A stretch of DNA of 64,000 nt. It comes from an uncultured Saprospiraceae bacterium (GTDB taxonomy: Bacteria > Bacteroidota > Bacteroidia > Chitinophagales > Saprospiraceae). A model generated the notes under the pieces. The model searched no databases, was not told the origin of the DNA, and saw only the letters and a list, made by a program, of their open reading frames with translations. Below, piece by piece: positions 1 to 64,000 of this stretch (its first letter is position 1; each line of letters starts with the position of its first letter). The stretch spans positions 62,001-126,000 of the forward strand of contig CALLMH010000050.1 in the NCBI GenBank assembly GCA_938007965.1, given 5' to 3'. Both the position numbers and the translations under genes were made by a program.

Positions 1-201
1 GGTTACGTCCATAGGAATATCAAATGCGCAATTACCGTCTTTATCACTGGATGTGCCAAAGGTGGAATTTCCTACAAAAATGTGTGCACCAGATATAGGT
101 AGACTTGTTTCCTTATCCAAGACTGTAAATTCCAAACTTCTAACCTGAGCATGAACAGAACCTAGAAAAACCACAAAAATAAGTAACATTAATGATCTCA
201 T
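1..201 (-). CDS. Secreted protein with carboxypeptidase-regulatory-like domain, N-terminal fragment
   Basis: Only the first 67 codons lie in the window; the gene runs off the left edge. It opens with ATG and a signal peptide (MRSLMLLIFVVFLGSVHAQ), so the product is exported. The next residues (FTVLDKETSLPISGAHIFVG, followed by GTSSDKDG) have the pattern of a CarboxypepD_reg-like beta-sandwich, common at the N-terminus of TonB-dependent receptors and other Bacteroidota surface proteins. Which of these it is cannot be decided from the fragment. It lies 20 bp downstream of the methyltransferase on the same strand and is probably co-transcribed with it. Confidence 0.7.
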   Translation of the reverse strand, partial: MRSLMLLIFVVFLGSVHAQVRSLEFTVLDKETSLPISGAHIFVGNSTFGTSSDKDGNCAFDIPMDVT

Positions 202-221
202 AAATCTAATTGCTTTTCTCG

Positions 222-1031
222 CTATTTAACGAACTCGAATAAATAAATGTGAGGAATGGGGTAAGGAAAATCACCATATACATACTTACCTTTTTCAACT
301 TCTCTCAACGAGTTAAATATATTGTATGGAGAGTAATAAAACTCTCTGAATGCGGACATTCTCATACCTCTATTGATATATGGCATAGATAACTCCTCTA
401 GACTATGCTGCCAGAAGTACTCTTTTCCCCGCACAGATTGATTCTCATTTTGAGCGTAGGTGCCTTCTACATCCTCTTCATACACATGAGCATTATAATA
501 TCCATAACTGATCTTATCTGTATCAAAATCAAATGTGAACAACATAGGATGAAATTCTACGCAGATCACTCTGCCGCCGGGTAACAACCGCTCATACACC
601 TGCTCTGCGAGCTTATCAATATCTGGCAACCAACAAGTGACACCATAACTCATGAAAACAATATCAAATTGCTCAGTCACATTTTGATTTATCCTATATG
701 TATCTGTCTCTATGAAAGTAACATCGGTACCACATATCTTATTGAATCTTCTTGCTTCGGATATTGCACGATCAGATATATCGGTGGCGACGACTTTAGC
801 TCCCATCCGCGCTAAGGATATACTATCCTGACCAAAATGACATTGTATATGAAGAATCTTTTTATCCTTAATGTCATCGAGATATTCTAATTCGATCTCA
901 TTGAGCGAATTGCGTCCTTCGAGAAACGAAGGATTGTCATAAAAATCAGATGCGATATGCACGTCTGTTTTATCATTCCAAAGCGCTTTGTTCGATCTAA
1001 AATATTCATTTATCTTATCTAATTCTTCCAT
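222..1031 (-). CDS. Class I SAM-dependent methyltransferase
   Basis: A 269-residue cytosolic protein with no signal peptide. The Rossmann-fold SAM-binding motif I lies around residues 59-71 (ILHIQCHFGQDS), with the acidic motif II residue in VVATDIS near residue 84 and a motif near residues 121-130 (FDIVFMSYGV). A region after LLPGGRVICVEFHP corresponds to the usual post-motif III strand. The family resembles small-molecule methyltransferases of the UbiE/TehB-like type, but the substrate cannot be inferred. The ATG start is the only plausible one. The next gene downstream is a secreted protein 20 bp away. Confidence 0.85.
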   Translation of the reverse strand: MEELDKINEYFRSNKALWNDKTDVHIASDFYDNPSFLEGRNSLNEIELEYLDDIKDKKILHIQCHFGQDSISLARMGAKVVATDISDRAISEARRFNKICGTDVTFIETDTYRINQNVTEQFDIVFMSYGVTCWLPDIDKLAEQVYERLLPGGRVICVEFHPMLFTFDFDTDKISYGYYNAHVYEEDVEGTYAQNENQSVRGKEYFWQHSLEELSMPYINRGMRMSAFREFYYSPYNIFNSLREVEKGKYVYGDFPYPIPHIYLFEFVK

Positions 1032-1313
1032 TCTATCCGTGATTTATGCCTATAAATTATGATTGCAAGATACTACTAACGTATTTTTTTTTCTACTATA
1101 TGTAATAATCAATTATATATCTGTCATATTATCAATTAGTTCCATATAAATATTTGTTTATCAAAGAGATACAGACGATTACACATTCAAATTTATTTAC
1201 ATTTTTCATTCATTTCCTTTCTTATAATTAAGTTTTCACCTATTTTTGTGATGTAATCGTATTCCCAAGATACGATCTACATAAATTTATTAAAACTCAA
1301 ATCCGATTTAATT

Positions 1314-1802
1314 ATGAGAATCAATGATTACTCAAGTATCAAGCTTGCTACGCCTAATTTAATACCTAATCAACAAAGTTTCAATCAGAAATTTATTGAG
1401 AAAATACTACTTTTCTTAATTGCATTTTTAGGGTTTATGGGATCGTTATATGTCTTTACTTCTAGTTCAAACAATAATAATAATCCAAATTACCAGAATC
1501 TCGCAATAGCCGCAGCTTCAGTGTCAGACTATTCTACATTAGATGCAAAAGCGACAAAATTCAAAGACTTCTTCAAAATTGATGGAAAGAAGAAAGCAGG
1601 AGAAATGCTAAATTTCATATTTAAAGAAGATAGAAACGAATCTAGATTTGTACTAGACATGGGAAATGGAGAGAGAGTAATCATAACTTCTAATGAATTT
1701 CCATATAAATTCGATAGTCCAGGTAAGTATAAACTCGAACTCAAAACCATCAATAGAGGTCTTATTACTGTAGTGGCTACTAAAGAGTTGAAAATCAAGT
1801 AA
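1314..1802 (+). CDS. Hypothetical single-pass membrane protein with small extracellular beta domain
   Basis: A 162-residue protein of unrecognised family. A short cytosolic N-terminus is followed by one hydrophobic segment at about residues 29-50 (KILLFLIAFLGFMGSLYVF), an Asn-rich linker, then about 85 residues rich in charged and beta-forming residues. The stretch FDSPGKYKLEL near residues 132-142 recalls the end of PKD-like domains, so an extracytoplasmic beta-sandwich is possible, but this is inference. It stands alone between a divergent methyltransferase and a PspC-type gene. The upstream 280 bp are AT-rich and show no clear feature. Confidence 0.6.
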   Translation: MRINDYSSIKLATPNLIPNQQSFNQKFIEKILLFLIAFLGFMGSLYVFTSSSNNNNNPNYQNLAIAAASVSDYSTLDAKATKFKDFFKIDGKKKAGEMLNFIFKEDRNESRFVLDMGNGERVIITSNEFPYKFDSPGKYKLELKTINRGLITVVATKELKIK

Positions 1803-1867
1803 TCAGTTTATCATCGGTTAGCTTTGTTTAACTTGTTTCAAATAAATATTAAACAATCATAAAAATG

Positions 1868-1900
1868 TTTGATGTTTTTGAAAAAAATGTCATACTTTAG
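1868..1900 (+). promoter_or_regulatory. Bacteroidota-type promoter of the PspC-domain gene
   Basis: TTTG at 1868-1871 and TACTTTAG at 1893-1900 are separated by 21 bp, matching the Bacteroidota primary sigma consensus TTTG-N19-21-TAnnTTTG except for the last base. The start codon follows only 2 bp later, so the mRNA would have almost no leader. Confidence 0.4.
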
Positions 1901-1902
1901 CA

Positions 1903-2121
1903 ATGATGATAAATATAAAGAGCATAATAGAAAAGCAGGGTTTCGGCGTTTGTCACTACCTTGGAAATAAAATGGGAATACAAATATCCCGGGTGAGATT
2001 ATATTTTATATATCTAAGTTTCGGGGCATTGGGGTCACCGATTGTCATTTATCTTTTTGTAGCATTCTGGCTTAATATAAGAAGCTACATAAGAAAAGGA
2101 TACAATGCAGTACTCAATTAG
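1903..2121 (+). CDS. PspC-domain small membrane protein
   Basis: A 72-residue protein that is essentially one PspC domain. The pattern GVCHYLGNKMGIQISRVRLY at residues 15-34 matches the PspC signature (G-C-x-x-L-x-x-x-x-G-hydrophobic-VR-hydrophobic), followed by a membrane segment at about residues 35-57. PspC family proteins sit in the inner membrane and are often linked to envelope stress, but this stand-alone short form has no partner here. It starts with a tandem ATG ATG and is followed 25 bp later by a strong terminator, so it is probably a single-gene transcript. Confidence 0.75.
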   Translation: MMINIKSIIEKQGFGVCHYLGNKMGIQISRVRLYFIYLSFGALGSPIVIYLFVAFWLNIRSYIRKGYNAVLN

Positions 2122-2146
2122 ATGTATTGAAATTCTCAAGAATAAC

Positions 2147-2178
2147 AAAAAGCTTTTCGATAATCGAAGGGCTTTTTT
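2147..2178 (+). terminator. Rho-independent terminator after PspC-domain gene
   Basis: AAAAAGC at 2147-2153 pairs with GCTTTTT at 2171-2177, and the inner arms TTTTCGA and TCGAAGG pair with two G-T wobbles around a TAA loop. A run of six T ends the structure. Confidence 0.85.
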
Positions 2179-2360
2179 ATTGTATTTATCCCATTCACCA
2201 GGTTTAGTTTACGACGTCGTCTTCTTTCGATTTTCAGTATTTATGCTATCATTCTAAATTTGACGAATCTCTTGAAATGGATGGTTCGCTAAATCGTTTA
2301 GGTATGGTGAACAAACAGAATATTTAAATTCGACAATCGACAAACTAAAAGATAGCCGCT

Positions 2361-3155
2361 TCAATGATCAGCTGATCGATTTTTATCGTTTTGACTTATG
2401 TATCCTGAAAAACCAGCCGATATCATAGTCACGGAATCATAATCACCCGTTTCTTGAGTTGCATCTCTGAATTTTACTACATCCAAATAATCTGATGCAG
2501 TCGCATGATGTCTCGCCTCAAAATGAAGAAATAGATTCTCGTTTAATCTAATCTGAATCCCTAGCTGCAAAGATACATGAGGGGTTATATCCGATCCTTC
2601 ATTGAATTCAGTCTCATAACTTATATCGTAATAATCCTTGATGCTACTGATTCTCTCAGCAGTATTGATGTTACTAAAGTCTCTATTATAAAAATTATTA
2701 TCCGGGCCGAATAGATTTAAACTTCTTGATGACTTTGCTAGCCCTAAGCCAACTCCGCCTATTAACCTTATCCACTCAATACCTATATCTGGCCTGTAAT
2801 TCACTCCAAAATCTAGCATCAAGTGACTATTTCTATATGCTGGATACCAAGCCCTAGCTCCCAATATACCATATGGTTCCTCTACTAGATATCCTCCTTC
2901 CGCACTGGTTCGTGCCAATTCCGGATTTAATCCATATGCTATACCAAAACCAGCCTTAACTTCTAAAAAAACATTATTTCTATACTCTCGGCTTACTCCG
3001 AAACTAAAATAATTTAGGGCATCTCGTACGGGTTCTATATCTCCATTGATCACGATAGACCCCGCAGAAGCTTGTGTTACATATTGCGCACACAGAGTAC
3101 TACTTCCTATCAGTAGTAATGAGATATAACCAACTAATATTCTTATTTTAAACAT
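2361..3155 (-). CDS. Outer-membrane beta-barrel protein
   Basis: About 264 residues with a signal peptide (FKIRILVGYISLLLIGSS then TLCAQ) and the alternating aromatic/hydrophobic strands of a small outer-membrane barrel, for example FSFGVSREYRNNVFLEVKAG and LFLHFEARHHA near the C-terminus. The final strand ends with a short charged tail rather than a terminal aromatic. The function is unknown. The reading frame can be extended to a TTG five codons upstream, but the ATG at 3155 directly precedes the signal peptide and is preferred. The 200 bp upstream contain no recognised site. Confidence 0.7.
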   Translation of the reverse strand: MFKIRILVGYISLLLIGSSTLCAQYVTQASAGSIVINGDIEPVRDALNYFSFGVSREYRNNVFLEVKAGFGIAYGLNPELARTSAEGGYLVEEPYGILGARAWYPAYRNSHLMLDFGVNYRPDIGIEWIRLIGGVGLGLAKSSRSLNLFGPDNNFYNRDFSNINTAERISSIKDYYDISYETEFNEGSDITPHVSLQLGIQIRLNENLFLHFEARHHATASDYLDVVKFRDATQETGDYDSVTMISAGFSGYISQNDKNRSADH

Positions 3156-3369
3156 TAAGACTAAGTTCAATAATTACAAATTAATACTTTGGGGCTAATA
3201 ATCATCAATAAGCTGCATTACACGATCTATGCTTCGATGATTTGCAGAAATTCCGCTACCCATCTAGATTTAGGGAAAATCAATTCAATTTTTTGATTTA
3301 CTAAATCATTTTATGGGATTGACAAAAAAAAATACCGTATTCGAGATCAAAAAACTGAAATACACAACT

Positions 3370-3921
3370 CTACTGGAGTGTATCGAGCTTCAAATTTAAC
3401 TTAATTCCAATAAACCCAGTATCACCAATAACATCAACCTTATAATCCGAATTCTTTGCTCTAGTAAACAGGAGACTACTTAATATACCGACTGCGGCTC
3501 CCGCAAATACATCGGATGGATGATGGACTGGACCATTAATCCCAGCTCGGCTATACCCTACAAAACTTGCCAATAGTGTAGCAGGCACTCCATATTTCCA
3601 TCCATATCGCTTCCATAAAAAAGTAGACCCCATAAATGACAATGATGTATGCCCAGACGGAAAACTATACTTTCCACCATTGGGTCTTCTTCGTTTTACT
3701 GTCCTCTTTAAGAGATGCGTTGACAATGTCTGCACAACAAATGACTTCAATATCTGACTAGTCCCCTCTTTATCTTTTGTCACAAGACTAAAGCCAAGAC
3801 CAGTCAACGGTAAAGCTATCTGGATCACATCGCCGGTCTCTTGCACCAGTTCTTGTGCCTGCCCAATATTGAGACTAAATATCATCAATAAACTTACGAT
3901 ATAGACGCTGGTTATTCTCAA
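3370..3921 (-). CDS. PAP2-family phosphatase, membrane associated
   Basis: The protein has 183 residues. All three parts of the PAP2 phosphatase signature are visible: K72 with R79-P80, PSGH at 88-91, and SR at 124-125 followed by H133 and D137. The SR-to-H spacing is two residues longer than in the usual SR-x5-H pattern. Such enzymes dephosphorylate lipid phosphates such as undecaprenyl pyrophosphate or phosphatidic acid at the membrane; the substrate here is unknown. A signal-like segment at residues 5-22 is followed by fewer membrane spans than in the large PAP2 forms. The start is TTG, overlapping the stop of the RidA gene by four bases, which suggests translational coupling. Confidence 0.85.
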   Translation of the reverse strand: MRITSVYIVSLLMIFSLNIGQAQELVQETGDVIQIALPLTGLGFSLVTKDKEGTSQILKSFVVQTLSTHLLKRTVKRRRPNGGKYSFPSGHTSLSFMGSTFLWKRYGWKYGVPATLLASFVGYSRAGINGPVHHPSDVFAGAAVGILSSLLFTRAKNSDYKVDVIGDTGFIGIKLNLKLDTLQ

Positions 3922-4301
3922 TCTACGGCTATACAGCTGATTTCAACATTTACAAATTTTGGTAGATTTGCTACTTCTACTAACTCCCGAGCTGGAGCGG
4001 TTTCCTCATTAAAGTATTCTGCATATACTGCATTGATACGAGCATACATATTCATATCCGCTACGAAAACAGAGCATTTTACAATGTTTTCGTATGTCAT
4101 CCCCGCTTCTGTTAATACATGACCGATATTCTTCATCACTTGATGTGTTTCGGATTCTATATCTTCCATAATCAACTGACCAGTACTTTGATCAATCGCT
4201 ATTTGTCCAGAAAGATACAGTGTACCACCAGATTTCACAGATTGGTTATAAGGTCCGACTGGCGAAGGAGCGTTTTGTGTATTTATAATTTGTTTGTTCA
4301 T
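3918..4301 (-). CDS. ridA: RidA family reactive enamine/imine deaminase
   Basis: The 127-residue length is typical of the YjgF/YER057c/RidA family. RidA hydrolyses the reactive 2-aminoacrylate and 2-iminobutanoate made by PLP enzymes such as threonine dehydratase, protecting enzymes like IlvE. The N-terminal SPVGPYNQSV, the central LYLSGQIA and the C-terminal PARELVEVANLPKFVNVEI carry the active-site arginine and the conserved glutamate. The product is a cytosolic trimer in the family. Its presence a few kilobases from ilvA fits its role but may be coincidence. It is translationally coupled to the PAP2 gene that follows. Confidence 0.92.
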   Translation of the reverse strand: MNKQIINTQNAPSPVGPYNQSVKSGGTLYLSGQIAIDQSTGQLIMEDIESETHQVMKNIGHVLTEAGMTYENIVKCSVFVADMNMYARINAVYAEYFNEETAPARELVEVANLPKFVNVEISCIAVD

Positions 4302-4502
4302 CCGTATTTATAAAATTTTATAATCCAAATATGGTTAAAATATGTAACACTGACTAAAAGAAAGTGACTTATACCTAATATACTTAGTGCATCCTTATTC
4401 CTATCAAAAGGAACCAATGGACAAGATATATAAAAGACTTCGAAAGTTCGAACGCTCATCGTACCGACTAGCTAAAGTGACGCGAGTTTGCTTTGCAAGC
4501 TA

Positions 4503-4536
4503 CTCTGGCTTAATACATACGTATGCGCTGCCAGAG
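4503..4536. repeat. Composite hairpin with inner palindrome, left of the repeat array
   Basis: CTCTGGC at 4503-4509 pairs with GCCAGAG at 4530-4536. Inside the loop CATACGTATG at 4516-4525 is a perfect 10-bp palindrome. It lies 44 bp left of the first 23-bp repeat. There is no T-run, so it is not an ordinary terminator. The role is unknown. Confidence 0.5.
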
Positions 4537-4579
4537 TTGACTATTTCCAATTTTATGCTTTAAACATTAGATTTAATCA

Positions 4580-4710
4580 ACCTTGAATATTGAACACTAC
4601 CTACCTTGAAAATTGAACACCAAATACCTTGAAAAATGAACACTATATACCTTGAAAAGTGAACACTATATACCTTGAATATTGAACACTACCTACCTTG
4701 AAAAGTGAAC
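4580..4710 (+). repeat. Direct-repeat array A: six copies in 23-bp register
   Basis: Six copies of ACCTTGAAnAnTGAACAC start at 4580, 4603, 4626, 4649, 4672 and 4695, exactly 23 bp apart. Only positions 9 (A or T) and 11 (A, T or G) of the 18-bp core vary; the 5-bp spacers vary but favour TAnnT. The sixth copy is cut to its first 16 bases and runs into TATTTT. As 23 is not a multiple of three and the core contains TGA, the array is non-coding. The sequence is not palindromic; each core holds two TTGAA/TGAAC-type half-sites 7-8 bp apart, as iterons or multi-site operators do. It ends 33 bp before the ATPase start. Confidence 0.97.
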
Positions 4711-4726
4711 TATTTTAGTATATTTG
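4698..4726 (+). promoter_or_regulatory. Likely promoter of the AAA ATPase, overlapping the last repeat
   Basis: TATATTTG at 4719-4726 fits the TAnnTTTG element. TTG at 4698-4700, inside the sixth repeat, stands 18 bp upstream as the -33 element, one base short of the usual 19-21 spacing. A protein bound to the repeats would therefore cover the promoter. The start codon is 17 bp downstream. Confidence 0.4.
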
Positions 4727-4743
4727 TCATATAAACAGCTCAT

Positions 4744-5916
4744 ATGATGATCACTAGACTTGAAGAAAATAATGTCCATGAAAATCTCTCATTTTTCCCA
4801 GTAGTAGGAATACTCGGTGCACGTCAGGTAGGCAAGACCACTCTCGCAAAATCATTAATCGGTTTCGAGGAAATCTTGTATATTGACCTTGAGTTAAATT
4901 CAGATTTGAGAAAACTTGACGATGCAGAAACATATCTCAGATTACATCAACATAAATGTATCGTAATAGACGAGGTACAGCGAATGCCTTCTTTATTCCC
5001 ACTGATTCGAGCACTAGTTGATCAAGATAGACGACCACGAAGGTTTGTACTATTGGGTTCTTCGTCGCCTGACTTGATGAGGGACAGTTCTGAGTCTCTA
5101 GCAGGTAGGATCGCGTATACTATCCTGTCGCCAATCAATTTATTAGAAATCTCAGATAATGTATCTATGAGAGAACACTGGATGAGCGGCGGCTATCCTA
5201 GTGTAATTACATCAGATAACAAAAAGATGAAGAATAGATGGCTTGCTAATTACATAAAAAATATATCAGATAGAGATCTTACCGATCGAGGAATATCTAT
5301 ATCCACTCCGCGCACAATGGTTCTCTTGCGAATGCTAGCGTATCTTAATGGCAGTCCGATAAACTACAATCGGATTGCAAAAAAAATGGATGTAGCTCAT
5401 ACAACCATTGCTAGATATATAAGTATCCTAGAAGGATCCTACCTAATCAGATTGCTTGAACCATATTTCGTCAACAATGGTAAACGCTTAGTCAAATCAC
5501 CTAAGATATACTTCACCGATTCTGGGCTTCATCATCACCTCGCAGGCATCAGATCGTTGGAAGCTTTATACGGCTCTGAACTCATCGGAAGCTGCTGGGA
5601 AGGTTATATCATAAATCAGGTCATAGCTATACTACCTGAAGATTGGAGTACGTACTACTACAGGACACACGCTGGGTCTGAATGTGATCTCATTCTCGAA
5701 AACGAACGTGGAGAATTATGGTGTATAGAGATCAAGTATAGCAACGCGCCCTCTATATCTAAGGGATTTTATACCAGTATTGAGGACATCAAACCTGTAA
5801 GATCATTTGTCATCACACCAGAATCCGAAACATATCAAAAGAAAAATGGGACAACTATTATGAGCCTTGCTTCATTTCTCAAAGACGAATTACTAAATCT
5901 ATATTTAGCTGAATAA
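4744..5916 (+). CDS. AAA ATPase with winged-helix and DUF4143 (nuclease-like) domain, framed by repeat arrays
   Basis: A 390-residue protein of the AAA_14/DUF4143 class. Walker A is GARQVGKTT at residues 25-33, Walker B is CIVIDEVQ at 72-79, and LAGRI near 119-123 sits where the arginine region is expected. A winged-helix-like segment begins near residue 197 (YNRIAKKMDVAHTTIARYIS). The C-terminal DUF4143 part contains E313-x-D315 and E329-I-K331, the spacing of a PD-(D/E)xK nuclease core. The biological role of the family is poorly understood; many genomes carry several copies and ideas include toxin-antitoxin-like or mobile behaviour. It is alone, with identical-type direct-repeat arrays 33 bp before the start and 4 bp after the stop, which suggests gene and arrays form one unit. 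Confidence 0.85.
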   Translation: MMITRLEENNVHENLSFFPVVGILGARQVGKTTLAKSLIGFEEILYIDLELNSDLRKLDDAETYLRLHQHKCIVIDEVQRMPSLFPLIRALVDQDRRPRRFVLLGSSSPDLMRDSSESLAGRIAYTILSPINLLEISDNVSMREHWMSGGYPSVITSDNKKMKNRWLANYIKNISDRDLTDRGISISTPRTMVLLRMLAYLNGSPINYNRIAKKMDVAHTTIARYISILEGSYLIRLLEPYFVNNGKRLVKSPKIYFTDSGLHHHLAGIRSLEALYGSELIGSCWEGYIINQVIAILPEDWSTYYYRTHAGSECDLILENERGELWCIEIKYSNAPSISKGFYTSIEDIKPVRSFVITPESETYQKKNGTTIMSLASFLKDELLNLYLAE

Positions 5917-5920
5917 CGCT

Positions 5921-6051
5921 ACCTTGAAAAATGAACACTACATACCTTGAAAAATGAACACTATACACCTTGAATATTGAACACTACCTACCTTGAATAT
6001 TGAACACAAAACACCTTGAAAAATGAACACTATCTACCTTGAAAAATGAAC
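5921..6051 (+). repeat. Direct-repeat array B: six copies in 23-bp register
   Basis: Six copies of the same 18-bp core as array A begin at 5921, 5944, 5967, 5990, 6013 and 6036, again exactly 23 bp apart and in the same orientation. Core variants are AAA (four copies) or TAT (two copies) at positions 9-11. The last copy is cut after TGAAC and continues TATTT, just as in array A, so both arrays have six units and the same terminal form. Array B starts 4 bp after the ATPase stop codon and ends 45 bp before the stop of the convergent minus-strand gene. No target-site duplication outside the two arrays is evident. Confidence 0.97.
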
Positions 6052-6096
6052 TATTTATACCTCAACTACCTGTATATTAAATAATTATAACTTCGA

Positions 6097-6813
6097 TCAA
6101 AACTTCAACGAATCTAATATATCCGTACCCAATATTTTGTCTTCAGCGTGGGTATACCAGGTTCGCTTCTTTGGTAATCTTACATTTTTATATATCGCTT
6201 CATCTTCTAAAATGATGTACTCGCCATCATTCTTTGATTCATCGTGATAGAATCGATATCCCAGCATTGCATAAGAACTAGGACTAAAATAAAAATACCA
6301 AGTATCTTTCCCTACTTCTTCACTGTATGTAACTTTTATGGCAAGTGATTCCTTACCGAAGAAGTTTTCCAATTTCACTTCTGGGTCTATTATCGTCCCT
6401 GGATCATTTAACTTCATAGGCATGAGCCAGAGGTATTGATAATAATTCTTCATCATTGTTACTCTATCGACGGAGAGTCTATACTTACCTGCCTCCTCCT
6501 TAGAGTAATCAGAAGTCCCATCTAAGAGTATCGTTGTGACGTCTCTCTTTACGTCGCTTACAATAGACTTACCGTCTATTTGATTTGACATTTGAAACTC
6601 TTCCTTCTCAATATTAAACGAAATGTTGGTTATACGATCCTCTCTATCGGGAGTAGATCCAATGAGAACCATATTGACATCATTTGTAAATAACTCAGAA
6701 TCAGGATCGTGATAGTTAATACTTTTCTCGATCAAATCTGAAGCTATTATGCTTTGCCCTATGCCCACATAACAGCTGAAAAGCAAGGCAATAAAATTTA
6801 TATATCTTGTCAT
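6097..6813 (-). CDS. Secreted DUF6503-like protein (LolA-type fold suspected)
   Basis: About 238 residues from the ATG at 6813, which directly precedes a signal peptide (MTRYINFIALLFSCYVGIGQ); the reading frame is open 42 codons further upstream but that extension is not signal-like. The mature part begins IIASDLIEKSINYHDPDSE and continues with an antiparallel beta pattern of the kind seen in Bacteroidota DUF6503 proteins, whose fold is thought to resemble the lipoprotein carriers LolA/LolB. The assignment is by pattern memory and moderate. Its stop lies 45 bp from array B, convergent with the ATPase gene. Confidence 0.6.
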   Translation of the reverse strand: MTRYINFIALLFSCYVGIGQSIIASDLIEKSINYHDPDSELFTNDVNMVLIGSTPDREDRITNISFNIEKEEFQMSNQIDGKSIVSDVKRDVTTILLDGTSDYSKEEAGKYRLSVDRVTMMKNYYQYLWLMPMKLNDPGTIIDPEVKLENFFGKESLAIKVTYSEEVGKDTWYFYFSPSSYAMLGYRFYHDESKNDGEYIILEDEAIYKNVRLPKKRTWYTHAEDKILGTDILDSLKF

Positions 6814-6994
6814 AGTGTAAGTATTTGACAGCAAAATAGAGATAAATATAGATCTGTGAAGAATCGAATAATCTATATCATTAATATTAACAAAAGCTTG
6901 TATACAAATATGAAGTCTTTGCATTATAGAAAAATGCATTTCGTCATACGTATTGGCAGAGAAAACTTAGTGTTTCACCCCTGAAAAACGGCTT

Positions 6995-8233
6995 CTACAC
7001 CAACATCTCAAACAACATCGGATTATCATTGATATGCTCGAAATTAATTCCCTGATCTCTCATTCTCGCTACTAATGATTCGAAGTCAATCTTACTCTGC
7101 ACCTCCAAGCCTACTAATGCAGGTCCATTCGTACGGTTTGTTTTTTTCGTGTATTCGAAATGCGCGATGTCATCATTAGGCCCTAGGACGTTGAGAAAGT
7201 CCCTAAGTGCTCCCGCTCGTTGTGGAAATCGGATAATGAAGTAGTGTTTCTTTCCTTCATGCAGCATTGCACGCTCCGTAATCTCCTGAGTTCTATTTAC
7301 GTCATTATTACCTCCGCAAACTATGATACCTACATTCTTTCCTTTGATCTTATCTTGCAATTGGTCTAATGCTGCTATTGACACCGCGCCTGCCGGCTCT
7401 ACCACTATCGCTTCTTCATTGTACAACTTTAGGATCGAGGAACAGATTGCTCCCTCTGGCACGGTCATATTATCATTTATTACTTCCTTGATGATTCTGT
7501 AAGTGATATTCCCGATTTCTTTCACAGCGATACCATCCGCAAAACTATCGATCATATCGAGACGAGTGAGTTCACCATTTTTGAGTGAGGCATTTAATGC
7601 GGCAGCTCCTTCGGCTTCGACCGCTATGATTTTAGTACTCGGACTGACTTGTTTGAAGTAACTACCTACTCCCGAGAGTAATCCTCCCCCTCCTACAGCG
7701 ACCAATAGAAAGTCAAGCGGAGCATCAATCTGCTCTAGCATCTCCTTGGCAATCGTTCCCTGTCCCGCTATGACTTCCTCATCATTAAAAGGATGTACGA
7801 AGGTCATCATACGTTCTTGTGAAGCAATCAATGCGCTTTCATATGCATCATCAAATGTATCGCCTGTTAAAATCACCTCTACCCATTCCCCGCCAAATTG
7901 CTTGACTTTTGTGATCTTCTGATTGGGGGTAGGGTTAGGCATATAGATAGTACCTTTAATCTTCAACTTAGCACAAGACATCGCCACACCTTGTGCATGA
8001 TTTCCTGCACTGGCACAAACAACACCGTTTTCGGTTTGGCCTTCAGTAAGGCCTTTAATCTTATTATATGCCCCACGTATCTTAAATGAACGGACAGATT
8101 GCATGTCCTCTCTCTTTAAAAATATATTGCAATCGTATTGCTCGGATAGATTGTGGTTCAGTAGAAATGGTGTCTCTAGAACTACATTTTTTATTCGATG
8201 ATAAGCATCGGTTATTGCTTGGGTAGATATCAT
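6995..8233 (-). CDS. ilvA: Threonine ammonia-lyase (threonine dehydratase)
   Basis: A 412-residue PLP enzyme making 2-oxobutanoate from threonine, the first committed step to isoleucine. The PLP lysine is K51 in SFKIRGAYNK and the phosphate-binding loop is VGGGGLLSG near 180. Residues from about 330 form one ACT-like regulatory domain (HYFIIRFPQRAGALRDFLNV), so the enzyme is the shorter one-domain form rather than the 514-residue two-domain E. coli type. It is the last gene of the minus-strand branched-chain set, 326 bp after ilvC with a hairpin between, so it may have its own promoter as well as read-through. Confidence 0.95.
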   Translation of the reverse strand: MISTQAITDAYHRIKNVVLETPFLLNHNLSEQYDCNIFLKREDMQSVRSFKIRGAYNKIKGLTEGQTENGVVCASAGNHAQGVAMSCAKLKIKGTIYMPNPTPNQKITKVKQFGGEWVEVILTGDTFDDAYESALIASQERMMTFVHPFNDEEVIAGQGTIAKEMLEQIDAPLDFLLVAVGGGGLLSGVGSYFKQVSPSTKIIAVEAEGAAALNASLKNGELTRLDMIDSFADGIAVKEIGNITYRIIKEVINDNMTVPEGAICSSILKLYNEEAIVVEPAGAVSIAALDQLQDKIKGKNVGIIVCGGNNDVNRTQEITERAMLHEGKKHYFIIRFPQRAGALRDFLNVLGPNDDIAHFEYTKKTNRTNGPALVGLEVQSKIDFESLVARMRDQGINFEHINDNPMLFEMLV

Positions 8234-8510
8234 ATATAATAATTAGAAAGAATAAAATTGCTAAATGCTAAGAATTTACTGTTTCGATTAATCAAAAAAC
8301 AAAAGCGTATACTACAGTGGTAATTTAAAACAGATAAAGTGATCGCTCATCTAAGGGTCATAATTATTTCTAATAAAGAAGCACTCCTTTACAAGTCGAA
8401 ACCATAAAGATCGCGTACTAATTAGATAGTTTAGTCAAGCTAATGCACAAAAGATTATTAAATACGTAGTTGCCGAAATGAGTAGTAATTCTATGTTACT
8501 AGAAATTGGA

Positions 8511-8545
8511 TCTATGCCTACAGAATTAATATCTGTAGGCATAGA
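8511..8545 (-). terminator. Perfect 14-bp inverted repeat after ilvC
   Basis: TCTATGCCTACAGA at 8511-8524 and its exact complement at 8532-8545 surround a 7-base loop. It begins 15 bp past the ilvC stop. On the ilvC strand the following bases are only moderately T-rich, so it may be a weak terminator or an mRNA-stabilising 3' hairpin rather than a strong stop. The rest of the 326-bp ilvC-ilvA gap shows nothing recognisable. Confidence 0.6.
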
Positions 8546-8559
8546 ATACCAATATAATT

Positions 8560-9603
8560 TTAGCTTTTTGGTCTCAAACTTCTTACTGCTCGGCCGGCTT
8601 GCCACATTTCAGAATTTTTCAATTCGTCCAATTCGGCCTCTAGCTTTACCCTGTAATCTTCCTTACTATTACTATCGATTGACAATTGAGCTTCATTCCC
8701 AGTCTCTACGCTTTCGTATAGTTCTTCGAATACTGGCTTGACGGCATCTCTGAATTTCTTCCACCAATCCAGTGCACCTCTTTGTGCTGTTGTAGAGCAA
8801 TTCGCATACATCCAGTCCATTCCATTTTCAGCTACTAGTGGGTAAAGAGATTCCGTCGCCTCTTCTACTGTTTCGTTGAATGCTTCTGATGGAGAGTGAC
8901 CTTTTGATCTCAATAAATCATATTGAGCTGCGAATAATCCTTGGATACCACCCATGAGTGACCCTCTCTCTCCAGTAAGATCAGAGTACACTTCTTTCTT
9001 GAATGTCGTCTCGAATAAATAACCCGACCCAATACCGATTCCCATTGCGATCACTTTATCTCTAGCATTACCTGTCGCATCTTGGAATACAGCAAATGAA
9101 GAATTTAACCCTTTGCCTTCGACAAACAATCTTCTCAATGAGGTTCCAGAACCTTTTGGTGCTGCTAATACGACATCAATATCAGATGGTGGTACGATAC
9201 CAGTCCTTTCCTTGTATGTAACTCCAAAACCATGTGAGAAATAGAGCGTCTTACCTGCCGTCAGATAAGGCTTGATAGTCGGCCATAGTTGAATCTGTGC
9301 CGCATCCGAAAGAAGATATTGAATAACGGTCGCTTTCTTACAAGCCTCTTCAATAGAGAATAACGTCTCTCCAGGAACAAACCCATCGGCAATAGCCTTA
9401 TCATACGATTTAGAAGGACTTCTCTGCCCGATGATTACTTCGAATCCATTGTCTCTGAGGTTTAATGCCTGACCAGGTCCTTGTACCCCATATCCAATAA
9501 TTGCAATCGTCTCATCTTTGAGTACTTCTCTTGCTTTTTCATATGGAAACTCTTCTCTGGTAACCACGTTTTCTTCTGTTCCTCCAAAATTGAATACTGC
9601 CAT
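8560..9603 (-). CDS. ilvC: Ketol-acid reductoisomerase
   Basis: A 347-residue NADPH- and magnesium-dependent enzyme that isomerises and reduces acetolactate and acetohydroxybutyrate in valine, leucine and isoleucine synthesis. The nucleotide-binding loop is GYGVQGPGQ at residues 37-45 and the cofactor-specificity loop is GQRSPSKSYDKA at 59-70. The catalytic KARI-C region is the single-copy class I length. The gene follows ilvN at a gap of 147 bp. A perfect inverted repeat just past its stop may end part of the transcript before ilvA. Confidence 0.96.
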   Translation of the reverse strand: MAVFNFGGTEENVVTREEFPYEKAREVLKDETIAIIGYGVQGPGQALNLRDNGFEVIIGQRSPSKSYDKAIADGFVPGETLFSIEEACKKATVIQYLLSDAAQIQLWPTIKPYLTAGKTLYFSHGFGVTYKERTGIVPPSDIDVVLAAPKGSGTSLRRLFVEGKGLNSSFAVFQDATGNARDKVIAMGIGIGSGYLFETTFKKEVYSDLTGERGSLMGGIQGLFAAQYDLLRSKGHSPSEAFNETVEEATESLYPLVAENGMDWMYANCSTTAQRGALDWWKKFRDAVKPVFEELYESVETGNEAQLSIDSNSKEDYRVKLEAELDELKNSEMWQAGRAVRSLRPKS

Positions 9604-9750
9604 TTTCTTATTGTTTAATTTGTTGATTTGTTAGTTCTTTTTGCTTTTCCCTAACTATGTTATAATTGTAATTCTTTCTATTTTTTTCAATCTATCAAGC
9701 TATCGTTTCGATTTCAATTGGGTGGAATCTGACGACTATTACACTTGATT

Positions 9751-10299
9751 TTATACTTTTTCATTTTCCATTTCCAGACTTGCCAAGTAGCTATTCAATC
9801 TTTCCATTGGCTTTACTACTACTACCCTCCCCGATCTCACAAATTCATAGATCCCAAATTGCCTGAGGTCATTGAGCAGTGCTTCTGTCTCGTCATGATA
9901 TCCCGTTTTCACGATGACGATATATTCTGATTCTATCGTCAGGATTCTAGCATTGTGTTTTCTTACTAATGCCTCTGAAGATTCACCTTCGTAAAAAGCT
10001 TTTGACGGGATTTTGTACAGTGCTATTTCTTGATATACGACTTCTTCATTCGTATAATAAAATGTCTTCAATACATCTACTTGCTTATCTATCTGCGCAC
10101 TCAGCTTTCTGATGCGCTCTTCTGTCAGTTTGACTACGATCGTGTATCTGTGGATTCCATCTATACTTGATGGAGACGTATTCATACTTTCGATATTGAT
10201 ATGCCTTCGTGTGATATTGGTTACGATCCTCGCCAGTATCCCCATTTTATTCTCTGAGAATATAACGAGGGTGTATATTTTACTTTCTTGTTCTTTCAT
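9751..10299 (-). CDS. ilvN: Acetolactate synthase small (regulatory) subunit
   Basis: A 182-residue regulatory subunit beginning at the ATG at 10299 (KEQESKIYTLVIFSENKMG). The N-terminal ACT domain (GILARIVTNITRRHINIES) binds valine in characterised homologues and controls the large subunit; the C-terminal half is the usual ALS_ss_C region. The frame is also open to a GTG at 10353 that overlaps the ilvB stop in a GTGA arrangement. This would add 18 basic residues not typical of the family, so the ATG start is preferred. The close spacing to ilvB shows co-transcription. Confidence 0.93.
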   Translation of the reverse strand: MKEQESKIYTLVIFSENKMGILARIVTNITRRHINIESMNTSPSSIDGIHRYTIVVKLTEERIRKLSAQIDKQVDVLKTFYYTNEEVVYQEIALYKIPSKAFYEGESSEALVRKHNARILTIESEYIVIVKTGYHDETEALLNDLRQFGIYEFVRSGRVVVVKPMERLNSYLASLEMENEKV

Positions 10300-10349
10300 T
10301 TTATCTAATTTTAGTAAGATTGACAAATCGCTAAGAGCTCTTCTTTTGA

Positions 10350-12086
10350 TCACTCTAGCACAGTCTCATCCACCGCTTTACCTGTAGAAATCATCGGAAA
10401 GATATTTTCTTCTTTTTCTACTTCTACGTGCAGAAGAAAAGGTCCTTCATACGCTAGCATTTCTTTGATGCCCGATTCTACTTCTGAGCTATCGGTAATC
10501 TTCTTTCCCTTCACTCCAAATCCATCTGCAATCTTTATAAAATCAGGATTTTCTAATTCTACAAAACTATATCGTTTTTCAAAAAACAGTTGTTGCCATT
10601 GTCTCACCATTCCTAGATAGTTATTATCCAACAATAAGATTTTGACAGGAATATTCCATTGGCTGAGCACTCCCAGTTCTTGGATAGTCATCTGAAAACC
10701 TCCATCGCCAACTACGCATATCACCGTTGCATCTTTTCTTCCTAGCTGCGCACCGATGGCCGACGGCAGCCCGAAACCCATCGTCCCTGCTCCGCCCGAT
10801 GACAGCCACTGATCGTATCCATTATAGTCATAATACCTAGCTGCTATCATCTGATGCTGTCCTACATCTGTCGCTACGATTGCTTGTCCTTTCGTTTGTT
10901 TGGATACTTCCTTCATAGTTCGCCCCATCGTTATTGGTCCAGAGCTCCTTTCTTCACAGTCTTTAGAGATTACCTTCTCATGCTCCATTCTATCGCATTC
11001 ATGAAACTCTGCAATCCACTCAGGGTAAGTTTTCTTATCTACTTTTGATATCAAAGCCTCCAAGGCATCTTTCGCATCTGCCAATACGGCTACTTCTGTT
11101 TTTACATTTTTATCTATTTCAGAAGGGTCTATCTCTATATGTATTACTTTAGCTTGCTTCGCATATTTTTCGAGATTACCAGTCACACGATCATCAAATC
11201 GCATTCCTATGGCTATGAGGACATCACATTGATTAGTCTTCATATTAGGGCCGTAATTGCCATGCATTCCAAGCATACCCATATGCAATGGATGTTCGTT
11301 AGCTATAGCAGATAGACCATGTATAGTACTACCAACAGGAATCCCAGTCTTCTCTACGAATGATACAAATTGATCCTGTGCTTTTGCAATATGGATTCCG
11401 TGTCCCGCTAAGATGAATGGTTTCTTTGCGCTATTGATCAGTGCCGCTGCCTCTGCTATGCTTGTTGCATCCACTTTTGGTCTTGGGACATAACTTCTTA
11501 GCGTTGGCTGGGCTGCTGGAGCAAAATCAAACATCTCCATCTGGGCATCTTTTGTAATATCTATCACAACTGGCCCTGGCTTACCAGTATTGGCTACGTA
11601 AAATGCCTTTGCAAATACCTCTGGAATCTCGCTCGCTTTCGTGATCTGATAATTCCACTTCGTGATCGAAGTCGTACACCCAATCACATCTGCCTCTTGA
11701 AAAGCATCCGAACCCAATAACTTACTGAAAATCTGGCCTGTCACACATACCAATGGCGTGCTATCCATCAATGCATCGAGCAAGCCTGTAAATAAATTGG
11801 TAGCACCAGGTCCTGATGTGGCAAATGCGACTCCTGTGCTTCTTCTTACTCTGGCATATCCCTGAGCGGCATGGATCGCCCCTTGCTCATGCCTCGTAAG
11901 TATATGTGTAATCCTGTCTTGATAAGAGTACAATGCGTCATAAATAGGCATAATAGCTCCTCCAGGATAGCCGAATATCGTATCTACACCGTGCTGAATA
12001 ATACACTTTAGCACCGCTTCTGAACCAGAAATATGCTCTTTCTTAATTTTTTGAGCTTTTGATCTTTTGATTGTTTCTGTCTTCAT
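10350..12086 (-). CDS. ilvB: Acetolactate synthase large (catalytic) subunit
   Basis: A 578-residue thiamine-diphosphate enzyme that condenses pyruvate with pyruvate or 2-oxobutanoate, the first shared step of valine and isoleucine synthesis. The activating glutamate is E67 in RHEQGA, and the ThDP/Mg motif is [15 protein letters not shown] followed by LLLDNN about 25 residues later. The three-domain PYR-middle-PP layout is complete. The N-terminus is Lys-rich and about 20 residues longer than the catalytic domain needs. It lies between ilvD (162 bp upstream) and ilvN. Confidence 0.96.
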
Positions 12087-12247
12087 GTTATTTATTTTCT
12101 TTTCCTAAATCGGCTTTTTTTCATTTGCTTCACCGGTCCAATTGTCCAACTTATTTGTCACTTTCTCTTGTGCTTCACATATCTTGTAGACATCATACCG
12201 CAATTTTTCATTTCTACCGAACGGCAGTTACGCATTTCAGCATATTG

Positions 12248-13927
12248 CTATTCATAATCTTCATCAGTTACGCAGCCTTTACTTGCGGAACTTACGGTGT
12301 GTCTATATTTTTTGAGAAAACCCGTCAATTTTTTATTAGGTCGTTTCCAGTTCTTCCTTCTTTCTGAGATTTCAGCATCAGATAGATTTACATCAATGCT
12401 ATTATTTTCAGCATCGATTGTGATGATGTCTCCATCTTTTATAAGGCCGATCATCCCTCCATTGTACGCTTCAGGAGTAATGTGTCCTACTACGAACCCA
12501 TGAGTTCCACCTGAGAACCTACCGTCCGTGATGAGTGCCACTTCTTTACCTAATCCAGCTCCCATAAGTAGGCCTGTAGGTTTGAGCATTTCCGGCATAC
12601 CTGGTGCTCCCTTAGGACCAGATTGGCGAATCACAATTACCGACCCCGACTCTATCTTTCTAGCTTGGATGGCTGCATTCGTCTCGTCTTCTGATTCAAA
12701 TACTTGTGCAGGTCCTGAGAATCTCAATCCTTCCTTTCCTGTAATCTTAGCTACTGATCCTTCTGATGCTAGATTGCCAAAGAGCATCTGCAAATGCCCC
12801 GTTTCTTTGATCGCTTCTGCAATAGGATAGATCACTTTCTGACCTTCTTTGAGTCCTGGCAGGTCTGCCAAATTCTCCGCTATTGTCTTCCCAGTCACAG
12901 TCATACATGTACCATCTATCATACCTTCTTCCAGCATCAATTTCATGACTGCAGGAACTCCACCAGCATTATGTAGATCTTCCATCACGTACTTACCACT
13001 CGGTTTTAGATCTGCAAGAAAAGGAGTAGAATCAGTTATTCTTTGAAAGTCTTCTAATTCTAAATCTAAATCAAATGACCTTGCTATCGCTAAGAAGTGA
13101 AGTACTGCATTCGTTGATCCTCCGAGTACTGTGACCAATTTCATCGCATTTTCTAATGCTGCTTTGGTGACTATATCTCTAGGCTTGATATCTTTTCGCA
13201 ATAGATTATTGATTGCCGCTCCTACTTTTGCCGCTTCTTCTTGTTTATTAGAACTTACTGCTGGATTAGATGAGTTGTAAGGCAGTGCCATACCCATAGC
13301 CTCGATCGCCGATGCCATCGTATTAGCCGTGTACATGCCTCCACACGCTCCGGGTCCTGGACATGCTTTTTTTATGATTTGATCTAGTTCTTCCTGATCT
13401 ATATTTCCTGCGATTCTCTCTCCGAGTGCTTCGAATGTAGATATGATCGTTAGATCATTGCCCGCATGACACCCTGGACCTATCGTGCCTCCAAAGAAGA
13501 CAATCCCTGGTCTATTCAACCTACCGAGTGCCATCATAGCACCTGGCATATTCTTATCACAACCTACTACAGTCACCAAAGCATCGTACCATTGAGCAGA
13601 CGCTACCGTCTCGATACTATCTGCTATCACATCTCTGGATGGCAATGAATATCGCATACCAGCGGTACCCATAGAGATACCATCACTCACGCCGATCGTA
13701 TGAAAAATCAAGCCAATCAGATCTTCTTTGGATACACCTCCTTTGATATCTTTTGCGAGATCATTGAGATGCATATTACAAGGATTTCCCTCCCAGCCCG
13801 TCGAAGCGATTCCAATTTGGGGCTTCTTTAAGTCTTCTGATGTCAATCCAATGGCGTGGAGCATAGCTTGTGCTGCAGGTTGTGATGGATCAGATGTTAC
13901 GTGTTTGCTATATTTATTTAATTCCAT
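12248..13927 (-). CDS. ilvD: Dihydroxy-acid dehydratase
   Basis: A 559-residue iron-sulfur enzyme of the IlvD/Edd family that dehydrates dihydroxyisovalerate and dihydroxymethylvalerate to the 2-oxo acids. Cluster-ligand cysteines are in GNPC at residue 50, GCDKNMPG near 124, and [14 protein letters not shown] near 190-197. The C-terminal [22 protein letters not shown] is highly conserved. It is the first structural gene after the Val/Ile leader peptide and attenuator, so its expression is likely to follow charged tRNA-Val and tRNA-Ile levels. Confidence 0.96.
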
Positions 13928-14012
13928 AGTATTTTACTTAGGGCAAAAAGCTGTATCGCATAATTGCTTTTCTTCTAGTTCAATTTGATTTTATACGCCT
14001 TCGCGTTATTGC

Positions 14013-14050
14013 AAAAAAAAAGCCATCCTCATGAGAGAATGACCTTTTTT
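14013..14050 (-). terminator. Attenuator terminator upstream of ilvD
   Basis: On the minus strand GGTCATTCTC pairs with GAGGATGGCT (wobbles included) around a TCAT loop, flanked by six A on one side and a run of nine T on the other. It lies 37 bp after the leader peptide stop and 86 bp before ilvD, inside the leader rather than at the end of an operon, as expected for an attenuator. Confidence 0.9.
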
Positions 14051-14070
14051 ATATTTTCCATATATTCTAA

Positions 14071-14083
14071 AGGATCATACTCT
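14071..14083 (-). promoter_or_regulatory. Predicted antiterminator segment of the ilv attenuator
   Basis: The minus-strand sequence AGAGTATGATCCT is, except for one mismatch and one bulge, complementary to AGGTCATTCTCT, the 5' arm of the terminator. It lies 4-16 bases past the leader stop codon. Pairing here would exclude the terminator, giving the standard stalled-ribosome switch. Confidence 0.65.
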
Positions 14084-14086
14084 TCA

Positions 14087-14167
14087 TCAAGTCTGAATAA
14101 TTATAATCACGTTAATAATAATGACTGAGACAGGCACATAAACAGCTACACTGACTCTAGTCACCAT
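14087..14167 (-). CDS. Val/Ile-rich ilv leader peptide (attenuation)
   Basis: A 26-codon frame, ATG to TGA, starting 10 bp after the leuB stop. It encodes 8 Val and 7 Ile in 26 residues, with the runs VSVIII and VIIII near the end and no Leu. This is the composition of known ilv leader peptides such as that of the E. coli ilvGMEDA operon. It is followed by an antiterminator segment and a strong terminator before ilvD. Stalling at the Val or Ile codons when the tRNAs are uncharged should favour the antiterminator and let polymerase enter ilvDBNCA. The peptide itself probably has no other role. Confidence 0.85.
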   Translation of the reverse strand: MVTRVSVAVYVPVSVIIINVIIIIQT

Positions 14168-14177
14168 ATAATTTATT

Positions 14178-15269
14178 TTAGATAAGTACGCCATAGTCTT
14201 TTTTAGTCTTAGATGAAATATGTCTAGCTATCTGGTCGCCCAGTTCAGAGCAAAATAAAGCATTTTCTTTCAATAAATCGCTTGTGAGTAGGTTATTATC
14301 GATACAGTACGTTACCGCCTCTACGATTTCATCGGCTTCGTCTCCCATACCAAAGTCTCTCAGCATCATCTCAACTGAAAGGATTGTTGCTATTGGATTT
14401 GCTATGTTTTTACCCGCAGCCTGAGGATACGAACCATGCACAGGCTCGTACAGCCTGGCTTTCTCTCCCGCAGACGATGAAGGTAGTAATCCTATGGATC
14501 CTCCTAGTACAGATGCTTCGTCTGATATGATATCTCCGAACATATTCGAAGTGACAATCACATCAAACTGACTTGGATTCAGTATCATCTGCATCGCTGC
14601 ATTATCAATAAATAGATAATTGACATTTACTGAAGGATAGTCATCCTTCATGCCTTGCACAACATCTCTCCATAGTCTTGAGGAATCTAAAACATTGGCT
14701 TTATCTATTAGGCAAAGTGTTTTTCTCGGTCTCCTTTGCGCTTCTTCGAATGCTAACTTACATATGCGTTCGATCTCAAATCTATGATAATGACAAAGAT
14801 CTGAAGCTTCATTTTCGGATTTATTTTTCGCCCCGAAGTAGATTCCACCGGTCAATTCTCTATAGATGACCATATCGACATCTTGTAGAACTTCAGGTTT
14901 CAGTACAGATAGGTGTTTCAAACTATCAAAAATTCTCACTGGGCGGATATTTGCAAAAAGTTCTAGTGTTTTTCGAATTTTCAAAAGTCCTTGTTCGGGT
15001 CTGACAGTGGCATTGGGATCATTATCATATTTCGGATCACCTATAGCGCCGAGTAGTATAGCATCAGCATTGACACAAGACTCAATCGTCTCCTCGGGAA
15101 GAGGGTTACCAGTAGCATCGATCGCACAAGCACCCATAAGCTGCTCATCATATTTGAAATCATGATCATATTTCTCAGCTATTGCATTCAGTACTTTAAT
15201 CGCTTGATCTACGATTTCTGGACCGATTCCATCTCCCTTTAGGATTGTTATGTTATTCAATTGTTTCAT
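14178..15269 (-). CDS. leuB: 3-isopropylmalate dehydrogenase
   Basis: A 363-residue NAD-dependent enzyme of leucine synthesis, oxidising and decarboxylating 3-isopropylmalate. Recognisable are the substrate loop RPEQGLLKIRKTL near 92-104, the catalytic YRELTGGIYFG, the lysine in LIDKANVL, and the metal and cofactor region SNMFGDIISDEASVLGGSIG. It is separated from leuACD by an oppositely oriented secreted-protein gene and is instead followed by the ilv leader and ilvDBNCA. Unattenuated transcription of leuB with attenuated read-through into ilv is the simplest reading. Confidence 0.96.
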   Translation of the reverse strand: MKQLNNITILKGDGIGPEIVDQAIKVLNAIAEKYDHDFKYDEQLMGACAIDATGNPLPEETIESCVNADAILLGAIGDPKYDNDPNATVRPEQGLLKIRKTLELFANIRPVRIFDSLKHLSVLKPEVLQDVDMVIYRELTGGIYFGAKNKSENEASDLCHYHRFEIERICKLAFEEAQRRPRKTLCLIDKANVLDSSRLWRDVVQGMKDDYPSVNVNYLFIDNAAMQMILNPSQFDVIVTSNMFGDIISDEASVLGGSIGLLPSSSAGEKARLYEPVHGSYPQAAGKNIANPIATILSVEMMLRDFGMGDEADEIVEAVTYCIDNNLLTSDLLKENALFCSELGDQIARHISSKTKKDYGVLI

Positions 15270-15615
15270 ATATACTACATCTCATGTAAAACAATACAGT
15301 CAAAAGACTATATAGCTATTTCTTATCAAATGTAATTCATTAGGAAATAAGTAATCGTATAAATAAAATTACAATTACGCTCTACAAGACAAATAAATAA
15401 ACATAATTAATTGCAAATCAATTTTTTAACTACACTTTTCATACGTTTTCCACCTTTATTTATCAGCAAAAATATCAGTAATAAATATTTAATGCCGGAT
15501 TATTCCTCATAGCATATTCAGTAATATTAGACTGTAGTTAGGGTTCTTATAGAAGTAACAACTGTAGAAGAAAACAGACTGGTTTTTGATTCATACTTAT
15601 TTTGGATTCCTCAGA

Positions 15616-15647
15616 TTTGAAATTTTGAATTAATTATTATATTTTTA
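15616..15647 (+). promoter_or_regulatory. Bacteroidota-type promoter of the 928-residue secreted protein
   Basis: TTTG at 15616-15619 and TATTTTTA at 15640-15647 are 20 bp apart, matching TTTG-N19-21-TAnnTTTG except the last base. The transcription start would fall near 15653, which favours the ATG at 15680 over the ATG at 15653. The rest of the 383-bp divergent gap towards leuB is AT-rich, with no other site seen. Confidence 0.45.
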
Positions 15648-15679
15648 GTTCAATGAAAACAAATAAACCTTACACCATG

Positions 15680-18439
15680 AATATCAAACCGTTATACTTT
15701 CTTATCATATTATCACTTTTCTCTTCAACTATTTGCGCTCAAGATGTAATATCTGATGTATGGTCTAGTGGTAATAGTCAACGACATTTACTAAAGAAGA
15801 TAGATAATCAGAACTACCTAATAAAAATCGACTTATTAGACTCTGTATTCGTATATGTGATTGAGAATGGTACAGCCGAGTTGAGAGGTAAGACTCATAT
15901 CTTGGGCGCGTACACAGATTATAATTTAACAATGTGGAACAAATGGATTCTAGCCAAAGATATTGAAGGTTCTACTGCTTATAATTTTGTAGAAAATTTT
16001 TCAGAAGTAATCAAGTACGAAGAACCATATGAGCGGTCAAGCTGGCGTATAATAAATGAAGATGTTTTAGTCCTATCGCAGTATGACGACTCTAATGCTG
16101 AGAGAAGAGCATTTCTAATTGACGAAGAATTTGATCATCAAGAAAATATAGAATACGGACGAATCTATGCAAGCGATGAAGACTATCTCTACTACAGAAT
16201 GTATGAAAACGAAACCAATGAATACCAAAAAAGAGATAAAGAAAATAATGAAATTATAAGTTCTTTCACAATACAAAACGCTGTAATTCAGCGACGTATT
16301 GACAACTATATTTACTATTATGAAGACGAATCAAATAGTGTTATTCGTCACGATTTATTAGAGGACACCACCGTATCGCTTCATACTTTTGACTTTGAGC
16401 CTACTCAGGTATCAATGAGCTATCTATTGAAACAACAAGTAGTAACTGCGCGAAATAATGAAGAAAATAAACATCAAGCAATCGCCATCAATCTATCTGA
16501 TCAAAAGGTAAAGATTTTCAACGATCAATATATTAGCTACAGTGACCTCAATAGCGCTGATAATATCCTAATCTATGAACATGAGTCTTATGATAGTCTT
16601 GTAATATACTACTTCGATACGGACAGTTCTAAGACTCTGCCATTCATCGGGAGCGTAGATGATATTATTGTTTTGGACGGCAAATATTTAATTTTTGCGG
16701 CTTTGGGTGAGCCTTTTAGAATTATGAATGTAGTCTATGACATGGTAAATGACACTCTGCATGAAACTGGAACGGACTTGCCATTTTCCTACCGCCTGGA
16801 ACCCACATATATTTCTGAAGGCAGTAAATATTATCTAGACGTCGGAACCGACATAGAATTCATCGACGACCTGTATGAAATAAACATAACAAATGGGATC
16901 TCTTCAGTAAGTGATATAATATCAGTGACGAGAAGGGGCTTAGCGGATGATTCGCACATGAAAAAAATAAAGAATGATATATTCATACTAAATCAAGAAC
17001 ACTTGTATGTCATCCAAGATGAATCATTCGTACAATTAGATGAGCATACGATATTAAAAAATAATCACCAATCTTATCAATCCAATGCACATGGTATATA
17101 TTGGGCAGAAAAATCAGACACAATCATCTCATTTTATAATTATCGAGATGGACAAAAGAATACAATAGGGATAATAATAGACAATCCTCAAATAGATTTG
17201 TATTCACTTCAAATCAGAGACTTCAATGAGGGAGAAGAGTCCATCTATATAAATGGAAGATTAGGCTTCGAGAGTACATCATTCTTACTGCGTAAAGAGG
17301 ACAATACCATCATACCACTAGAAACTACATCTGGAAATATCTTGCAAACATCATTTTACAATGACGGGTATTACTATTATAATATTGCTGGTTGGATCCA
17401 TAGAATTGATGAATTCGGCAACAAAGTCAATCTCGATATCGAAGCTCCTCTTGTCGGCTTCGGATCAAATGTACTGCACAATGGCGTAATATACAACGCA
17501 AATTATAAAGGTATCTATGCCATAAAAAACGGAGATGCATCATTACAATTAGCATTTGAAGAAGAAAGTCAATTCAATTTTTTTTCGTCCTTGGGTGATA
17601 TCCTTTTCTTGGAAGCCGAAAATGCTCTATATGCATTGGTGGATGATGAATGGATAGAAATAAATCTTGCGAATGGTGCCATCCGTGGTCAATTAGGTGA
17701 ACATCTCTTATTGGTGAGAGAAAGCACAGGTACGAATCAGATCATAAACCGGATATTTGATCTAAAGAACAATGAGTTATATGACTTACCAGAAGAATTC
17801 AATACGCTTAACATCATATCGACATTCGACTATCAGGGGGAATTGTATGTAATATCGAGTACTAGGTTTTTTCCTGACTATGAAGTGAAAGTATTCAAAA
17901 CAAATGAGTCGTTTACCACAGCAGAAGAAGTATTGACATTCGAAACATTCGGAAGGGGACTAGGAGCTAAATTCACAGATTTCGGAGATGAAGGTCTTCT
18001 GTACATTGGCAATAAAATCTTCCTGATGAATGATCAATTAGAATTCGTAGAGATCGAGGGTGTATACGGAGATACTGAATCGGTATCAACCGAAGAAAAT
18101 GATGGAACATTCTATTTCATCGCACTACATCCTCAGAAAGGGCGTCAAGTATATAATACCTTGGCATTTTCGAAACGCGTATCAACAAAAGACATTGTCT
18201 CGAATCTGATCTCAATATTTCCTAACCCCACAACAGATATTATCAATTTAGAAAATGAATCCACCCAATCGAATTATACGATCAAAATAGTGGATGTGAG
18301 AGGAAATATAATTTTCTCCTCTGATATACATAAGAACGAAAGCATAGATGTATCTCAATATGCAGAAGGTATCTATTACTTGAATCTCATAGGCAACGAT
18401 GGTCAAATATTAGGAAAAGGGATGTTTATTAGAGGGTAA
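15680..18439 (+). CDS. Secreted protein with type IX secretion C-terminal sorting domain
   Basis: About 919 residues, with a signal peptide (MNIKPLYFLIILSLFSSTICAQ). The frame is open nine codons further to an ATG at 15653, but the promoter position favours 15680. The long middle part is rich in acidic and aromatic residues with repeated short strands (patterns such as YYYDTDSS, LYVIQD, GIYAIKNGD), suggesting a beta-propeller-like surface domain without recognisable catalytic residues. The last 75 residues are a typical T9SS type A sorting domain (ISIFPNPTTDIINLE, SQYAEGIYYLNL). It lies between leuD and leuB on the opposite strand, breaking an otherwise continuous leu/ilv gene run. Confidence 0.75.
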   Translation, partial: NIKPLYFLIILSLFSSTICAQDVISDVWSSGNSQRHLLKKIDNQNYLIKIDLLDSVFVYVIENGTAELRGKTHILGAYTDYNLTMWNKWILAKDIEGSTAYNFVENFSEVIKYEEPYERSSWRIINEDVLVLSQYDDSNAERRAFLIDEEFDHQENIEYGRIYASDEDYLYYRMYENETNEYQKRDKENNEIISSFTIQNAVIQRRIDNYIYYYEDESNSVIRHDLLEDTTVSLHTFDFEPTQVSMSYLLKQQVVTARNNEENKHQAIAINLSDQKVKIFNDQYISYSDLNSADNILIYEHESYDSLVIYYFDTDSSKTLPFIGSVDDIIVLDGKYLIFAALGEPFRIMNVVYDMVNDTLHETGTDLPFSYRLEPTYISEGSKYYLDVGTDIEFIDDLYEINITNGISSVSDIISVTRRGLADDSHMKKIKNDIFILNQEHLYVIQDESFVQLDEHTILKNNHQSYQSNAHGIYWAEKSDTIISFYNYRDGQKNTIGIIIDNPQIDLYSLQIRDFNEGEESIYINGRLGFESTSFLLRKEDNTIIPLETTSGNILQTSFYNDGYYYYNIAGWIHRIDEFGNKVNLDIEAPLVGFGSNVLHNGVIYNANYKGIYAIKNGDASLQLAFEEESQFNFFSSLGDILFLEAENALYALVDDEWIEINLANGAIRGQLGEHLLLVRESTGTNQIINRIFDLKNNELYDLPEEFNTLNIISTFDYQGELYVISSTRFFPDYEVKVFKTNESFTTAEEVLTFETFGRGLGAKFTDFGDEGLLYIGNKIFLMNDQLEFVEIEGVYGDTESVSTEENDGTFYFIALHPQKGRQVYNTLAFSKRVSTKDIVSNLISIFPNPTTDIINLENESTQSNYTIKIVDVRGNIIFSSDIHKNESIDVSQYAEGIYYLNLIGNDGQILGKGMFIRG

Positions 18440-18486
18440 GTACTTGTAGATATTAGATTGAGATTAGGAAAAACCTCTTCACAGTA

Positions 18487-19077
18487 CTAGTAGATCACCT
18501 GCTTCTCTTCAAACCTACTGATCTCTTCATCAATACTCAACAAATAATCAATATCATCGTACCCTTTGAGCAGACACTCTTTCTTGTACTCATCGATCTC
18601 AAACTTGACCTCTAGATCCTTGGTAACAGTAAGTGTCTGAGCCTCCACATCTACGTCAAATACATGCTCAGGATTCTTTTCTATTTCTTGGAAGATATAG
18701 TCTAGCTGCGCATCTGTGACTGTAATCGGTAGCAATCCATTATTGAGTGCATTCCCTTTAAAGATATCAGCAAAGAAGCTCGAGATAACTATCCTAAATC
18801 CATAATCATGAAGCGCCCAAGCCGCATGCTCTCGGCTAGAGCCACAACCGAAGTTTCTGCCCGCTACCAATATTTGACCAGAGTATATATCACTGTTCAA
18901 TACGAAATCTGCCTTAGGTTGATCAGATTTACCATATCGCCAATCACGAAATAGATTTTCTCCGAAACCATCTCTGGTTATCGCTTTGAGAAATCTTGCA
19001 GGTATGATTTGATCAGTATCTATATCTTCTATCGGCAATGGTACAGCTGTACTATTTATTCTTACTAATGGGTCCAT
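18487..19077 (-). CDS. leuD: 3-isopropylmalate dehydratase small subunit
   Basis: A 196-residue swivelling-domain subunit that pairs with LeuC to isomerise 2- to 3-isopropylmalate. The conserved start IEDIDTDQIIPARFL and the substrate loop GRNFGCGSSREHAAWAL near residues 73-89 are complete. It follows leuC at 92 bp. Its stop lies 47 bp from the stop of the convergent secreted-protein gene. Confidence 0.96.
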   Translation of the reverse strand: MDPLVRINSTAVPLPIEDIDTDQIIPARFLKAITRDGFGENLFRDWRYGKSDQPKADFVLNSDIYSGQILVAGRNFGCGSSREHAAWALHDYGFRIVISSFFADIFKGNALNNGLLPITVTDAQLDYIFQEIEKNPEHVFDVDVEAQTLTVTKDLEVKFEIDEYKKECLLKGYDDIDYLLSIDEEISRFEEKQVIY

Positions 19078-19169
19078 TTTTTTTCTTTTACTTCATCACA
19101 ATACTGCTGATATCGCAGAATCGATTTTGAAACTTATCCAAATAATAAAGCGATTTTATGATCCGGCGA

Positions 19170-20540
19170 TCAATTTAGTTCCTTTCTAACATCGACTATA
19201 ACACCAGCTACCGCGGTCGCCGCTGCCGTCAATGGACTCGCTAATATAGTCCGTGCGCCTGGCCCTTGCCTTCCTTCGAAGTTCCTGTTGCTTGTGCTTA
19301 CACAGTATTCTCCCGCTGGTACTTTGTCTTCATTCATACCTAAACACGCTGAGCATCCTGGTTCCCTCAATTCGAATCCTGCAGCTTCGAATATCTTATC
19401 CAATCCTTCTTCGATTGCTTGAGCTTCTACCGCCTTGCTGCCAGGTACAATCATGGCAGATATATGATCCGCTTTTTGTTTCCCTTTTACAAATTCGGCT
19501 ACCAAACGAAGATCTTCGATTCTACTATTCGTACAACTCCCTATGAACACATGTTCCACTTTCTTACCTATTAGCGACTCTCCAGTCGAAAGCCCCATAT
19601 AATCAAGTGCCTTCTGATTTTCTGTTTCGGGGATATGAGTATCTATTTTAATACCCATCCCCGGATTTGTACCATAAGTAAGCATCGGGCTTATATCACT
19701 TGCTTCAAATGTATGCTCTGTATCAAATACGGCCTCAGCATCCGTATACAATGTCTTCCAATACGCTAGAGCTTCATTCCATTTGTCAGCTTTCGGAGCA
19801 TGTTCTCTACCTTTTATATAGTCCCATGTTTTCTGATCTGGCGCTATCATCCCTCCACGGGCTCCCATCTCGATACTCATATTGCAGACCGTCATCCGAG
19901 CCTCCATAGATAAGTCGGTAATCGCATCGCCGGCAAACTCTATAAAATGTCCTGTTCCTCCAGCAGCTGTAAGCTTCGATATTATGTAAAGCACTATATC
20001 CTTAGAACTCACTCCTCGCTGGAGTTTACCATTGACGGTGATTCTCATCGTCTTCGGCTTATTCAAGATAAGACACTGGCTCGCCATTACCTGCTCTACT
20101 TGCGAAGTTCCTATACCAAAAGCTATACACCCAAATGCTCCATGTGTACTCGTATGACTATCTCCACATACGATGGTCATGCCTGGTTTCGTAATCCCTA
20201 ATTCCGGACCGATCACATGAACTATACCTTGTTTTTCATGCCCTAACCCATAACACGTGACATCAAATTTCTCACAGTTTCGCATCAAGGTGCTTACCTG
20301 TTTTTTTGAAAGAGGCTCTGAGATCGGCAGATGCTGATTCTTAGTCGGGACGTTATGATCCGCTGTCGCTATGATCTTGTCCTTTCTACGTAATGTAATA
20401 TCTCTCTTTTCTAGCCCCGCAAATGCCTGTGGACTCGTCACCTCATGTATGTAGTGCTGATCAATATATATGACTTGGCGGCCACCTTTTATTTCAGTAA
20501 CTACATGCTGGTCCCATATTTTATCGAATAGTGTATTCAA
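19170..20540 (-). CDS. leuC: 3-isopropylmalate dehydratase large subunit
   Basis: A 456-residue aconitase-family subunit carrying the [4Fe-4S] cluster, with cysteines in GSCTNSR and in CSACLGMN. The N-terminal [13 protein letters not shown] matches the family start exactly. The initiation codon there is TTG; no in-frame ATG or GTG lies nearby upstream, so a TTG start is likely real. The gene lies between leuA and leuD in the same direction and forms the heterodimer with LeuD. Confidence 0.96.
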
Positions 20541-20685
20541 TGCTGTTGAATTTGACTGATTTGTTGAAATTGATTGATTTATTTTAAGGCGTATATTCTT
20601 TCGGATGGAAGTGCTTGATTTGGTTGATTATTTATAAGAATCAACCCAAATATTCTCATCTAACAAATCCGCAGATCAAAAAGCG

Positions 20686-21861
20686 CTACGCAGTAGCCTT
20701 AAAAAGCCCCGATAACATTACTGACAAATCAGCTTCACTGACTTCCTTCTTCTGATCTGCCAGCTCTATAAATCGAACATAAGCCACATCTAGCTCATCT
20801 TTGAATAAGTTGTACCCAACCTCTTTGGCTCTGTAAGCTAAAGCGGCTCTTCCGCTCCTAGCTGTAAGGACTATAGAGGATTGATCGATCCCAACTACCC
20901 TAGGATCTATGATTTCATAATTTTCTCTGTTCTTAATAACTCCATCTTGATGGATTCCTGAGCTATGAGCGAATGCATTGTCCCCAACTATTGCCTTATT
21001 AGGCTGTACAGGCATACTCATCATATCACTTACTGAGCGGCTCATTTTATTCAACTGTGTAGTATCTATATTGGTATGAAAGATACTGCTCATCCTATGA
21101 TTCAATATCATCACCACTTCTTCCAAAGCTGTATTGCCCGCTCGCTCTCCTATACCATTGATAGTACATTCTATCTGTCTTGCGCCCCCTTCTACTCCTG
21201 CGATGGCATTAGCTGTGGCTAGTCCAAGGTCATTATGACAATGTGTAGAAAGTACCGCCTTGTGTATACCGACTACATTTTCTCTTAGATACGCTATCTT
21301 TTCTTTATATTCGAATGGCATACAATATCCTGTGGTATCAGGAATATTGAGCACAGTTGCTCCCGCAGCGATGGCAGCAGAACAAACTCTAGCCAAATAC
21401 TCATTTTCAGTTCTACCTGCGTCTTCGGCATAGAACTCAACATCCTCCACGAAACTTTTAGCGTACTTTACAGCCGCTACCGCTCTTTCGATGATCTTAT
21501 CTGGAGTAGTATTGAATTTGTATTTAATATGCATCTCAGATGTGCCGATACCAGTATGTATCCTTGGTCTTTTTGCATATTGAAGTGCCTCTGCTGCGCA
21601 TTTGATATCTTTCTCTACTGATCTAGATAATCCACAAACGATGGCATCATTGACTACTTTTGAGATAGCTTCCACAGCGGCAAAATCTCCAGGACTAGAT
21701 ATAGGAAATCCAGCTTCTATCACATCCACTCCCAATTGATCAAGTTGCTTCGCTATGATGATCTTTTGATCTTGATTTAATTTGCACCCTGGCACCTGTT
21801 CCCCGTCTCTTAATGTAGTGTCGAATATTTGAATTTTATCTGTAGCCATAATATACTTCAT
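20686..21861 (-). CDS. leuA: 2-isopropylmalate synthase, short form
   Basis: A 391-residue enzyme joining acetyl-CoA to 2-oxoisovalerate, the first leucine-specific step. The catalytic motifs [13 protein letters not shown] near residues 13-25 and [14 protein letters not shown] near 205-218 are present. The chain ends after the linker and lacks the roughly 120-residue C-terminal leucine-binding LeuA dimer domain found in the E. coli type. Feedback inhibition by leucine is therefore unlikely in the usual way. Related homocitrate or citramalate synthases share the core, but the leuCD neighbours favour LeuA. Translation may begin at the ATG four codons in (21849). Confidence 0.92.
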
Positions 21862-22257
21862 TTATGTTTCTCCACAAATGTAACTGATCAAGATACCATA
21901 AACTGACAAAAATAATTATTACATTACGCTTCCTAAAACATATCATCGTACCATTAACCCCTATTTATCAATTATTTAAACCATATTTAAATACATTTCC
22001 TAAGCTACCAATAACAAATAACATAAAGTCTAACACATTGATATTCTTACCCATTTATTGTCCTTTTCAGGCAATTTTGAAATTCATATTATGTTCGATA
22101 TTATTTATCGGCTACATAAGTCAATCATCATATCGAAAATTAAAGTTAATGTACTTACTGTGGTCATCAAGACTTGCGTCCCGTTTTCTAACTGGTTATA
22201 AATGTCGATAAATCCGTTTATATTCATAATCTTTAATAATAATCACACCTATTTCCA
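21862..22257. other. Divergent intergenic region, leuA / helical-repeat gene
   Basis: A 396-bp AT-rich gap between two divergent genes that should hold both promoters. A TACATTTG element reads towards leuA at 21875-21882, just 14 bp before its start, without a well-placed -33 partner. A 28-codon frame upstream of leuA has only four Leu codons, so no leucine leader peptide is supported. Nothing else is recognised. Confidence 0.4.
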
Positions 22258-23790
22258 ATGTTAAAATCAGCTTCGCTACTTCGTCTCATAAACTCTATGT
22301 CAAAGAGTGAAAAACGTAACTTCAAACTGAGCACAAAAAAATCTGGAGAAGGCGAAAAACTATACGTTCGCCTTTTTGATCATCTTGCGAAATATGGTCA
22401 ATTTGACGATAAGCACATCATCAAAAGAATCCCAGAAATAAAAAAAGCGCAGCTGTCCAACCTAAGAGCAACATTAAGCAAAGCGCTATTGAGATCATTG
22501 AGAGATATAAATAAAGAAGTCTATCCAGAAATAAAAGCGAGAGAACGGTTTGACTTTGCAAAGGTACTATATGCAAAAGGCCAATATAGAGAAAGCCTCA
22601 ACATGATTCAAACAGTAAAGCGGACTGCAATAGAGATACATCTGCAGCCGCTATTATACCTGGCAATAAGCTTCGAAAAACAAATAGAATCACAACATGT
22701 CACAAAAAGTATGTCTTCTAAAGCATATCAATTGGCGACCGAATCAAACAATCTGATCAAACAACTAGACCTTACTAACGAACTGTCAAATCTATCCTTA
22801 CTTCTCTATGCTAGATACCTAGAAAATGGATATGTGAAGAATAGTCAAGATTATGAGGAATTGCATAAGTACTTTCACAGTCTTCTCCCTGTGATCGAAA
22901 TAGAAAATCTCGATTTCTACCAGAAGTTAAATTTATACCAATCGCATGTATGGTTCTATCATATGGCTCAAGATTTCTTAAACTACTATCGCTACGCTCA
23001 AAAATGGGTAAACTTATTCGATGAATATCCAGCAATGAGAGGACCTGGCACTGTACTCTATATCAAAGGTATGCACAATGTGCTCAATGCACTTTTTATG
23101 GCTGGCAAACCAAAACAATTTCGAGAAAATATTGAAAAGCTGCTCCAGTTTAATAAAGATGGAAACCTAAGATTATCGGAAAATGAAAAAGGACAATTGC
23201 AACTTTTCAAATATACCCATGGAATAAACAGCATATTTCTAAGTGCAAACTATGCCTACGGGGCTGACTTCGTTAGGGATCTAGAAGTATCGATAGAAGA
23301 GATGGAACACCCATGGGACCCAAGTCGGATCATGGTGTTTAATTATAAAATTGCTTGTGTCTACTTCGGCAACGGAGATCTAAACAAAACCATAACCTTC
23401 CTCAATCGTGTCGAAAATACATATCAAGCAAGACTGAAGGTAGATATTCAATGTTTTGCCAGAGTACTAAATCTTATAGCACACTTCGACCTTGGAAATG
23501 ATATATTAGTTAGCTACAAGATCAAATCAGTATTTAGATTTTTACTAAAAATGGGAGAACTAGAAAAAGTACAATTAGAGATATTTAGGTTCGTAAGAAG
23601 GACCCCAAAAATGAATAGAAATACGATCATCGAGGAATTCAAAAAATTAAGAGAAAAATTAGCCGTTATTGAAACTGAACGCTTCGAAAAACGCCCTTTT
23701 TTATATCTAGACATAATCTCATGGCTAGACAGCAAGATCAATAAAGTGAGCATGGTAGAAGCCATAAAAGCCAGAAGAAAAAACACATAA
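22258..23790 (+). CDS. Conserved hypothetical alpha-helical repeat protein
   Basis: A 510-residue cytosolic protein, almost wholly alpha-helical, with TPR-like helix pairs throughout (for example FAKVLYAKGQYRESLNMIQ and KIACVYFGNGDLNKTITFL). It starts LKSASLLRLINSMSKSEKRNFKL, a type of N-terminus seen on uncharacterised Bacteroidota proteins. No signal peptide, catalytic motif or membrane span is visible. A scaffold or interaction role is only a guess. Its stop codon directly abuts that of the convergent CAP-domain gene with no spacing. Confidence 0.7.
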   Translation: MLKSASLLRLINSMSKSEKRNFKLSTKKSGEGEKLYVRLFDHLAKYGQFDDKHIIKRIPEIKKAQLSNLRATLSKALLRSLRDINKEVYPEIKARERFDFAKVLYAKGQYRESLNMIQTVKRTAIEIHLQPLLYLAISFEKQIESQHVTKSMSSKAYQLATESNNLIKQLDLTNELSNLSLLLYARYLENGYVKNSQDYEELHKYFHSLLPVIEIENLDFYQKLNLYQSHVWFYHMAQDFLNYYRYAQKWVNLFDEYPAMRGPGTVLYIKGMHNVLNALFMAGKPKQFRENIEKLLQFNKDGNLRLSENEKGQLQLFKYTHGINSIFLSANYAYGADFVRDLEVSIEEMEHPWDPSRIMVFNYKIACVYFGNGDLNKTITFLNRVENTYQARLKVDIQCFARVLNLIAHFDLGNDILVSYKIKSVFRFLLKMGELEKVQLEIFRFVRRTPKMNRNTIIEEFKKLREKLAVIETERFEKRPFLYLDIISWLDSKINKVSMVEAIKARRKNT

Positions 23791-24465
23791 TTATCCCCCA
23801 TACACCTGCGTCGCAAATATGGCAGTCTTCTTACTACTCCACTTTAGAGAAGTACCTAGATATAAAAACTCTGGGTTCGTCAGATTCTTATAATGAGGAG
23901 GTGATACTTTCCAGTTTTGCCATAGTTGTTCGGCTAGTGCTTCGTAGGTCGGTGCTAAGATGGACTCTACGCCGTTTGTAGTACGAATAGTGAATCCCTC
24001 GTATTGAATATTTTCACCTGCAGTCCGGAAGTTACCACCCGCTCTATCTATCCTGTCTCTTAATTGAGGTGTAGATGTGCCTGATTGATTATGGTCTAAG
24101 ATGTCAGCACGTACCATGTAGTCGTTGTGCAATTTAGCCGCCCTTTTTAGATTATTATTATTTTTGAAAGATGGCAAATTCAATCTCCTGCGCTCCTCAT
24201 TTATCTTTTGGAATAGTCGAGCATTGATGAGACTATAGTCTATATTTCCCAATGTTATGATTGCAGATAAACTTGCATTTTCAATCTCTAGCTCTGGCTC
24301 ATTTTTTCGTTTCTTTTGAATCCGAACTTTAGATTCTTTCGAGGCGGTTTTCTTTATATTAGTAACTTCTTGTGTTGGTTTTTCAGATTTTGGTTCAGAA
24401 TCTGATTTGCACGATGCGTATATAAACATACTTGCCAAAAGTAAAAATATCTGTAAGTTTCTCAT
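23791..24465 (-). CDS. CAP (SCP/PR-1)-domain lipoprotein
   Basis: A 224-residue protein. The signal peptide ends in a lipobox (FIYASC near residue 19), followed by a Lys/Glu-rich linker, so it should be anchored in a membrane as a lipoprotein. Residues from about 80 form a CAP domain: INEERRRLNLPSF, AAKLHNDYMV, AGENIQYEG, WQNWKVSPPHYKN and a final strand near YLGTSLKW. The paired histidines and AGEN motif of the family are present. Bacterial CAP proteins are extracytoplasmic, and their activity is mostly unknown. Confidence 0.88.
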   Translation of the reverse strand: MRNLQIFLLLASMFIYASCKSDSEPKSEKPTQEVTNIKKTASKESKVRIQKKRKNEPELEIENASLSAIITLGNIDYSLINARLFQKINEERRRLNLPSFKNNNNLKRAAKLHNDYMVRADILDHNQSGTSTPQLRDRIDRAGGNFRTAGENIQYEGFTIRTTNGVESILAPTYEALAEQLWQNWKVSPPHYKNLTNPEFLYLGTSLKWSSKKTAIFATQVYGG

Positions 24466-24664
24466 CCGTCATTTTAAATAAAACATAAGAACGAAAATAA
24501 TATAAGTAGTAGTCTGATTTAATCTAGATAATTTATTTCGCTATAAATCATACGTAATTCAATTAGTTACTTACATGACTAAAGGGTGAGGCGGTATAAT
24601 TAAAAGGGATTCAAGTTAAGCTATTTCTAAAAAATCAAAAAATCAAAAGCTTTACTATTGGGCA

Positions 24665-24698
24665 TAAAAAAAGCCCGTGAAAGACGAAAATCACGGGC
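24665..24698 (-). terminator. Rho-independent terminator of the candidate sRNA
   Basis: An 8-bp perfect GC-rich stem, GCCCGTGA with TCACGGGC, a 10-base loop and a run of T on the minus strand. No protein gene on this strand ends here. Confidence 0.9.
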
Positions 24699-24727
24699 AT
24701 TACTCAATTTAATAACCAAAACTCATA
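24665..24727 (-). ncRNA. Candidate sigma-54-dependent small RNA
   Basis: About 63 nt expected between the start predicted from a sigma-54 promoter at 24738-24753 and a strong terminator whose stem GCCCGTGA/TCACGGGC lies at 24673-24680 and 24691-24698 with seven T after it. The only frame inside is five codons long, so a non-coding RNA is more likely than a peptide. No family is recognised. It lies on the same strand as the two tRNAs. Confidence 0.5.
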
Positions 24728-24737
24728 TTACTCTAAG

Positions 24738-24753
24738 TGCAAATGGTATGCCA
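24738..24753 (-). promoter_or_regulatory. rpoN site: Sigma-54 (RpoN)-type promoter
   Basis: On the minus strand the sequence is TGGCATACCATTTGCA. It has TGGCA and TTGCA with GG and GC exactly 12 bp apart, as in the consensus TGGCACG-N4-TTGCA. The start would lie about 12 bp on, near 24727. The family rule that RpoN needs an activator implies a distal enhancer, which is not identified. Confidence 0.6.
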
Positions 24754-24965
24754 AACATGTAATAAAATCAATATATCTAAAAATAGCCAGATTCAAAAAA
24801 CTTAAAAACACACGTTAATCCACTCACAACCTCCAGATTATAGGTTAAATATATATTTACAAACTCCTCTTTATATAGTTAAAATAATTGCTCAAAATTA
24901 TAAATCATAAAATAACTGAATGCGTATAATCTTGGTATAGTGAGGTATAAACTCGGACTAGGCAT

Positions 24966-24997
24966 TAAAAAAAGCTATTAACGCTTGAAATAGCTGT
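24966..24997 (-). terminator. Rho-independent terminator of the second candidate RNA
   Basis: On the minus strand AGCTATT and AATAGCT (24989-24995 and 24973-24979) pair around a 9-base loop and are followed by seven T. No protein gene precedes it on this strand. Confidence 0.8.
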
Positions 24998-25150
24998 AAA
25001 AAAAAGTGCTTTTCTTGCTTACCTTCCTTCATTATCCAAGTGGCGATCCTTCGATTAGGGAAACTACCTAATTTTTACTTTCGCAACCTTCATTACCAAG
25101 TTCCTCCGATAATCAGTGTTCTATATAGGATTTAGATGATTTATACGCTA
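24966..25150 (-). ncRNA. Candidate structured RNA with internal duplication
   Basis: The minus strand from about 25150 to the terminator at 24966 contains two imperfect copies of a module including ACTTGG(T/A)AATGAAGG, one near 25085 and one near 25036, each preceded by a GGA-containing purine-rich stretch. It could be a structured RNA of an unrecognised class. The alternative is a pair of tiny peptides, since both copies contain ATGAAGG, the first after GGAGG. Neither 6S RNA, SRP RNA nor tmRNA could be recognised in it. Confidence 0.3.
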
Positions 25151-25220
25151 CACAAATAAGTAGATTAGGAAGAAAAAAAAAGGCAGTGGTTTTTTTATCT
25201 TCTAGTCTTATTCTTTAAAT

Positions 25221-25258
25221 AAAAAAAGCGTAACCAACATGTCGTCAATTACGCTTTA
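25221..25258 (-). terminator. Terminator after tRNA-Leu
   Basis: On the minus strand AAAGCGTAA pairs with TTACGCTTT around a loop of about 15 bases and is followed by seven T. It stands 11 bp past the tRNA-Leu 3' end. Confidence 0.85.
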
Positions 25259-25268
25259 TTTCGATTAG

Positions 25269-25352
25269 TACCCGGAGCGGGAATCGAACCCGCACGGCCG
25301 CAAAGCCACAGGATTTTAAGTCCTGCGTGTCTACCAATTCCACCACCCGGGC
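25269..25352 (-). tRNA. tRNA-Leu (TAA anticodon)
   Basis: An 84-nt class II tRNA with a long variable arm. The acceptor is GCCCGGG against TCCGGGT, the D region is GGTGGAATTGGTAGACACG, and the anticodon loop is CTTAAAA with anticodon TAA in stem AGGA/TCCT. The T arm contains GGTTCGATTCC. The discriminator is A and CCA is not encoded (CTA follows). Confidence 0.97.
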
Positions 25353-25381
25353 TAGAATCTTGTGCATCTGTGATACATCAC

Positions 25382-25418
25382 AAAAAATAAAGCCGAATCT
25401 ATGATTAGACCGGCTTTA
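25382..25418 (-). terminator. Terminator between tRNA-Gly and tRNA-Leu
   Basis: On the minus strand AAAGCCG and CGGCTTT pair, with inner TCTA/TAGA pairing, and are followed by ATTTTTT. The two tRNA genes are thus likely to be separate transcripts or processed after read-through. Confidence 0.8.
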
Positions 25419-25424
25419 AAATAG

Positions 25425-25497
<73 letters not shown>

Positions 25498-25734
25498 GTG
25501 TGTATTAAAGAACTTGCTTTTTCTAAAGCGATGCAAATATAATAGAATCTATACTTATCACAAGTTTAAGCATGGATTTTATTTCAAATACTTTTTTTCT
25601 AAGAATCCAAAATCAGCTAATTCTTTGATAATATATAAGTTAGCTCAATACATAAGTATTTATAAATCCTCTAAAGAAAAAATCGATCAATACGATAACA
25701 ATTTATATATTTCGGTTTCAAAATAAAACCAACA

Positions 25735-26505
25735 ATGAAACATAAACTAATTCTAGCTATTTCATTCCTATTTATTACATGCTACTCCTACTCTCAGGGA
25801 TTGACTGAAAAGTATACATCATTCGATCTGGGATTGGTCAGAAGTAATTTAGAATTCGAAGGATCTGATTTCAACCTAAATTTTACAGAGAATTCGATAA
25901 GAGAGTTGGAATATATTTTTGAACAAAAATTACCAGCCACCCAGAGCTATACTGCTTTGGAAGTAGCATTCAAATGGGGAAAATACAAAGGACTTTCTTA
26001 TTCCGCATACTTAAACTTCGTATTGACAGGAGAAGGAAAAAGTAAAGCTGGGCTATCAGTAGGATACAACTACCCTATCGAAATAGGTATATTCGATCTT
26101 TTATTGAGACCTTCTGTAGGATTCTCTGGGATGAGTGCAAATTATAATGTAGGATCCATGCAGATAGACACCATAGGTATTATAATCGACGATACTGACT
26201 ATATAGATAGAGAGGTCAATATTAACATCGGACATTCTACATGCTATGTCTCTCCAAAATTCGAAATGACTTTTCTCTTTGAGCAGAAAATTGGGATTTC
26301 AGGATCTGTATCTTATGATTATGCCATAAATATTGGAGAACAAGATTTTAGCTATACTGCTATGGATTTTGATGCTACTGCAGTAGATTTTGACAGCGAA
26401 TTTCACAACTTCACTGTAGACGGAGTCACACCAACTGAAAATATTTTCACGTCCAACGGATTGGTATATACACTAGGTATAAGCTGGTATTATAATAGAG
26501 AGTAA
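25735..26505 (+). CDS. Outer-membrane beta-barrel protein
   Basis: A 256-residue secreted protein with a signal peptide (KHKLILAISFLFITCYSYSQ) and amphipathic strands typical of small Bacteroidota barrels, for example YTALEVAFKWGKYKGLSYSAYL and KAGLSVGYNYPIEIG. The C-terminus ends in a strand VYTLGISWYYNRE. The function is unknown. It reads towards the convergent WG-repeat gene and their stops touch (26505/26506). Confidence 0.7.
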   Translation: MKHKLILAISFLFITCYSYSQGLTEKYTSFDLGLVRSNLEFEGSDFNLNFTENSIRELEYIFEQKLPATQSYTALEVAFKWGKYKGLSYSAYLNFVLTGEGKSKAGLSVGYNYPIEIGIFDLLLRPSVGFSGMSANYNVGSMQIDTIGIIIDDTDYIDREVNINIGHSTCYVSPKFEMTFLFEQKIGISGSVSYDYAINIGEQDFSYTAMDFDATAVDFDSEFHNFTVDGVTPTENIFTSNGLVYTLGISWYYNRE

Positions 26506-28203
26506 TTATTTCTCTTCGTATAGAGGGTTCTTTATCGCACCCCACTTCCCATCAACTTTTGCTGGTAGTATTCTGGAATATCCGCCAGTCAAGTCAAATT
26601 CATCCAATTCGATAGGTATAATGATTTCTCCTCTATTGTTAATCACACCTTTCTTCCCGTTTTTACCAACTACAGCACAAAACAATTGCTTACTGGAATT
26701 ATTTTTGAAACTACCAACAGAATCGTACCCATTTTTTGTGTTGCCCGCTAGATAATCTTCTACGGTCAAGTAATTGTACTTTTCTCCTTTTTTGGCTATC
26801 GCAAAGTAATTAGGATTTTTACTTTGTGATATCAAGACATTATCCGGTAGCTCTTGGATCATATTACCCTCAGGATCATAGATCTTATAAGATCCCTTCT
26901 TATTTGAAACAATCAATATCTTATTTTGGATGTTCGTCACATTGAATATACTATCTTCTAATAATACTGCACCACTCATGTCGATGATATACTTGTACAT
27001 AGGTTTTCTCTTCACCCCTCGTTTCCTTTTTGGAGTTTCCTCCATGCTCGCCACTAAATAGGCTCCAGATTTTGATGCTGATCTATATTTACATGGTACA
27101 ATCTCTTTATCATTTTGAAAATCATACAACCCTTTGAATTTACTTTCATTCTGAACTTGATAGATTCCGTTACCATATTTTTTCCACCGTGTGTTGTAAG
27201 GGTAACTTTTCATCTCCTTCGTCACCATATTAAATAAAGACATTTCATATTTTGACTTCTCAATAGCGACCATATTCTCTATGTCGATAGGGAATATATT
27301 CTCACCTTTGGCTCCAGGTATCGTATTCCCATCTCTATCTATGATTTCATATTCCTTATCTGCTTTCTTTATGTATAAATAATCATCCGATAAGAAATTA
27401 ATGCGTTTATACTCTATAGGTAATATTACCTGCCCCTTTTCGCCGAGTATTCCATTCAGGTTGTCTTTTCTGACTATAAATCTATCCGCACGAAATTTAC
27501 TTACGCTCATTCCTTTCTCATAAGTTTTGACCACTTTCCCGTCCTTATCTTTTAATACCATTCTATCCTTATGTTGCTGAAGAGAAAATTTTTCGCTAGT
27601 AATGAACAATGATTTCATAGACACCCTATCACAGACTGTATCCCTTGACTCTTTGTTTATAGCTATTATCTTCGGACCATATTTGGTCGGCATTTCACGA
27701 AATTCCAACCAATCGTGCTTTTCACTGAGTGTTAGTATTGATTTTTCTAGTTTAAGCTTTTTGTCCCTTTCGTTTACAGTTTTCTGATAAGCATCTACTT
27801 CGGCGAAGTCGACTTCATATCCTTCAGCATCAAAGAAACGCTGAACACGACCTAATCTCATATCAAAGTACTTACCACTCTTCCAAACCTGAGCGGCATC
27901 AAACTCTGTCGGTGCCAGCACTTCATTTCGAGCATTCTTCATTCCCCACTTCCCTGCAGATCTAACACTGACAAGATTGATCTCATCCTGCATGGCTAAA
28001 TTAAGATCAATTTTTTCGGCATCTGTAATTATAGGTTCTATTACCCAGTCTATACTCTGAGAACAGACAATAGATACAGACATCAATGACAAAATACAAG
28101 AGAATCCAAGTTTGGTCAAAAAACAACGATATCTTAAATATTCTGTATCACACAGTAGAAACCTATTGATATGTAAAGTGGTCTTCGAAGATAAATTGCT
28201 CAT
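26506..28203 (-). CDS. Secreted WG-repeat protein
   Basis: The protein has 565 residues. A hydrophobic segment at about residues 30-48 (TKLGFSCILSLMSVSIVCSQ) reads as a signal peptide preceded by an unusually long N-terminus, so a non-ATG internal start is possible. The rest contains KWG-type (WG) repeats: SAGKWGMKNARNEVLAPTEF, GILGEKGQVILPIEYKRI, GKKGVINNRGEIIIPIELD and DGKWGAIKNPL. WG repeats form beta structures of unknown activity in secreted Bacteroidota proteins. It is divergent from the lipoprotein gene at 28286. Confidence 0.75.
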   Translation of the reverse strand: MSNLSSKTTLHINRFLLCDTEYLRYRCFLTKLGFSCILSLMSVSIVCSQSIDWVIEPIITDAEKIDLNLAMQDEINLVSVRSAGKWGMKNARNEVLAPTEFDAAQVWKSGKYFDMRLGRVQRFFDAEGYEVDFAEVDAYQKTVNERDKKLKLEKSILTLSEKHDWLEFREMPTKYGPKIIAINKESRDTVCDRVSMKSLFITSEKFSLQQHKDRMVLKDKDGKVVKTYEKGMSVSKFRADRFIVRKDNLNGILGEKGQVILPIEYKRINFLSDDYLYIKKADKEYEIIDRDGNTIPGAKGENIFPIDIENMVAIEKSKYEMSLFNMVTKEMKSYPYNTRWKKYGNGIYQVQNESKFKGLYDFQNDKEIVPCKYRSASKSGAYLVASMEETPKRKRGVKRKPMYKYIIDMSGAVLLEDSIFNVTNIQNKILIVSNKKGSYKIYDPEGNMIQELPDNVLISQSKNPNYFAIAKKGEKYNYLTVEDYLAGNTKNGYDSVGSFKNNSSKQLFCAVVGKNGKKGVINNRGEIIIPIELDEFDLTGGYSRILPAKVDGKWGAIKNPLYEEK

Positions 28204-28285
28204 TGATTATAGTTGTTGATTTTCAGTGGGTAAATATATAGTTTTATATTTGCTTTCATAAAATATCAACCAAACCAAAAGTACA

Positions 28286-28750
28286 ATGAAAATCAACACT
28301 GCCCTCCCCCTCATAATTTCCATTTTATTGACCATCGGATTTTCTAGCTGCAACACCCCAAGATTTACCGGACAGACCGTAATGCACAAAGCTACAGAAG
28401 CCGGAACACTCTCTGTAATTGCTAGTGGGTATGGCGATCTAAAATTCGTTTCTGTAAAAAATGGAATTCAGAATGCGTTCAGGAATATACTCTTAAATGG
28501 CATCCCAAGATCCAACCAAAGCACACCCCTTCTTGGTCAAAATGCCGAAAGCACCTACAAAGCAAATAAAAGATTCTTAGACAACTTAATCGAAAATGAA
28601 ACAGATGCTTTCGTTCTGGAACAAAAAAATAGTAAGTTCGAGTTTTTCAAAATAAATACTCCATCTTCAGAAGTACAACTTCTGATTAATCTTGCTGCAC
28701 TTCGGTCTCATCTTGAGCAAAATGGGGTCATTAGAGAATTTGGATTTTAA
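28286..28750 (+). CDS. Hypothetical lipoprotein
   Basis: A 154-residue protein with a lipoprotein signal (PLIISILLTIGFSSC, cysteine near residue 22). The mature part includes GTLSVIASGYGDLKFVSVKNGIQNAFRNILLNGIP, reminiscent of small lipoproteins that precede CsgG-like genes in Bacteroidota, but no family can be named with certainty. A TATATTTG element at 28245-28252 lies 34 bp before the start. It may be the first gene of the envelope cluster running to 33551, although a 217-bp gap follows. Confidence 0.65.
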   Translation: MKINTALPLIISILLTIGFSSCNTPRFTGQTVMHKATEAGTLSVIASGYGDLKFVSVKNGIQNAFRNILLNGIPRSNQSTPLLGQNAESTYKANKRFLDNLIENETDAFVLEQKNSKFEFFKINTPSSEVQLLINLAALRSHLEQNGVIREFGF

Positions 28751-28967
28751 ACGAAAAACGCATCACAATCCGATGAGTAAGTCCAGTCGTATTCCAAAAA
28801 GAAGATCAAACCTTCAACTGTAGGTACATAGGAAGATTCGAGGCTTAAAAAACATTTTAATAAAAATGTGAAATACGAATAGAACAAATCAATGAAAGGA
28901 AAACAAAAATAGTCTATAGTATAAATGTCGAACTGCGAAGTGAACTAGTAGACTAAAAAAATACAAT

Positions 28968-29837
28968 ATGAAAAATATAATCTTATACATCTGCGTGATC
29001 ATGTTATCAACTCACATGACCGCTCAAGAAGAAACAGTGGCAAAAATACAACCAAAAATCATGGTGATCCCATACACTTCTGTGGATAAAAGTATAGCCG
29101 ACGAATTGAAAAATAATGATCTAGCTAGACTAGCCATCTCGAATGTGAAAGAAGCATTTGATAAAAGAAACTTCCCAACAGTAGACCTTGCTGCAAAGCT
29201 GAAACTGCTCCAGAACGATAGAGTGATGGAACTAGAAAATCAGGTATCAATAAAACAAGAACTCATAGAACTCAGTGGTGCAGATATGTATATAGAAACC
29301 GAAACTACGATCAACCGATCATCTGGTGGAAATAGTGTAACTATAATATTATCCGCTTATGATGCTTACACAGGTATATCGTTAGCCAACAAATCAGCTG
29401 TATCACCAAGATTCTATACCGAAAGCTTCGAAAAACTGGTAGACAAAGCTGTAGGAGAGATGACTGATGACTTTATGAATACACTACAGATGAGATTCGA
29501 CGATATTAATGAAAATGGTCGAATGCTGGCGATGAATATATCTTTCTCTGAAGATAGCGAGTATGACATGGACTATGAGTTTGAAGACTTAGATATGTTA
29601 TCTGACAAAATCGAAGATTGGCTAGAAAGCAATAGTAAAGGCGCTTACTATCATATCCAAGGTGTGACAGCCACTAAAATGATAATCGACGAGATGAGGG
29701 TTCCTCTCAAAACTGAAAATGGACAAAATTTTCGAGTTTCGAAATTCATTCAAAAATTTAGAAAATTTCTAAGAACCCTAGATATTGATTCGAGTCGAGA
29801 TCTTCAAGGTGGTAGAATATTTATAACAATCCAATAG
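28968..29837 (+). CDS. DUF6175-like secreted protein
   Basis: A 289-residue secreted protein (signal MKNIILYICVIMLSTHMTAQ). The mature part opens KPKIMVIPYTSVDKSIADEL, then AISNVKEAFDKRNFPTVDLAAKLK and ELSGADMYIETE. This order, a predicted nucleotide-free CsgG/TolB-N-like fold with a VIP-type strand, is what I associate with the Bacteroidota DUF6175 family; the match is from memory. It begins a run of five closely spaced genes of secreted proteins and lies 9 bp from the next. Confidence 0.6.
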   Translation: MKNIILYICVIMLSTHMTAQEETVAKIQPKIMVIPYTSVDKSIADELKNNDLARLAISNVKEAFDKRNFPTVDLAAKLKLLQNDRVMELENQVSIKQELIELSGADMYIETETTINRSSGGNSVTIILSAYDAYTGISLANKSAVSPRFYTESFEKLVDKAVGEMTDDFMNTLQMRFDDINENGRMLAMNISFSEDSEYDMDYEFEDLDMLSDKIEDWLESNSKGAYYHIQGVTATKMIIDEMRVPLKTENGQNFRVSKFIQKFRKFLRTLDIDSSRDLQGGRIFITIQ

Positions 29838-29846
29838 TACGATATT

Positions 29847-30689
29847 ATGATAAAATTACTAACAATAACCGCATTCCTCTGTATCGGAATCAATGTATAT
29901 AGTCAAGACATATTGGTCAATGAACTAAAAAATGATATTCCTGACGTATCATCCAATGATATCCTCGATCGATTCCAAACAGCTATGCAAGATGACTATG
30001 GCCTTCTGTATGTGAATCTATCTCTAGAGGAAGTAGGCGAAACTAAAATGGCAGGTCTAGACAATAAAACTGCAATAATTGCTGACCTTACCATAAGAGT
30101 CTACAGCCTCATCGATGATTCTAAGATCGGGTACAAGACTTTCAAAGTGTCAGGCTCGGGAAGATCAGTAGAGCGAGCTAGGAAGAGCGTAGTAAGAGCA
30201 ATATCGCGATCAAAAAGAAAAATAAATACATTCTTAGCGGAAGCAATGAAAGAAGCACAAGTAACTGAATGCAATACAATATCTCAGGCAGTAGATAGAT
30301 ATCTGAGACTCGAACAATTCAACAAAGCATATGCGGTGACTTCATCTCAAGTGGATGCTTGCAAAGAAATACTATGGAGTCAAAGACAACAAGTATACGA
30401 TAGCTATCAAGAGCAATATTGTGATAGACACATCATAAAGGTACGGTCATATCTTAGTACCAAGGATTACGCAAAAGCGATCTTAGAAATCCAGAATGTA
30501 TCTCCTACATCAAGGTGTAATGAAGAGGTAAAAAAGATAATCGAAATCATCAAAAACGATTACCAAAGTGACTATGATCAGTCCTTTAGAATGTATATGG
30601 CAAGTCTTGAGTTAGAGACATTGGAAGCCAAAGAAAGAAGAAGAATAATAGATATGTTACTCGTAAAAAACATCATCAATGCCAATTAG
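29847..30689 (+). CDS. Secreted hypothetical protein of CsgG-like cluster
   Basis: A 280-residue protein with a signal peptide (IKLLTITAFLCIGINVYSQ). Residues 20-125 alternate strands and a basic helix (GSGRSVERARKSVVRAISRSKRKINTFL). The second half is helical, with TPR-like spacing (FNKAYAVTSSQVDACKEILW and DYAKAILEIQNV). No family was recognised. It is 9 bp after the DUF6175-like gene and overlaps the next gene by 11 bp, so the products are probably made together and act in the periplasm. Confidence 0.6.
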   Translation: MIKLLTITAFLCIGINVYSQDILVNELKNDIPDVSSNDILDRFQTAMQDDYGLLYVNLSLEEVGETKMAGLDNKTAIIADLTIRVYSLIDDSKIGYKTFKVSGSGRSVERARKSVVRAISRSKRKINTFLAEAMKEAQVTECNTISQAVDRYLRLEQFNKAYAVTSSQVDACKEILWSQRQQVYDSYQEQYCDRHIIKVRSYLSTKDYAKAILEIQNVSPTSRCNEEVKKIIEIIKNDYQSDYDQSFRMYMASLELETLEAKERRRIIDMLLVKNIINAN

Positions 30690-31467
30690 AATATTATTAT
30701 TCGTAATCATAATCGGAATAACAAAAATAGGGTCTAGTCAAGCTACAGCCATCATGGTATCTGATGTAAAGGTCGGCAACTCAAAATTCCAATCTACGGG
30801 ATTACTTATCAAAGAGCATATGGAACAATCGCTGCTGGAGCATGACTTCATTACGGTCGTAGATCGTGACATGACCTATCTTACTGAGCGAGAAAGAAGA
30901 ATCCAAAAAAGTGAATCTTTCATGGATGGAAAGTACGTGGATCAAGATAAGGCTATCGGTGCAGATTGGATATTCGAAATCGTATTTGATGATGAAGAAA
31001 AGGAACTTACGCTCCAAATCTTGGATGTAGAGACGAACGAAATGTTTTTTGCTGACAGTTATAAAATAAAGAGATTCTTACTAGATGATCTTAGCGTAGA
31101 GCGACCTAGATACTTCGGCAGATATATCGAAGAGAATGTGGCAAAAATCATGCAACAACTAGACCTCGGCAGTAAAGTAGATATCAAAATAATAGAATTA
31201 GGTGAGACCAAAGGCGATAAAGCTGTAGAGGTAGTCCTGTTCTGCAAAGATGGCTGTAATCTGAAACGAAAGATGAATCTTCAAGTATATCAAGAAGTCG
31301 CAACCAAGGGGAAGTCATACTATAAAAAGAAAGTCCGCATAGGAGATGTCGAGGTGAAACACGTAGAAAGTGACAAAGTATTCATAGCAAAAGTAAAAGA
31401 CGGTAAAAAAGAAATATATGCAAGTCTAATGGATAAACAAATCCTAATCTGCACAAATGAAAACTAG
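30679..31467 (+). CDS. CsgG-like secreted protein, copy 1
   Basis: A 262-residue protein with a short signal peptide (RILLFVIIIGITKIGSSQ). The region FITVVDRDMTYLTERERRIQKSE, later AIGADWIFEIVF, matches the CsgG fold (VxxR, ERxxxxx, GAD). CsgG itself is the curli secretion pore, but many relatives are periplasmic regulators or scaffolds. Residues from about 185 form a second domain (ELGETKGDKAVEVVLF, KKKVRIGDVEVKHVESDKVF, DGKKEIYASL) shared with the next two genes. The start overlaps the previous stop. Confidence 0.65.
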   Translation: MPIRILLFVIIIGITKIGSSQATAIMVSDVKVGNSKFQSTGLLIKEHMEQSLLEHDFITVVDRDMTYLTERERRIQKSESFMDGKYVDQDKAIGADWIFEIVFDDEEKELTLQILDVETNEMFFADSYKIKRFLLDDLSVERPRYFGRYIEENVAKIMQQLDLGSKVDIKIIELGETKGDKAVEVVLFCKDGCNLKRKMNLQVYQEVATKGKSYYKKKVRIGDVEVKHVESDKVFIAKVKDGKKEIYASLMDKQILICTNEN

Positions 31468-31549
31468 TCATATTTCACATAATCAACTCTCACTGATCAC
31501 GACATTAACTTCAGAATACCAATTCTCGATCTTCAATAAACTCACTGAA

Positions 31550-32422
31550 ATGAAAAATTTACTTTTATTATTCCTAGTTATAATTGCCTCTACGAGCACC
31601 TCCGCGCAAGAAAAAGAGCTCGTCACCAATTACATAGAAAACAAAGTATATGCTGATAAATCTCCAGCCGAATATCTTATCGACAATAATAAATTCACTA
31701 TTCCAGAAGGAGTAATGAAGGATCTGTTCGTTGGTTTTGAATACGGAATTAAAAATACCCACAGGTTTACAGATTTATTCAAAAGCAAAATACAATCTAG
31801 TGAATTTGATACAGGTGGATCTATAAGCAGTTTTATACGAAAACCTATGCACTATCTATTCATATTGAAAATACTGAACTATGAGATTATTGAAAATAAA
31901 TCAGATCGGACAGGTATGTATAAATTTGATGCAGATATAAAATGCTTTGACATCATCACAGGAACCAATATCATACAAACTAACATAAAGCAAACAGGCA
32001 AACTCAAATCAGTAAACGAAATCATATATGCATCAAGCGAAATGAGTAAAAGCCTAGCTAAAAAAATTAGAGAAACAACAAATGCTCAAATAAGAAAAGT
32101 ATTCCCATCCGTAAACTATATCAAAGAACTCGGAGAAATAAAAGGTGACAAAGTCAAAAGTATAATCGTAGACAGAGGCCTTCACGGCTTACAGACGAAT
32201 CCAAAACGAGCCTATGCGCACATCGTTGATCAGGAAATAACATTTGATGACGAGACTATATATACCTTCAAACTCGTAGCAGAACTACACACACCTGGAA
32301 AAGGACCAAAGCCTTCTGATATAGTATTCAAAGTAGGAGATGGCAAGAAAGAGATCCTAACGGCATTCAATGAAGGACTAGACATCTATGTGACCACTAC
32401 ACAGATGGGCCCAAAAATATAA
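31550..32422 (+). CDS. CsgG-like secreted protein, copy 2
   Basis: About 290 residues from the ATG at 31550, which precedes a clear signal peptide (MKNLLLLFLVIIASTSTSAQ). The frame is also open upstream to 31457, overlapping the previous gene, but that stretch is not signal-like. The first half is a diverged relative of the CsgG-like fold. The C-terminal 105 residues carry the shared module (ELGEIKGDKVKSIIVDRGLHG and FKVGDGKKEILTAFNEGLDIYVTT). No function can be given. Confidence 0.6.
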   Translation: MKNLLLLFLVIIASTSTSAQEKELVTNYIENKVYADKSPAEYLIDNNKFTIPEGVMKDLFVGFEYGIKNTHRFTDLFKSKIQSSEFDTGGSISSFIRKPMHYLFILKILNYEIIENKSDRTGMYKFDADIKCFDIITGTNIIQTNIKQTGKLKSVNEIIYASSEMSKSLAKKIRETTNAQIRKVFPSVNYIKELGEIKGDKVKSIIVDRGLHGLQTNPKRAYAHIVDQEITFDDETIYTFKLVAELHTPGKGPKPSDIVFKVGDGKKEILTAFNEGLDIYVTTTQMGPKI

Positions 32423-32453
32423 AATCATCCGATTACAAAATCAAAAAAATATA

Positions 32454-33551
32454 ATGATGAAAACTATATACAAAGTATTCATATACCTCGCTTTCGTATC
32501 CTCTACTATGTCTGCCATAGGTCAAGATCAATCGATCAATATAGCCGTAGCTTCGCCGAAGGTAAAAGCTGTAGATAATAAAGAAAACTTGAGAACTATC
32601 ATCAAAAGTGAAATTGAAAAATCGATAGTACAGATTTCCGATTATGTAACGCTGGTAGAACGGGACTACCTCGACCAGATAAATATAAGAAGAAAAAGAC
32701 TAAAAAAAGATGACAATCCTAATATCGCAGCGGCAGCTATGATAGGTGCTAACTACCTTCTAGAATCAAAGGTATCAGAAGTAAAATTCGACGAAGGGAA
32801 AAAAGTGGTTTCCAAATTAATCAAAGGCAAAAAAACCTCTACCAGAGAAAATAGATATGTGTATTGGAACACTGTAGAATATACGATAGATTTCGAATTG
32901 GTAGATATAGAGACAGGTGAAGTAGCTTCTCAATATCGTATGTCATCAGATGGTCTCGGATATGAATCACTCGAGCGAAAAAGTCCCAATCACGTTGCCC
33001 TCATGTCAAAAGCACTTACAGAATCAGGACAATGTATGAGTAATGTGATACAGTACATGGTGATGTCTACTCTATTAGTCAATACAAGAGTACTTACAAT
33101 ATCAAAAACGAAAAAAGATAAGGCTAAAACAATCTTAATCGACGGCGGATATAGTTCTCCATTTCGAAACGGATTAAAATTTGATATCGTGAAAGTATAC
33201 ACTCAGGAAATGGGTGGTGAATCCGTAGAAAGAAAAGAAAAAATCGGGGAAGCAAAGTATAAAAACAAATATGATCGCATATCAGAATGCTCAGTCTCTG
33301 ATGGCGAAAAAGAGGTTCTCAAAGCATATAATGAAGGCGCTAGTCTCTACTGTGTTCCTACTGACCTTAAGCATATGGAGACATGTTGGCAATTCCTAAG
33401 TGTAGCCTCAAAAGTCAAAAATGCAAAAGGCTACAAAGCCGCACTCACTCCATCACCTAAAGCATCATCGTCCAATAAAAAATCCAGCTCTAGCTCTTCA
33501 TCTACGAAAACGAAAAGCACGAAAAAAGTGACTAGAAAGAAAGGGAAGTAA
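32454..33551 (+). CDS. CsgG-like secreted protein, copy 3, with Ser/Lys tail
   Basis: A 365-residue secreted protein (signal IYKVFIYLAFVSSTMSAIGQ). The CsgG-like signature is YVTLVERDYLDQINIRRK followed by MIGANYLLESKV. The shared C-terminal module follows (ISKTKKDKAKTILIDGG, KIGEAKYKNKYDRISECSV, SDGEKEVLKAYNEGASLYCVP). The last about 35 residues are a low-complexity Ser, Lys and Thr tail (SSSNKKSSSSSSSTKTKSTK). It is the last gene of the cluster, 31 bp after copy 2. Confidence 0.65.
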   Translation: MMKTIYKVFIYLAFVSSTMSAIGQDQSINIAVASPKVKAVDNKENLRTIIKSEIEKSIVQISDYVTLVERDYLDQINIRRKRLKKDDNPNIAAAAMIGANYLLESKVSEVKFDEGKKVVSKLIKGKKTSTRENRYVYWNTVEYTIDFELVDIETGEVASQYRMSSDGLGYESLERKSPNHVALMSKALTESGQCMSNVIQYMVMSTLLVNTRVLTISKTKKDKAKTILIDGGYSSPFRNGLKFDIVKVYTQEMGGESVERKEKIGEAKYKNKYDRISECSVSDGEKEVLKAYNEGASLYCVPTDLKHMETCWQFLSVASKVKNAKGYKAALTPSPKASSSNKKSSSSSSSTKTKSTKKVTRKKGK

Positions 33552-33606
33552 CCTGGTAATGTAGATCAATATTGTCAAGAGAGAGATAAATAGTATTTGA
33601 ACTTAT

Positions 33607-33625
33607 TATTTTTAGACTAACCTAA
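33607..33625. promoter_or_regulatory. DtxR/IdeR-box-like palindrome 1
   Basis: TATTTTTAGACTAACCTAA matches the 19-bp DtxR/IdeR consensus TTAGGTTAGGCTAACCTAA at 14 of 19 positions, with a perfect right half. Within it TTTTTAG and CTAAAAA (ending at 33627) also form a 7-bp inverted repeat. It lies 62 bp before the permease-repressor fusion gene. Confidence 0.45.
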
Positions 33626-33661
33626 AAATATATTACACCTATATTAAACATTCCTTTATCT

Positions 33662-33680
33662 TTACAGTTACAAACTGTAA
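33662..33680. promoter_or_regulatory. Palindrome 2 overlapping the start region of the permease-repressor gene
   Basis: TTACAGTT (33662-33669), ACA, AACTGTAA (33673-33680) is a perfect 8-bp inverted repeat in a 19-bp frame, the size of DtxR-family operators. It ends 7 bp before the start codon, so a bound dimer would block transcription or translation start. Confidence 0.55.
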
Positions 33681-33687
33681 TATTCTT

Positions 33688-35175
33688 ATGAACGATCTAA
33701 TTTTAATTCTAACAGAACCGTGGGCTATACGAGCTTTGATTACCTGTTCCTTGATAGGGGTCATGTATGGTGTGTTAGGTTGTTTTATCGTGTTGCGTAA
33801 TATGTCGCTGATCGGAGATGCGCTTTCGCACTCCATATTGCCAGGAGTATTTTTCGCATTTATTTTATTTGGTTATAGCACCATTGGGTTTTTCATGGGC
33901 TCTGTAGTAGCGGGCTTACTGACAGCTCTGCTTATCACTTGGATCCAACAAAATATTAAAACCAAAAACGATGCGGCCATTGGTATCGTATTCACACTTA
34001 TGTTTTCTATTGGAGTAATAGGAATAAGCTGGCTCAACAATGAAGGCGGTGTACACCTCGACTTAAAGGACTTCTTGATTGGCAGCATCATGGGTATATC
34101 TAATGAAGATATAGTCCTTACTCTTCTAATCACAGCCTACACCGTGGGTAGCGTAGTTCTATTTTACAGATATTTATTTATCACAACATTCCAGCCCGTC
34201 ATAGCCAGCACTATGGGTATATCCACTAAGATGGTGCACTACTTCTTAATGCTGATGCTATCATTTGCTATAGTCGCTGGACTAAAGATAGTAGGAGTAA
34301 TCCTAGTGGTGGCCTTATTGATTACTCCTTCTTCTACTGCACTATTACTATCAAATAAGCTAAAGAATGTGATAATGATATCCGCCTTGATCGGATTACT
34401 CTCATCAGTACTAGGGCTCATACTAAGCATCATATACAATACTCCTCCTGGCCCAGCTATGGTCATCGTAGCGGCATCTTTTTATTTTATCGCAGCACTT
34501 TTTTCTCCAGAAAAAGGTCTCGTATTGCGCACAATCCGGTCTTACAGACAAAGGCAAAAAATAGAAAGAGAAGATATCTTGAGACAAGCGATAAAGCATG
34601 ACGCACAGAATCCGCTTACTATCGCTAAACTGACTGATAGATTAGGCATAAACCTACAGACAATAAAAAAACATCTCAAGCACTTATCAGAGAATGGAGT
34701 CATCATAAATGGCAATGAAATATCTCTTACTGCAAAAGGCGTGGGGCAGGCTCAGTCTCTAGTGCGTGCACACCGATTATGGGAATCATACCAAGTACAG
34801 ACGATGGGTCTCAGTGAAGGTCAGATACACGATGAGGCAGATAGACTAGAACATCATCTTACCGACGAACTACTCGATGAAGTAGACAGGAAACTTGGTT
34901 ACCCGGAAACAGATCCCCATGGCTCTCCAATCCCAAAGAAATCTAAAAGACTGAACAAGTCTCTCATATCTCAGCGTATGAATGTACGCCTAAGAATACT
35001 AAAAGAGCAAGTAAATGAATCTGTAGAAAGTGAATTGTGGGAGCTTGGCTTATTACCAAATACGTATGTGACTATCACAAAGATCACTAGCAAAAAAGTA
35101 GTACTTACGCAGGGGCAAAAAACTATAGAGATGGAGCCAGATCTGGCTGGTCAAGTAATTGTTTCAAAAAAATAG
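33688..35175 (+). CDS. Metal ABC transporter permease fused to DtxR-type repressor and FeoA-like domain
   Basis: A 495-residue fusion. Residues 1-275 are an ABC-3 permease (ZnuB/MntB/TroC type) with many membrane spans, including GVMYGVLGCFIVLRNMSLIG and LKIVGVILVVALLITPSST. From about 295 follows a winged helix (NPLTIAKLTDRLGINLQTIKK), then the DtxR metal-binding and dimer part (RLWESYQ, HDEADRLEHHL, DPHGSPIP). Residues 425-495 form a FeoA/SH3-like domain. The permease would move Mn, Fe or Zn. The fused repressor places metal sensing at the membrane. No ABC ATPase or binding protein is adjacent. Two palindromes precede it. Such fusions occur in Bacteroidota. Confidence 0.9.
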   Translation: MNDLILILTEPWAIRALITCSLIGVMYGVLGCFIVLRNMSLIGDALSHSILPGVFFAFILFGYSTIGFFMGSVVAGLLTALLITWIQQNIKTKNDAAIGIVFTLMFSIGVIGISWLNNEGGVHLDLKDFLIGSIMGISNEDIVLTLLITAYTVGSVVLFYRYLFITTFQPVIASTMGISTKMVHYFLMLMLSFAIVAGLKIVGVILVVALLITPSSTALLLSNKLKNVIMISALIGLLSSVLGLILSIIYNTPPGPAMVIVAASFYFIAALFSPEKGLVLRTIRSYRQRQKIEREDILRQAIKHDAQNPLTIAKLTDRLGINLQTIKKHLKHLSENGVIINGNEISLTAKGVGQAQSLVRAHRLWESYQVQTMGLSEGQIHDEADRLEHHLTDELLDEVDRKLGYPETDPHGSPIPKKSKRLNKSLISQRMNVRLRILKEQVNESVESELWELGLLPNTYVTITKITSKKVVLTQGQKTIEMEPDLAGQVIVSKK

Positions 35176-35228
35176 ACGGATCGAATAAAATTAAATCATT
35201 GTATCATTGAGGTCTCTAAGGCTCATTA

Positions 35229-35606
35229 CTACTCTTCTTCTCCTCTATTATTCCTACTCGTCTCTTCTAGTGTATCAAATATCTGGTTCAATTTGTACAT
35301 CTCGTCTAGTGTCTCATCCATATATATTGCGATATCAGGAATCCGCCTTACGTGATTTCTTATTCTGTAAGCGAGTGAATTTTTCAACTTTCTAATCTCT
35401 CTATTGAGTCTATTGAGCACAACTTCTTTGTCCTCGGTATTGAATATACTTACATATAATTTTGCCAACGACAAGTCGGGCGTAACCAATACAGAGGTAA
35501 CAGTCACAAATGCATCACCGTATATATAAGAACCCTCACTCTGAAGCACAACACCAAAGTTTCTCCTTATTAATTCCGCTACTTGTTCCTGTCTTTTTGA
35601 CGCCAT
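35229..35606 (-). CDS. rbfA: 30S ribosome-binding factor A
   Basis: A 125-residue KH-fold protein needed for 16S rRNA maturation and 30S assembly. The family pattern SKRQEQVAELIRRNFGVVL at the start, VTVTSVLVTPDLSLAKLYVS and IRNHVRRIPDIAIYMDETLDE is complete. The C-terminus ends in an acidic tail (NNRGEEE). It reads convergently to the permease fusion and has no operon partner in the window. Confidence 0.95.
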   Translation of the reverse strand: MASKRQEQVAELIRRNFGVVLQSEGSYIYGDAFVTVTSVLVTPDLSLAKLYVSIFNTEDKEVVLNRLNREIRKLKNSLAYRIRNHVRRIPDIAIYMDETLDEMYKLNQIFDTLEETSRNNRGEEE

Positions 35607-35766
35607 GTTTTATTCTTTTTATTTATCTAAGTCTAGTTTTACTATTTTATCGAGATATAATTGACAAATCGAAAGATAACATAAATAGTACTCCATTCAA
35701 CACAATCTAACATTCTATTGGTTCATAATATCTGAGTAATGATTTTGTTATTTTGATCAAGATACG

Positions 35767-36429
35767 CTACTTATTCAACAATATCCAGTTTCCATTTATT
35801 TCTATATACCGCCCATGGGGGAATACTTTCAAAAATACATTCTCGAAGTATGCTTTTGTCTTTTTTTTATCCCTCTCAAATAGATACAACCTATTGAAAA
35901 GTAGCAAGCCATCATCTGAAATTCTGAATGAAAGAGAACGAAGAAATGCTTCTGTTTCGAATTCTTCAGGGATATAATCACTGACGAAAACATCCATCGC
36001 TACAAAATCATACTTTCCTACGTCCACATTTACAAAATGCAATGCATCAGTGCAGACAGTCGATATCTCGGACTCCAAATCATTGATCACGTATTTACTC
36101 GCTAAGTAGATGATATCTTCATCTATTTCGACCGCTGTATAACTGTAATCTCTTTTGAAATAACGCTCAAGCATATACGGGATACTCCCCAATCCTAGAC
36201 CCAATATGAGCACATTCTCAATATCGAAACTAGCAATATCTATATGTTTGAATGCTTGAAAAAAATTATCATATCTATTTCCATAGGAATATATTGCCTC
36301 AGGAGTAACTAGTTGATACTCCCCTTTGACCAATAGTACATCAAGCTCCTCATTGAACACAGAAGAAGAGCTCTCAATATGCACATCTACAAAATAGGAC
36401 TTAATTCGTTTCCAAAGTGGCTGCTTCAT
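35767..36429 (-). CDS. Spermidine-synthase-like methyltransferase-fold protein
   Basis: The 220-residue protein has a Rossmann core of the PABS/spermidine synthase type: NVLILGLGLGSIPYMLERYF near 73-92, YTAVEIDEDIIYLASKYV with the acidic ligand, CTDALHFV and YDFVAMDVFVSDYIPEEF. It lacks the N-terminal beta domain of true polyamine synthases, so the reaction is uncertain. It lies 37 bp downstream of the GlmU-family gene on the same strand and is likely co-transcribed. Confidence 0.75.
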   Translation of the reverse strand: MKQPLWKRIKSYFVDVHIESSSSVFNEELDVLLVKGEYQLVTPEAIYSYGNRYDNFFQAFKHIDIASFDIENVLILGLGLGSIPYMLERYFKRDYSYTAVEIDEDIIYLASKYVINDLESEISTVCTDALHFVNVDVGKYDFVAMDVFVSDYIPEEFETEAFLRSLSFRISDDGLLLFNRLYLFERDKKKTKAYFENVFLKVFPHGRYIEINGNWILLNK

Positions 36430-36466
36430 TATTAACTAATAATTGCATAAAATTACCAATTTTGAA

Positions 36467-37684
36467 TTAAACGGCGTTCTCCCAAATCCTATACTTTGAT
36501 GTATTCAAAAATATATGTTCGAGAATGCTCCTATCTAACTCAGTCAATGGAATATTTCTTCTAGCCATCACTTTCTCGGCAGTTTCTAGAGACTTCTTCA
36601 ATAAATATGTCTTGAACCCTGATGCACCACCCCAAGCATATGACGGTATATAGTTCCTAGGATATCCACTCCCAAAAATATTGGCATTGACCCCTACTAC
36701 ACTCCCCGTATTGAACATCGTATTGATACCTGTCTTAGAATGATCACCCATAATCAGACCACAGAACTGCAAGCCCGTCTTATCAAATCGTTGTTCTTCA
36801 TAAGACCACAATTTCACCTCATCATAATTATTCTTTAGGTTTGAAGTATTGGTGTCAGCGCCAAGATTGCACCATTCTCCCAATACTGAATTACCTAAAA
36901 ATCCCTCATGCCCTTTATTAGAATAGCCAGTAAGTACGCTATTATTTACCTCTCCTCCCACTTTACTATATGGACCGAGTGTGGTAGCGCCATATATCTT
37001 TGACCCCATCTTAAGTACAGAACCTTCGCACATTGCTAGTGCTCCTCTCACGACACCTCCTTCCATTATGGTAGCATTCTTGCCGACATAAATTGGACCT
37101 GTAGTGGCATTCAGAATAGCACACTCTACAGAGGCTCCTTCCTCGAGAAAAACATCTAGAGGATTGATTACCGTATTCGTATCACTTAATGGCTGTGATT
37201 GACGACCTCTAGTGAGGATAGCGAAGTCATTTTTTATCTCTACGTCATTGTGGGTAAATATATCATACGGTCTGATTACCCTTCTGATCAAGTTGGTATC
37301 TTTAGACACATCGATGCCTTCCAATTCGGTGACTCCTTTATCATCGATAAGACTATCGAATTGGTCTCTTGTGAGTCGAGCGGCTAATAATTCATCCCCT
37401 TCTAAGATTGCCTCATTTGCGCCAAGTTGTTTTATCAGTTTCAACAACTTAGGTGTGGGTAGTACTGTACTATTGATAATCAGATTATCTTCTTCGATAT
37501 GAATTGGAAATTTCTCAGATAAAAAATCTTGGGTAATATAACTACCGCTAGCTTCTAGATGGTGCTCCCATTTCTCCTTGATGGTAAGGATGCCAACTCT
37601 CAATTCGCAGATTGGTCTCGTAAATGTAAGAGGAAGTAATGCCTCCCAATTATCATCATCGAATAGTATAATATTAGTTTTCAT
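36467..37684 (-). CDS. GlmU-family putative sugar nucleotidyltransferase
   Basis: A 405-residue protein of the Bacteroidota GlmU family. The N-terminus NIILFDDDNWEALLPLTFTRPICELRVG is the signature of this family and lacks the usual LAAGxGTRM loop of nucleotidyltransferases. From about residue 195 it is a left-handed beta-helix of hexapeptide repeats (YVGKNATIMEGGVVRGALAM, LGADTNTSNLKNNYDEVKLW), as in acyltransferases. Activity and sugar are not established. Its role is probably in cell-envelope sugar metabolism. Confidence 0.85.
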   Translation of the reverse strand: MKTNIILFDDDNWEALLPLTFTRPICELRVGILTIKEKWEHHLEASGSYITQDFLSEKFPIHIEEDNLIINSTVLPTPKLLKLIKQLGANEAILEGDELLAARLTRDQFDSLIDDKGVTELEGIDVSKDTNLIRRVIRPYDIFTHNDVEIKNDFAILTRGRQSQPLSDTNTVINPLDVFLEEGASVECAILNATTGPIYVGKNATIMEGGVVRGALAMCEGSVLKMGSKIYGATTLGPYSKVGGEVNNSVLTGYSNKGHEGFLGNSVLGEWCNLGADTNTSNLKNNYDEVKLWSYEEQRFDKTGLQFCGLIMGDHSKTGINTMFNTGSVVGVNANIFGSGYPRNYIPSYAWGGASGFKTYLLKKSLETAEKVMARRNIPLTELDRSILEHIFLNTSKYRIWENAV

Positions 37685-37728
37685 TTCAATCGTTTATAAT
37701 AGTCAGTCTTACTATACCTATAGATATA

Positions 37729-37756
37729 AAAAAAGCCCTCATTTGAGGGCTTTTTG
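37729..37756. terminator. Bidirectional terminator after the L31 gene
   Basis: AAAAAGCCCTC at 37730-37740 pairs with GAGGGCTTTTT at 37745-37755 around ATTT. It lies 17 bp past the L31 stop, and A-runs on one side and T-runs on the other allow it to act in both directions. Confidence 0.9.
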
Positions 37757-37772
37757 ACATTGTTATTTTTTC

Positions 37773-38060
37773 TTACTCACCTTCTTCAGGTTCAGGTTTT
37801 GACGTTAGATTATCAAATTTAGCAAATTTCTTATTGAACTTATCAATTCTACCCGCGGTATCTACGAACTTCATTTTACCAGTAAAGAACGGGTGAGATG
37901 AAGATGAAATTTCTAACTTAATAAGTGGGTATTCATTACCATCTTCCCAAGTTACAGTTTCTTTTGACGCTGCGCATGAGCTAGACATAAATGAAATATC
38001 ATTTGATATATCTTTGAAGATTACCTTTCTATATTCTTTTGGGTGGATATCCTTTTGCAT
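37773..38060 (-). CDS. rpmE2: Type B 50S ribosomal protein L31
   Basis: A 95-residue ribosomal protein of the type B form: [20 protein letters not shown], then [25 protein letters not shown]. It lacks the zinc-binding CxxC cysteines of type A L31, so it does not need zinc. The tail is acidic (PEPEEGE). It stands alone with a terminator 17 bp after the stop. The upstream 320 bp to the RNase P terminator are AT-rich, without a site I can assign. Confidence 0.95.
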
Positions 38061-38382
38061 AACTACTTTATTTTCAGTTCTTTATTACGTTCTGAAGCGC
38101 AATAAACCATTTTGAATTACTCTTCTTCTAATATTCGGAGTGCAAAGATATGGTTTTTAGTCCATTATACCAATAGTTACATACGCAAAATGTAGAATAT
38201 ATAACATCTACTATTCACATTTATATTATTATCATTTGTATGATATTGACAGTCAGTAAAACATAATAATGTAACGCTCTATAACTCAAAATATCTGCAT
38301 ATTTAAAATGTCTTCTATCTTGTTACTTAGTCTGATGTAACTTGAAGCCATAAATCAATCTATAAATATGTATTTCAGAACT

Positions 38383-38428
38383 AAAAAAACTGAGCAAAAG
38401 TCTCTTGAAGTCAATTGCTCAGTTTTAA
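38383..38428 (-). terminator. Terminator of RNase P RNA
   Basis: On the minus strand AACTGAGCAA-type arms (38388-38397 and 38415-38424) pair with a 17-base loop and a following T-run. It lies 8 bp past the RNase P 3' end. Confidence 0.85.
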
Positions 38429-38435
38429 AATAAAA

Positions 38436-38800
38436 CAATACCTGTAAGCCGGATCCTGTATTCATCAGAGATGAACCTCTATCATTTATCTATTCTGCCT
38501 ACCCCTTTTGACATGCTAAGCATAAGTGCGAACGACACTCTCCCTCCTAAGAAGGGTCAAAATATACGTGACATTGCAGCCCACAAGGTTTATCCCCTCC
38601 CAATATCGCTACTGAGAACCGTGAGCTCTTACCTCACATTTTCACCTTTTCCAGATATCACATATGCGATTTCTGGTAGTTATTTTCTGCGACACTTTCT
38701 ATCTCCGATCCGAAGATCGGATTCCATCCGTTAGATGGTGTGGTGCTCTACGCTGTCCGGACTTTCCTCTACTTCTGCAAGTAGCGATAGAGCGGTATTG
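38436..38800 (-). ncRNA. rnpB: RNase P RNA component (bacterial class A)
   Basis: About 365 nt encoding the catalytic RNA that trims tRNA 5' ends. P1 is CAATACC at the 5' end pairing with GGTATTG at the 3' end. The conserved core GAGGAAAGTCCGGAC is present near the start (about 38754-38768), as are GGTAAGAGCTCACGG, GGGTAGGCAGAATAGAT near the J-regions, and CCGGCTTACAGG at the 3' end. On the upstream side TACTTTTA lies 8 bp before the 5' end as a possible -7 element. Confidence 0.97.
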
Positions 38801-38970
38801 AACTGTAAAAGTAATCTATTTTAAGTGGATGCGGTAAGAGCGTATAATATTAGTGTGCATCAAGATGCCATTTCTCAAGATTTTAGAAATAATGCTATCT
38901 AGATATATTGAAATACAGCTTATATATCTGGCCAGTGAAAGTATCTGGTCGGTTGTGCATCTGTAAGGTA

Positions 38971-39690
38971 TCATTCGTAAATAATACTTCTCTGTGGATT
39001 TACTTTGTACTTATCTTTAGGTTTGAGTTCATTGATTCCACTACCGTCATAGCCGCCACTAACTGGATTAAACAAATACTCTAGTTGCCCCTCGATCATC
39101 TTTTCAAAAGGAATTAAGAAATCTTCGGTTTTACAATCTTCTAATTTACCTACATTGAGTAAATTTAAGACCGTATAGACAGACTCAATCGTACTGAGAC
39201 AAAGTGAATCAGGCTGCTGCTTAATTATAAATTTTGATTTTATTTTGTTGTCGAAGCTGACTCTTTTTAGTTTCTGCAAGTTCTTGCTCAGTTTGAGCAT
39301 TTTGCGCGCACAAGGCCATGTCCCATCAAGAATAAAGATAGTTGGACTAGCTCCAAGAAATGAAATTATCTCTTCACTATTTCTAATCGATAAGTTGAAG
39401 TTTTCTTTCCCTGGATATAGCAAAAAAGACGAGTCCCTATTTTCGGTTAATATTTTATTTACACGTTTATCTTCGGTGAAATCAATGCCTACTATTATTT
39501 CAGAATTCTCTAACTGAAGCTTAGTCATGTGTCCAGTTCCATTTTTTTCTTTCTTGTACTCTTTGGGATGCATCAGGATGATAAATCGCGTCTTCGTTTC
39601 GAAAGAATTAATATGCTTACAAATACATGAACCTGATGGTCGCATACATTTATAGCATTTAGTTCTTGATTTTTTTATTTCTACTTGCAA
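38971..39690 (-). CDS. DTW-domain protein (tRNA aminocarboxypropyltransferase family)
   Basis: A 239-residue protein of the DTW/TapT family, members of which add the acp group from SAM to uridine in tRNA. A cysteine cluster near the start (CYKCMRPSGSCICKH) is followed by RFIILMHPKEYKKEKNGTG and the signature region FILDGTWPCARKML, which has DGTW in place of DTW. The initiation codon is uncertain: the frame has no ATG before the cysteine cluster, and TTG at 39690 or an upstream weak start must be used. It is downstream of rnpB in the opposite sense of no clear operon. Confidence 0.82.
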   Translation of the reverse strand: MQVEIKKSRTKCYKCMRPSGSCICKHINSFETKTRFIILMHPKEYKKEKNGTGHMTKLQLENSEIIVGIDFTEDKRVNKILTENRDSSFLLYPGKENFNLSIRNSEEIISFLGASPTIFILDGTWPCARKMLKLSKNLQKLKRVSFDNKIKSKFIIKQQPDSLCLSTIESVYTVLNLLNVGKLEDCKTEDFLIPFEKMIEGQLEYLFNPVSGGYDGSGINELKPKDKYKVNPQRSIIYE

Positions 39691-39825
39691 ATTGAGAATA
39701 TCTTCATTTAGGTAAATTAATTGATCGTTTTATAAAGTAACACCGAGAATAAATCGCACGGATAAAAACTCCATAGCCGACAGCATTTAATCTCAGACTT
39801 AATGACCTTAAGAATGTCATCAAAC

Positions 39826-40410
39826 TTACCGATACATAGTACTATCCTCTAGATATCTCCAGACTTTATCCGTCACAAGATATTGAATACTCTTACCTTC
39901 TTTGATTTGATGTCGGATATAGCTTGCAGATATGGCTAATAATGGTGCCTCTAAAACAGTAACCGCTTCATGATCTTGCAGTTCTCCTAAGTCATATCCA
40001 GGTCTATCATAGACGAATATCTGATGGTTTTCAAGAATTTTTTCATAGTTCTTCCACTTATGGAAAGTCCCTAGATTATCTCCTCCCATGATCAGGCAAA
40101 ACTCATACTGGGGGTGTTTTTCCTTAAGATAGGTCAATGTGTCAATCGTATAAGAAGGCTTCGGAAGATTAAATTCGATATTTGAGGCTTTTATGCCTGG
40201 GTTGTCACCAATCGCTATATCTACGAGGTGTAATCTATCGTGATCTTTGGCGAGAGACTTCTTCTCCTTATGTGGATTATGCGGAGAAACAACCATCCAT
40301 ATCATATCCATATCACTATGCTCGACCATAAAGTTGGCAATAATCATATGACCTACATGTACAGGATTGAATGATCCGAAGAAAAGACCGATTTTCTTTG
40401 ACTTGGGCAT
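39826..40410 (-). CDS. nadD: Nicotinate-nucleotide adenylyltransferase
   Basis: A 194-residue nucleotidyltransferase of NAD synthesis, joining ATP and nicotinate mononucleotide. The catalytic GSFNPVHVGHMIIA near residues 12-25 has the HxGH motif, and ISASYIRHQI near the C-terminus is the second nucleotide-binding motif. The SFNP and MGGDNL patterns fit NadD over NadM. It is 53 bp after dnaN and probably co-transcribed with it. Confidence 0.95.
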   Translation of the reverse strand: MPKSKKIGLFFGSFNPVHVGHMIIANFMVEHSDMDMIWMVVSPHNPHKEKKSLAKDHDRLHLVDIAIGDNPGIKASNIEFNLPKPSYTIDTLTYLKEKHPQYEFCLIMGGDNLGTFHKWKNYEKILENHQIFVYDRPGYDLGELQDHEAVTVLEAPLLAISASYIRHQIKEGKSIQYLVTDKVWRYLEDSTMYR

Positions 40411-40463
40411 AGTAGTGAGATTGTATAAATCTACTTAAATGGACAAATGTTTATTGAACTGAA

Positions 40464-41579
40464 TTAGTTACTCATCATTACGGGCATCACTAACATCAAT
40501 AACTCCTCATTGTCTTTTTGATCTGCAGGAAGTAGTATACCCGCTCGATTTGGTGTGGACAGATTCAGTGTCACATCAGGTGATTCCAATATGCCTAACA
40601 TCTCCCCCAAAAACTTGGCATTGAATCCGATGGTCATTGGTTCGCCTGTATAGCTGCAAGACAGTTGTTCTGTCGCTTCATTAGAGAAGTCTAAATCTTG
40701 TGCAGATATGGTCAGGCTGTTCTCATTGATATTGAGGATGACTTGATTGGTTGTCTTATTAGCATAAATGGCGATCCTTCTGAGAGAATTTTGAAAATCT
40801 CTTCTTCCAAGAGAAAGCACATTTGGGTTTTCTACTGGGATAACTGCGTTGTAATCAGGATACTTAGCATCTACTAGTCTACAGATCACTCTAGTCTCAT
40901 CGAAGGTGAAGAATGCATTCTTATTATTGAAACTAAGATTAACCTCTCCATCATTACTCAGTGCATTTTTGAGTAAATTTAGTGCTTTCTTAGGTATGAT
41001 AAATGAAGCTGTATTCTCACTCGAAATGCCTCCAAATGTGTACTTTACCAGTTTGTGTGCATCAGTCGCTACAAAGATGATCTTATTAAAATCTACCTGT
41101 ACAAAAACACCAGTCATTGCCTGTCTCAACTCGTCACTGCTTGTAGCGAATATGGTCTTAGCGATTGCTTCTGACATAATGTTTGCACTAAGCTTTATGG
41201 TGTCTACATTATCTTCTTCAGGCAGTTCTGGAAACTCATCCGGCGTATCTCCAGCAAGTTTATATTCTCCATATGATGACTTCAGTGTAATCCCATTGGT
41301 CTCTGTATCTAATACGAATGTGATTGGCTGTTCTGGAAGTGCCTTGAGCGTCTCTAATAATATCTTCGCTGGTACAGCTATCCTACCTCCATCACTTCCT
41401 AAAACTTCTAGCTGGGATACGATCGTCGTTTCTAGATTCGTAGAAGTAATCGTGAGATTATTTTCATTCAGATCAAATAGAAAGTCCTCCAAAATCGGCA
41501 ATACTGGATTTGGGTTAATTGCTCCACTTGCAATTTGCAATTGACTTAATAACTCAGAGGATGACACTTCAAATTTCAT
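40464..41579 (-). CDS. dnaN: DNA polymerase III beta sliding clamp
   Basis: A 371-residue protein forming the dimeric ring that tethers DNA polymerase. The three repeated domains are present, starting MKFEVSSSELLSQLQIASGA and ending with the typical ELLMLVMPVMMSN. The protein-binding pocket residues are in the usual region LSISAQDLDFSNEATEQL. It is not next to dnaA in this window; nadD follows it. Confidence 0.96.
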   Translation of the reverse strand: MKFEVSSSELLSQLQIASGAINPNPVLPILEDFLFDLNENNLTITSTNLETTIVSQLEVLGSDGGRIAVPAKILLETLKALPEQPITFVLDTETNGITLKSSYGEYKLAGDTPDEFPELPEEDNVDTIKLSANIMSEAIAKTIFATSSDELRQAMTGVFVQVDFNKIIFVATDAHKLVKYTFGGISSENTASFIIPKKALNLLKNALSNDGEVNLSFNNKNAFFTFDETRVICRLVDAKYPDYNAVIPVENPNVLSLGRRDFQNSLRRIAIYANKTTNQVILNINENSLTISAQDLDFSNEATEQLSCSYTGEPMTIGFNAKFLGEMLGILESPDVTLNLSTPNRAGILLPADQKDNEELLMLVMPVMMSN

Positions 41580-41786
41580 AGCTCAATATTTATTTTGATA
41601 CGCAATAATATATAACTTATTCTATTGCCTTTTTTACTTCAAATAGTAAAGATGGCAAAAATAATTGATTTGCTGACAAAGTGTATTTTTATTTCAAATT
41701 TCCCTAATGAAAACAGCAAACAAATTTTGCGCCTACTGCCATACTTTTGATGCCCGGTAGTTCTATTAAAAAAAATTTCTTTTTAA

Positions 41787-41824
41787 TATAAAAAAGGTCT
41801 TCGAAGTCGTAATCCTCGAAGACC
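41787..41824 (-). terminator. Terminator of the amidohydrolase operon
   Basis: On the minus strand GGTCTTCGA and TCGAAGACC pair around an 11-base loop and are followed by six T. It lies 36 bp past the stop of the last amidohydrolase gene. Confidence 0.9.
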
Positions 41825-41859
41825 ATTGTATATTCTATTTAATAACATGATATAAGTTC

Positions 41860-43155
41860 CTATCTATCTACGCCAGGATCTCTTTTCAAGAATTCATCAT
41901 ACAGTAATGTGTGTCGACTTTCGATAGGCACTTTATATCCAGCGATAAAGAGATACTCTATCTGCGTCTTAGTCTCAAATGGATCACCGTCACAGACAAA
42001 TAGATTAGCTACTTTACCTTTATCTAGGCTTCCCAATTGATCATCAACTCCGAATATCTCAGCAGGGATGATCGTTACGGCTTTGAGTGCCTCTTCCACT
42101 CCCATACCATACGCCACTGCAAATCCAGCATTGAATGGCAGATTTCTTACGTTCTCAGTTTCATTCGTTCTGATCGCTACTTTGATGCCCGCTTTCTGCA
42201 TTATACCTGCATTCTTATACGCAATATCATAAGACGCCGAAGATCTACCAGGTATAGATAGTACGGGTCCCGTTATGACAGAAACCCCCGCTGCGGCTAA
42301 TTCCTCTGTAACTCTATATCCCTCTGATACGCCAGTGAATATTGCTTTTATTTTATTTTTTTCTACCCATTTGATTGCAGCTTTGATATCCTTATCTTTG
42401 TTTACTTCTATCATTAGTGGCGCTGTTCCATTTACAATAGGTAGTAATGCATCCATCTGAGGATTGTAATCGTCTCTTTTCTTTCCGCTTGCGGTTGCTG
42501 CACTATCTATTTTCGCATATTGCACTGCTTTTTTCCAGATATCATTAAGCTTTTTAAGGGCTTTCTCGCTATCCTTTTTGATGTCTTCATCTTTTCTCCT
42601 ATCCCATCTTCCTCGCCTTCCAGTCGCTGGAAAATTCATCTGCACTCCTTTGAATCCTGCATACATCTGCTGAGGTGTATATCCATGGAGATTGATCAAG
42701 GCCGCAGTTCCAGGAAATAGACCGCCTTCAGTTTTTGCTATTACGGTTGTTACTCCATTGGTTCTGGTGACTGGTATAGATACAGAATTAGGATTCACGG
42801 CAGTCAGCGCTTGCATATGAGGCGTAAAGTCTCCAAGCTCTCTATAATCTTGGGTCAGAGATACTGATCCAACTTCTGACAATCCAAGCTTCGTACCGCC
42901 ATCAATCATACCAGGGTATACGTGCATCCCTGTCAATTCTATGGTAGTAGATCCCGCTTCGGCTTGTGTGATCGTGCCCATATCAGCAATCTTTCCATCC
43001 TTGATCAGTATATCGCCCACCGTGGTACCATTCGATACTGTATGCAGCGTCGCATTTTTCAAAAGAAATGTTCCAGACTGAGACTTTGAGACCATCTGCG
43101 CTTGAAGAACACAAGTCATAAAGAGTGTCGTTATTATTATATTTATTATTTTCAT
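41860..43155 (-). CDS. Secreted amidohydrolase-fold protein without metal ligands (paralog C)
   Basis: About 431 residues from the ATG at 43155, the one directly before the signal peptide (KIINIIITTLFMTCVLQAQ). The frame is open 22 codons further upstream. The N- and C-terminal beta parts (DILIKDGKIADMG, VYPGMIDGGTKLG, GSLDKGKVANLFVCDGDPF) match the imidazolonepropionase-like amidohydrolases. The metal ligands are absent: the HxH position reads GGT, the HCH strand reads LMIEVNKDKD, and later His and Asp positions read FTGVSEGY and AIRTNETENV. It is probably a non-catalytic paralog, third in the operon. Confidence 0.82.
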   Translation of the reverse strand: MKIINIIITTLFMTCVLQAQMVSKSQSGTFLLKNATLHTVSNGTTVGDILIKDGKIADMGTITQAEAGSTTIELTGMHVYPGMIDGGTKLGLSEVGSVSLTQDYRELGDFTPHMQALTAVNPNSVSIPVTRTNGVTTVIAKTEGGLFPGTAALINLHGYTPQQMYAGFKGVQMNFPATGRRGRWDRRKDEDIKKDSEKALKKLNDIWKKAVQYAKIDSAATASGKKRDDYNPQMDALLPIVNGTAPLMIEVNKDKDIKAAIKWVEKNKIKAIFTGVSEGYRVTEELAAAGVSVITGPVLSIPGRSSASYDIAYKNAGIMQKAGIKVAIRTNETENVRNLPFNAGFAVAYGMGVEEALKAVTIIPAEIFGVDDQLGSLDKGKVANLFVCDGDPFETKTQIEYLFIAGYKVPIESRHTLLYDEFLKRDPGVDR

Positions 43156-43257
43156 TTTTGTCGTTTTATGATCTTTATTCCTAAGACTAAATAAAATTTG
43201 CTTCGGTACCTGTTTGCGCATAATTCTACGATTTGCTACACGAGTCAGACACTAAAT

Positions 43258-44628
43258 TCAATGATGCGAATGAGAATGAGCGGATTCTCCTAAAAACAAT
43301 TCACTGTATACATCTTGCATACATCGTTCTTCATCTTCCGCATGCAAGTTGATAAATGTATCATCGAACTTTTCTTCGGGATCTATATCGATCCTCATAT
43401 CTTGCGCGTCATTATTAATATCGAATCTGACGATTCCATCTACGATTGTCATCTGAGGAATGGTGTAAACAGATAGTGGATGTCCGCTAAATATAGCGAT
43501 ATCTCCATCTTTTCCTTTTTCGATAGATCCTACTCTGTCCCCTATTCCCAATTGGATCGCTGGATTGATTGTGATCAATCTTAGAGCTTCATTATCTGTC
43601 AGGTTACCGTATCTCTGTGTCTTAGCCGCTTCATGATATAAGTGCCTTATCAATTCTCCAGAATCCGAATTGATAGAAGTCACTACCCCATTTTTCACTA
43701 AGATCGCCGCATTGTATGCTGTGCTATAATATACTTCAAACTTATACGCCCACCAATCAGAAAACACGGAAGCTCCTGCCCCGAATTCTGCCAACTCTGG
43801 CGCTACTTTGAATCCCTCATTTACGTGTTGGAAACACAATCGACTCACTCCATAATCTTCGAGAACATTCATCAGCATCAGTAGCTCATCCGCTCGATAT
43901 GAATGACAATGGATGATGATCTCTCCATCCAAGATATCTACGAGTGTCTCCATTCTACGACTGTATGTTGGAGGTGTTTTTGTTTTTTTACTATTGAAAT
44001 CTGCCCAAGCTTTTTTGTACAATTGAGCTTCTGAGAATGCAGACCTGAATACTTGCTCTACTCCCATTCTTGTATTTGGAGTGATGTTTCGACCTTCTCC
44101 ATGTACCCTGATTGGATTTTCTCCAAGTGCAAATTTTATAGTTCTTGGTGCATTCGCCATTCTAAGATCATCAGGATCCCATGCACCATATCTATGCTTG
44201 ATGGTTTCACATTCTCCACCGATAGCATTCGCCGATCCGTGCATGGCATGTGATATCGTAACTCCACCAGCGAGCGCTCTATAGATACCTACGTCTTGTG
44301 GATCAATACCATCTCCAACAAACACTTCAGATGTTACAGGATTGGTAGCTTCATTGACGGTCTCTAGTGCTATATGTGAGTGTGCGTCCACGATTCCAGG
44401 CATCACGTATTGTCCTTTTGCATCGATGACTTGAGTACTTCGATCAGCACTTAGATCTTTGCCTATTTTTTCAATTTTCCCATTTTTGATCAATACATCA
44501 GTATTCTCTTTGACTCCATTCGTAATGGTGAGTACTGTTCCGTTTTTGATCAGTATGCTTCCTGTCTCTTGCCCAATCGCCATCACAGCTACCATCATCG
44601 TGCATAGACTTATTATATATTTTTTCAT
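43258..44628 (-). CDS. Secreted amidohydrolase, metal site intact (paralog B)
   Basis: A 456-residue secreted enzyme (signal KKYIISLCTMMVAVMAIGQ). The metal ligands of the amidohydrolase fold are complete: HSH in PGIVDAHSHIALE, HCH in IIIHCHSYRADE, H in FQHVNEG, and D in TSINSDSGEL. It resembles imidazolonepropionase-like and dipeptidase-like members; the substrate is unknown. The C-terminus ends in a His-rich AHSHSHH. It lies between two paralogs that lack these residues, with gaps of 39 bp upstream and about 100 bp to the start of paralog C. Confidence 0.88.
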   Translation of the reverse strand: MKKYIISLCTMMVAVMAIGQETGSILIKNGTVLTITNGVKENTDVLIKNGKIEKIGKDLSADRSTQVIDAKGQYVMPGIVDAHSHIALETVNEATNPVTSEVFVGDGIDPQDVGIYRALAGGVTISHAMHGSANAIGGECETIKHRYGAWDPDDLRMANAPRTIKFALGENPIRVHGEGRNITPNTRMGVEQVFRSAFSEAQLYKKAWADFNSKKTKTPPTYSRRMETLVDILDGEIIIHCHSYRADELLMLMNVLEDYGVSRLCFQHVNEGFKVAPELAEFGAGASVFSDWWAYKFEVYYSTAYNAAILVKNGVVTSINSDSGELIRHLYHEAAKTQRYGNLTDNEALRLITINPAIQLGIGDRVGSIEKGKDGDIAIFSGHPLSVYTIPQMTIVDGIVRFDINNDAQDMRIDIDPEEKFDDTFINLHAEDEERCMQDVYSELFLGESAHSHSHH

Positions 44629-44667
44629 TGTTCTTTTTTATTAATTGAGAATAATTAGGAGTGTATT

Positions 44668-46389
44668 CTATTCTGGCTTTTTGGATCCTGTCATCGGAAA
44701 CGAACCGAATTCACCCACACTAACATTACCATCCATAGATGTACCGTCAATAACCACACTTATAGAATATGTGATGCCGTCATCTGTCACATCAAAACTA
44801 AGAGAATCGCCATCCAAGCTGACGTTAGTAGCTTCCATAAATTCGCCCGGCTCTTCTGATGAATCTAGCGAGATGGTCAGATCATCTCCTGAACCTTCGA
44901 TATTTATGGATCCAGATTGAGACTGACCTGGTATTTCAACCTCATATGACCATACCCCAGCTAATTCTGTTGCTTCTCCATCACCTGATTTCTTTTTTTT
45001 CTCTTCATTATTTTGTTTTACCGCACCATCGATGATTAGGTATTTGATTTTAGACTTTTCATCAAAGTATGGCTTATCTGTGATAAATATATTGGCAATT
45101 TTTCCTTGCTCTATTGTGCCAGCCATACTTGAAATCCCTAGTAAGGATGCAGGATTAGTAGTAAGTGCTGACAAAGCCGCATCTTCAGAAAGACCGCCTT
45201 TTATCATTCGTAATATATTGTTCTTTACATCTTTCAGCTTGGTATCTAGCGTTGAGAAGCTAAATTTGAAATTTTCTTTCTCAAACATAGCCGCTTGGGA
45301 TACATATTGATCATGAGACTTCTTTTTTTTCTCTTTTAGCATTTTTGTTTCAGGATCTTCCTCCTTTTCTGGCTTCTTCTTTTTGGGCTTCTTTTTCTTT
45401 TCGTCTTTTGGATCACTTTTCGATTCTTCCTCTTTGCCATCTTTCTCTTTAATCTCTTCTGGCAGATTAAGAGAGAGGACTATAGGATTGCGGGTTGCTG
45501 CCATTGAAGTCATCAGCGGCCATCCCTGACGAACTCCTGTCAGTACCATGTCATATCCTAATTCTTTTTGTAGGATCAATGCACGATTCACGTCTTTCAC
45601 TTTCGGCGCATAGAAGAAGACTGGCATCTTGTTCTCTACCACTGGATATAAAGCCGCTAATTCTTCTGACTGGCTAGGTCGGTCTAATCCTTTAGGGTTT
45701 AGTGCATATGATTTTTTGTAGTCATTGCTGTATTTTGCATTTTTAATAAGATCTCTAAACTGAGACATCACACCGATCGTAGTCGCAGGAAACATTCCTC
45801 TTGCTGGTTTGAACTGAGCAAATTCAGACACATTTTCTTTTAAAATAGATTGCGCCGGCTTTAGGTTTCCTGTGGAGAGCACACTACCTTGTCCAGGAAG
45901 CATCCTCCCTCTAGGAACTACATGTACAAATCCAAAACCTAGCTCTCGTATGTCCTTCATCGACTTGTCTAACTTTTCACCTATAGCCTCCCTCACTGTG
46001 TATTGAGGGGTAATCCCCGCTAGATCTTTAGGAGGGCTGCCTGGATTGTCGACTCTAGGTCTTTCTTTATTTTCCTTTTTGGCAATACCAGCATGAGAAC
46101 ATGCATCGATGAATCCTGCATATACATACATAGAATCCGCGTCTATTACTTCTGCATCAAAAGGAATCGAGATATTAGGTCCCACGGACTTTATCATCCC
46201 GTCTTTGATCAATATTGACGTATTAGATAGGGTGGTGCCAGGTTTTTGGACCACGAAGGCATTTTTTACATAATAGGTTGTTGTAACTTCTTTTGCATCG
46301 TTACTATTCTGACTTACAGCGAATTGGAAACATCCAAATATTGCTATAACCATCCACAGCAATCGCTTACAACTAGTCTCAATAATCAT
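44668..46389 (-). CDS. Secreted amidohydrolase-fold protein with degenerate metal site (paralog A)
   Basis: A 573-residue secreted protein (signal LLWMVIAIFGCFQFAVSQ). The amidohydrolase N-terminus (SILIKDGMIKSVGP, VYAGFIDACSHAG) and C-terminus (GTIEQGKIANIFITDKPYF) are clear. The HxH motif reads CSH and the second HCH strand reads VFFYAPKVKD, so the metal site looks degenerate. A Lys/Glu-rich insertion near residues 330-370 is unusual. The last about 90 residues form an extra beta domain (ELAGVWSYEVEIPGQSQSG). First gene of the three-gene operon. Confidence 0.8.
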   Translation of the reverse strand: MIIETSCKRLLWMVIAIFGCFQFAVSQNSNDAKEVTTTYYVKNAFVVQKPGTTLSNTSILIKDGMIKSVGPNISIPFDAEVIDADSMYVYAGFIDACSHAGIAKKENKERPRVDNPGSPPKDLAGITPQYTVREAIGEKLDKSMKDIRELGFGFVHVVPRGRMLPGQGSVLSTGNLKPAQSILKENVSEFAQFKPARGMFPATTIGVMSQFRDLIKNAKYSNDYKKSYALNPKGLDRPSQSEELAALYPVVENKMPVFFYAPKVKDVNRALILQKELGYDMVLTGVRQGWPLMTSMAATRNPIVLSLNLPEEIKEKDGKEEESKSDPKDEKKKKPKKKKPEKEEDPETKMLKEKKKKSHDQYVSQAAMFEKENFKFSFSTLDTKLKDVKNNILRMIKGGLSEDAALSALTTNPASLLGISSMAGTIEQGKIANIFITDKPYFDEKSKIKYLIIDGAVKQNNEEKKKKSGDGEATELAGVWSYEVEIPGQSQSGSINIEGSGDDLTISLDSSEEPGEFMEATNVSLDGDSLSFDVTDDGITYSISVVIDGTSMDGNVSVGEFGSFPMTGSKKPE

Positions 46390-46580
46390 ATAGGTTAGTT
46401 TATTTTCGAATTAATGCAGGAAGATAATAAATAGATGAGATAAACATAGATAGGACGCTCCAAAAATATAAAATCCAAATTGTGTTGAGACAAAACAACC
46501 GACTGCCATTACGCCATAGATTAATACATCTATATTTTGATACGCTTTTAACAGAGTCTTTTTCTATGGTCACGAGAACA

Positions 46581-48101
46581 TCACTTTATATTAAACACAA
46601 CCCCAAAATTAATCCCAGCACTTACATATTTCTGGCTAATATTATTGACTTCATTGCTAAAGTCATCAGGAAAATAAGTGAACCGCGGCGCCAGATAAAA
46701 ATCTCCAAACCTACCGAAATTTCGACCGATAAGTAATCCGCCGAAATAACTTAAACCTATACGCGGTTGAAATCTTCGATCAAGAGACAAGCTCGTAAAT
46801 TCGGTTTCTGAAATAAGCAATGTTCCAGTAGCTCTAGTCATCAAGTTTACTCTGACGCCCCCTTCTATACCGACGTCAAATCCTCCGACGTAAGTATTAT
46901 ACCCAACGGATATCGGTACATCAAAAAGATGGATGTAACTATGTTGTCTATTCTTACCGGTTCGATTGATTTCAGTGATTACATCTCCATAGATTTGTGT
47001 GATTGTATCTCCGTTGGCAGATACTGTTTCTGATATTACACCTACTGTAGTATCTAGAACCGTGTAATTGTACTCTAGATTCATCCGTTCAGTAATACGA
47101 GAATATGAGATTCCCGCTTTCAGGTATACTGGCAGTCGATCTCTTACCAGCATCGTATAGAGACCAATATTCAATCCTTCTAGTGTAGTCTCTTGTGTAT
47201 TTCTAGCCACGAATTCTGGAGTATCTTCAGTCAGTTTATTCTCTAAAGTCTTGAAAGGGGCGAAGACTCCAACCTCTGGAATAAGTGCCAATCTCCAATA
47301 CGCTTGATTAAATGATGGACAGTTTATTTTCATTCTAGTGAATAATTTTTCCTCATTTTCAGATAATCCGTCTATACTAATTGATCTATTGCTTAGTTCA
47401 ATTGGCCATTCTATCGTCGATCTTTTCGAGATTTCATTATTGGTATCACCAGTATTTTTTAGGTTAGGCTTGTTCTTCAAGCTAGTATTCTCATTGATCG
47501 CAAACGGCTCAATGTTAGCGGTATTCGATCTGTTTTCTATATCAATATTGATATCATCTTGGAATTTGATGATTTTGCTACTGCCATCTCTGAGCGTATA
47601 TTGGTCATTAATATTTGAGGTTTGGGGGTTTACTATATTCATAGAAGTTGCAATCTTGTTTGGTTCAGCTACATTCGACGCGATAGCGTCTTTAGATGGA
47701 TCTATCTGAGGAGATTCCGATTCTACATCCATTAATTTACTATCTGAGGAGATTGACGTTGAATGGCTCGACATTCTTATATATTCATCTGACTCACTCG
47801 TATAAACTTCCGCCACAGGTTTGGTTTCTATGGCTCTTTTTTTGTCTACCTTATATGTAGTAGATGAGTATCCATCTGTAGATTGATCGTCCGTCGTACT
47901 TTGATTGTCGTTCATAGCCATAAAAGCAAGGACAGATCCTACGGCTAATATCGGTATCAACAGCCAGATAAAAAATGGTTTCGATTTTCGCTTTTGACGA
48001 TCGATGATATTGAGCTGATCAAGAAGTAAATCCATATCCACTGACTCCTCAGCATGGGCTAACTTCTTTTCTATATGTTTTTCAAAATCAGAATATTTCA
48101 T
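46581..48101 (-). CDS. Anti-sigma-like membrane protein with C-terminal beta-barrel-like region
   Basis: A 506-residue protein. The first 42 residues are charged and helical (SDFEKHIEKKLAHAEESVDM), as in cytosolic anti-sigma domains, followed by one membrane span at 43-63 (FFIWLLIPILAVGSVLAF). Then come about 170 low-complexity residues, and from about 265 a region with the strand pattern of an outer-membrane barrel (VYLKAGISYSRITERMNLEY, VDVGIEGGVRVNLM-like strands, AGINFGVVFNIK at the end). It starts 11 bp after the ECF sigma gene, so an anti-sigma role is likely. Confidence 0.7.
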   Translation of the reverse strand: MKYSDFEKHIEKKLAHAEESVDMDLLLDQLNIIDRQKRKSKPFFIWLLIPILAVGSVLAFMAMNDNQSTTDDQSTDGYSSTTYKVDKKRAIETKPVAEVYTSESDEYIRMSSHSTSISSDSKLMDVESESPQIDPSKDAIASNVAEPNKIATSMNIVNPQTSNINDQYTLRDGSSKIIKFQDDINIDIENRSNTANIEPFAINENTSLKNKPNLKNTGDTNNEISKRSTIEWPIELSNRSISIDGLSENEEKLFTRMKINCPSFNQAYWRLALIPEVGVFAPFKTLENKLTEDTPEFVARNTQETTLEGLNIGLYTMLVRDRLPVYLKAGISYSRITERMNLEYNYTVLDTTVGVISETVSANGDTITQIYGDVITEINRTGKNRQHSYIHLFDVPISVGYNTYVGGFDVGIEGGVRVNLMTRATGTLLISETEFTSLSLDRRFQPRIGLSYFGGLLIGRNFGRFGDFYLAPRFTYFPDDFSNEVNNISQKYVSAGINFGVVFNIK

Positions 48102-48112
48102 TATTTCTTGAT

Positions 48113-48685
48113 TTATATCATGTGCAACTTAGACACGCGTTTATTTTCATTATTTCTTCGTTCCTCTATTATCGTTATCAATCTACCTCTTGCTCTGCTG
48201 AGTGAAGCCCGAGATGTCCCTTCAGATATGGATAATATTTCACTTATTTCTCGATGTGAATACCCTTCTACCACATGCATATTAAATACTAAGTATAATG
48301 CTTTCGGCAGTTCTGAGAGTAGTCCCATTATATCTTCTTTTCCAAGTGTACTGTACACTTCAGGTATTTCGCAGTGATTACAACTATCGTGAAGAACTTC
48401 TGGCTCAAAATGAATCTTAAAATTCTTCTTTTGAAATGAAATAGAGCAATTCACTGCAATCCTTTTCATCCACCCTTCAAATGATCCAATACCACTGTAG
48501 CTATCTATATATTTAAATATATTGATAAATGACTCTTGGAGTGCATCATTAGCCGATTCGGTATCTCTGGTGTACCTTCTACAAATAGCCAATAGTCCAG
48601 GAGCATACCTGCGCACCAGACCTTCTTGGCATTTCTTTTCGCCATTTTTACAACCTTCTATGATCTTTTCTAGATCCAACGGCAT
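48113..48685 (-). CDS. ECF-type RNA polymerase sigma-70 factor
   Basis: A 190-residue sigma factor with only regions 2 and 4. Region 2 runs CRRYTRDTESANDALQESFI to SYSGIGSFEGWMKRIAVNCS. Region 4 runs LLSELPKALYLVFNMHVVEG, with the helix-turn-helix in REISEILSISEGTSRASLSRA. It is the usual Bacteroidota ECF subtype. The upstream lipoprotein gene is 23 bp away and the putative anti-sigma gene 11 bp downstream. Confidence 0.93.
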   Translation of the reverse strand: MPLDLEKIIEGCKNGEKKCQEGLVRRYAPGLLAICRRYTRDTESANDALQESFINIFKYIDSYSGIGSFEGWMKRIAVNCSISFQKKNFKIHFEPEVLHDSCNHCEIPEVYSTLGKEDIMGLLSELPKALYLVFNMHVVEGYSHREISEILSISEGTSRASLSRARGRLITIIEERRNNENKRVSKLHMI

Positions 48686-48708
48686 TATGGTTTTATGGTT
48701 AATATTTT

Positions 48709-51276
48709 TTATTCTACTATTACTTCTTCATGGGCTATATAACAGCTCGTATTCTCATCTATCACTATGGCTATGTATGTTCCAGCTCCTAGCTCTGATT
48801 GTTCGTTAGCATCGGTCACATCATCACTTGTTAATTTATCTATTATTATGACCTCGCCAATCACACATCCACCCGTACAGTCTTGATCGGCATCCAGCGA
48901 GACAGTTATATGCCCATCCATACATGTATCACAACTGACATCCTCGACATTTTCGATTTGTAAGCCCCCAAAGTGGGGTAATGTGATCGTCTCTATCTCT
49001 TCACAGCCACTTGACAAATCTTGTGCTCCTATATTATAATTGTATCCAGTTTCTAAAATCGACAAGGCGATCTCCCCACCATCATGAGTAAGATCCAAAA
49101 GCTCTGAAGTAGTAGGATTTTGATAATAATATTCATAATCCGCATCCAGGTCAGTAAAGTAAACTGTCCCTTCTTCACAGAAGTAGTTGGCATTAAATTC
49201 AAAATCAGATCCAACACTTACTATTTCAATTGATTTTGTACGAATGCATCCATTAGCATCACTTACAGTTACACTATATTCGCCAGGTTCGAAGATAGAT
49301 ATCGAGGTATTTCCTGAAGTACCATTTGCCCAACTCCATGAATAATCGAAAGGACCATATCCCTCTACATTGACAATAGCGATAGTCGAAAAATCACATA
49401 AGTTACTGATCTCTGACTCTAGTGGTTTGGTGACATCGTACACGAGAACTTCTGCGTCAACTTCACATTGATTAGAATCTCTGATTATCACTTGATACAT
49501 ACCAGGGGGTACGCTTTCGGCAATCGGCGCCTCAGAAGTATAGCCATTGTCTCCCGTCCATAAGTATTCGTATGGTTTTCTTCCGCCTACAGCTTCTACC
49601 GTCATCACACCACCATCTTGGGTACATGATACATTAGTAGAATAAGAATCTAATAAGTCCAATCTAGTGTAAGAACTCACCAATTCGCAGAACTCCACTA
49701 TACACCCGCTGGCTAAGTCAGTGACCGTCACACAAGATTCTAATCCTGAAGAAAGGGAATTGTTAGTTGCTGATGACCCTCCATCACTCCAACTGAAACT
49801 AAAATCTCCAGAGCCGCCTTCTACAAGTGCAGTGACAGAGTTATATTGACCAGAGGTACAATAATCTTCTTTCTCAAAATCAAATGAAACTTCGTATTCA
49901 CAATCTGACTTACATATCTCAAACATGATTTCGGAAGAGCTAGCACTATTTATTTCTAGGACAGAAGACATCTCATCTCCTTCGATAGCGAACAATTCAA
50001 ATCCTTGATCTTCATTACATATAATACCTCCAAGATTGATATTGAACAATCCTTCCGCATCAGTGCTTTGTAGGATCGTATTATTTTCACTTTTAATTAT
50101 AATCAGTGCTTCTGATACTGGTACTTCATTACAATATACGGATCCTGATCTTAGTTCTTGACCTACATCTATTAAGATATCTCCTTCATTTGATGGTTCT
50201 AAATATGGGCCTATGGACTTAGTCAACAATACATCACTACATATCGGGTGCTGAATCTGGATTTGTAACTCTTCACCAAATGGCAACTTAGCGCATATGA
50301 AACCATCGTCGTCTGAGATGCCCACACCTGTCAGTTTATCATTTATATAGATATTGTAGTTATAGTTTTTAGCTGGAAGATCCGTATTATCTATCAATCT
50401 AGCGCAGAAGTGAACGAGGGCGTAATCTTCGGCTACCATATATTTACCAAAAGAAGTTACATCGGAGATATAGAAGTTTTCTTCTTTGATAGCACGACCT
50501 GACTCTACCCAAAATCCTGTCGATTCATCATGCTTCCAGATGATAATAGTAGATGGAGCGGTAGCCCATTGCTCATGCGGAATTGGGAACTTTATCGTGA
50601 ATATATCTTGAGATTTCATTTGCAATAATTCTCCAGAGGGAGACAGTGCTCTAATATGCATAGAACCGTATACAGCTAATGATCTATTGCGCCCTTCGGC
50701 ATCCAAGCCCATCAGGCTTCCACTAACGATATCATTAAAATTGGGATCTTCGGGATAATGGCCTCGGATGTAGGCATCCACCAATCCTGTATAGGTAGAT
50801 CCGTTTTGATTTGCTATTGAATTCGATATAAATGTCACCAATCCTTCTCCTGAAAATACTATGCTAGCTCCAACACCACTCTCGAATCTATCAAAAGCAT
50901 CCGCTTTACTGAGTTGTATGCGACCGGTAGCAGATCCATTGTCATTTGGAAATACGAAATCGGACGAATCAAAAAATCCTTCTTTAGACACTTTGACCAA
51001 TGTGCCTTGTCCATCCATCTTTACATCTTTCAAATGGAACACTCCGTATTCGTTTGTCTTACTTATACCACTATAGGTAGAAACTACAGCATCAGCAATG
51101 GGCTGATCATCATCTCCATATACATACCCGAAGATAGAACCCTCTATCTCTTGAAAAATGTATGGCGTGGTAATTTGAGTCTTTTCTTCCGAGCTGACAC
51201 TAGCATCATTGACATCCTTATGACAAGATGAAATGATCATGGTGATTACTAGTAAATAATAATATTTTATTCTCAT
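48709..51276 (-). CDS. Large lipoprotein with repeated beta domains
   Basis: An 855-residue lipoprotein (YLLVITMIISSC lipobox near residue 18). A CarboxypepD_reg-like domain starts near residue 45 (IFGYVYGDDDQPIADAVVSTYSG). After about 300 residues of mixed beta sequence come SprB-like repeats (SFSWSDGGSSATNNSLSSGLESCVTVTDLASGC, shown in shortened form as SWSDGG and VTVTD, and later YLWTGDNGYTS). It is likely a surface-exposed, adhesin-type product. It begins the operon with an ECF sigma factor and a putative anti-sigma protein. Confidence 0.78.
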   Translation of the reverse strand: MRIKYYYLLVITMIISSCHKDVNDASVSSEEKTQITTPYIFQEIEGSIFGYVYGDDDQPIADAVVSTYSGISKTNEYGVFHLKDVKMDGQGTLVKVSKEGFFDSSDFVFPNDNGSATGRIQLSKADAFDRFESGVGASIVFSGEGLVTFISNSIANQNGSTYTGLVDAYIRGHYPEDPNFNDIVSGSLMGLDAEGRNRSLAVYGSMHIRALSPSGELLQMKSQDIFTIKFPIPHEQWATAPSTIIIWKHDESTGFWVESGRAIKEENFYISDVTSFGKYMVAEDYALVHFCARLIDNTDLPAKNYNYNIYINDKLTGVGISDDDGFICAKLPFGEELQIQIQHPICSDVLLTKSIGPYLEPSNEGDILIDVGQELRSGSVYCNEVPVSEALIIIKSENNTILQSTDAEGLFNINLGGIICNEDQGFELFAIEGDEMSSVLEINSASSSEIMFEICKSDCEYEVSFDFEKEDYCTSGQYNSVTALVEGGSGDFSFSWSDGGSSATNNSLSSGLESCVTVTDLASGCIVEFCELVSSYTRLDLLDSYSTNVSCTQDGGVMTVEAVGGRKPYEYLWTGDNGYTSEAPIAESVPPGMYQVIIRDSNQCEVDAEVLVYDVTKPLESEISNLCDFSTIAIVNVEGYGPFDYSWSWANGTSGNTSISIFEPGEYSVTVSDANGCIRTKSIEIVSVGSDFEFNANYFCEEGTVYFTDLDADYEYYYQNPTTSELLDLTHDGGEIALSILETGYNYNIGAQDLSSGCEEIETITLPHFGGLQIENVEDVSCDTCMDGHITVSLDADQDCTGGCVIGEVIIIDKLTSDDVTDANEQSELGAGTYIAIVIDENTSCYIAHEEVIVE

Positions 51277-51570
51277 TGTGTACCTTACATACTTACTCAG
51301 AAACCATCCTTACTGAAGTCCTAAGTAATAATTATATCAATAATGTAATGAAGTAATAAATCTAACAAATAAAATCAATACTCAATACACTGTAGTAAAT
51401 GTGGTGTAAATGACAGAATGCACTTATCCAAAAGATAAAAAGGCTTCAGACTTATATAGATACGCTTAAGTTAAATTACTAAATCGCACGAATAGCTGAA
51501 TTGCGTTTTTGAGGTTGCCAATTATAATTACTTCTAGATTCTGTGAATATGCCAAGCACACCTACAATAG

Positions 51571-51604
51571 AAAGAGTAGCAATCTTTCAAAATTGCTGCT
51601 CTTT
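51571..51604 (-). terminator. Hairpin after the 248-residue membrane protein gene
   Basis: AAAGAGTAGCAAT (51571-51583) and ATTGCTGCTCTTT (51592-51604) pair with one G-T wobble around 8 bases. It lies about 165 bp past the stop at 51770. On the minus strand only a partial T-run follows, so the terminator call is moderate. The rest of the 51277-51769 gap is AT-rich and empty. Confidence 0.5.
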
Positions 51605-51769
51605 ACAAAAAAAAATAATTGAATACAAGAATCGAAATGACAAATCAATAACAACTCAGTGATCGAATAGAGTTGAGAATCCAATAATATCCCTCCCCAA
51701 GTATAGTCTTAGGATAAGCAACGGGAATTCGAAAATTCAAGAAAAAAATAGAAATTAGATAAGCTGGCT

Positions 51770-52516
51770 CTAGATTCCTGCAAACACATCATTGTCATAG
51801 CCGAGATCAGAAGGAGTATTCCCGGCTTGCACATCTTTCATATCAAAAGACATTATAGAACTTTTGTGTGAAATAGCTACTTTAGCACCTCCATCTAGTG
51901 TCTTCCAGTTTTCCCAAGACATGTACATTCCTTGTAGCGGAATGAAAGTCCACATTTTATATCCTGTAGGTATATTCTGCTCATCCAATAACCATAAATA
52001 AGAATCACCAGGTGTCACACCTCCTGATTCGTATGTTACCATCAACCCTGTATGCTCATCTCCAGTCTCGACGATCGACCTCGAAGTACCAGGATCAAAT
52101 ACCTTGAATGGAGCAAACATCCAGAATGAATCATTGCACCAAAAGCTCCATGCATTCTCGATCAGTCCACCAGCTTCATTATCGGGTAAGAGGACTCCGT
52201 TATCGTAGGCTTTACCGCTGATTTCATCCAAGTTCATGACTACTTTATTATCTCCCCATGAGACGACAGCATTATTATTTTGTTTATCCCACAGATACTT
52301 GTGTCCTGCCATAAATTCCCACTTCAGATATCTTAGAGAATCCCACGCTGGCTTATTGAGCGCTGTAAGCATTTCATTTGCTACTTGATCTGCATTCGTA
52401 TTCGGGATAGCATTGGGTCGATCCTCACTTAGTACTTTCATGGCAATAAAACCCATGACCACCAGTGCTACGATAAGAATTAACAACCACTTTACAATTT
52501 TCAAGACAGCTTTCAT
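51770..52516 (-). CDS. Hypothetical single-pass membrane or secreted protein
   Basis: The 248-residue protein has one N-terminal hydrophobic segment at residues 5-28 (LKIVKWLLILIVALVVMGFI), which may be an anchor or uncleaved signal. The extracytoplasmic part has many tryptophans and beta pattern (WEFMAGHKYLWDKQNNNAVV, WSFWCNDSFWMFAPFKV, GVTPGDSYLWLLDEQ). I do not recognise the family. Its short 175-bp divergent gap faces the lipoprotein gene at 52702. Confidence 0.65.
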   Translation of the reverse strand: MKAVLKIVKWLLILIVALVVMGFIAMKVLSEDRPNAIPNTNADQVANEMLTALNKPAWDSLRYLKWEFMAGHKYLWDKQNNNAVVSWGDNKVVMNLDEISGKAYDNGVLLPDNEAGGLIENAWSFWCNDSFWMFAPFKVFDPGTSRSIVETGDEHTGLMVTYESGGVTPGDSYLWLLDEQNIPTGYKMWTFIPLQGMYMSWENWKTLDGGAKVAISHKSSIMSFDMKDVQAGNTPSDLGYDNDVFAGI

Positions 52517-52701
52517 TTTATTATTTTTTGACCTTAATAAGCAACGATAACCTATACTTAATACAAATTGATATTATATGTTCAAAAAGACATCATATTC
52601 ATAAAAATAGGGTCTTGTATATCTTTTTTGCATTTTTACGCCCCAATACATATTTTTAAAACGTTATTAAATATCTTCTCTATTATACGATATTGAGATT
52701 A

Positions 52702-53577
52702 ATGAAAGAACTAAACATGATGAAATACATATATCTACTGGTTGTCGTCGTTTTGTTGACCAATTGTACATTGACGGATAATGATCAACCTATACCCGCG
52801 TATCTAGAAATCACAGGAGTGGATATATCGACGACCCCATCCCAAGGGGCTCCCTCTCATAAGATCACTGATGTGTGGGCATATGCGGACAATCAACTGC
52901 TAGGTGTATTTGAAATACCATGTAAAATTCCAATTCTTATCAATAATGAGACAACAGATTTTTTGATTTTTCCAGGCTTTAGAAACAATGGTGACAAGTC
53001 AAGATCATTCACCTATAATGTGATGAATCAAATTAGATTTACTGAAAACATAGCTCCAGGTGATATCATCCAAAAGTCTTTAACATTCACATATAAAGAA
53101 GACGTTATTTTTGATTTTGTGGAGGGCTTCGAAGGTGGATCACACATATTCACTAGGGAACTTGACGATGATCTAAGCACTAGAATCATACAAACTACAG
53201 AAGACAAAAAATCCGGTGCTCAATCAGGAAAAATAACCTTGACCGCAGAAAATCCTTTTATTTCAGTGGGCAATATATTTGACTTTAATCGGATAGATAA
53301 TGCAGGATTAGATTCCTACTTCGAGATGGACTATAAGAATGATATCCCATTTTTTGTCGGGGTCATTTACCAACAAGAGGGAGAAGAAGTAATAAACCCC
53401 CTCATATTATTGAACCCCACTGATGGCGAATGGAATAAAATATATATCGACTACACGTCTATCCTCTCTAGTCCTGCGATAGATAACTATTCGGTATATA
53501 TTACGACTGATCTTGAGTCTCTTGATTTATCGAGCGGAACGATATATCTCGACAACCTGAAGTTCGTACATCAGTAG
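52702..53577 (+). CDS. Hypothetical lipoprotein
   Basis: About 291 residues. A lipobox (LLVVVVLLTNC) lies within the first 27 residues. Starts are possible at TTG 52693 and ATG 52702, 52717 or 52720; ATG 52702 is chosen as the first ATG. The mature protein has a small beta-rich domain (LEITGVDISTTP) and, from about residue 140, a carbohydrate-binding-like sandwich (FVEGFEGGSHIF, SGAQSGKITLTAENPF, TIYLDNLKFV). No function is known. It lies 8 bp before the glycosylphosphotransferase and probably forms an operon with it. Confidence 0.7.
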   Translation: MKELNMMKYIYLLVVVVLLTNCTLTDNDQPIPAYLEITGVDISTTPSQGAPSHKITDVWAYADNQLLGVFEIPCKIPILINNETTDFLIFPGFRNNGDKSRSFTYNVMNQIRFTENIAPGDIIQKSLTFTYKEDVIFDFVEGFEGGSHIFTRELDDDLSTRIIQTTEDKKSGAQSGKITLTAENPFISVGNIFDFNRIDNAGLDSYFEMDYKNDIPFFVGVIYQQEGEEVINPLILLNPTDGEWNKIYIDYTSILSSPAIDNYSVYITTDLESLDLSSGTIYLDNLKFVHQ

Positions 53578-53585
53578 ACTTCCAT

Positions 53586-55007
53586 ATGCAATCCAATAGA
53601 AAATCCTCTCTTTACTTTTACATTTTAGCTGATTACTTATCGGCTATCCTTGCTTGGTTTCTGTTCTTCACTTATAGGAAGAGATTGGAGGCATGGCCAT
53701 TTACCATGGATGATGTTTTTTCTGATAGGAACTTATATCACGGACTGCTATTCGTGCCTGTGATATGGATTTTGTTCTATGCTGTTTTTGGTAAGTATTC
53801 TGACATTTATAAGTTTTCGCGACTGGCTACACTCAAGCGTACATTGATTATATCTTTCATGGGTAGTTTGGTATTATTTTTCACCTTATTATTAGATGAT
53901 ACAGTACTTAGATATACCACCTATTTCAGCAATTTCTTCACGCTGTTTTTATTACAATTCTCCATCACGGCTATCGTGAGAATGATCATTCTAAACCGCG
54001 CAAAAAAACAAGTCAAAAAAGGTAAGGTCAAATACAATACACTTATCATCGGAGGCGATAAGAATGCCGCAGAACTGCATGAAGAAATCACCAACAGACC
54101 ATACAGCCTAGGATTTAACTTCGTCGGATTCATAGATTCCAATGGTTCAAGTAAGAATTTATTATCTGGCACTCTCCCTAACCTCGGTAAAGTAAATGAT
54201 CTTCCTAGAATCATAAAAAATAAAAATATTGAGGAAGTTATCGTCGCTGTGGAAACATCAGAGCATGATAGACTGAAGGGTATATTTGACATCCTCTATG
54301 ACTTCAGCGACACTGTAGACATCAAGGTGATTCCAGATATGTATGATATCATGCTAGGCTCTGTAAAAATGAATCATCTCTTCGGTGCTGTCCTCATACA
54401 GATAGAGCAACAACTCATGCCTAACTGGCAAAAAGTAGTAAAAAGAATCATAGATATTTCTGCCTCTATAGTAGCGCTGATCATTTTGATTCCGCTATTG
54501 ATATTTATTATGATCAAGGTGAAACTATCTTCCAAAGGTCCGATATTCTATAAACAAGAACGAATTGGCCTAAATGGTATACCATTCTTGATTATCAAAT
54601 TTCGATCTATGCGGGTAGATGCCGAAGCCTCTGGACCACAGCTAAGTTCAGACAGTGACAACAGAATGACACCCTGGGGAGCAATCATGAGAAAATATAG
54701 ATTCGATGAAATACCTCAGTTCTGGAATGTAATCAAAGGCGAAATGTCATTGGTAGGTCCACGACCTGAGAGACAATTCTATATAGATCAGATCGTGCAA
54801 AAAGCCCCCCACTATAAGCACCTACTAAAGGTAAGACCAGGGATAACAAGCTGGGGTCAAGTAAAATATGGATACGCTAGTAATATAGACGAGATGGTGC
54901 AACGACTAAAATTTGATATTTTGTATATCGAAAATATGTCTCTTTCTCTTGATGTGAAAATATTATTCTATACTTGTTTGGTTTTGATCCAAGGCAAGGG
55001 TAAATGA
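53586..55007 (+). CDS. Polyprenyl glycosylphosphotransferase (undecaprenyl-phosphate sugar transferase)
   Basis: A 473-residue membrane enzyme of the WcaJ/WbaP type. About five membrane spans lie in the first 125 residues, then a CoA-binding-like domain (YNTLIIGGDKNAAELHEEI), then the C-terminal bacterial sugar transferase domain from about 280: KRIIDISASIVALI, GPIFYKQERIGLNG, FLIIKFRSMRVDAE and MSLVGPRPERQFY. It starts polysaccharide synthesis by moving a sugar phosphate to undecaprenyl phosphate. No other polysaccharide genes lie near. Confidence 0.93.
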   Translation: MQSNRKSSLYFYILADYLSAILAWFLFFTYRKRLEAWPFTMDDVFSDRNLYHGLLFVPVIWILFYAVFGKYSDIYKFSRLATLKRTLIISFMGSLVLFFTLLLDDTVLRYTTYFSNFFTLFLLQFSITAIVRMIILNRAKKQVKKGKVKYNTLIIGGDKNAAELHEEITNRPYSLGFNFVGFIDSNGSSKNLLSGTLPNLGKVNDLPRIIKNKNIEEVIVAVETSEHDRLKGIFDILYDFSDTVDIKVIPDMYDIMLGSVKMNHLFGAVLIQIEQQLMPNWQKVVKRIIDISASIVALIILIPLLIFIMIKVKLSSKGPIFYKQERIGLNGIPFLIIKFRSMRVDAEASGPQLSSDSDNRMTPWGAIMRKYRFDEIPQFWNVIKGEMSLVGPRPERQFYIDQIVQKAPHYKHLLKVRPGITSWGQVKYGYASNIDEMVQRLKFDILYIENMSLSLDVKILFYTCLVLIQGKGK

Positions 55008-56075
55008 TCAAGGTTTAAAATCAAACTCTAACTGATTGTCTTTTCGATCTGTATTAAGTGAACTGAGTCCTATACCTAGCAGTCTTATCGGCTTCATATT
55101 ACTTTCTAACTCAGTCAGGATATCGTAAGCAAGGTCTAGGATTATTTCTTCTTCATTGAAATAGCCGCCCAGAGTCCGACTTCGGGTAAATGTAGTAAAA
55201 TCACTGAAACGGTATTTCAGATTAACAGTTTTCCCCTTGATGTTGTATTTCTTACAACTTCCTACCAGCTTAAGAATTAGATCACCGAGAGCACTTCTGA
55301 CCTCGTCGATATTTTCTAGATCTTTACTGTAAGTGGTTTCACTAGATATGGATTTTCGGATTCTATTGGGTTTGACCTTACGATTATCAATGCCACGTAC
55401 TACGTCGTATAGATAAGAACCAAACTTACCAAATCGCTGTGCCAGTTCTAATCGAGTATATTTCTTGAGATCACTTCCTTTAGTAATGCCCATGTTTTTC
55501 ATCTTTTCTCCAGTAGCTTTGCCTACTCCAAAGAATTTATTGATGTCCAGTTCTTCGAGAAATGGAACTGCTTGTTCTGGTAATATTACAGCTAGTCCGT
55601 CTGGCTTTCTTAGATCTGACGCTACTTTTGCTAAGAACTTATTGATACTTACTCCAGCAGATGCAGTGAGATTAGTGGTTTTTTTGATCTTTTGTTTGAT
55701 CTCGCTTGCGATCTTGATGGCCGATGGCTCGTTGAATTTATTCTCGGTTACATCAAGGAATGCTTCATCAAGAGAGAGAGGTTCTACTAAGTCAGTATAT
55801 TCACGGAAGATGGCTCTGATTTCTGAAGACACTTGCTTGTATACATCAAATCTGTGACGGACAAATACAATCTGTGGACACTTCTGATAGGCCAATCGAC
55901 TAGACATTGCTGATCGTACACCAAACTTCCTCGCTTCATAACTGGCAGCAGCAACGACGCCTCTTTCTCTAGAACCACCTACAGCCACGGGCTTTCCTCT
56001 GAGGTCAGGATTATCTCTTTGTTCTACAGAGGCAAAGAAAGCGTCCATATCTATATGAATGATCTTGCGCTCCAA
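55008..56075 (-). CDS. dinB: DNA polymerase IV (Y family)
   Basis: A 355-residue translesion polymerase. The family pattern starts at the TTG start codon (ERKIIHIDMDAFFASVEQRDNPDL), the carboxylates are in IDMDAFF and in LSLDEAFLDVT, and SAGVSINKFLAKVASD is the next motif. The C-terminus LEFDFKP resembles the beta-clamp binding peptide. There is no in-frame ATG before the first conserved residues, so the TTG start appears real. Its stop touches the stop of the convergent transferase (55007/55008). Confidence 0.95.
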   Translation of the reverse strand: MERKIIHIDMDAFFASVEQRDNPDLRGKPVAVGGSRERGVVAAASYEARKFGVRSAMSSRLAYQKCPQIVFVRHRFDVYKQVSSEIRAIFREYTDLVEPLSLDEAFLDVTENKFNEPSAIKIASEIKQKIKKTTNLTASAGVSINKFLAKVASDLRKPDGLAVILPEQAVPFLEELDINKFFGVGKATGEKMKNMGITKGSDLKKYTRLELAQRFGKFGSYLYDVVRGIDNRKVKPNRIRKSISSETTYSKDLENIDEVRSALGDLILKLVGSCKKYNIKGKTVNLKYRFSDFTTFTRSRTLGGYFNEEEIILDLAYDILTELESNMKPIRLLGIGLSSLNTDRKDNQLEFDFKP

Positions 56076-56083
56076 TGAGATAT

Positions 56084-57142
56084 TTATATTTTTATAAATT
56101 TAGAAGTGGCTTTGATCAGTCCGCTATCGTCTTTGAGTTGGATGAGATAAAAACCTCGACTTAGCTGATTTATATTGATTGACACACCAGATTGGTCATC
56201 TGTCGTATATCCTTGTTCGACTATCTGCCCAGATGTATTCATAATACTGTATGTCATTAAAGTATGCTCTACATCGCTAAAGTATAATCGATCATATGCA
56301 GGATTCGGTATAGAGAGTAAAGATTCTATCACTATATCTTTAGCTTTCACTGATGTACAACCCTCTGATATCTCGCCACAATACAATCTTGCTAATCTAC
56401 AATCCAATATAAATGGATTCTTTTTACCGTCTTGGTATTGGGCTATTTTATTATTTCTATTCCACTCTTTTTCATCTACAGGATCCAAGAAGTGCCAGTT
56501 GCACATTTCCTCTCTTTGTAACTCAAAAAAATTAGGTGCCGCTACATCAGCCTGAGATTTATACATGGTGTAGAAGTAGAAATATGCTCTTGCGACATCA
56601 CCTTTATGCTGCTCTCTCGGTTCGAAACTATTGTTCGTTAGTAGCTCGCTGTACAGGTCTATATTCGAACTCGGTACGTTTGTGATAATATCATCGTCCA
56701 AATACCACTTGTCCGCTTGGTTATCAGGCACTTCAGCTAAGATAAGACTTCCTCTATCTGAGTTAGCTCTTTCTCTCGTAGGAAATAGATGATGCATATC
56801 ACTGTAAGCATTCGTATTTTCAAATGCGCCTTTAGATCTTGGATATGTATGTTCCGTATTGATTCCCTTGCTGAATGCATCTGTCGTAGGATCCAAACTA
56901 GGATCTAAAGTTATTTTGAAACCCGTATAGACACATTCTAGTACATTATCCACAGCATCTATATTCCTCATAAATGTATCCCTCGCCTCTCCATATGTCA
57001 ATACTGTAGACGTCTTGTAATTATCAACCAATGCATCACGTAGTGTATTCCCATTTATGTTAGGAAACACAGACTCATGTGCAAACTGCGCATTTACAAA
57101 TTGACAAACAAAACAAAGAATTATTATGAGTATTCTATTCAT
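56084..57142 (-). CDS. Secreted endonuclease I with type IX sorting domain
   Basis: A 352-residue secreted nuclease (signal RILIIILCFVCQFVNA). The Endonuclease_1 domain contains NTEHTYPRSKGAF, DMHHLFPTRERAN and HKGDVARAYFYFYTMYK, the motifs of EndA/Vvn-type periplasmic or extracellular nucleases. The last about 75 residues form a T9SS sorting domain (SIPNPAYDRLYF and SRGFYLIQLKD). The product is thus predicted to be exported through the outer membrane, perhaps for nucleic acid use. It lies 8 bp upstream of dinB. Confidence 0.9.
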   Translation of the reverse strand: MNRILIIILCFVCQFVNAQFAHESVFPNINGNTLRDALVDNYKTSTVLTYGEARDTFMRNIDAVDNVLECVYTGFKITLDPSLDPTTDAFSKGINTEHTYPRSKGAFENTNAYSDMHHLFPTRERANSDRGSLILAEVPDNQADKWYLDDDIITNVPSSNIDLYSELLTNNSFEPREQHKGDVARAYFYFYTMYKSQADVAAPNFFELQREEMCNWHFLDPVDEKEWNRNNKIAQYQDGKKNPFILDCRLARLYCGEISEGCTSVKAKDIVIESLLSIPNPAYDRLYFSDVEHTLMTYSIMNTSGQIVEQGYTTDDQSGVSININQLSRGFYLIQLKDDSGLIKATSKFIKI

Positions 57143-57295
57143 TTCTACACTTGGATTGTAAAAGGGATGTACGATATTGAAATGTAAATATACATTTGTA
57201 AACTTCTAGAAAAGGTCTTGAGAATTATATTATTAGAATATTAAACATAGATATGATTAACTCCAGCTCAAAAACGAATCATATCATCATGAAAA

Positions 57296-60200
57296 TCAAT
57301 TCATTAAGGTAACATCACCTACTTTATTGACCATCTCACCTTCTGTATCTAAATATTTGATAACATAGATATATACACCATTATTACAAGGTGATCCGTT
57401 AAATGTCCCATCCCACATAATTGTTTCCTCATTGGTGATAGCCCCTGAAGCTTCAAACATCACCTCTCCCCATCTATCGAATATGGTGACAGATTCTATC
57501 ATCAGGTTATCACTATTAGATTGAAACTTGAAGAAGTCATTCATACCATCACCATTGGGTGAGAATATGTTTGGTACATAAAGTTCTGTCTTGATAGCAA
57601 CTGTCAGATCAAGACATACTTCTTGGCTGCATCCATCTGCATAACTAGCCGTCATGCACAATTCTGAATCCACTTCAGGCATAATATCTATACTGAGACA
57701 ATCCATGCATACTACTTCTCCATCTATCGACCATACATAACTGATGCCAGGCAAATCACCAAGGCTATTGGTTTCGAAGCTTTCTTTATTCCCTTTCAAT
57801 ATTTCTGCATTTCCTATGATTATAGACTCGTCTATATCTAATCTTGAAACTTCAACGGTCTCTTCGGTTCGACATCCATCCTCATTTATCAATGTGACCA
57901 AGTAACTGCCCTCACTTGTAATTATATGAGTATCATTGTCATCAGTCTCTACACCATTTATCATCAATATGTGATCGTTTGGCTCTAGTGTGAGCTCTGC
58001 TATGACATCATCATCACAGTATATTCTTTCTATCTCCATATCCAATGATGGTGAAGAAAAGATATTAATCACGGTGTCTATACTATATGTACAATCCTCC
58101 ACTGTGTATTGATATACTATAGGAAAACTTCCTGATCCTGCACTATTGACATCAAATTGATCACCGTTGATTAAGAAAGGTGTCTGCCATGCTCCACTGC
58201 CAGTATCATCTCCTGATATCACTACATCAAGTTCGATATTATCATCGTTCTCATCTATGCATTGGTCTTGACTGCTCAATGCTATACTGAGCGCTACGGA
58301 TGGACATGGTAAGGAACTACAGCTACTAGTAGCAAGCTGACCCCCGCAAACAAAATCATCGTTGAACAAGATCTCTATCTCCACGAAATCTTCGGATCCT
58401 AATCCCGATACTATGATACTATCAGCACTCGCAATCTCAAAGCTCTGCCCAGTGAGTACACTTACTTCTATCCCGTCTATCATGCTATCGTCAAAACTAA
58501 AGGCGACCGCATTTGCAAAACTATGACAATCCACCTGCGGAATATCAAATGGCTCCACAACAGTAACCATCTGGGTATATATATCCGATTCACATCCGCC
58601 CTCTAGTAGATACATGGTGAGTACTTGTTCTCCGACAGTTGGGAATTGTAATTCGAAAGGCCCTGCACTGAGTACATTGGCAATGTTGACTATAACTCCG
58701 TCATCGAAACTCCAATAAAACTCTGTTCCTGACGTATTTCCATCGCCCCCTATGTATTCTACAGTGACCGTACTATCGATACAAACCTCAGGTGCGACTA
58801 TGAATTCTGAATTCGGTATTTCGGATACGATTACTACATCACAAAATTGATCACTTACTCCACATCCATTAGACGCAGTTACACAATATTCGAAGCTTTG
58901 ACCAGAAGATATAGAGACGAAAACAGTATCCGTATTATCACTTATTGTGAATGGAAGATCTGGCTGAATCGTCCATGTGTACTCCTCTCCTATTCCTTGA
59001 TTATTAATATAAATCTGAGATTCCGATTCATTGATACATATCTCATTTGGCGCAAATCCTATCATCGGCACAGCAGGTACGAGGCTACTGGCATCTACAT
59101 CATAAGATCCAAATAACTGCGGACAAGTGGTTTCTCCCTTATGCACAGACACCTCTACAGTGTATGACCCTGGTGTAGATACTACAAACTCATTATCGAC
59201 CCCGTCGGCATCAGTAATTATATTTCCCAACTCATCATACCATATATATGTGATACTGTCGTAATCTAGCGGTTCTACAGATATAAGATTGAATGCAATC
59301 GTAATAAGCCCGTCCGTACATGACCCAACTGATGCATTACCCACCAAATCAATTGCGTGAGCGGTAATCGATATCAGGCTATCGCATCCTGATACTGCAC
59401 CTTTTTCTATGATAATATTTTTCTGATCTCCAGGATTATTGAAAGTAACGCCGTCATAAGTCAACGGGAAATCATAAAAACAGAAGTATAAATCTATCTC
59501 CTCTCTAGGGGGACGAGGTATTTCGATAATATTGACGGTTTGGGTATATCCGCAACCTAACACGTTCTGCACCATATTCATCTGTAATCCAGAACTACTG
59601 ATCTCAGAAAGCCCCTGCCATCCTGGCACACCATCATCATTAGGATCCTCGGTGAGTATTATTGGTATACTTTCTCCGATGATACATCCTGCATCAGGAG
59701 ACACCAGAACTATCCCATCCTCTAGACACTCTTCACAAACAGATACATCGGAGAATATTTCATCTCCAAGTGGCGCCACTGTCACTTGAAAAGTATCTGG
59801 TTCGTTGGCATCACATTCATTGTATGCATATACGACAATATCAAATACCCCTTCATCAGAAAATACAAAGCTGACCGTATTCGTATCTGTTAGAGGATGT
59901 ACACCTGTAGGATAAGCTGAAGTTGATGGATAAATCGTCCAACTGTAATTAATATCAAGATCTAAATCATCTAATCTGAATGCAACTGTAGCACCTTGGC
60001 AGATTGTATCCTCAGCTAGATTGTAATTATACGTATTAGAAATCGTGGTGATTTCAGGCACTTCAAAAGGCTGCATAGCAGAATTTACTGTAACAGTGTA
60101 GTCACATACCGAACCTCCGCACCCATCTACAAAAAGATAGTAGATTTCTCCAGGTATAAATTCATCACTTGTGAGATTAACTGGAGCATCAGCATGATCT

Positions 60201-60709
60201 ATACAATCATGAAAACAAACAACTACATCTTCTGCTTCGAAACTGCACGAACTATAAATACCCGCTTGTATACCTAACAGATTATTATCCCCTTCAACAC
60301 AGTTAAATGGAGTAATCGTAAGATCAACTAATGTATCTCCAGCTATAAAAGCGAACCATGAGAGGTTGTTAGGTGTCCCGAGGAATCCACATAATGTTTC
60401 TGGCTGATCTGGTAATATCATATCTGGCATACTCCCTGTAAATCCATCTAAGCAATCCAAAGAACAGATAATTGGGGCGGGACTTTCTGGGTGATCAGTA
60501 TTACAATACAAGCCCGAGTCCAGCACAGGTTCAAGACACTGAGTATAGCCTATCCAAGGAACGAATCCCAGAAGGACTAACAGCACAGACCGCAATATGC
60601 CATTAGACACTTGAACACTTAGGTCTTCTAGTCTACTCGCACCTAGATTGTTTGATCTCAATCGTGCATAGATATTGATCTTTATGATTCTATCTAAAAG
60701 AGTATTCAA
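57296..60709 (-). CDS. Large secreted protein with gliding-motility-associated (type B) C-terminal domain
   Basis: A 1137-residue adhesin-like protein. A signal peptide-like segment lies near residues 38-57 (LRSVLLVLLGFVPWIGYTQ). The start is a non-ATG codon: TTG at 60709, or possibly another TTG directly before the signal segment. Multiple beta-sandwich, PKD-like modules follow (patterns such as SYVWSIDG and DPNDDGVPG). The last about 85 residues are a CHU_C type B T9SS domain: NIFSPNGDGMNDFFKF, IFDRWGEVMFEA, WDGTFNGSPCNNGVYIYVIKY. No enzymatic motif was seen. Confidence 0.87.
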   Translation of the reverse strand: MNTLLDRIIKINIYARLRSNNLGASRLEDLSVQVSNGILRSVLLVLLGFVPWIGYTQCLEPVLDSGLYCNTDHPESPAPIICSLDCLDGFTGSMPDMILPDQPETLCGFLGTPNNLSWFAFIAGDTLVDLTITPFNCVEGDNNLLGIQAGIYSSCSFEAEDVVVCFHDCIDHADAPVNLTSDEFIPGEIYYLFVDGCGGSVCDYTVTVNSAMQPFEVPEITTISNTYNYNLAEDTICQGATVAFRLDDLDLDINYSWTIYPSTSAYPTGVHPLTDTNTVSFVFSDEGVFDIVVYAYNECDANEPDTFQVTVAPLGDEIFSDVSVCEECLEDGIVLVSPDAGCIIGESIPIILTEDPNDDGVPGWQGLSEISSSGLQMNMVQNVLGCGYTQTVNIIEIPRPPREEIDLYFCFYDFPLTYDGVTFNNPGDQKNIIIEKGAVSGCDSLISITAHAIDLVGNASVGSCTDGLITIAFNLISVEPLDYDSITYIWYDELGNIITDADGVDNEFVVSTPGSYTVEVSVHKGETTCPQLFGSYDVDASSLVPAVPMIGFAPNEICINESESQIYINNQGIGEEYTWTIQPDLPFTISDNTDTVFVSISSGQSFEYCVTASNGCGVSDQFCDVVIVSEIPNSEFIVAPEVCIDSTVTVEYIGGDGNTSGTEFYWSFDDGVIVNIANVLSAGPFELQFPTVGEQVLTMYLLEGGCESDIYTQMVTVVEPFDIPQVDCHSFANAVAFSFDDSMIDGIEVSVLTGQSFEIASADSIIVSGLGSEDFVEIEILFNDDFVCGGQLATSSCSSLPCPSVALSIALSSQDQCIDENDDNIELDVVISGDDTGSGAWQTPFLINGDQFDVNSAGSGSFPIVYQYTVEDCTYSIDTVINIFSSPSLDMEIERIYCDDDVIAELTLEPNDHILMINGVETDDNDTHIITSEGSYLVTLINEDGCRTEETVEVSRLDIDESIIIGNAEILKGNKESFETNSLGDLPGISYVWSIDGEVVCMDCLSIDIMPEVDSELCMTASYADGCSQEVCLDLTVAIKTELYVPNIFSPNGDGMNDFFKFQSNSDNLMIESVTIFDRWGEVMFEASGAITNEETIMWDGTFNGSPCNNGVYIYVIKYLDTEGEMVNKVGDVTLMN

Positions 60710-60885
60710 ATGTTAATTTTTGAGTTCCAATAATTTACTTATATAATTCATTGATAAACAACAATTTATTTATAACGAAAAAATATAACGTGTAATATAG
60801 CACAAAGATATAAATCATCGGATAATTCCTAGGTCAAATTTAGATTTAATTGTGTAGTCGCCATTCCATTTCGGTGGGTTGAAAA

Positions 60886-60919
60886 CAAAAAGCCCTGCAT
60901 GCTTTGCGCTTGCAGGGCT
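60886..60919 (-). terminator. Terminator after the M36 metallopeptidase gene
   Basis: On the minus strand AGCCCTGCA and TGCAGGGCT (60911-60919, 60891-60899) pair around 11 bases and are followed by TTTTT. It lies 29 bp past the stop codon. Confidence 0.88.
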
Positions 60920-60947
60920 GTATTCTTAAATAAATCTGATGTTCTGA

Positions 60948-63900
60948 TTATTGAATAATCAATTTTTTGGTCGTTATACCTGTTTCAGATTTAATCTGTA
61001 TCAGATACATTCCAGCTTGAAGATTAGATGTATCGAATGTTCTTGCAATTGTTGAAGTTTTAGCAATTGCATTTTGTGCTTTTATCACTCTACCATCTAT
61101 ATTGGTCAGTAATATTTGTACTGGAGTAGCGTTCTCCGCTGTCAATCCTACAGTCACATATTCTGCAGCCGGATTAGGAGACACTGAGATATTGAATCCT
61201 TCTAGTTCATCATCATTTACTCCAACGATACCATCAGAATCTACAATAATCTGAACTGGCACGGCACACTGATCATCTGATGAATTACTTGATGATATAC
61301 ATGCTGAAGCTTCATAAGTTACTAGATCCATCATTTCGAAATCATCTAAGTACCATCCTCTTAACTCTGACTCAGGCCCTTCTGCAGCATTAGTACCAAA
61401 TCTAAATCTTACAATGATTTCTTGTCCTTTATAATCCGATAGATCAAGATAAGCATCAACAAACTGCTCGTTCGTACTTCCTGAGAATCCTTCTAATAAT
61501 GGAATTGCAAAAGTAGAGTAATCTACACTTGAGTTATATCCGTTTCTAATCCACTTATCTTTCACGTCTTGAAAAACAGTACCTCCATCCGTTGATATCT
61601 GCAAAAATCCAGCATCAAAAATAAACTCTGTTTCGTACCTGTGATAGAATCTAAGCGCAGGCTTGTCACCCACTACTTCCATCGCTGGAATATTCAACCA
61701 GTAATCAATCTCTTCTGTAACATCAGGCTGTGATGCCCACCATGATATCTCTCCAGAGTTCGCTATTGGGTACGCAAAATTCCAAACTGATCCTCCCTCA
61801 ATAACGTCAGTAATATAACCTTCATCATCTTCATCCTCTAAGTCATCAATAAATAGTGTCTCCGAGGCTACACCAGCATCTGCCGTAACATTGTACGTAA
61901 TAGAAATATTCTGATCGAACACCATATCACCTACAGAGATTGTCAATACACCATTCTCCATAGTGGCTGGCATACTAGCAGATCCATCTACATATGTAAG
62001 ACCTTCTGGAATCACACTCGTAATGACCACATCAGTCTGCGTCTCAGGAATATGATTTTGAGCTGTTAGTAATACTTCAATCTCATCACCTGGCTCTGCA
62101 CTATCAACATTTACTTGCTGAATTTTCATAGTTTGTATTGCTTGCGGATACGGATCGAAGTTCTCTGTTCCATCTGTATGATCGTCTGATCCAGTTCCTG
62201 CATCTGCAAGGTATCCTAATCCTCTCTTTGCAAAAGCCGTCCATATAATCTCTGCGTTCTCACCATTGTAGAATGTACTATCCGCTTGTAGGATTGCATC
62301 TCGAGAATCTATAAAACTAGGATTACAAGGTCCCATTTTCATACCCTCTATAGCTAATCTTACGGCTTTGTAATTTCCAGCATTTTCATCTTCCCAGCTC
62401 GTATCTAATCCATCTCTATCTACAAATCCCCAGTACATCTCCCATAGCATGGCAGTCCATACTTCACCTACAGTATATAAGGCTACGGATCCATCCGCAT
62501 TTGTTGCCCCTTTGATATCATCGAATGTTCTTGGATTGATATTCATATCTGTTGAATATGGGAAAATTCTAATACCTCCGCTATTTACATTCTGAGCATC
62601 TGCATAATTTCCGATTCCTCTTGAGTCTGTCCCTTGGTCTCCTTCTTCGACTGTAGTAACTAGAGAGAAGAAATCACTGATTCCTTCTCCAGCCTGTTCG
62701 GCTCTGGTCAGGCAACTCGCATTCCCAGGTCCACCGATCAATCTATTTGAGATACCATGTCCGTATTCGTGAGCAATAATTCCATTGTCTAATGATCCAT
62801 CTAGGTATGCTGGTCCAGCTGGAGGTCGTTGTTGGATTGTTATTTCTACATCGATATCAGATAATAATGATGCTTTGATTCTATCACAATCAGGCTTACC
62901 TAATGATAAAGGTACTATGGTCACATCATCTGCATTCTGGCCACCAGCCATACCAAAAGAACTACTTCCATCAGTACCACCTCCACCAACTACATTACAT
63001 ATGATAACGGCGATTGCGCCCGCTTCTTGAGCATTAAATGCTTTCAAACTAAAATCACAAAGTCCTCTGTCTATCATGGCTATATTGCCATTGACTTCAT
63101 CCGCATTAGCTACTTCTCCACAAGTCGTAGTACCTCCTGCAGGATTACCATCAGTGGCTAGTACTATTTTACCTGTTATAGGAGTATCTCCCTCTCCAGG
63201 AATAGCTCCTCCAAATCCAGTATCTCCAGAAGCATCACCTACGTCATTTACGAATCCAGCCAACTCAACTGGAGAATCGACAGATAATCTACCACTAGGA
63301 TTCGTCCATAAGAACATTCTCATTCTACCATTTGATCCATCTGGTGGTGTACCAAAATCTGCATTGTTCAATAATGGCGTAGCCGCTTCAAAACCTGCTG
63401 AAGCTTTCGCCAATACATAATCTCCACCGCTTCCTCCGACGCCGTTGTTATTTTGTTGGAAGTTACCCGCTTGCTCATCGAAGCCTAATCTCTTTGTAAT
63501 GTCATGCATCATGTTATTCATGTAGAATAGGTTCACAGTTGCAGCATCTTCATTTACATCAGCTTGCTCAGCCGGATCATGCACGAAACTCGTGAAATTA
63601 AGTTCCGTCCCACCATCGGGCTCGTCATTATCAGATACATTATTATCGTCCTTATCTAAAAATGCGTGTACGTTGTTTCCTCTAGTAGTCGTATATTCTG
63701 GTCCTTCCATGAAGTTTGTATCATGCCACCCAAATGGTGATGCATCCTCAAAGAAAGGTGCAGATATCGGAGCGGTAGCACCATGAAGCGGTGATTCTAT
63801 AGGCAATGCATATACATTATAAGACGATGGTGCAGATGCCAGTGAAGTATTCACCTCAGCTATAGTAGCATTCGCCTCTTTGTTATTATGTGCATGGTTA

Positions 63901-64000
63901 CATCCTTTATGCTTACTGTACTGATCTTTGTGGAAAGTACACGATTTGGTATAGTTGTACTTTGCTATTATCTGACCATTTGCAGCATCTACGAATGAAT
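60948..64000 (-). CDS. M36 (fungalysin-type) metallopeptidase with PA and T9SS domains, 5' end cut by window
   Basis: At least 1017 residues, open to the right edge; the frame continues upstream of the first GTG at 63854 through FVDAANGQIIAKYNY, a typical M36 propeptide end. The zinc motif HEYGH lies in IIAHEYGHGISNRL with the following glutamate in GEGISDFFS. A protease-associated (PA) domain is inserted around GKIVLATDGNPAGG to AVIICNVVGGGG. Later parts include a DUF11-like domain and a lectin/sandwich domain. The end is a T9SS sorting domain (ISVSPNPAAEYVTVGL, LQAGMYLIQIK). It is likely an extracellular protease. Confidence 0.93.
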   Translation of the reverse strand, partial: SFVDAANGQIIAKYNYTKSCTFHKDQYSKHKGCNHAHNNKEANATIAEVNTSLASAPSSYNVYALPIESPLHGATAPISAPFFEDASPFGWHDTNFMEGPEYTTTRGNNVHAFLDKDDNNVSDNDEPDGGTELNFTSFVHDPAEQADVNEDAATVNLFYMNNMMHDITKRLGFDEQAGNFQQNNNGVGGSGGDYVLAKASAGFEAATPLLNNADFGTPPDGSNGRMRMFLWTNPSGRLSVDSPVELAGFVNDVGDASGDTGFGGAIPGEGDTPITGKIVLATDGNPAGGTTTCGEVANADEVNGNIAMIDRGLCDFSLKAFNAQEAGAIAVIICNVVGGGGTDGSSSFGMAGGQNADDVTIVPLSLGKPDCDRIKASLLSDIDVEITIQQRPPAGPAYLDGSLDNGIIAHEYGHGISNRLIGGPGNASCLTRAEQAGEGISDFFSLVTTVEEGDQGTDSRGIGNYADAQNVNSGGIRIFPYSTDMNINPRTFDDIKGATNADGSVALYTVGEVWTAMLWEMYWGFVDRDGLDTSWEDENAGNYKAVRLAIEGMKMGPCNPSFIDSRDAILQADSTFYNGENAEIIWTAFAKRGLGYLADAGTGSDDHTDGTENFDPYPQAIQTMKIQQVNVDSAEPGDEIEVLLTAQNHIPETQTDVVITSVIPEGLTYVDGSASMPATMENGVLTISVGDMVFDQNISITYNVTADAGVASETLFIDDLEDEDDEGYITDVIEGGSVWNFAYPIANSGEISWWASQPDVTEEIDYWLNIPAMEVVGDKPALRFYHRYETEFIFDAGFLQISTDGGTVFQDVKDKWIRNGYNSSVDYSTFAIPLLEGFSGSTNEQFVDAYLDLSDYKGQEIIVRFRFGTNAAEGPESELRGWYLDDFEMMDLVTYEASACISSSNSSDDQCAVPVQIIVDSDGIVGVNDDELEGFNISVSPNPAAEYVTVGLTAENATPVQILLTNIDGRVIKAQNAIAKTSTIARTFDTSNLQAGMYLIQIKSETGITTKKLIIQ

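Follow-up and report, generated by a model that had tools for sequence, protein, structure and literature searches.

The locus lies in a 64,000-nucleotide stretch of DNA from an uncultured Saprospiraceae bacterium (the window, by which we mean the whole stretch analysed) and comprises a single ATPase gene set between two repeat arrays, with arrays and gene in one common orientation. Its features and immediate neighbours, in window coordinates, are the following.

3918..4301, minus strand: RidA-like neighbour (Ribonuc_L-PSP), a flank common to the congener G199.
4580..4710, plus strand: 5' array of six direct units with a 23-bp period and the core ACCTTGAAnAnTGAACAC; the sixth unit has 16 bp only.
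4698..4726, plus strand: promoter candidate of the Bacteroidota type, with TTG at 4698, 18 bp, and TATATTTG at 4719-4726.
4711..4715, plus strand: TATTT, directly 3' of the shortened sixth unit and repeated behind the 3' array.
4744..5916, plus strand: gene for an AAA_14 ATPase with winged helix and DUF4143 (nuclease-like) domain, 390 aa; PADLOC candidate PDC-S01.
5921..6051, plus strand: 3' array of six direct units, with period, core and orientation as in the 5' array.
6052..6056, plus strand: TATTT, directly 3' of the shortened sixth unit of the 3' array.
6097..6939, minus strand: DUF6503 neighbour, convergent with the ATPase gene; it adjoins a DinB-like gene in three congeners.

The two six-unit arrays that a preliminary description had placed around one AAA_14/DUF4143 gene were recovered at 4580-4710 and 5921-6051, and the period is 23 bp in all ten intervals, as had been stated. 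The core has 18 positions, 16 of which are invariant among the ten complete units; the only two variable positions, a number also given before, are 9 and 11, and the core columns are conserved while the 5-bp spacers are freer. In both arrays the sixth unit is indeed cut short, to a 16-bp core, and followed by TATTT. The 3' array begins 5 bp past the stop codon of the ATPase gene, and no same-strand gene was found immediately behind it. The last 5' unit supplies the TTG (4698) that stands 18 bp ahead of TATATTTG (4719-4726). The Bacteroidota promoter consensus is TAnnTTTG, and judged by this consensus the array overlaps the candidate promoter of the ATPase gene itself. A CRISPR array, which the preliminary description had already dismissed, was rejected for the window repeats (spacers of 5 bp and a 23-bp period, as against the expected diverse spacers of about 25-40 bp); chance or microsatellite drift was likewise rejected on the shuffle counts, the genome-wide privacy of the core and the conserved core columns. 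Elsewhere in the window, a short 18-bp tandem repeat of two copies occurs at 20544-20580.

Both domains of the encoded protein were found in Pfam searches above their curated cut-offs (DUF4143, E 4.7e-40, and AAA_14, E 4.9e-27; 137.4 and 94.9 bits versus 28.1 and 27). An HTH_11 match at residues 196-231 falls below the Pfam cut-off; a winged helix is seen in the predicted model (helices at 188-231; mean pLDDT 92.5). The protein matches PADLOC PDC-S01 with a best E of 3.2e-88, and the window gene belongs to PDC-S01. The residues G30, K31, T32, D76, E77, R122, D315, E329 and K331, which we take to be those of Walker A and B, an arginine and PD-(D/E)XK, are invariant in 23 aligned proteins, and D315, E329 and K331 also in 29 aligned proteins. 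A separate C-terminal alignment used the 15 of 29 rows that had sufficient length. Structural comparison of the full model mainly covers residues 1-280; the closest matches, over residues 1-268, are the archaeal AAA+ ATPases PABY2304 (2qen) and Sso1545 (2fna), with Z of 16.9 and 15.8 (Foldseek E 3.5e-6 for Sso1545), followed in the ranking over the same residues by STAND NTPases (for example CED-4 and plant NLRs). The likeness to the two archaeal ATPases consists in the AAA+ core and the winged helix; sequence identity to the two archaeal proteins is only 16-20%, and the DUF4143 part lies outside these matches. When the C-terminal domain was modelled alone (pLDDT 93.9), its best structural matches were PD-(D/E)XK nucleases (VRR_NUC, NucS/EndoMS, McrC and Card1; 6ut7 with E 1.8e-3, 4qbn with TM 0.50/0.65, 2vld and Card1), none of them at E <= 0.001 and in a list that includes unrelated weak entries. 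The domain retains the E-D-E-K residues of these nucleases and is predicted to be nuclease-like. Searched by sequence, PDB chains gave nothing beyond two weak matches.

In the part of PMC12988326 that we draw on, PDC-S01 ranks fourth in frequency among the defence candidates of prokaryotes and is unvalidated; it is presented there as a fusion of an ATPase with a PD-(D/E)-X-K domain, and one survey detected it 9,986 times in archaea and 29,494 times in bacteria (about 39,500). Within that part, PDC-S01 is described without mention of a cis-site or repeat array, and the word 'promoter' is absent from the whole paper (PMC12988326).

The sites are private to the gene. With up to two mismatches the core matches 12 times in the window, versus a mean of 0.66 in 100 shuffles, and in the whole genome (4.19 Mb, 113 contigs) the core with at most one mismatch gave 12 forward and 0 reverse matches, all inside the two arrays (reversed-pattern control: 1 and 2 matches). 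The ATPase gene is the sole DUF4143 gene found in this genome. A regulon with distant sites was accordingly discarded, the 12 matches lying only in the arrays and the same being true of the sites in two further genomes described below (G052, G120). The iteron-like or operator-like geometry and the self-contained unit that the preliminary description had proposed are supported. That description had named repeats widespread without the gene as a point against it; the two-unit pattern occurs in only 4 of 398 genomes of the family Saprospiraceae, namely the window genome, one congener and two others with single 3-mismatch matches within TTGAAC-rich runs. A loose 15-base pattern (2 mismatches) in the three congeners G199, G064 and G157 was set aside as noise (forward and reverse counts in G199 of 71 and 71, versus 83 and 68 for the reversed-pattern control; counts in G064 and G157 only moderately above that control). 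The 15-mer CCTTGAAGAATGAAT is present as single copies on at least nine contigs of G157, where it may be a dispersed element.

Homologues were identified by protein search in 100 of the 199 sampled genomes of the family Saprospiraceae. We gathered 94 homologue genes with their flanks, 83 of which had enough clean upstream sequence for the upstream tests (L061, which has no match to the query P0001, was examined by eye; both members of the near-identical pairs L097/L098 and L109/L110 entered the motif and repeat tests). The loci compared are often related, so that the counts below are not independent. Within 160-bp regions, strong repeats that beat all of 200 shuffles were found upstream of 58 of the 83 ATPase genes, versus 3 of 105 neighbouring genes at the same loci; the remaining 25 upstream regions showed no repeat by this test. 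In 220-bp flanks, direct or inverted repeats with z > 4 occur upstream in 57 of 83 cases and downstream in 17 of 92. The upstream repeats are of two forms, direct-repeat arrays and palindromes of about 40 bp located at the promoter or start codon, and the inverted repeats are centred 19-128 bp from the start, most of them within 66 bp. A half-site motif, roughly T-T-A/C-T-G-C-A-A-A-T-T, was derived by expectation maximisation from half of the loci and applied to the remaining half; the control 95th percentile was exceeded by 31 of 42 loci in one split and by 25 of 41 in the other, and a similar half-site lies within the window units. The consensus TAnnTTTG is found no more than 60 bp from the start in 45 of the 83 relatives, versus 7 of 105 control genes. 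Site similarity tracks protein identity (rho 0.28, 0 of 500 permutations), and a segment 45 bp further out hardly does so (rho 0.06, 31 of 500). The preliminary description had named homologues without such arrays as a point against it, and this holds in part: direct arrays are mostly absent in relatives, but most relatives carry a similar half-site as a palindrome.

The spacing of the units is more constant than their sequence. We scanned 124 upstream regions (83 genome, 29 viral-contig and 12 plasmid loci) for repeats in three copies, allowing every period between 15 and 60 bp, and 21 were significant, versus 1 of 105 controls. The periods were 22 bp (14 cases), 23 bp (3), 46 bp (1, the window), 33 bp (2) and 52 bp (1), i.e., 22 or 23 bp or twice 23 bp in 18 of the 21; unit sequences differ and the step stays the same. 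Where a site is present, it is in most loci a palindrome of two half-sites and in a minority a direct array. A tree of 91 proteins scatters the direct arrays over at least three positions, all of them close to rows with palindromes, and puts the window protein in a clade of palindromic relatives (L015, L016, L017, L020). With a matrix built from 37 palindrome loci, 11 of 14 direct-array loci exceeded the control 95th percentile, and the forward orientation gave the stronger score at 11 of the 14; the window units themselves score 10.6, just below the threshold of 10.97.

Homologues are also found in 387 of 72,556 plasmid records and in 8 of 50,697 phage records. The palindrome of plasmid relatives starts with CCTTGCAA or nearly so and, as judged by eye, ends at or beside the start codon; it was seen in Rhizobium, Aminobacter, Agrobacterium, Paracoccus, Sphingobium, Thiothrix, Granulicella, Runella and Spirosoma. 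Like start sites on plasmids extend, again by eye, over Alphaproteobacteria, Gammaproteobacteria, an Acidobacterium and Bacteroidota. The Thermus and Moraxella plasmid relatives have other inverted repeats (by eye). The query P0001 alone detected two loci in genome contigs and none in viral contigs; with the alignment A1, 37 viral-contig loci were obtained, 35 of which had a start and enough upstream sequence, and 29 remained after removal of near copies. Only 6 of these 29 attain the control 95th percentile with the motif matrices, and the sequence motif is therefore not universal; several viral-contig relatives (such as L180, L193 and L188) have arrays or palindromes of other sequence.

A second site behind the gene is much rarer than a site in front of it. 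A downstream copy of upstream sequence that beat 100 shuffles was detected in the same orientation at 11 of 126 loci and inverted at 6 of 126, and several of these copies are other duplications (L020, L079, L120, L175). Clear framing, with sites only beside the ATPase gene, is found in the window and at two other loci. In G052 (L113), seven 22-bp units precede the gene and five follow it, and all 11 two-unit matches of that genome lie on these flanks (reversed-pattern control: 0 and 2). In G120 (L122), a palindrome of at least 35 bp stands before and after the gene and occurs at exactly these two places in the genome. Framing is weaker at L097/L098 and L102. In the window and at L122 the next gene is convergent, and the 3' site therefore serves no obvious promoter; it lies off the promoter of the ATPase gene, and simple autoregulation leaves such a site unexplained.

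Two repeat pairs of a different kind were seen around relatives. On the viral contig of L175, 67-bp direct repeats occur before the ATPase gene and about 180 bp past its stop codon; by eye they resemble what we take to be integron attC sites, and this relative may be a gene cassette. At L120, 61-bp direct repeats flank the ATPase gene and share a long near-identical stretch, which could have arisen by duplication or belong to a dispersed intergenic repeat.

The congener G199 has the locus in common with the window (RidA is 95% identical). Between RidA and a DinB-like gene it carries four clear units and a degenerate fifth but no ATPase gene, and the single DUF4143 gene of G199 is distantly related and lies at another place in the genome; as far as the sequence can tell, this array would either have outlived an ATPase gene or have preceded the arrival of one. 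The DinB-like gene also adjoins DUF6503 in G157 and G064 and is missing from the window genome. The 3.5-kb DinB-like/DUF6503 loci of G157 and G064 contain no core match and no ATPase gene, and the position beside RidA in G064 is a run of N. RidA does not adjoin this pair in the stretches from G157 and G064, so that the adjacency of DinB and DUF6503 is the only one to be regarded as ancestral; because the two-unit pattern is otherwise absent in the 398 genomes, apart from the two single matches in TTGAAC-rich runs, the array is taken to have arrived in the G000/G199 line.

Comparisons among other relatives bear on whether the gene moves and where the moving piece ends. Two genomes of one genus (L109/L110) have 1,442 bp in common (98.3% identity), the only stretch that they share on that strand; it reaches from 154 bp ahead of the ATG to 136 bp past the stop codon and shows a recent transfer with ends outside the site. 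On Agrobacterium plasmids the ATPase unit L153:1439-2830 recurs in L166 in another context, and an adjoining integrase gene blurs both ends (in L153, 1-2830, the ATPase gene stands behind this site-specific integrase gene, and several comparisons break at 2830). The Thermus plasmid comparison is confounded by insertion sequences and an inverted copy. No clean empty site was found in the comparisons of Agrobacterium plasmids, Thermus plasmids and G064. In many Thermus plasmids similarity ends near 3206-3210 of L158, 42-46 bp past the ATPase stop codon, and this breakpoint holds also for truncated C-terminal copies of the Thermus ATPase.

The reading we prefer, with a probability of roughly two in three, is that the arrays are binding sites of the ATPase they frame and that this protein would control its own transcription, the 3' array being a second copy of the site. 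Behind it stand the anatomy of the locus, the privacy of its sites, the family-wide association, the conserved period and the intact catalytic residues, all of which were observed; that the product of the framed gene binds the sites, forms oligomers, acts as a repressor and cleaves DNA is what we infer. Weighing against this reading are the 25 upstream regions without a repeat, the few viral-contig relatives that attain the motif threshold, the score of the window units just below it, the sites behind the gene and the G199 array that has no ATPase gene close by. The winged helix of the ATPase would probably contact each half-site of about 16 bp, and protomers may align as an oligomer, spaced at one per two turns of the helix, and the constant step of 22-23 bp would follow from this. 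As the last 5' unit overlaps the promoter, self-control of transcription would be the simplest outcome. In most relatives the same control would be exerted through two half-sites forming a palindrome over the promoter or start codon, and the direct array would have arisen repeatedly as a variant. The 3' array may let the protein bridge both ends of the gene in a closed loop, or it may be a by-product of recombination.

It is possible, if somewhat doubtful, that the 3' array is a bystander, i.e., that the 5' site suffices and the copy behind the gene stems from unequal recombination or from the promoter site of a second gene, now lost. The small minority of relatives with a 3' copy would fit this, as would the G199 array, which directly precedes the DinB-like gene missing from the window genome; however, framing is found independently in G052 and G120, near the stop codon and with no like-strand gene found directly behind, and the perfect 35-bp palindrome kept in G120 is unexpected for a bystander. 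It is, in our view, unlikely that gene and arrays together form a mobile or excisable cassette, with the arrays as its recombination or target sites, the excision of which would leave a solo array like the solo LTR of a retroelement. The array without an ATPase gene at the same place beside RidA in G199 is what such an excision would leave, although ordinary deletion of the gene in G199 is equally possible, and the DinB-like/DUF6503 pairs of G157 and G064, the identical TATTT ending both window arrays, the recurrence of private-site framing in G052 (22-bp arrays) and G120 (palindromes) and the changing contexts of relatives, including their plasmid copies, point the same way. Against it, the unit contains one gene only between its arrays and no transposase or recombinase, most homologues lack a 3' copy (several of the 11 same-orientation matches among 126 loci being unrelated duplications), the piece transferred in L109/L110 ends beyond the site, and the Agrobacterium and Thermus comparisons are confounded by the integrase gene and by insertion sequences, respectively. 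Movement through the arrays may occur. We regard it as quite unlikely that PDC-S01 genes in general are selfish cassettes, each reading its own private site, with bracketed copies excised or installed via the sites and leaving a solo array; if this were true, one of the commonest defence candidates would partly consist of minimal mobile cassettes.

That the palindromes act as transcript hairpins in an RNA leader is very improbable: in many relatives they do stop at the start codon or close to it, their centres lying 19-128 bp away from the ATG, but direct arrays form no such hairpin and lie mostly upstream of TAnnTTTG, and no Rfam family was found at the cut-off (a single sub-threshold microRNA match was disregarded). 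We give hardly any credence to the arrays being iterons or a replicon remnant, with initiator binding and copy-number control. Plasmid iterons have a unit length and period similar to those of the window arrays, and the AAA+ and winged-helix fold is common to origin-binding ATPases among the weaker structural matches; the locus lies, however, inside a 129-kb contig between genes common to the congener, the framed gene is not of a Rep family but AAA_14/DUF4143, with Ribonuc_L-PSP and DUF6503 as neighbours, and the plasmid relatives adjoin separate rep genes.

Like-oriented sites at a constant two-turn step beside the gene of the presumed binder are found in autoregulators with operator arrays and in phased initiator arrays (iterons), and the window has the same arrangement of several such sites. 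What sets the window apart from those systems is its presumed binder, an AAA+ ATPase carrying a nuclease-like domain, together with the privacy of the sites to one gene and the second array behind that gene. PDC-S01 is a known gene family; in the open-access literature searched, we found no description of the site, of its phase or of any repeats at PDC-S01/DUF4143 genes. Because many relatives have an equivalent private start site, self-recognition is suggested for the family as a whole, i.e., a common, unexplained gene family that may recognise and control its own gene. A private start site whose 22-23-bp step persists despite changes of its letters is a first concrete candidate ligand for PDC-S01, suggests a reporter design and offers a way of sorting the family by recognition specificity. 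It also counsels caution, as what preserves a solitary gene with a control site of its own may be something other than defence.

Two further upstream regions deserve mention. Several imperfect inverted repeats of the TTGTATAGTATAGTATACA type stand before the start of the distant DUF4143 gene of G199 (L061, at about 680-800). A relative from Methanosarcinales (L045) has two TTGTTCTGCATGCAGAACAA-like palindromes directly before its ATPase gene, which hints that the trait reaches archaea.
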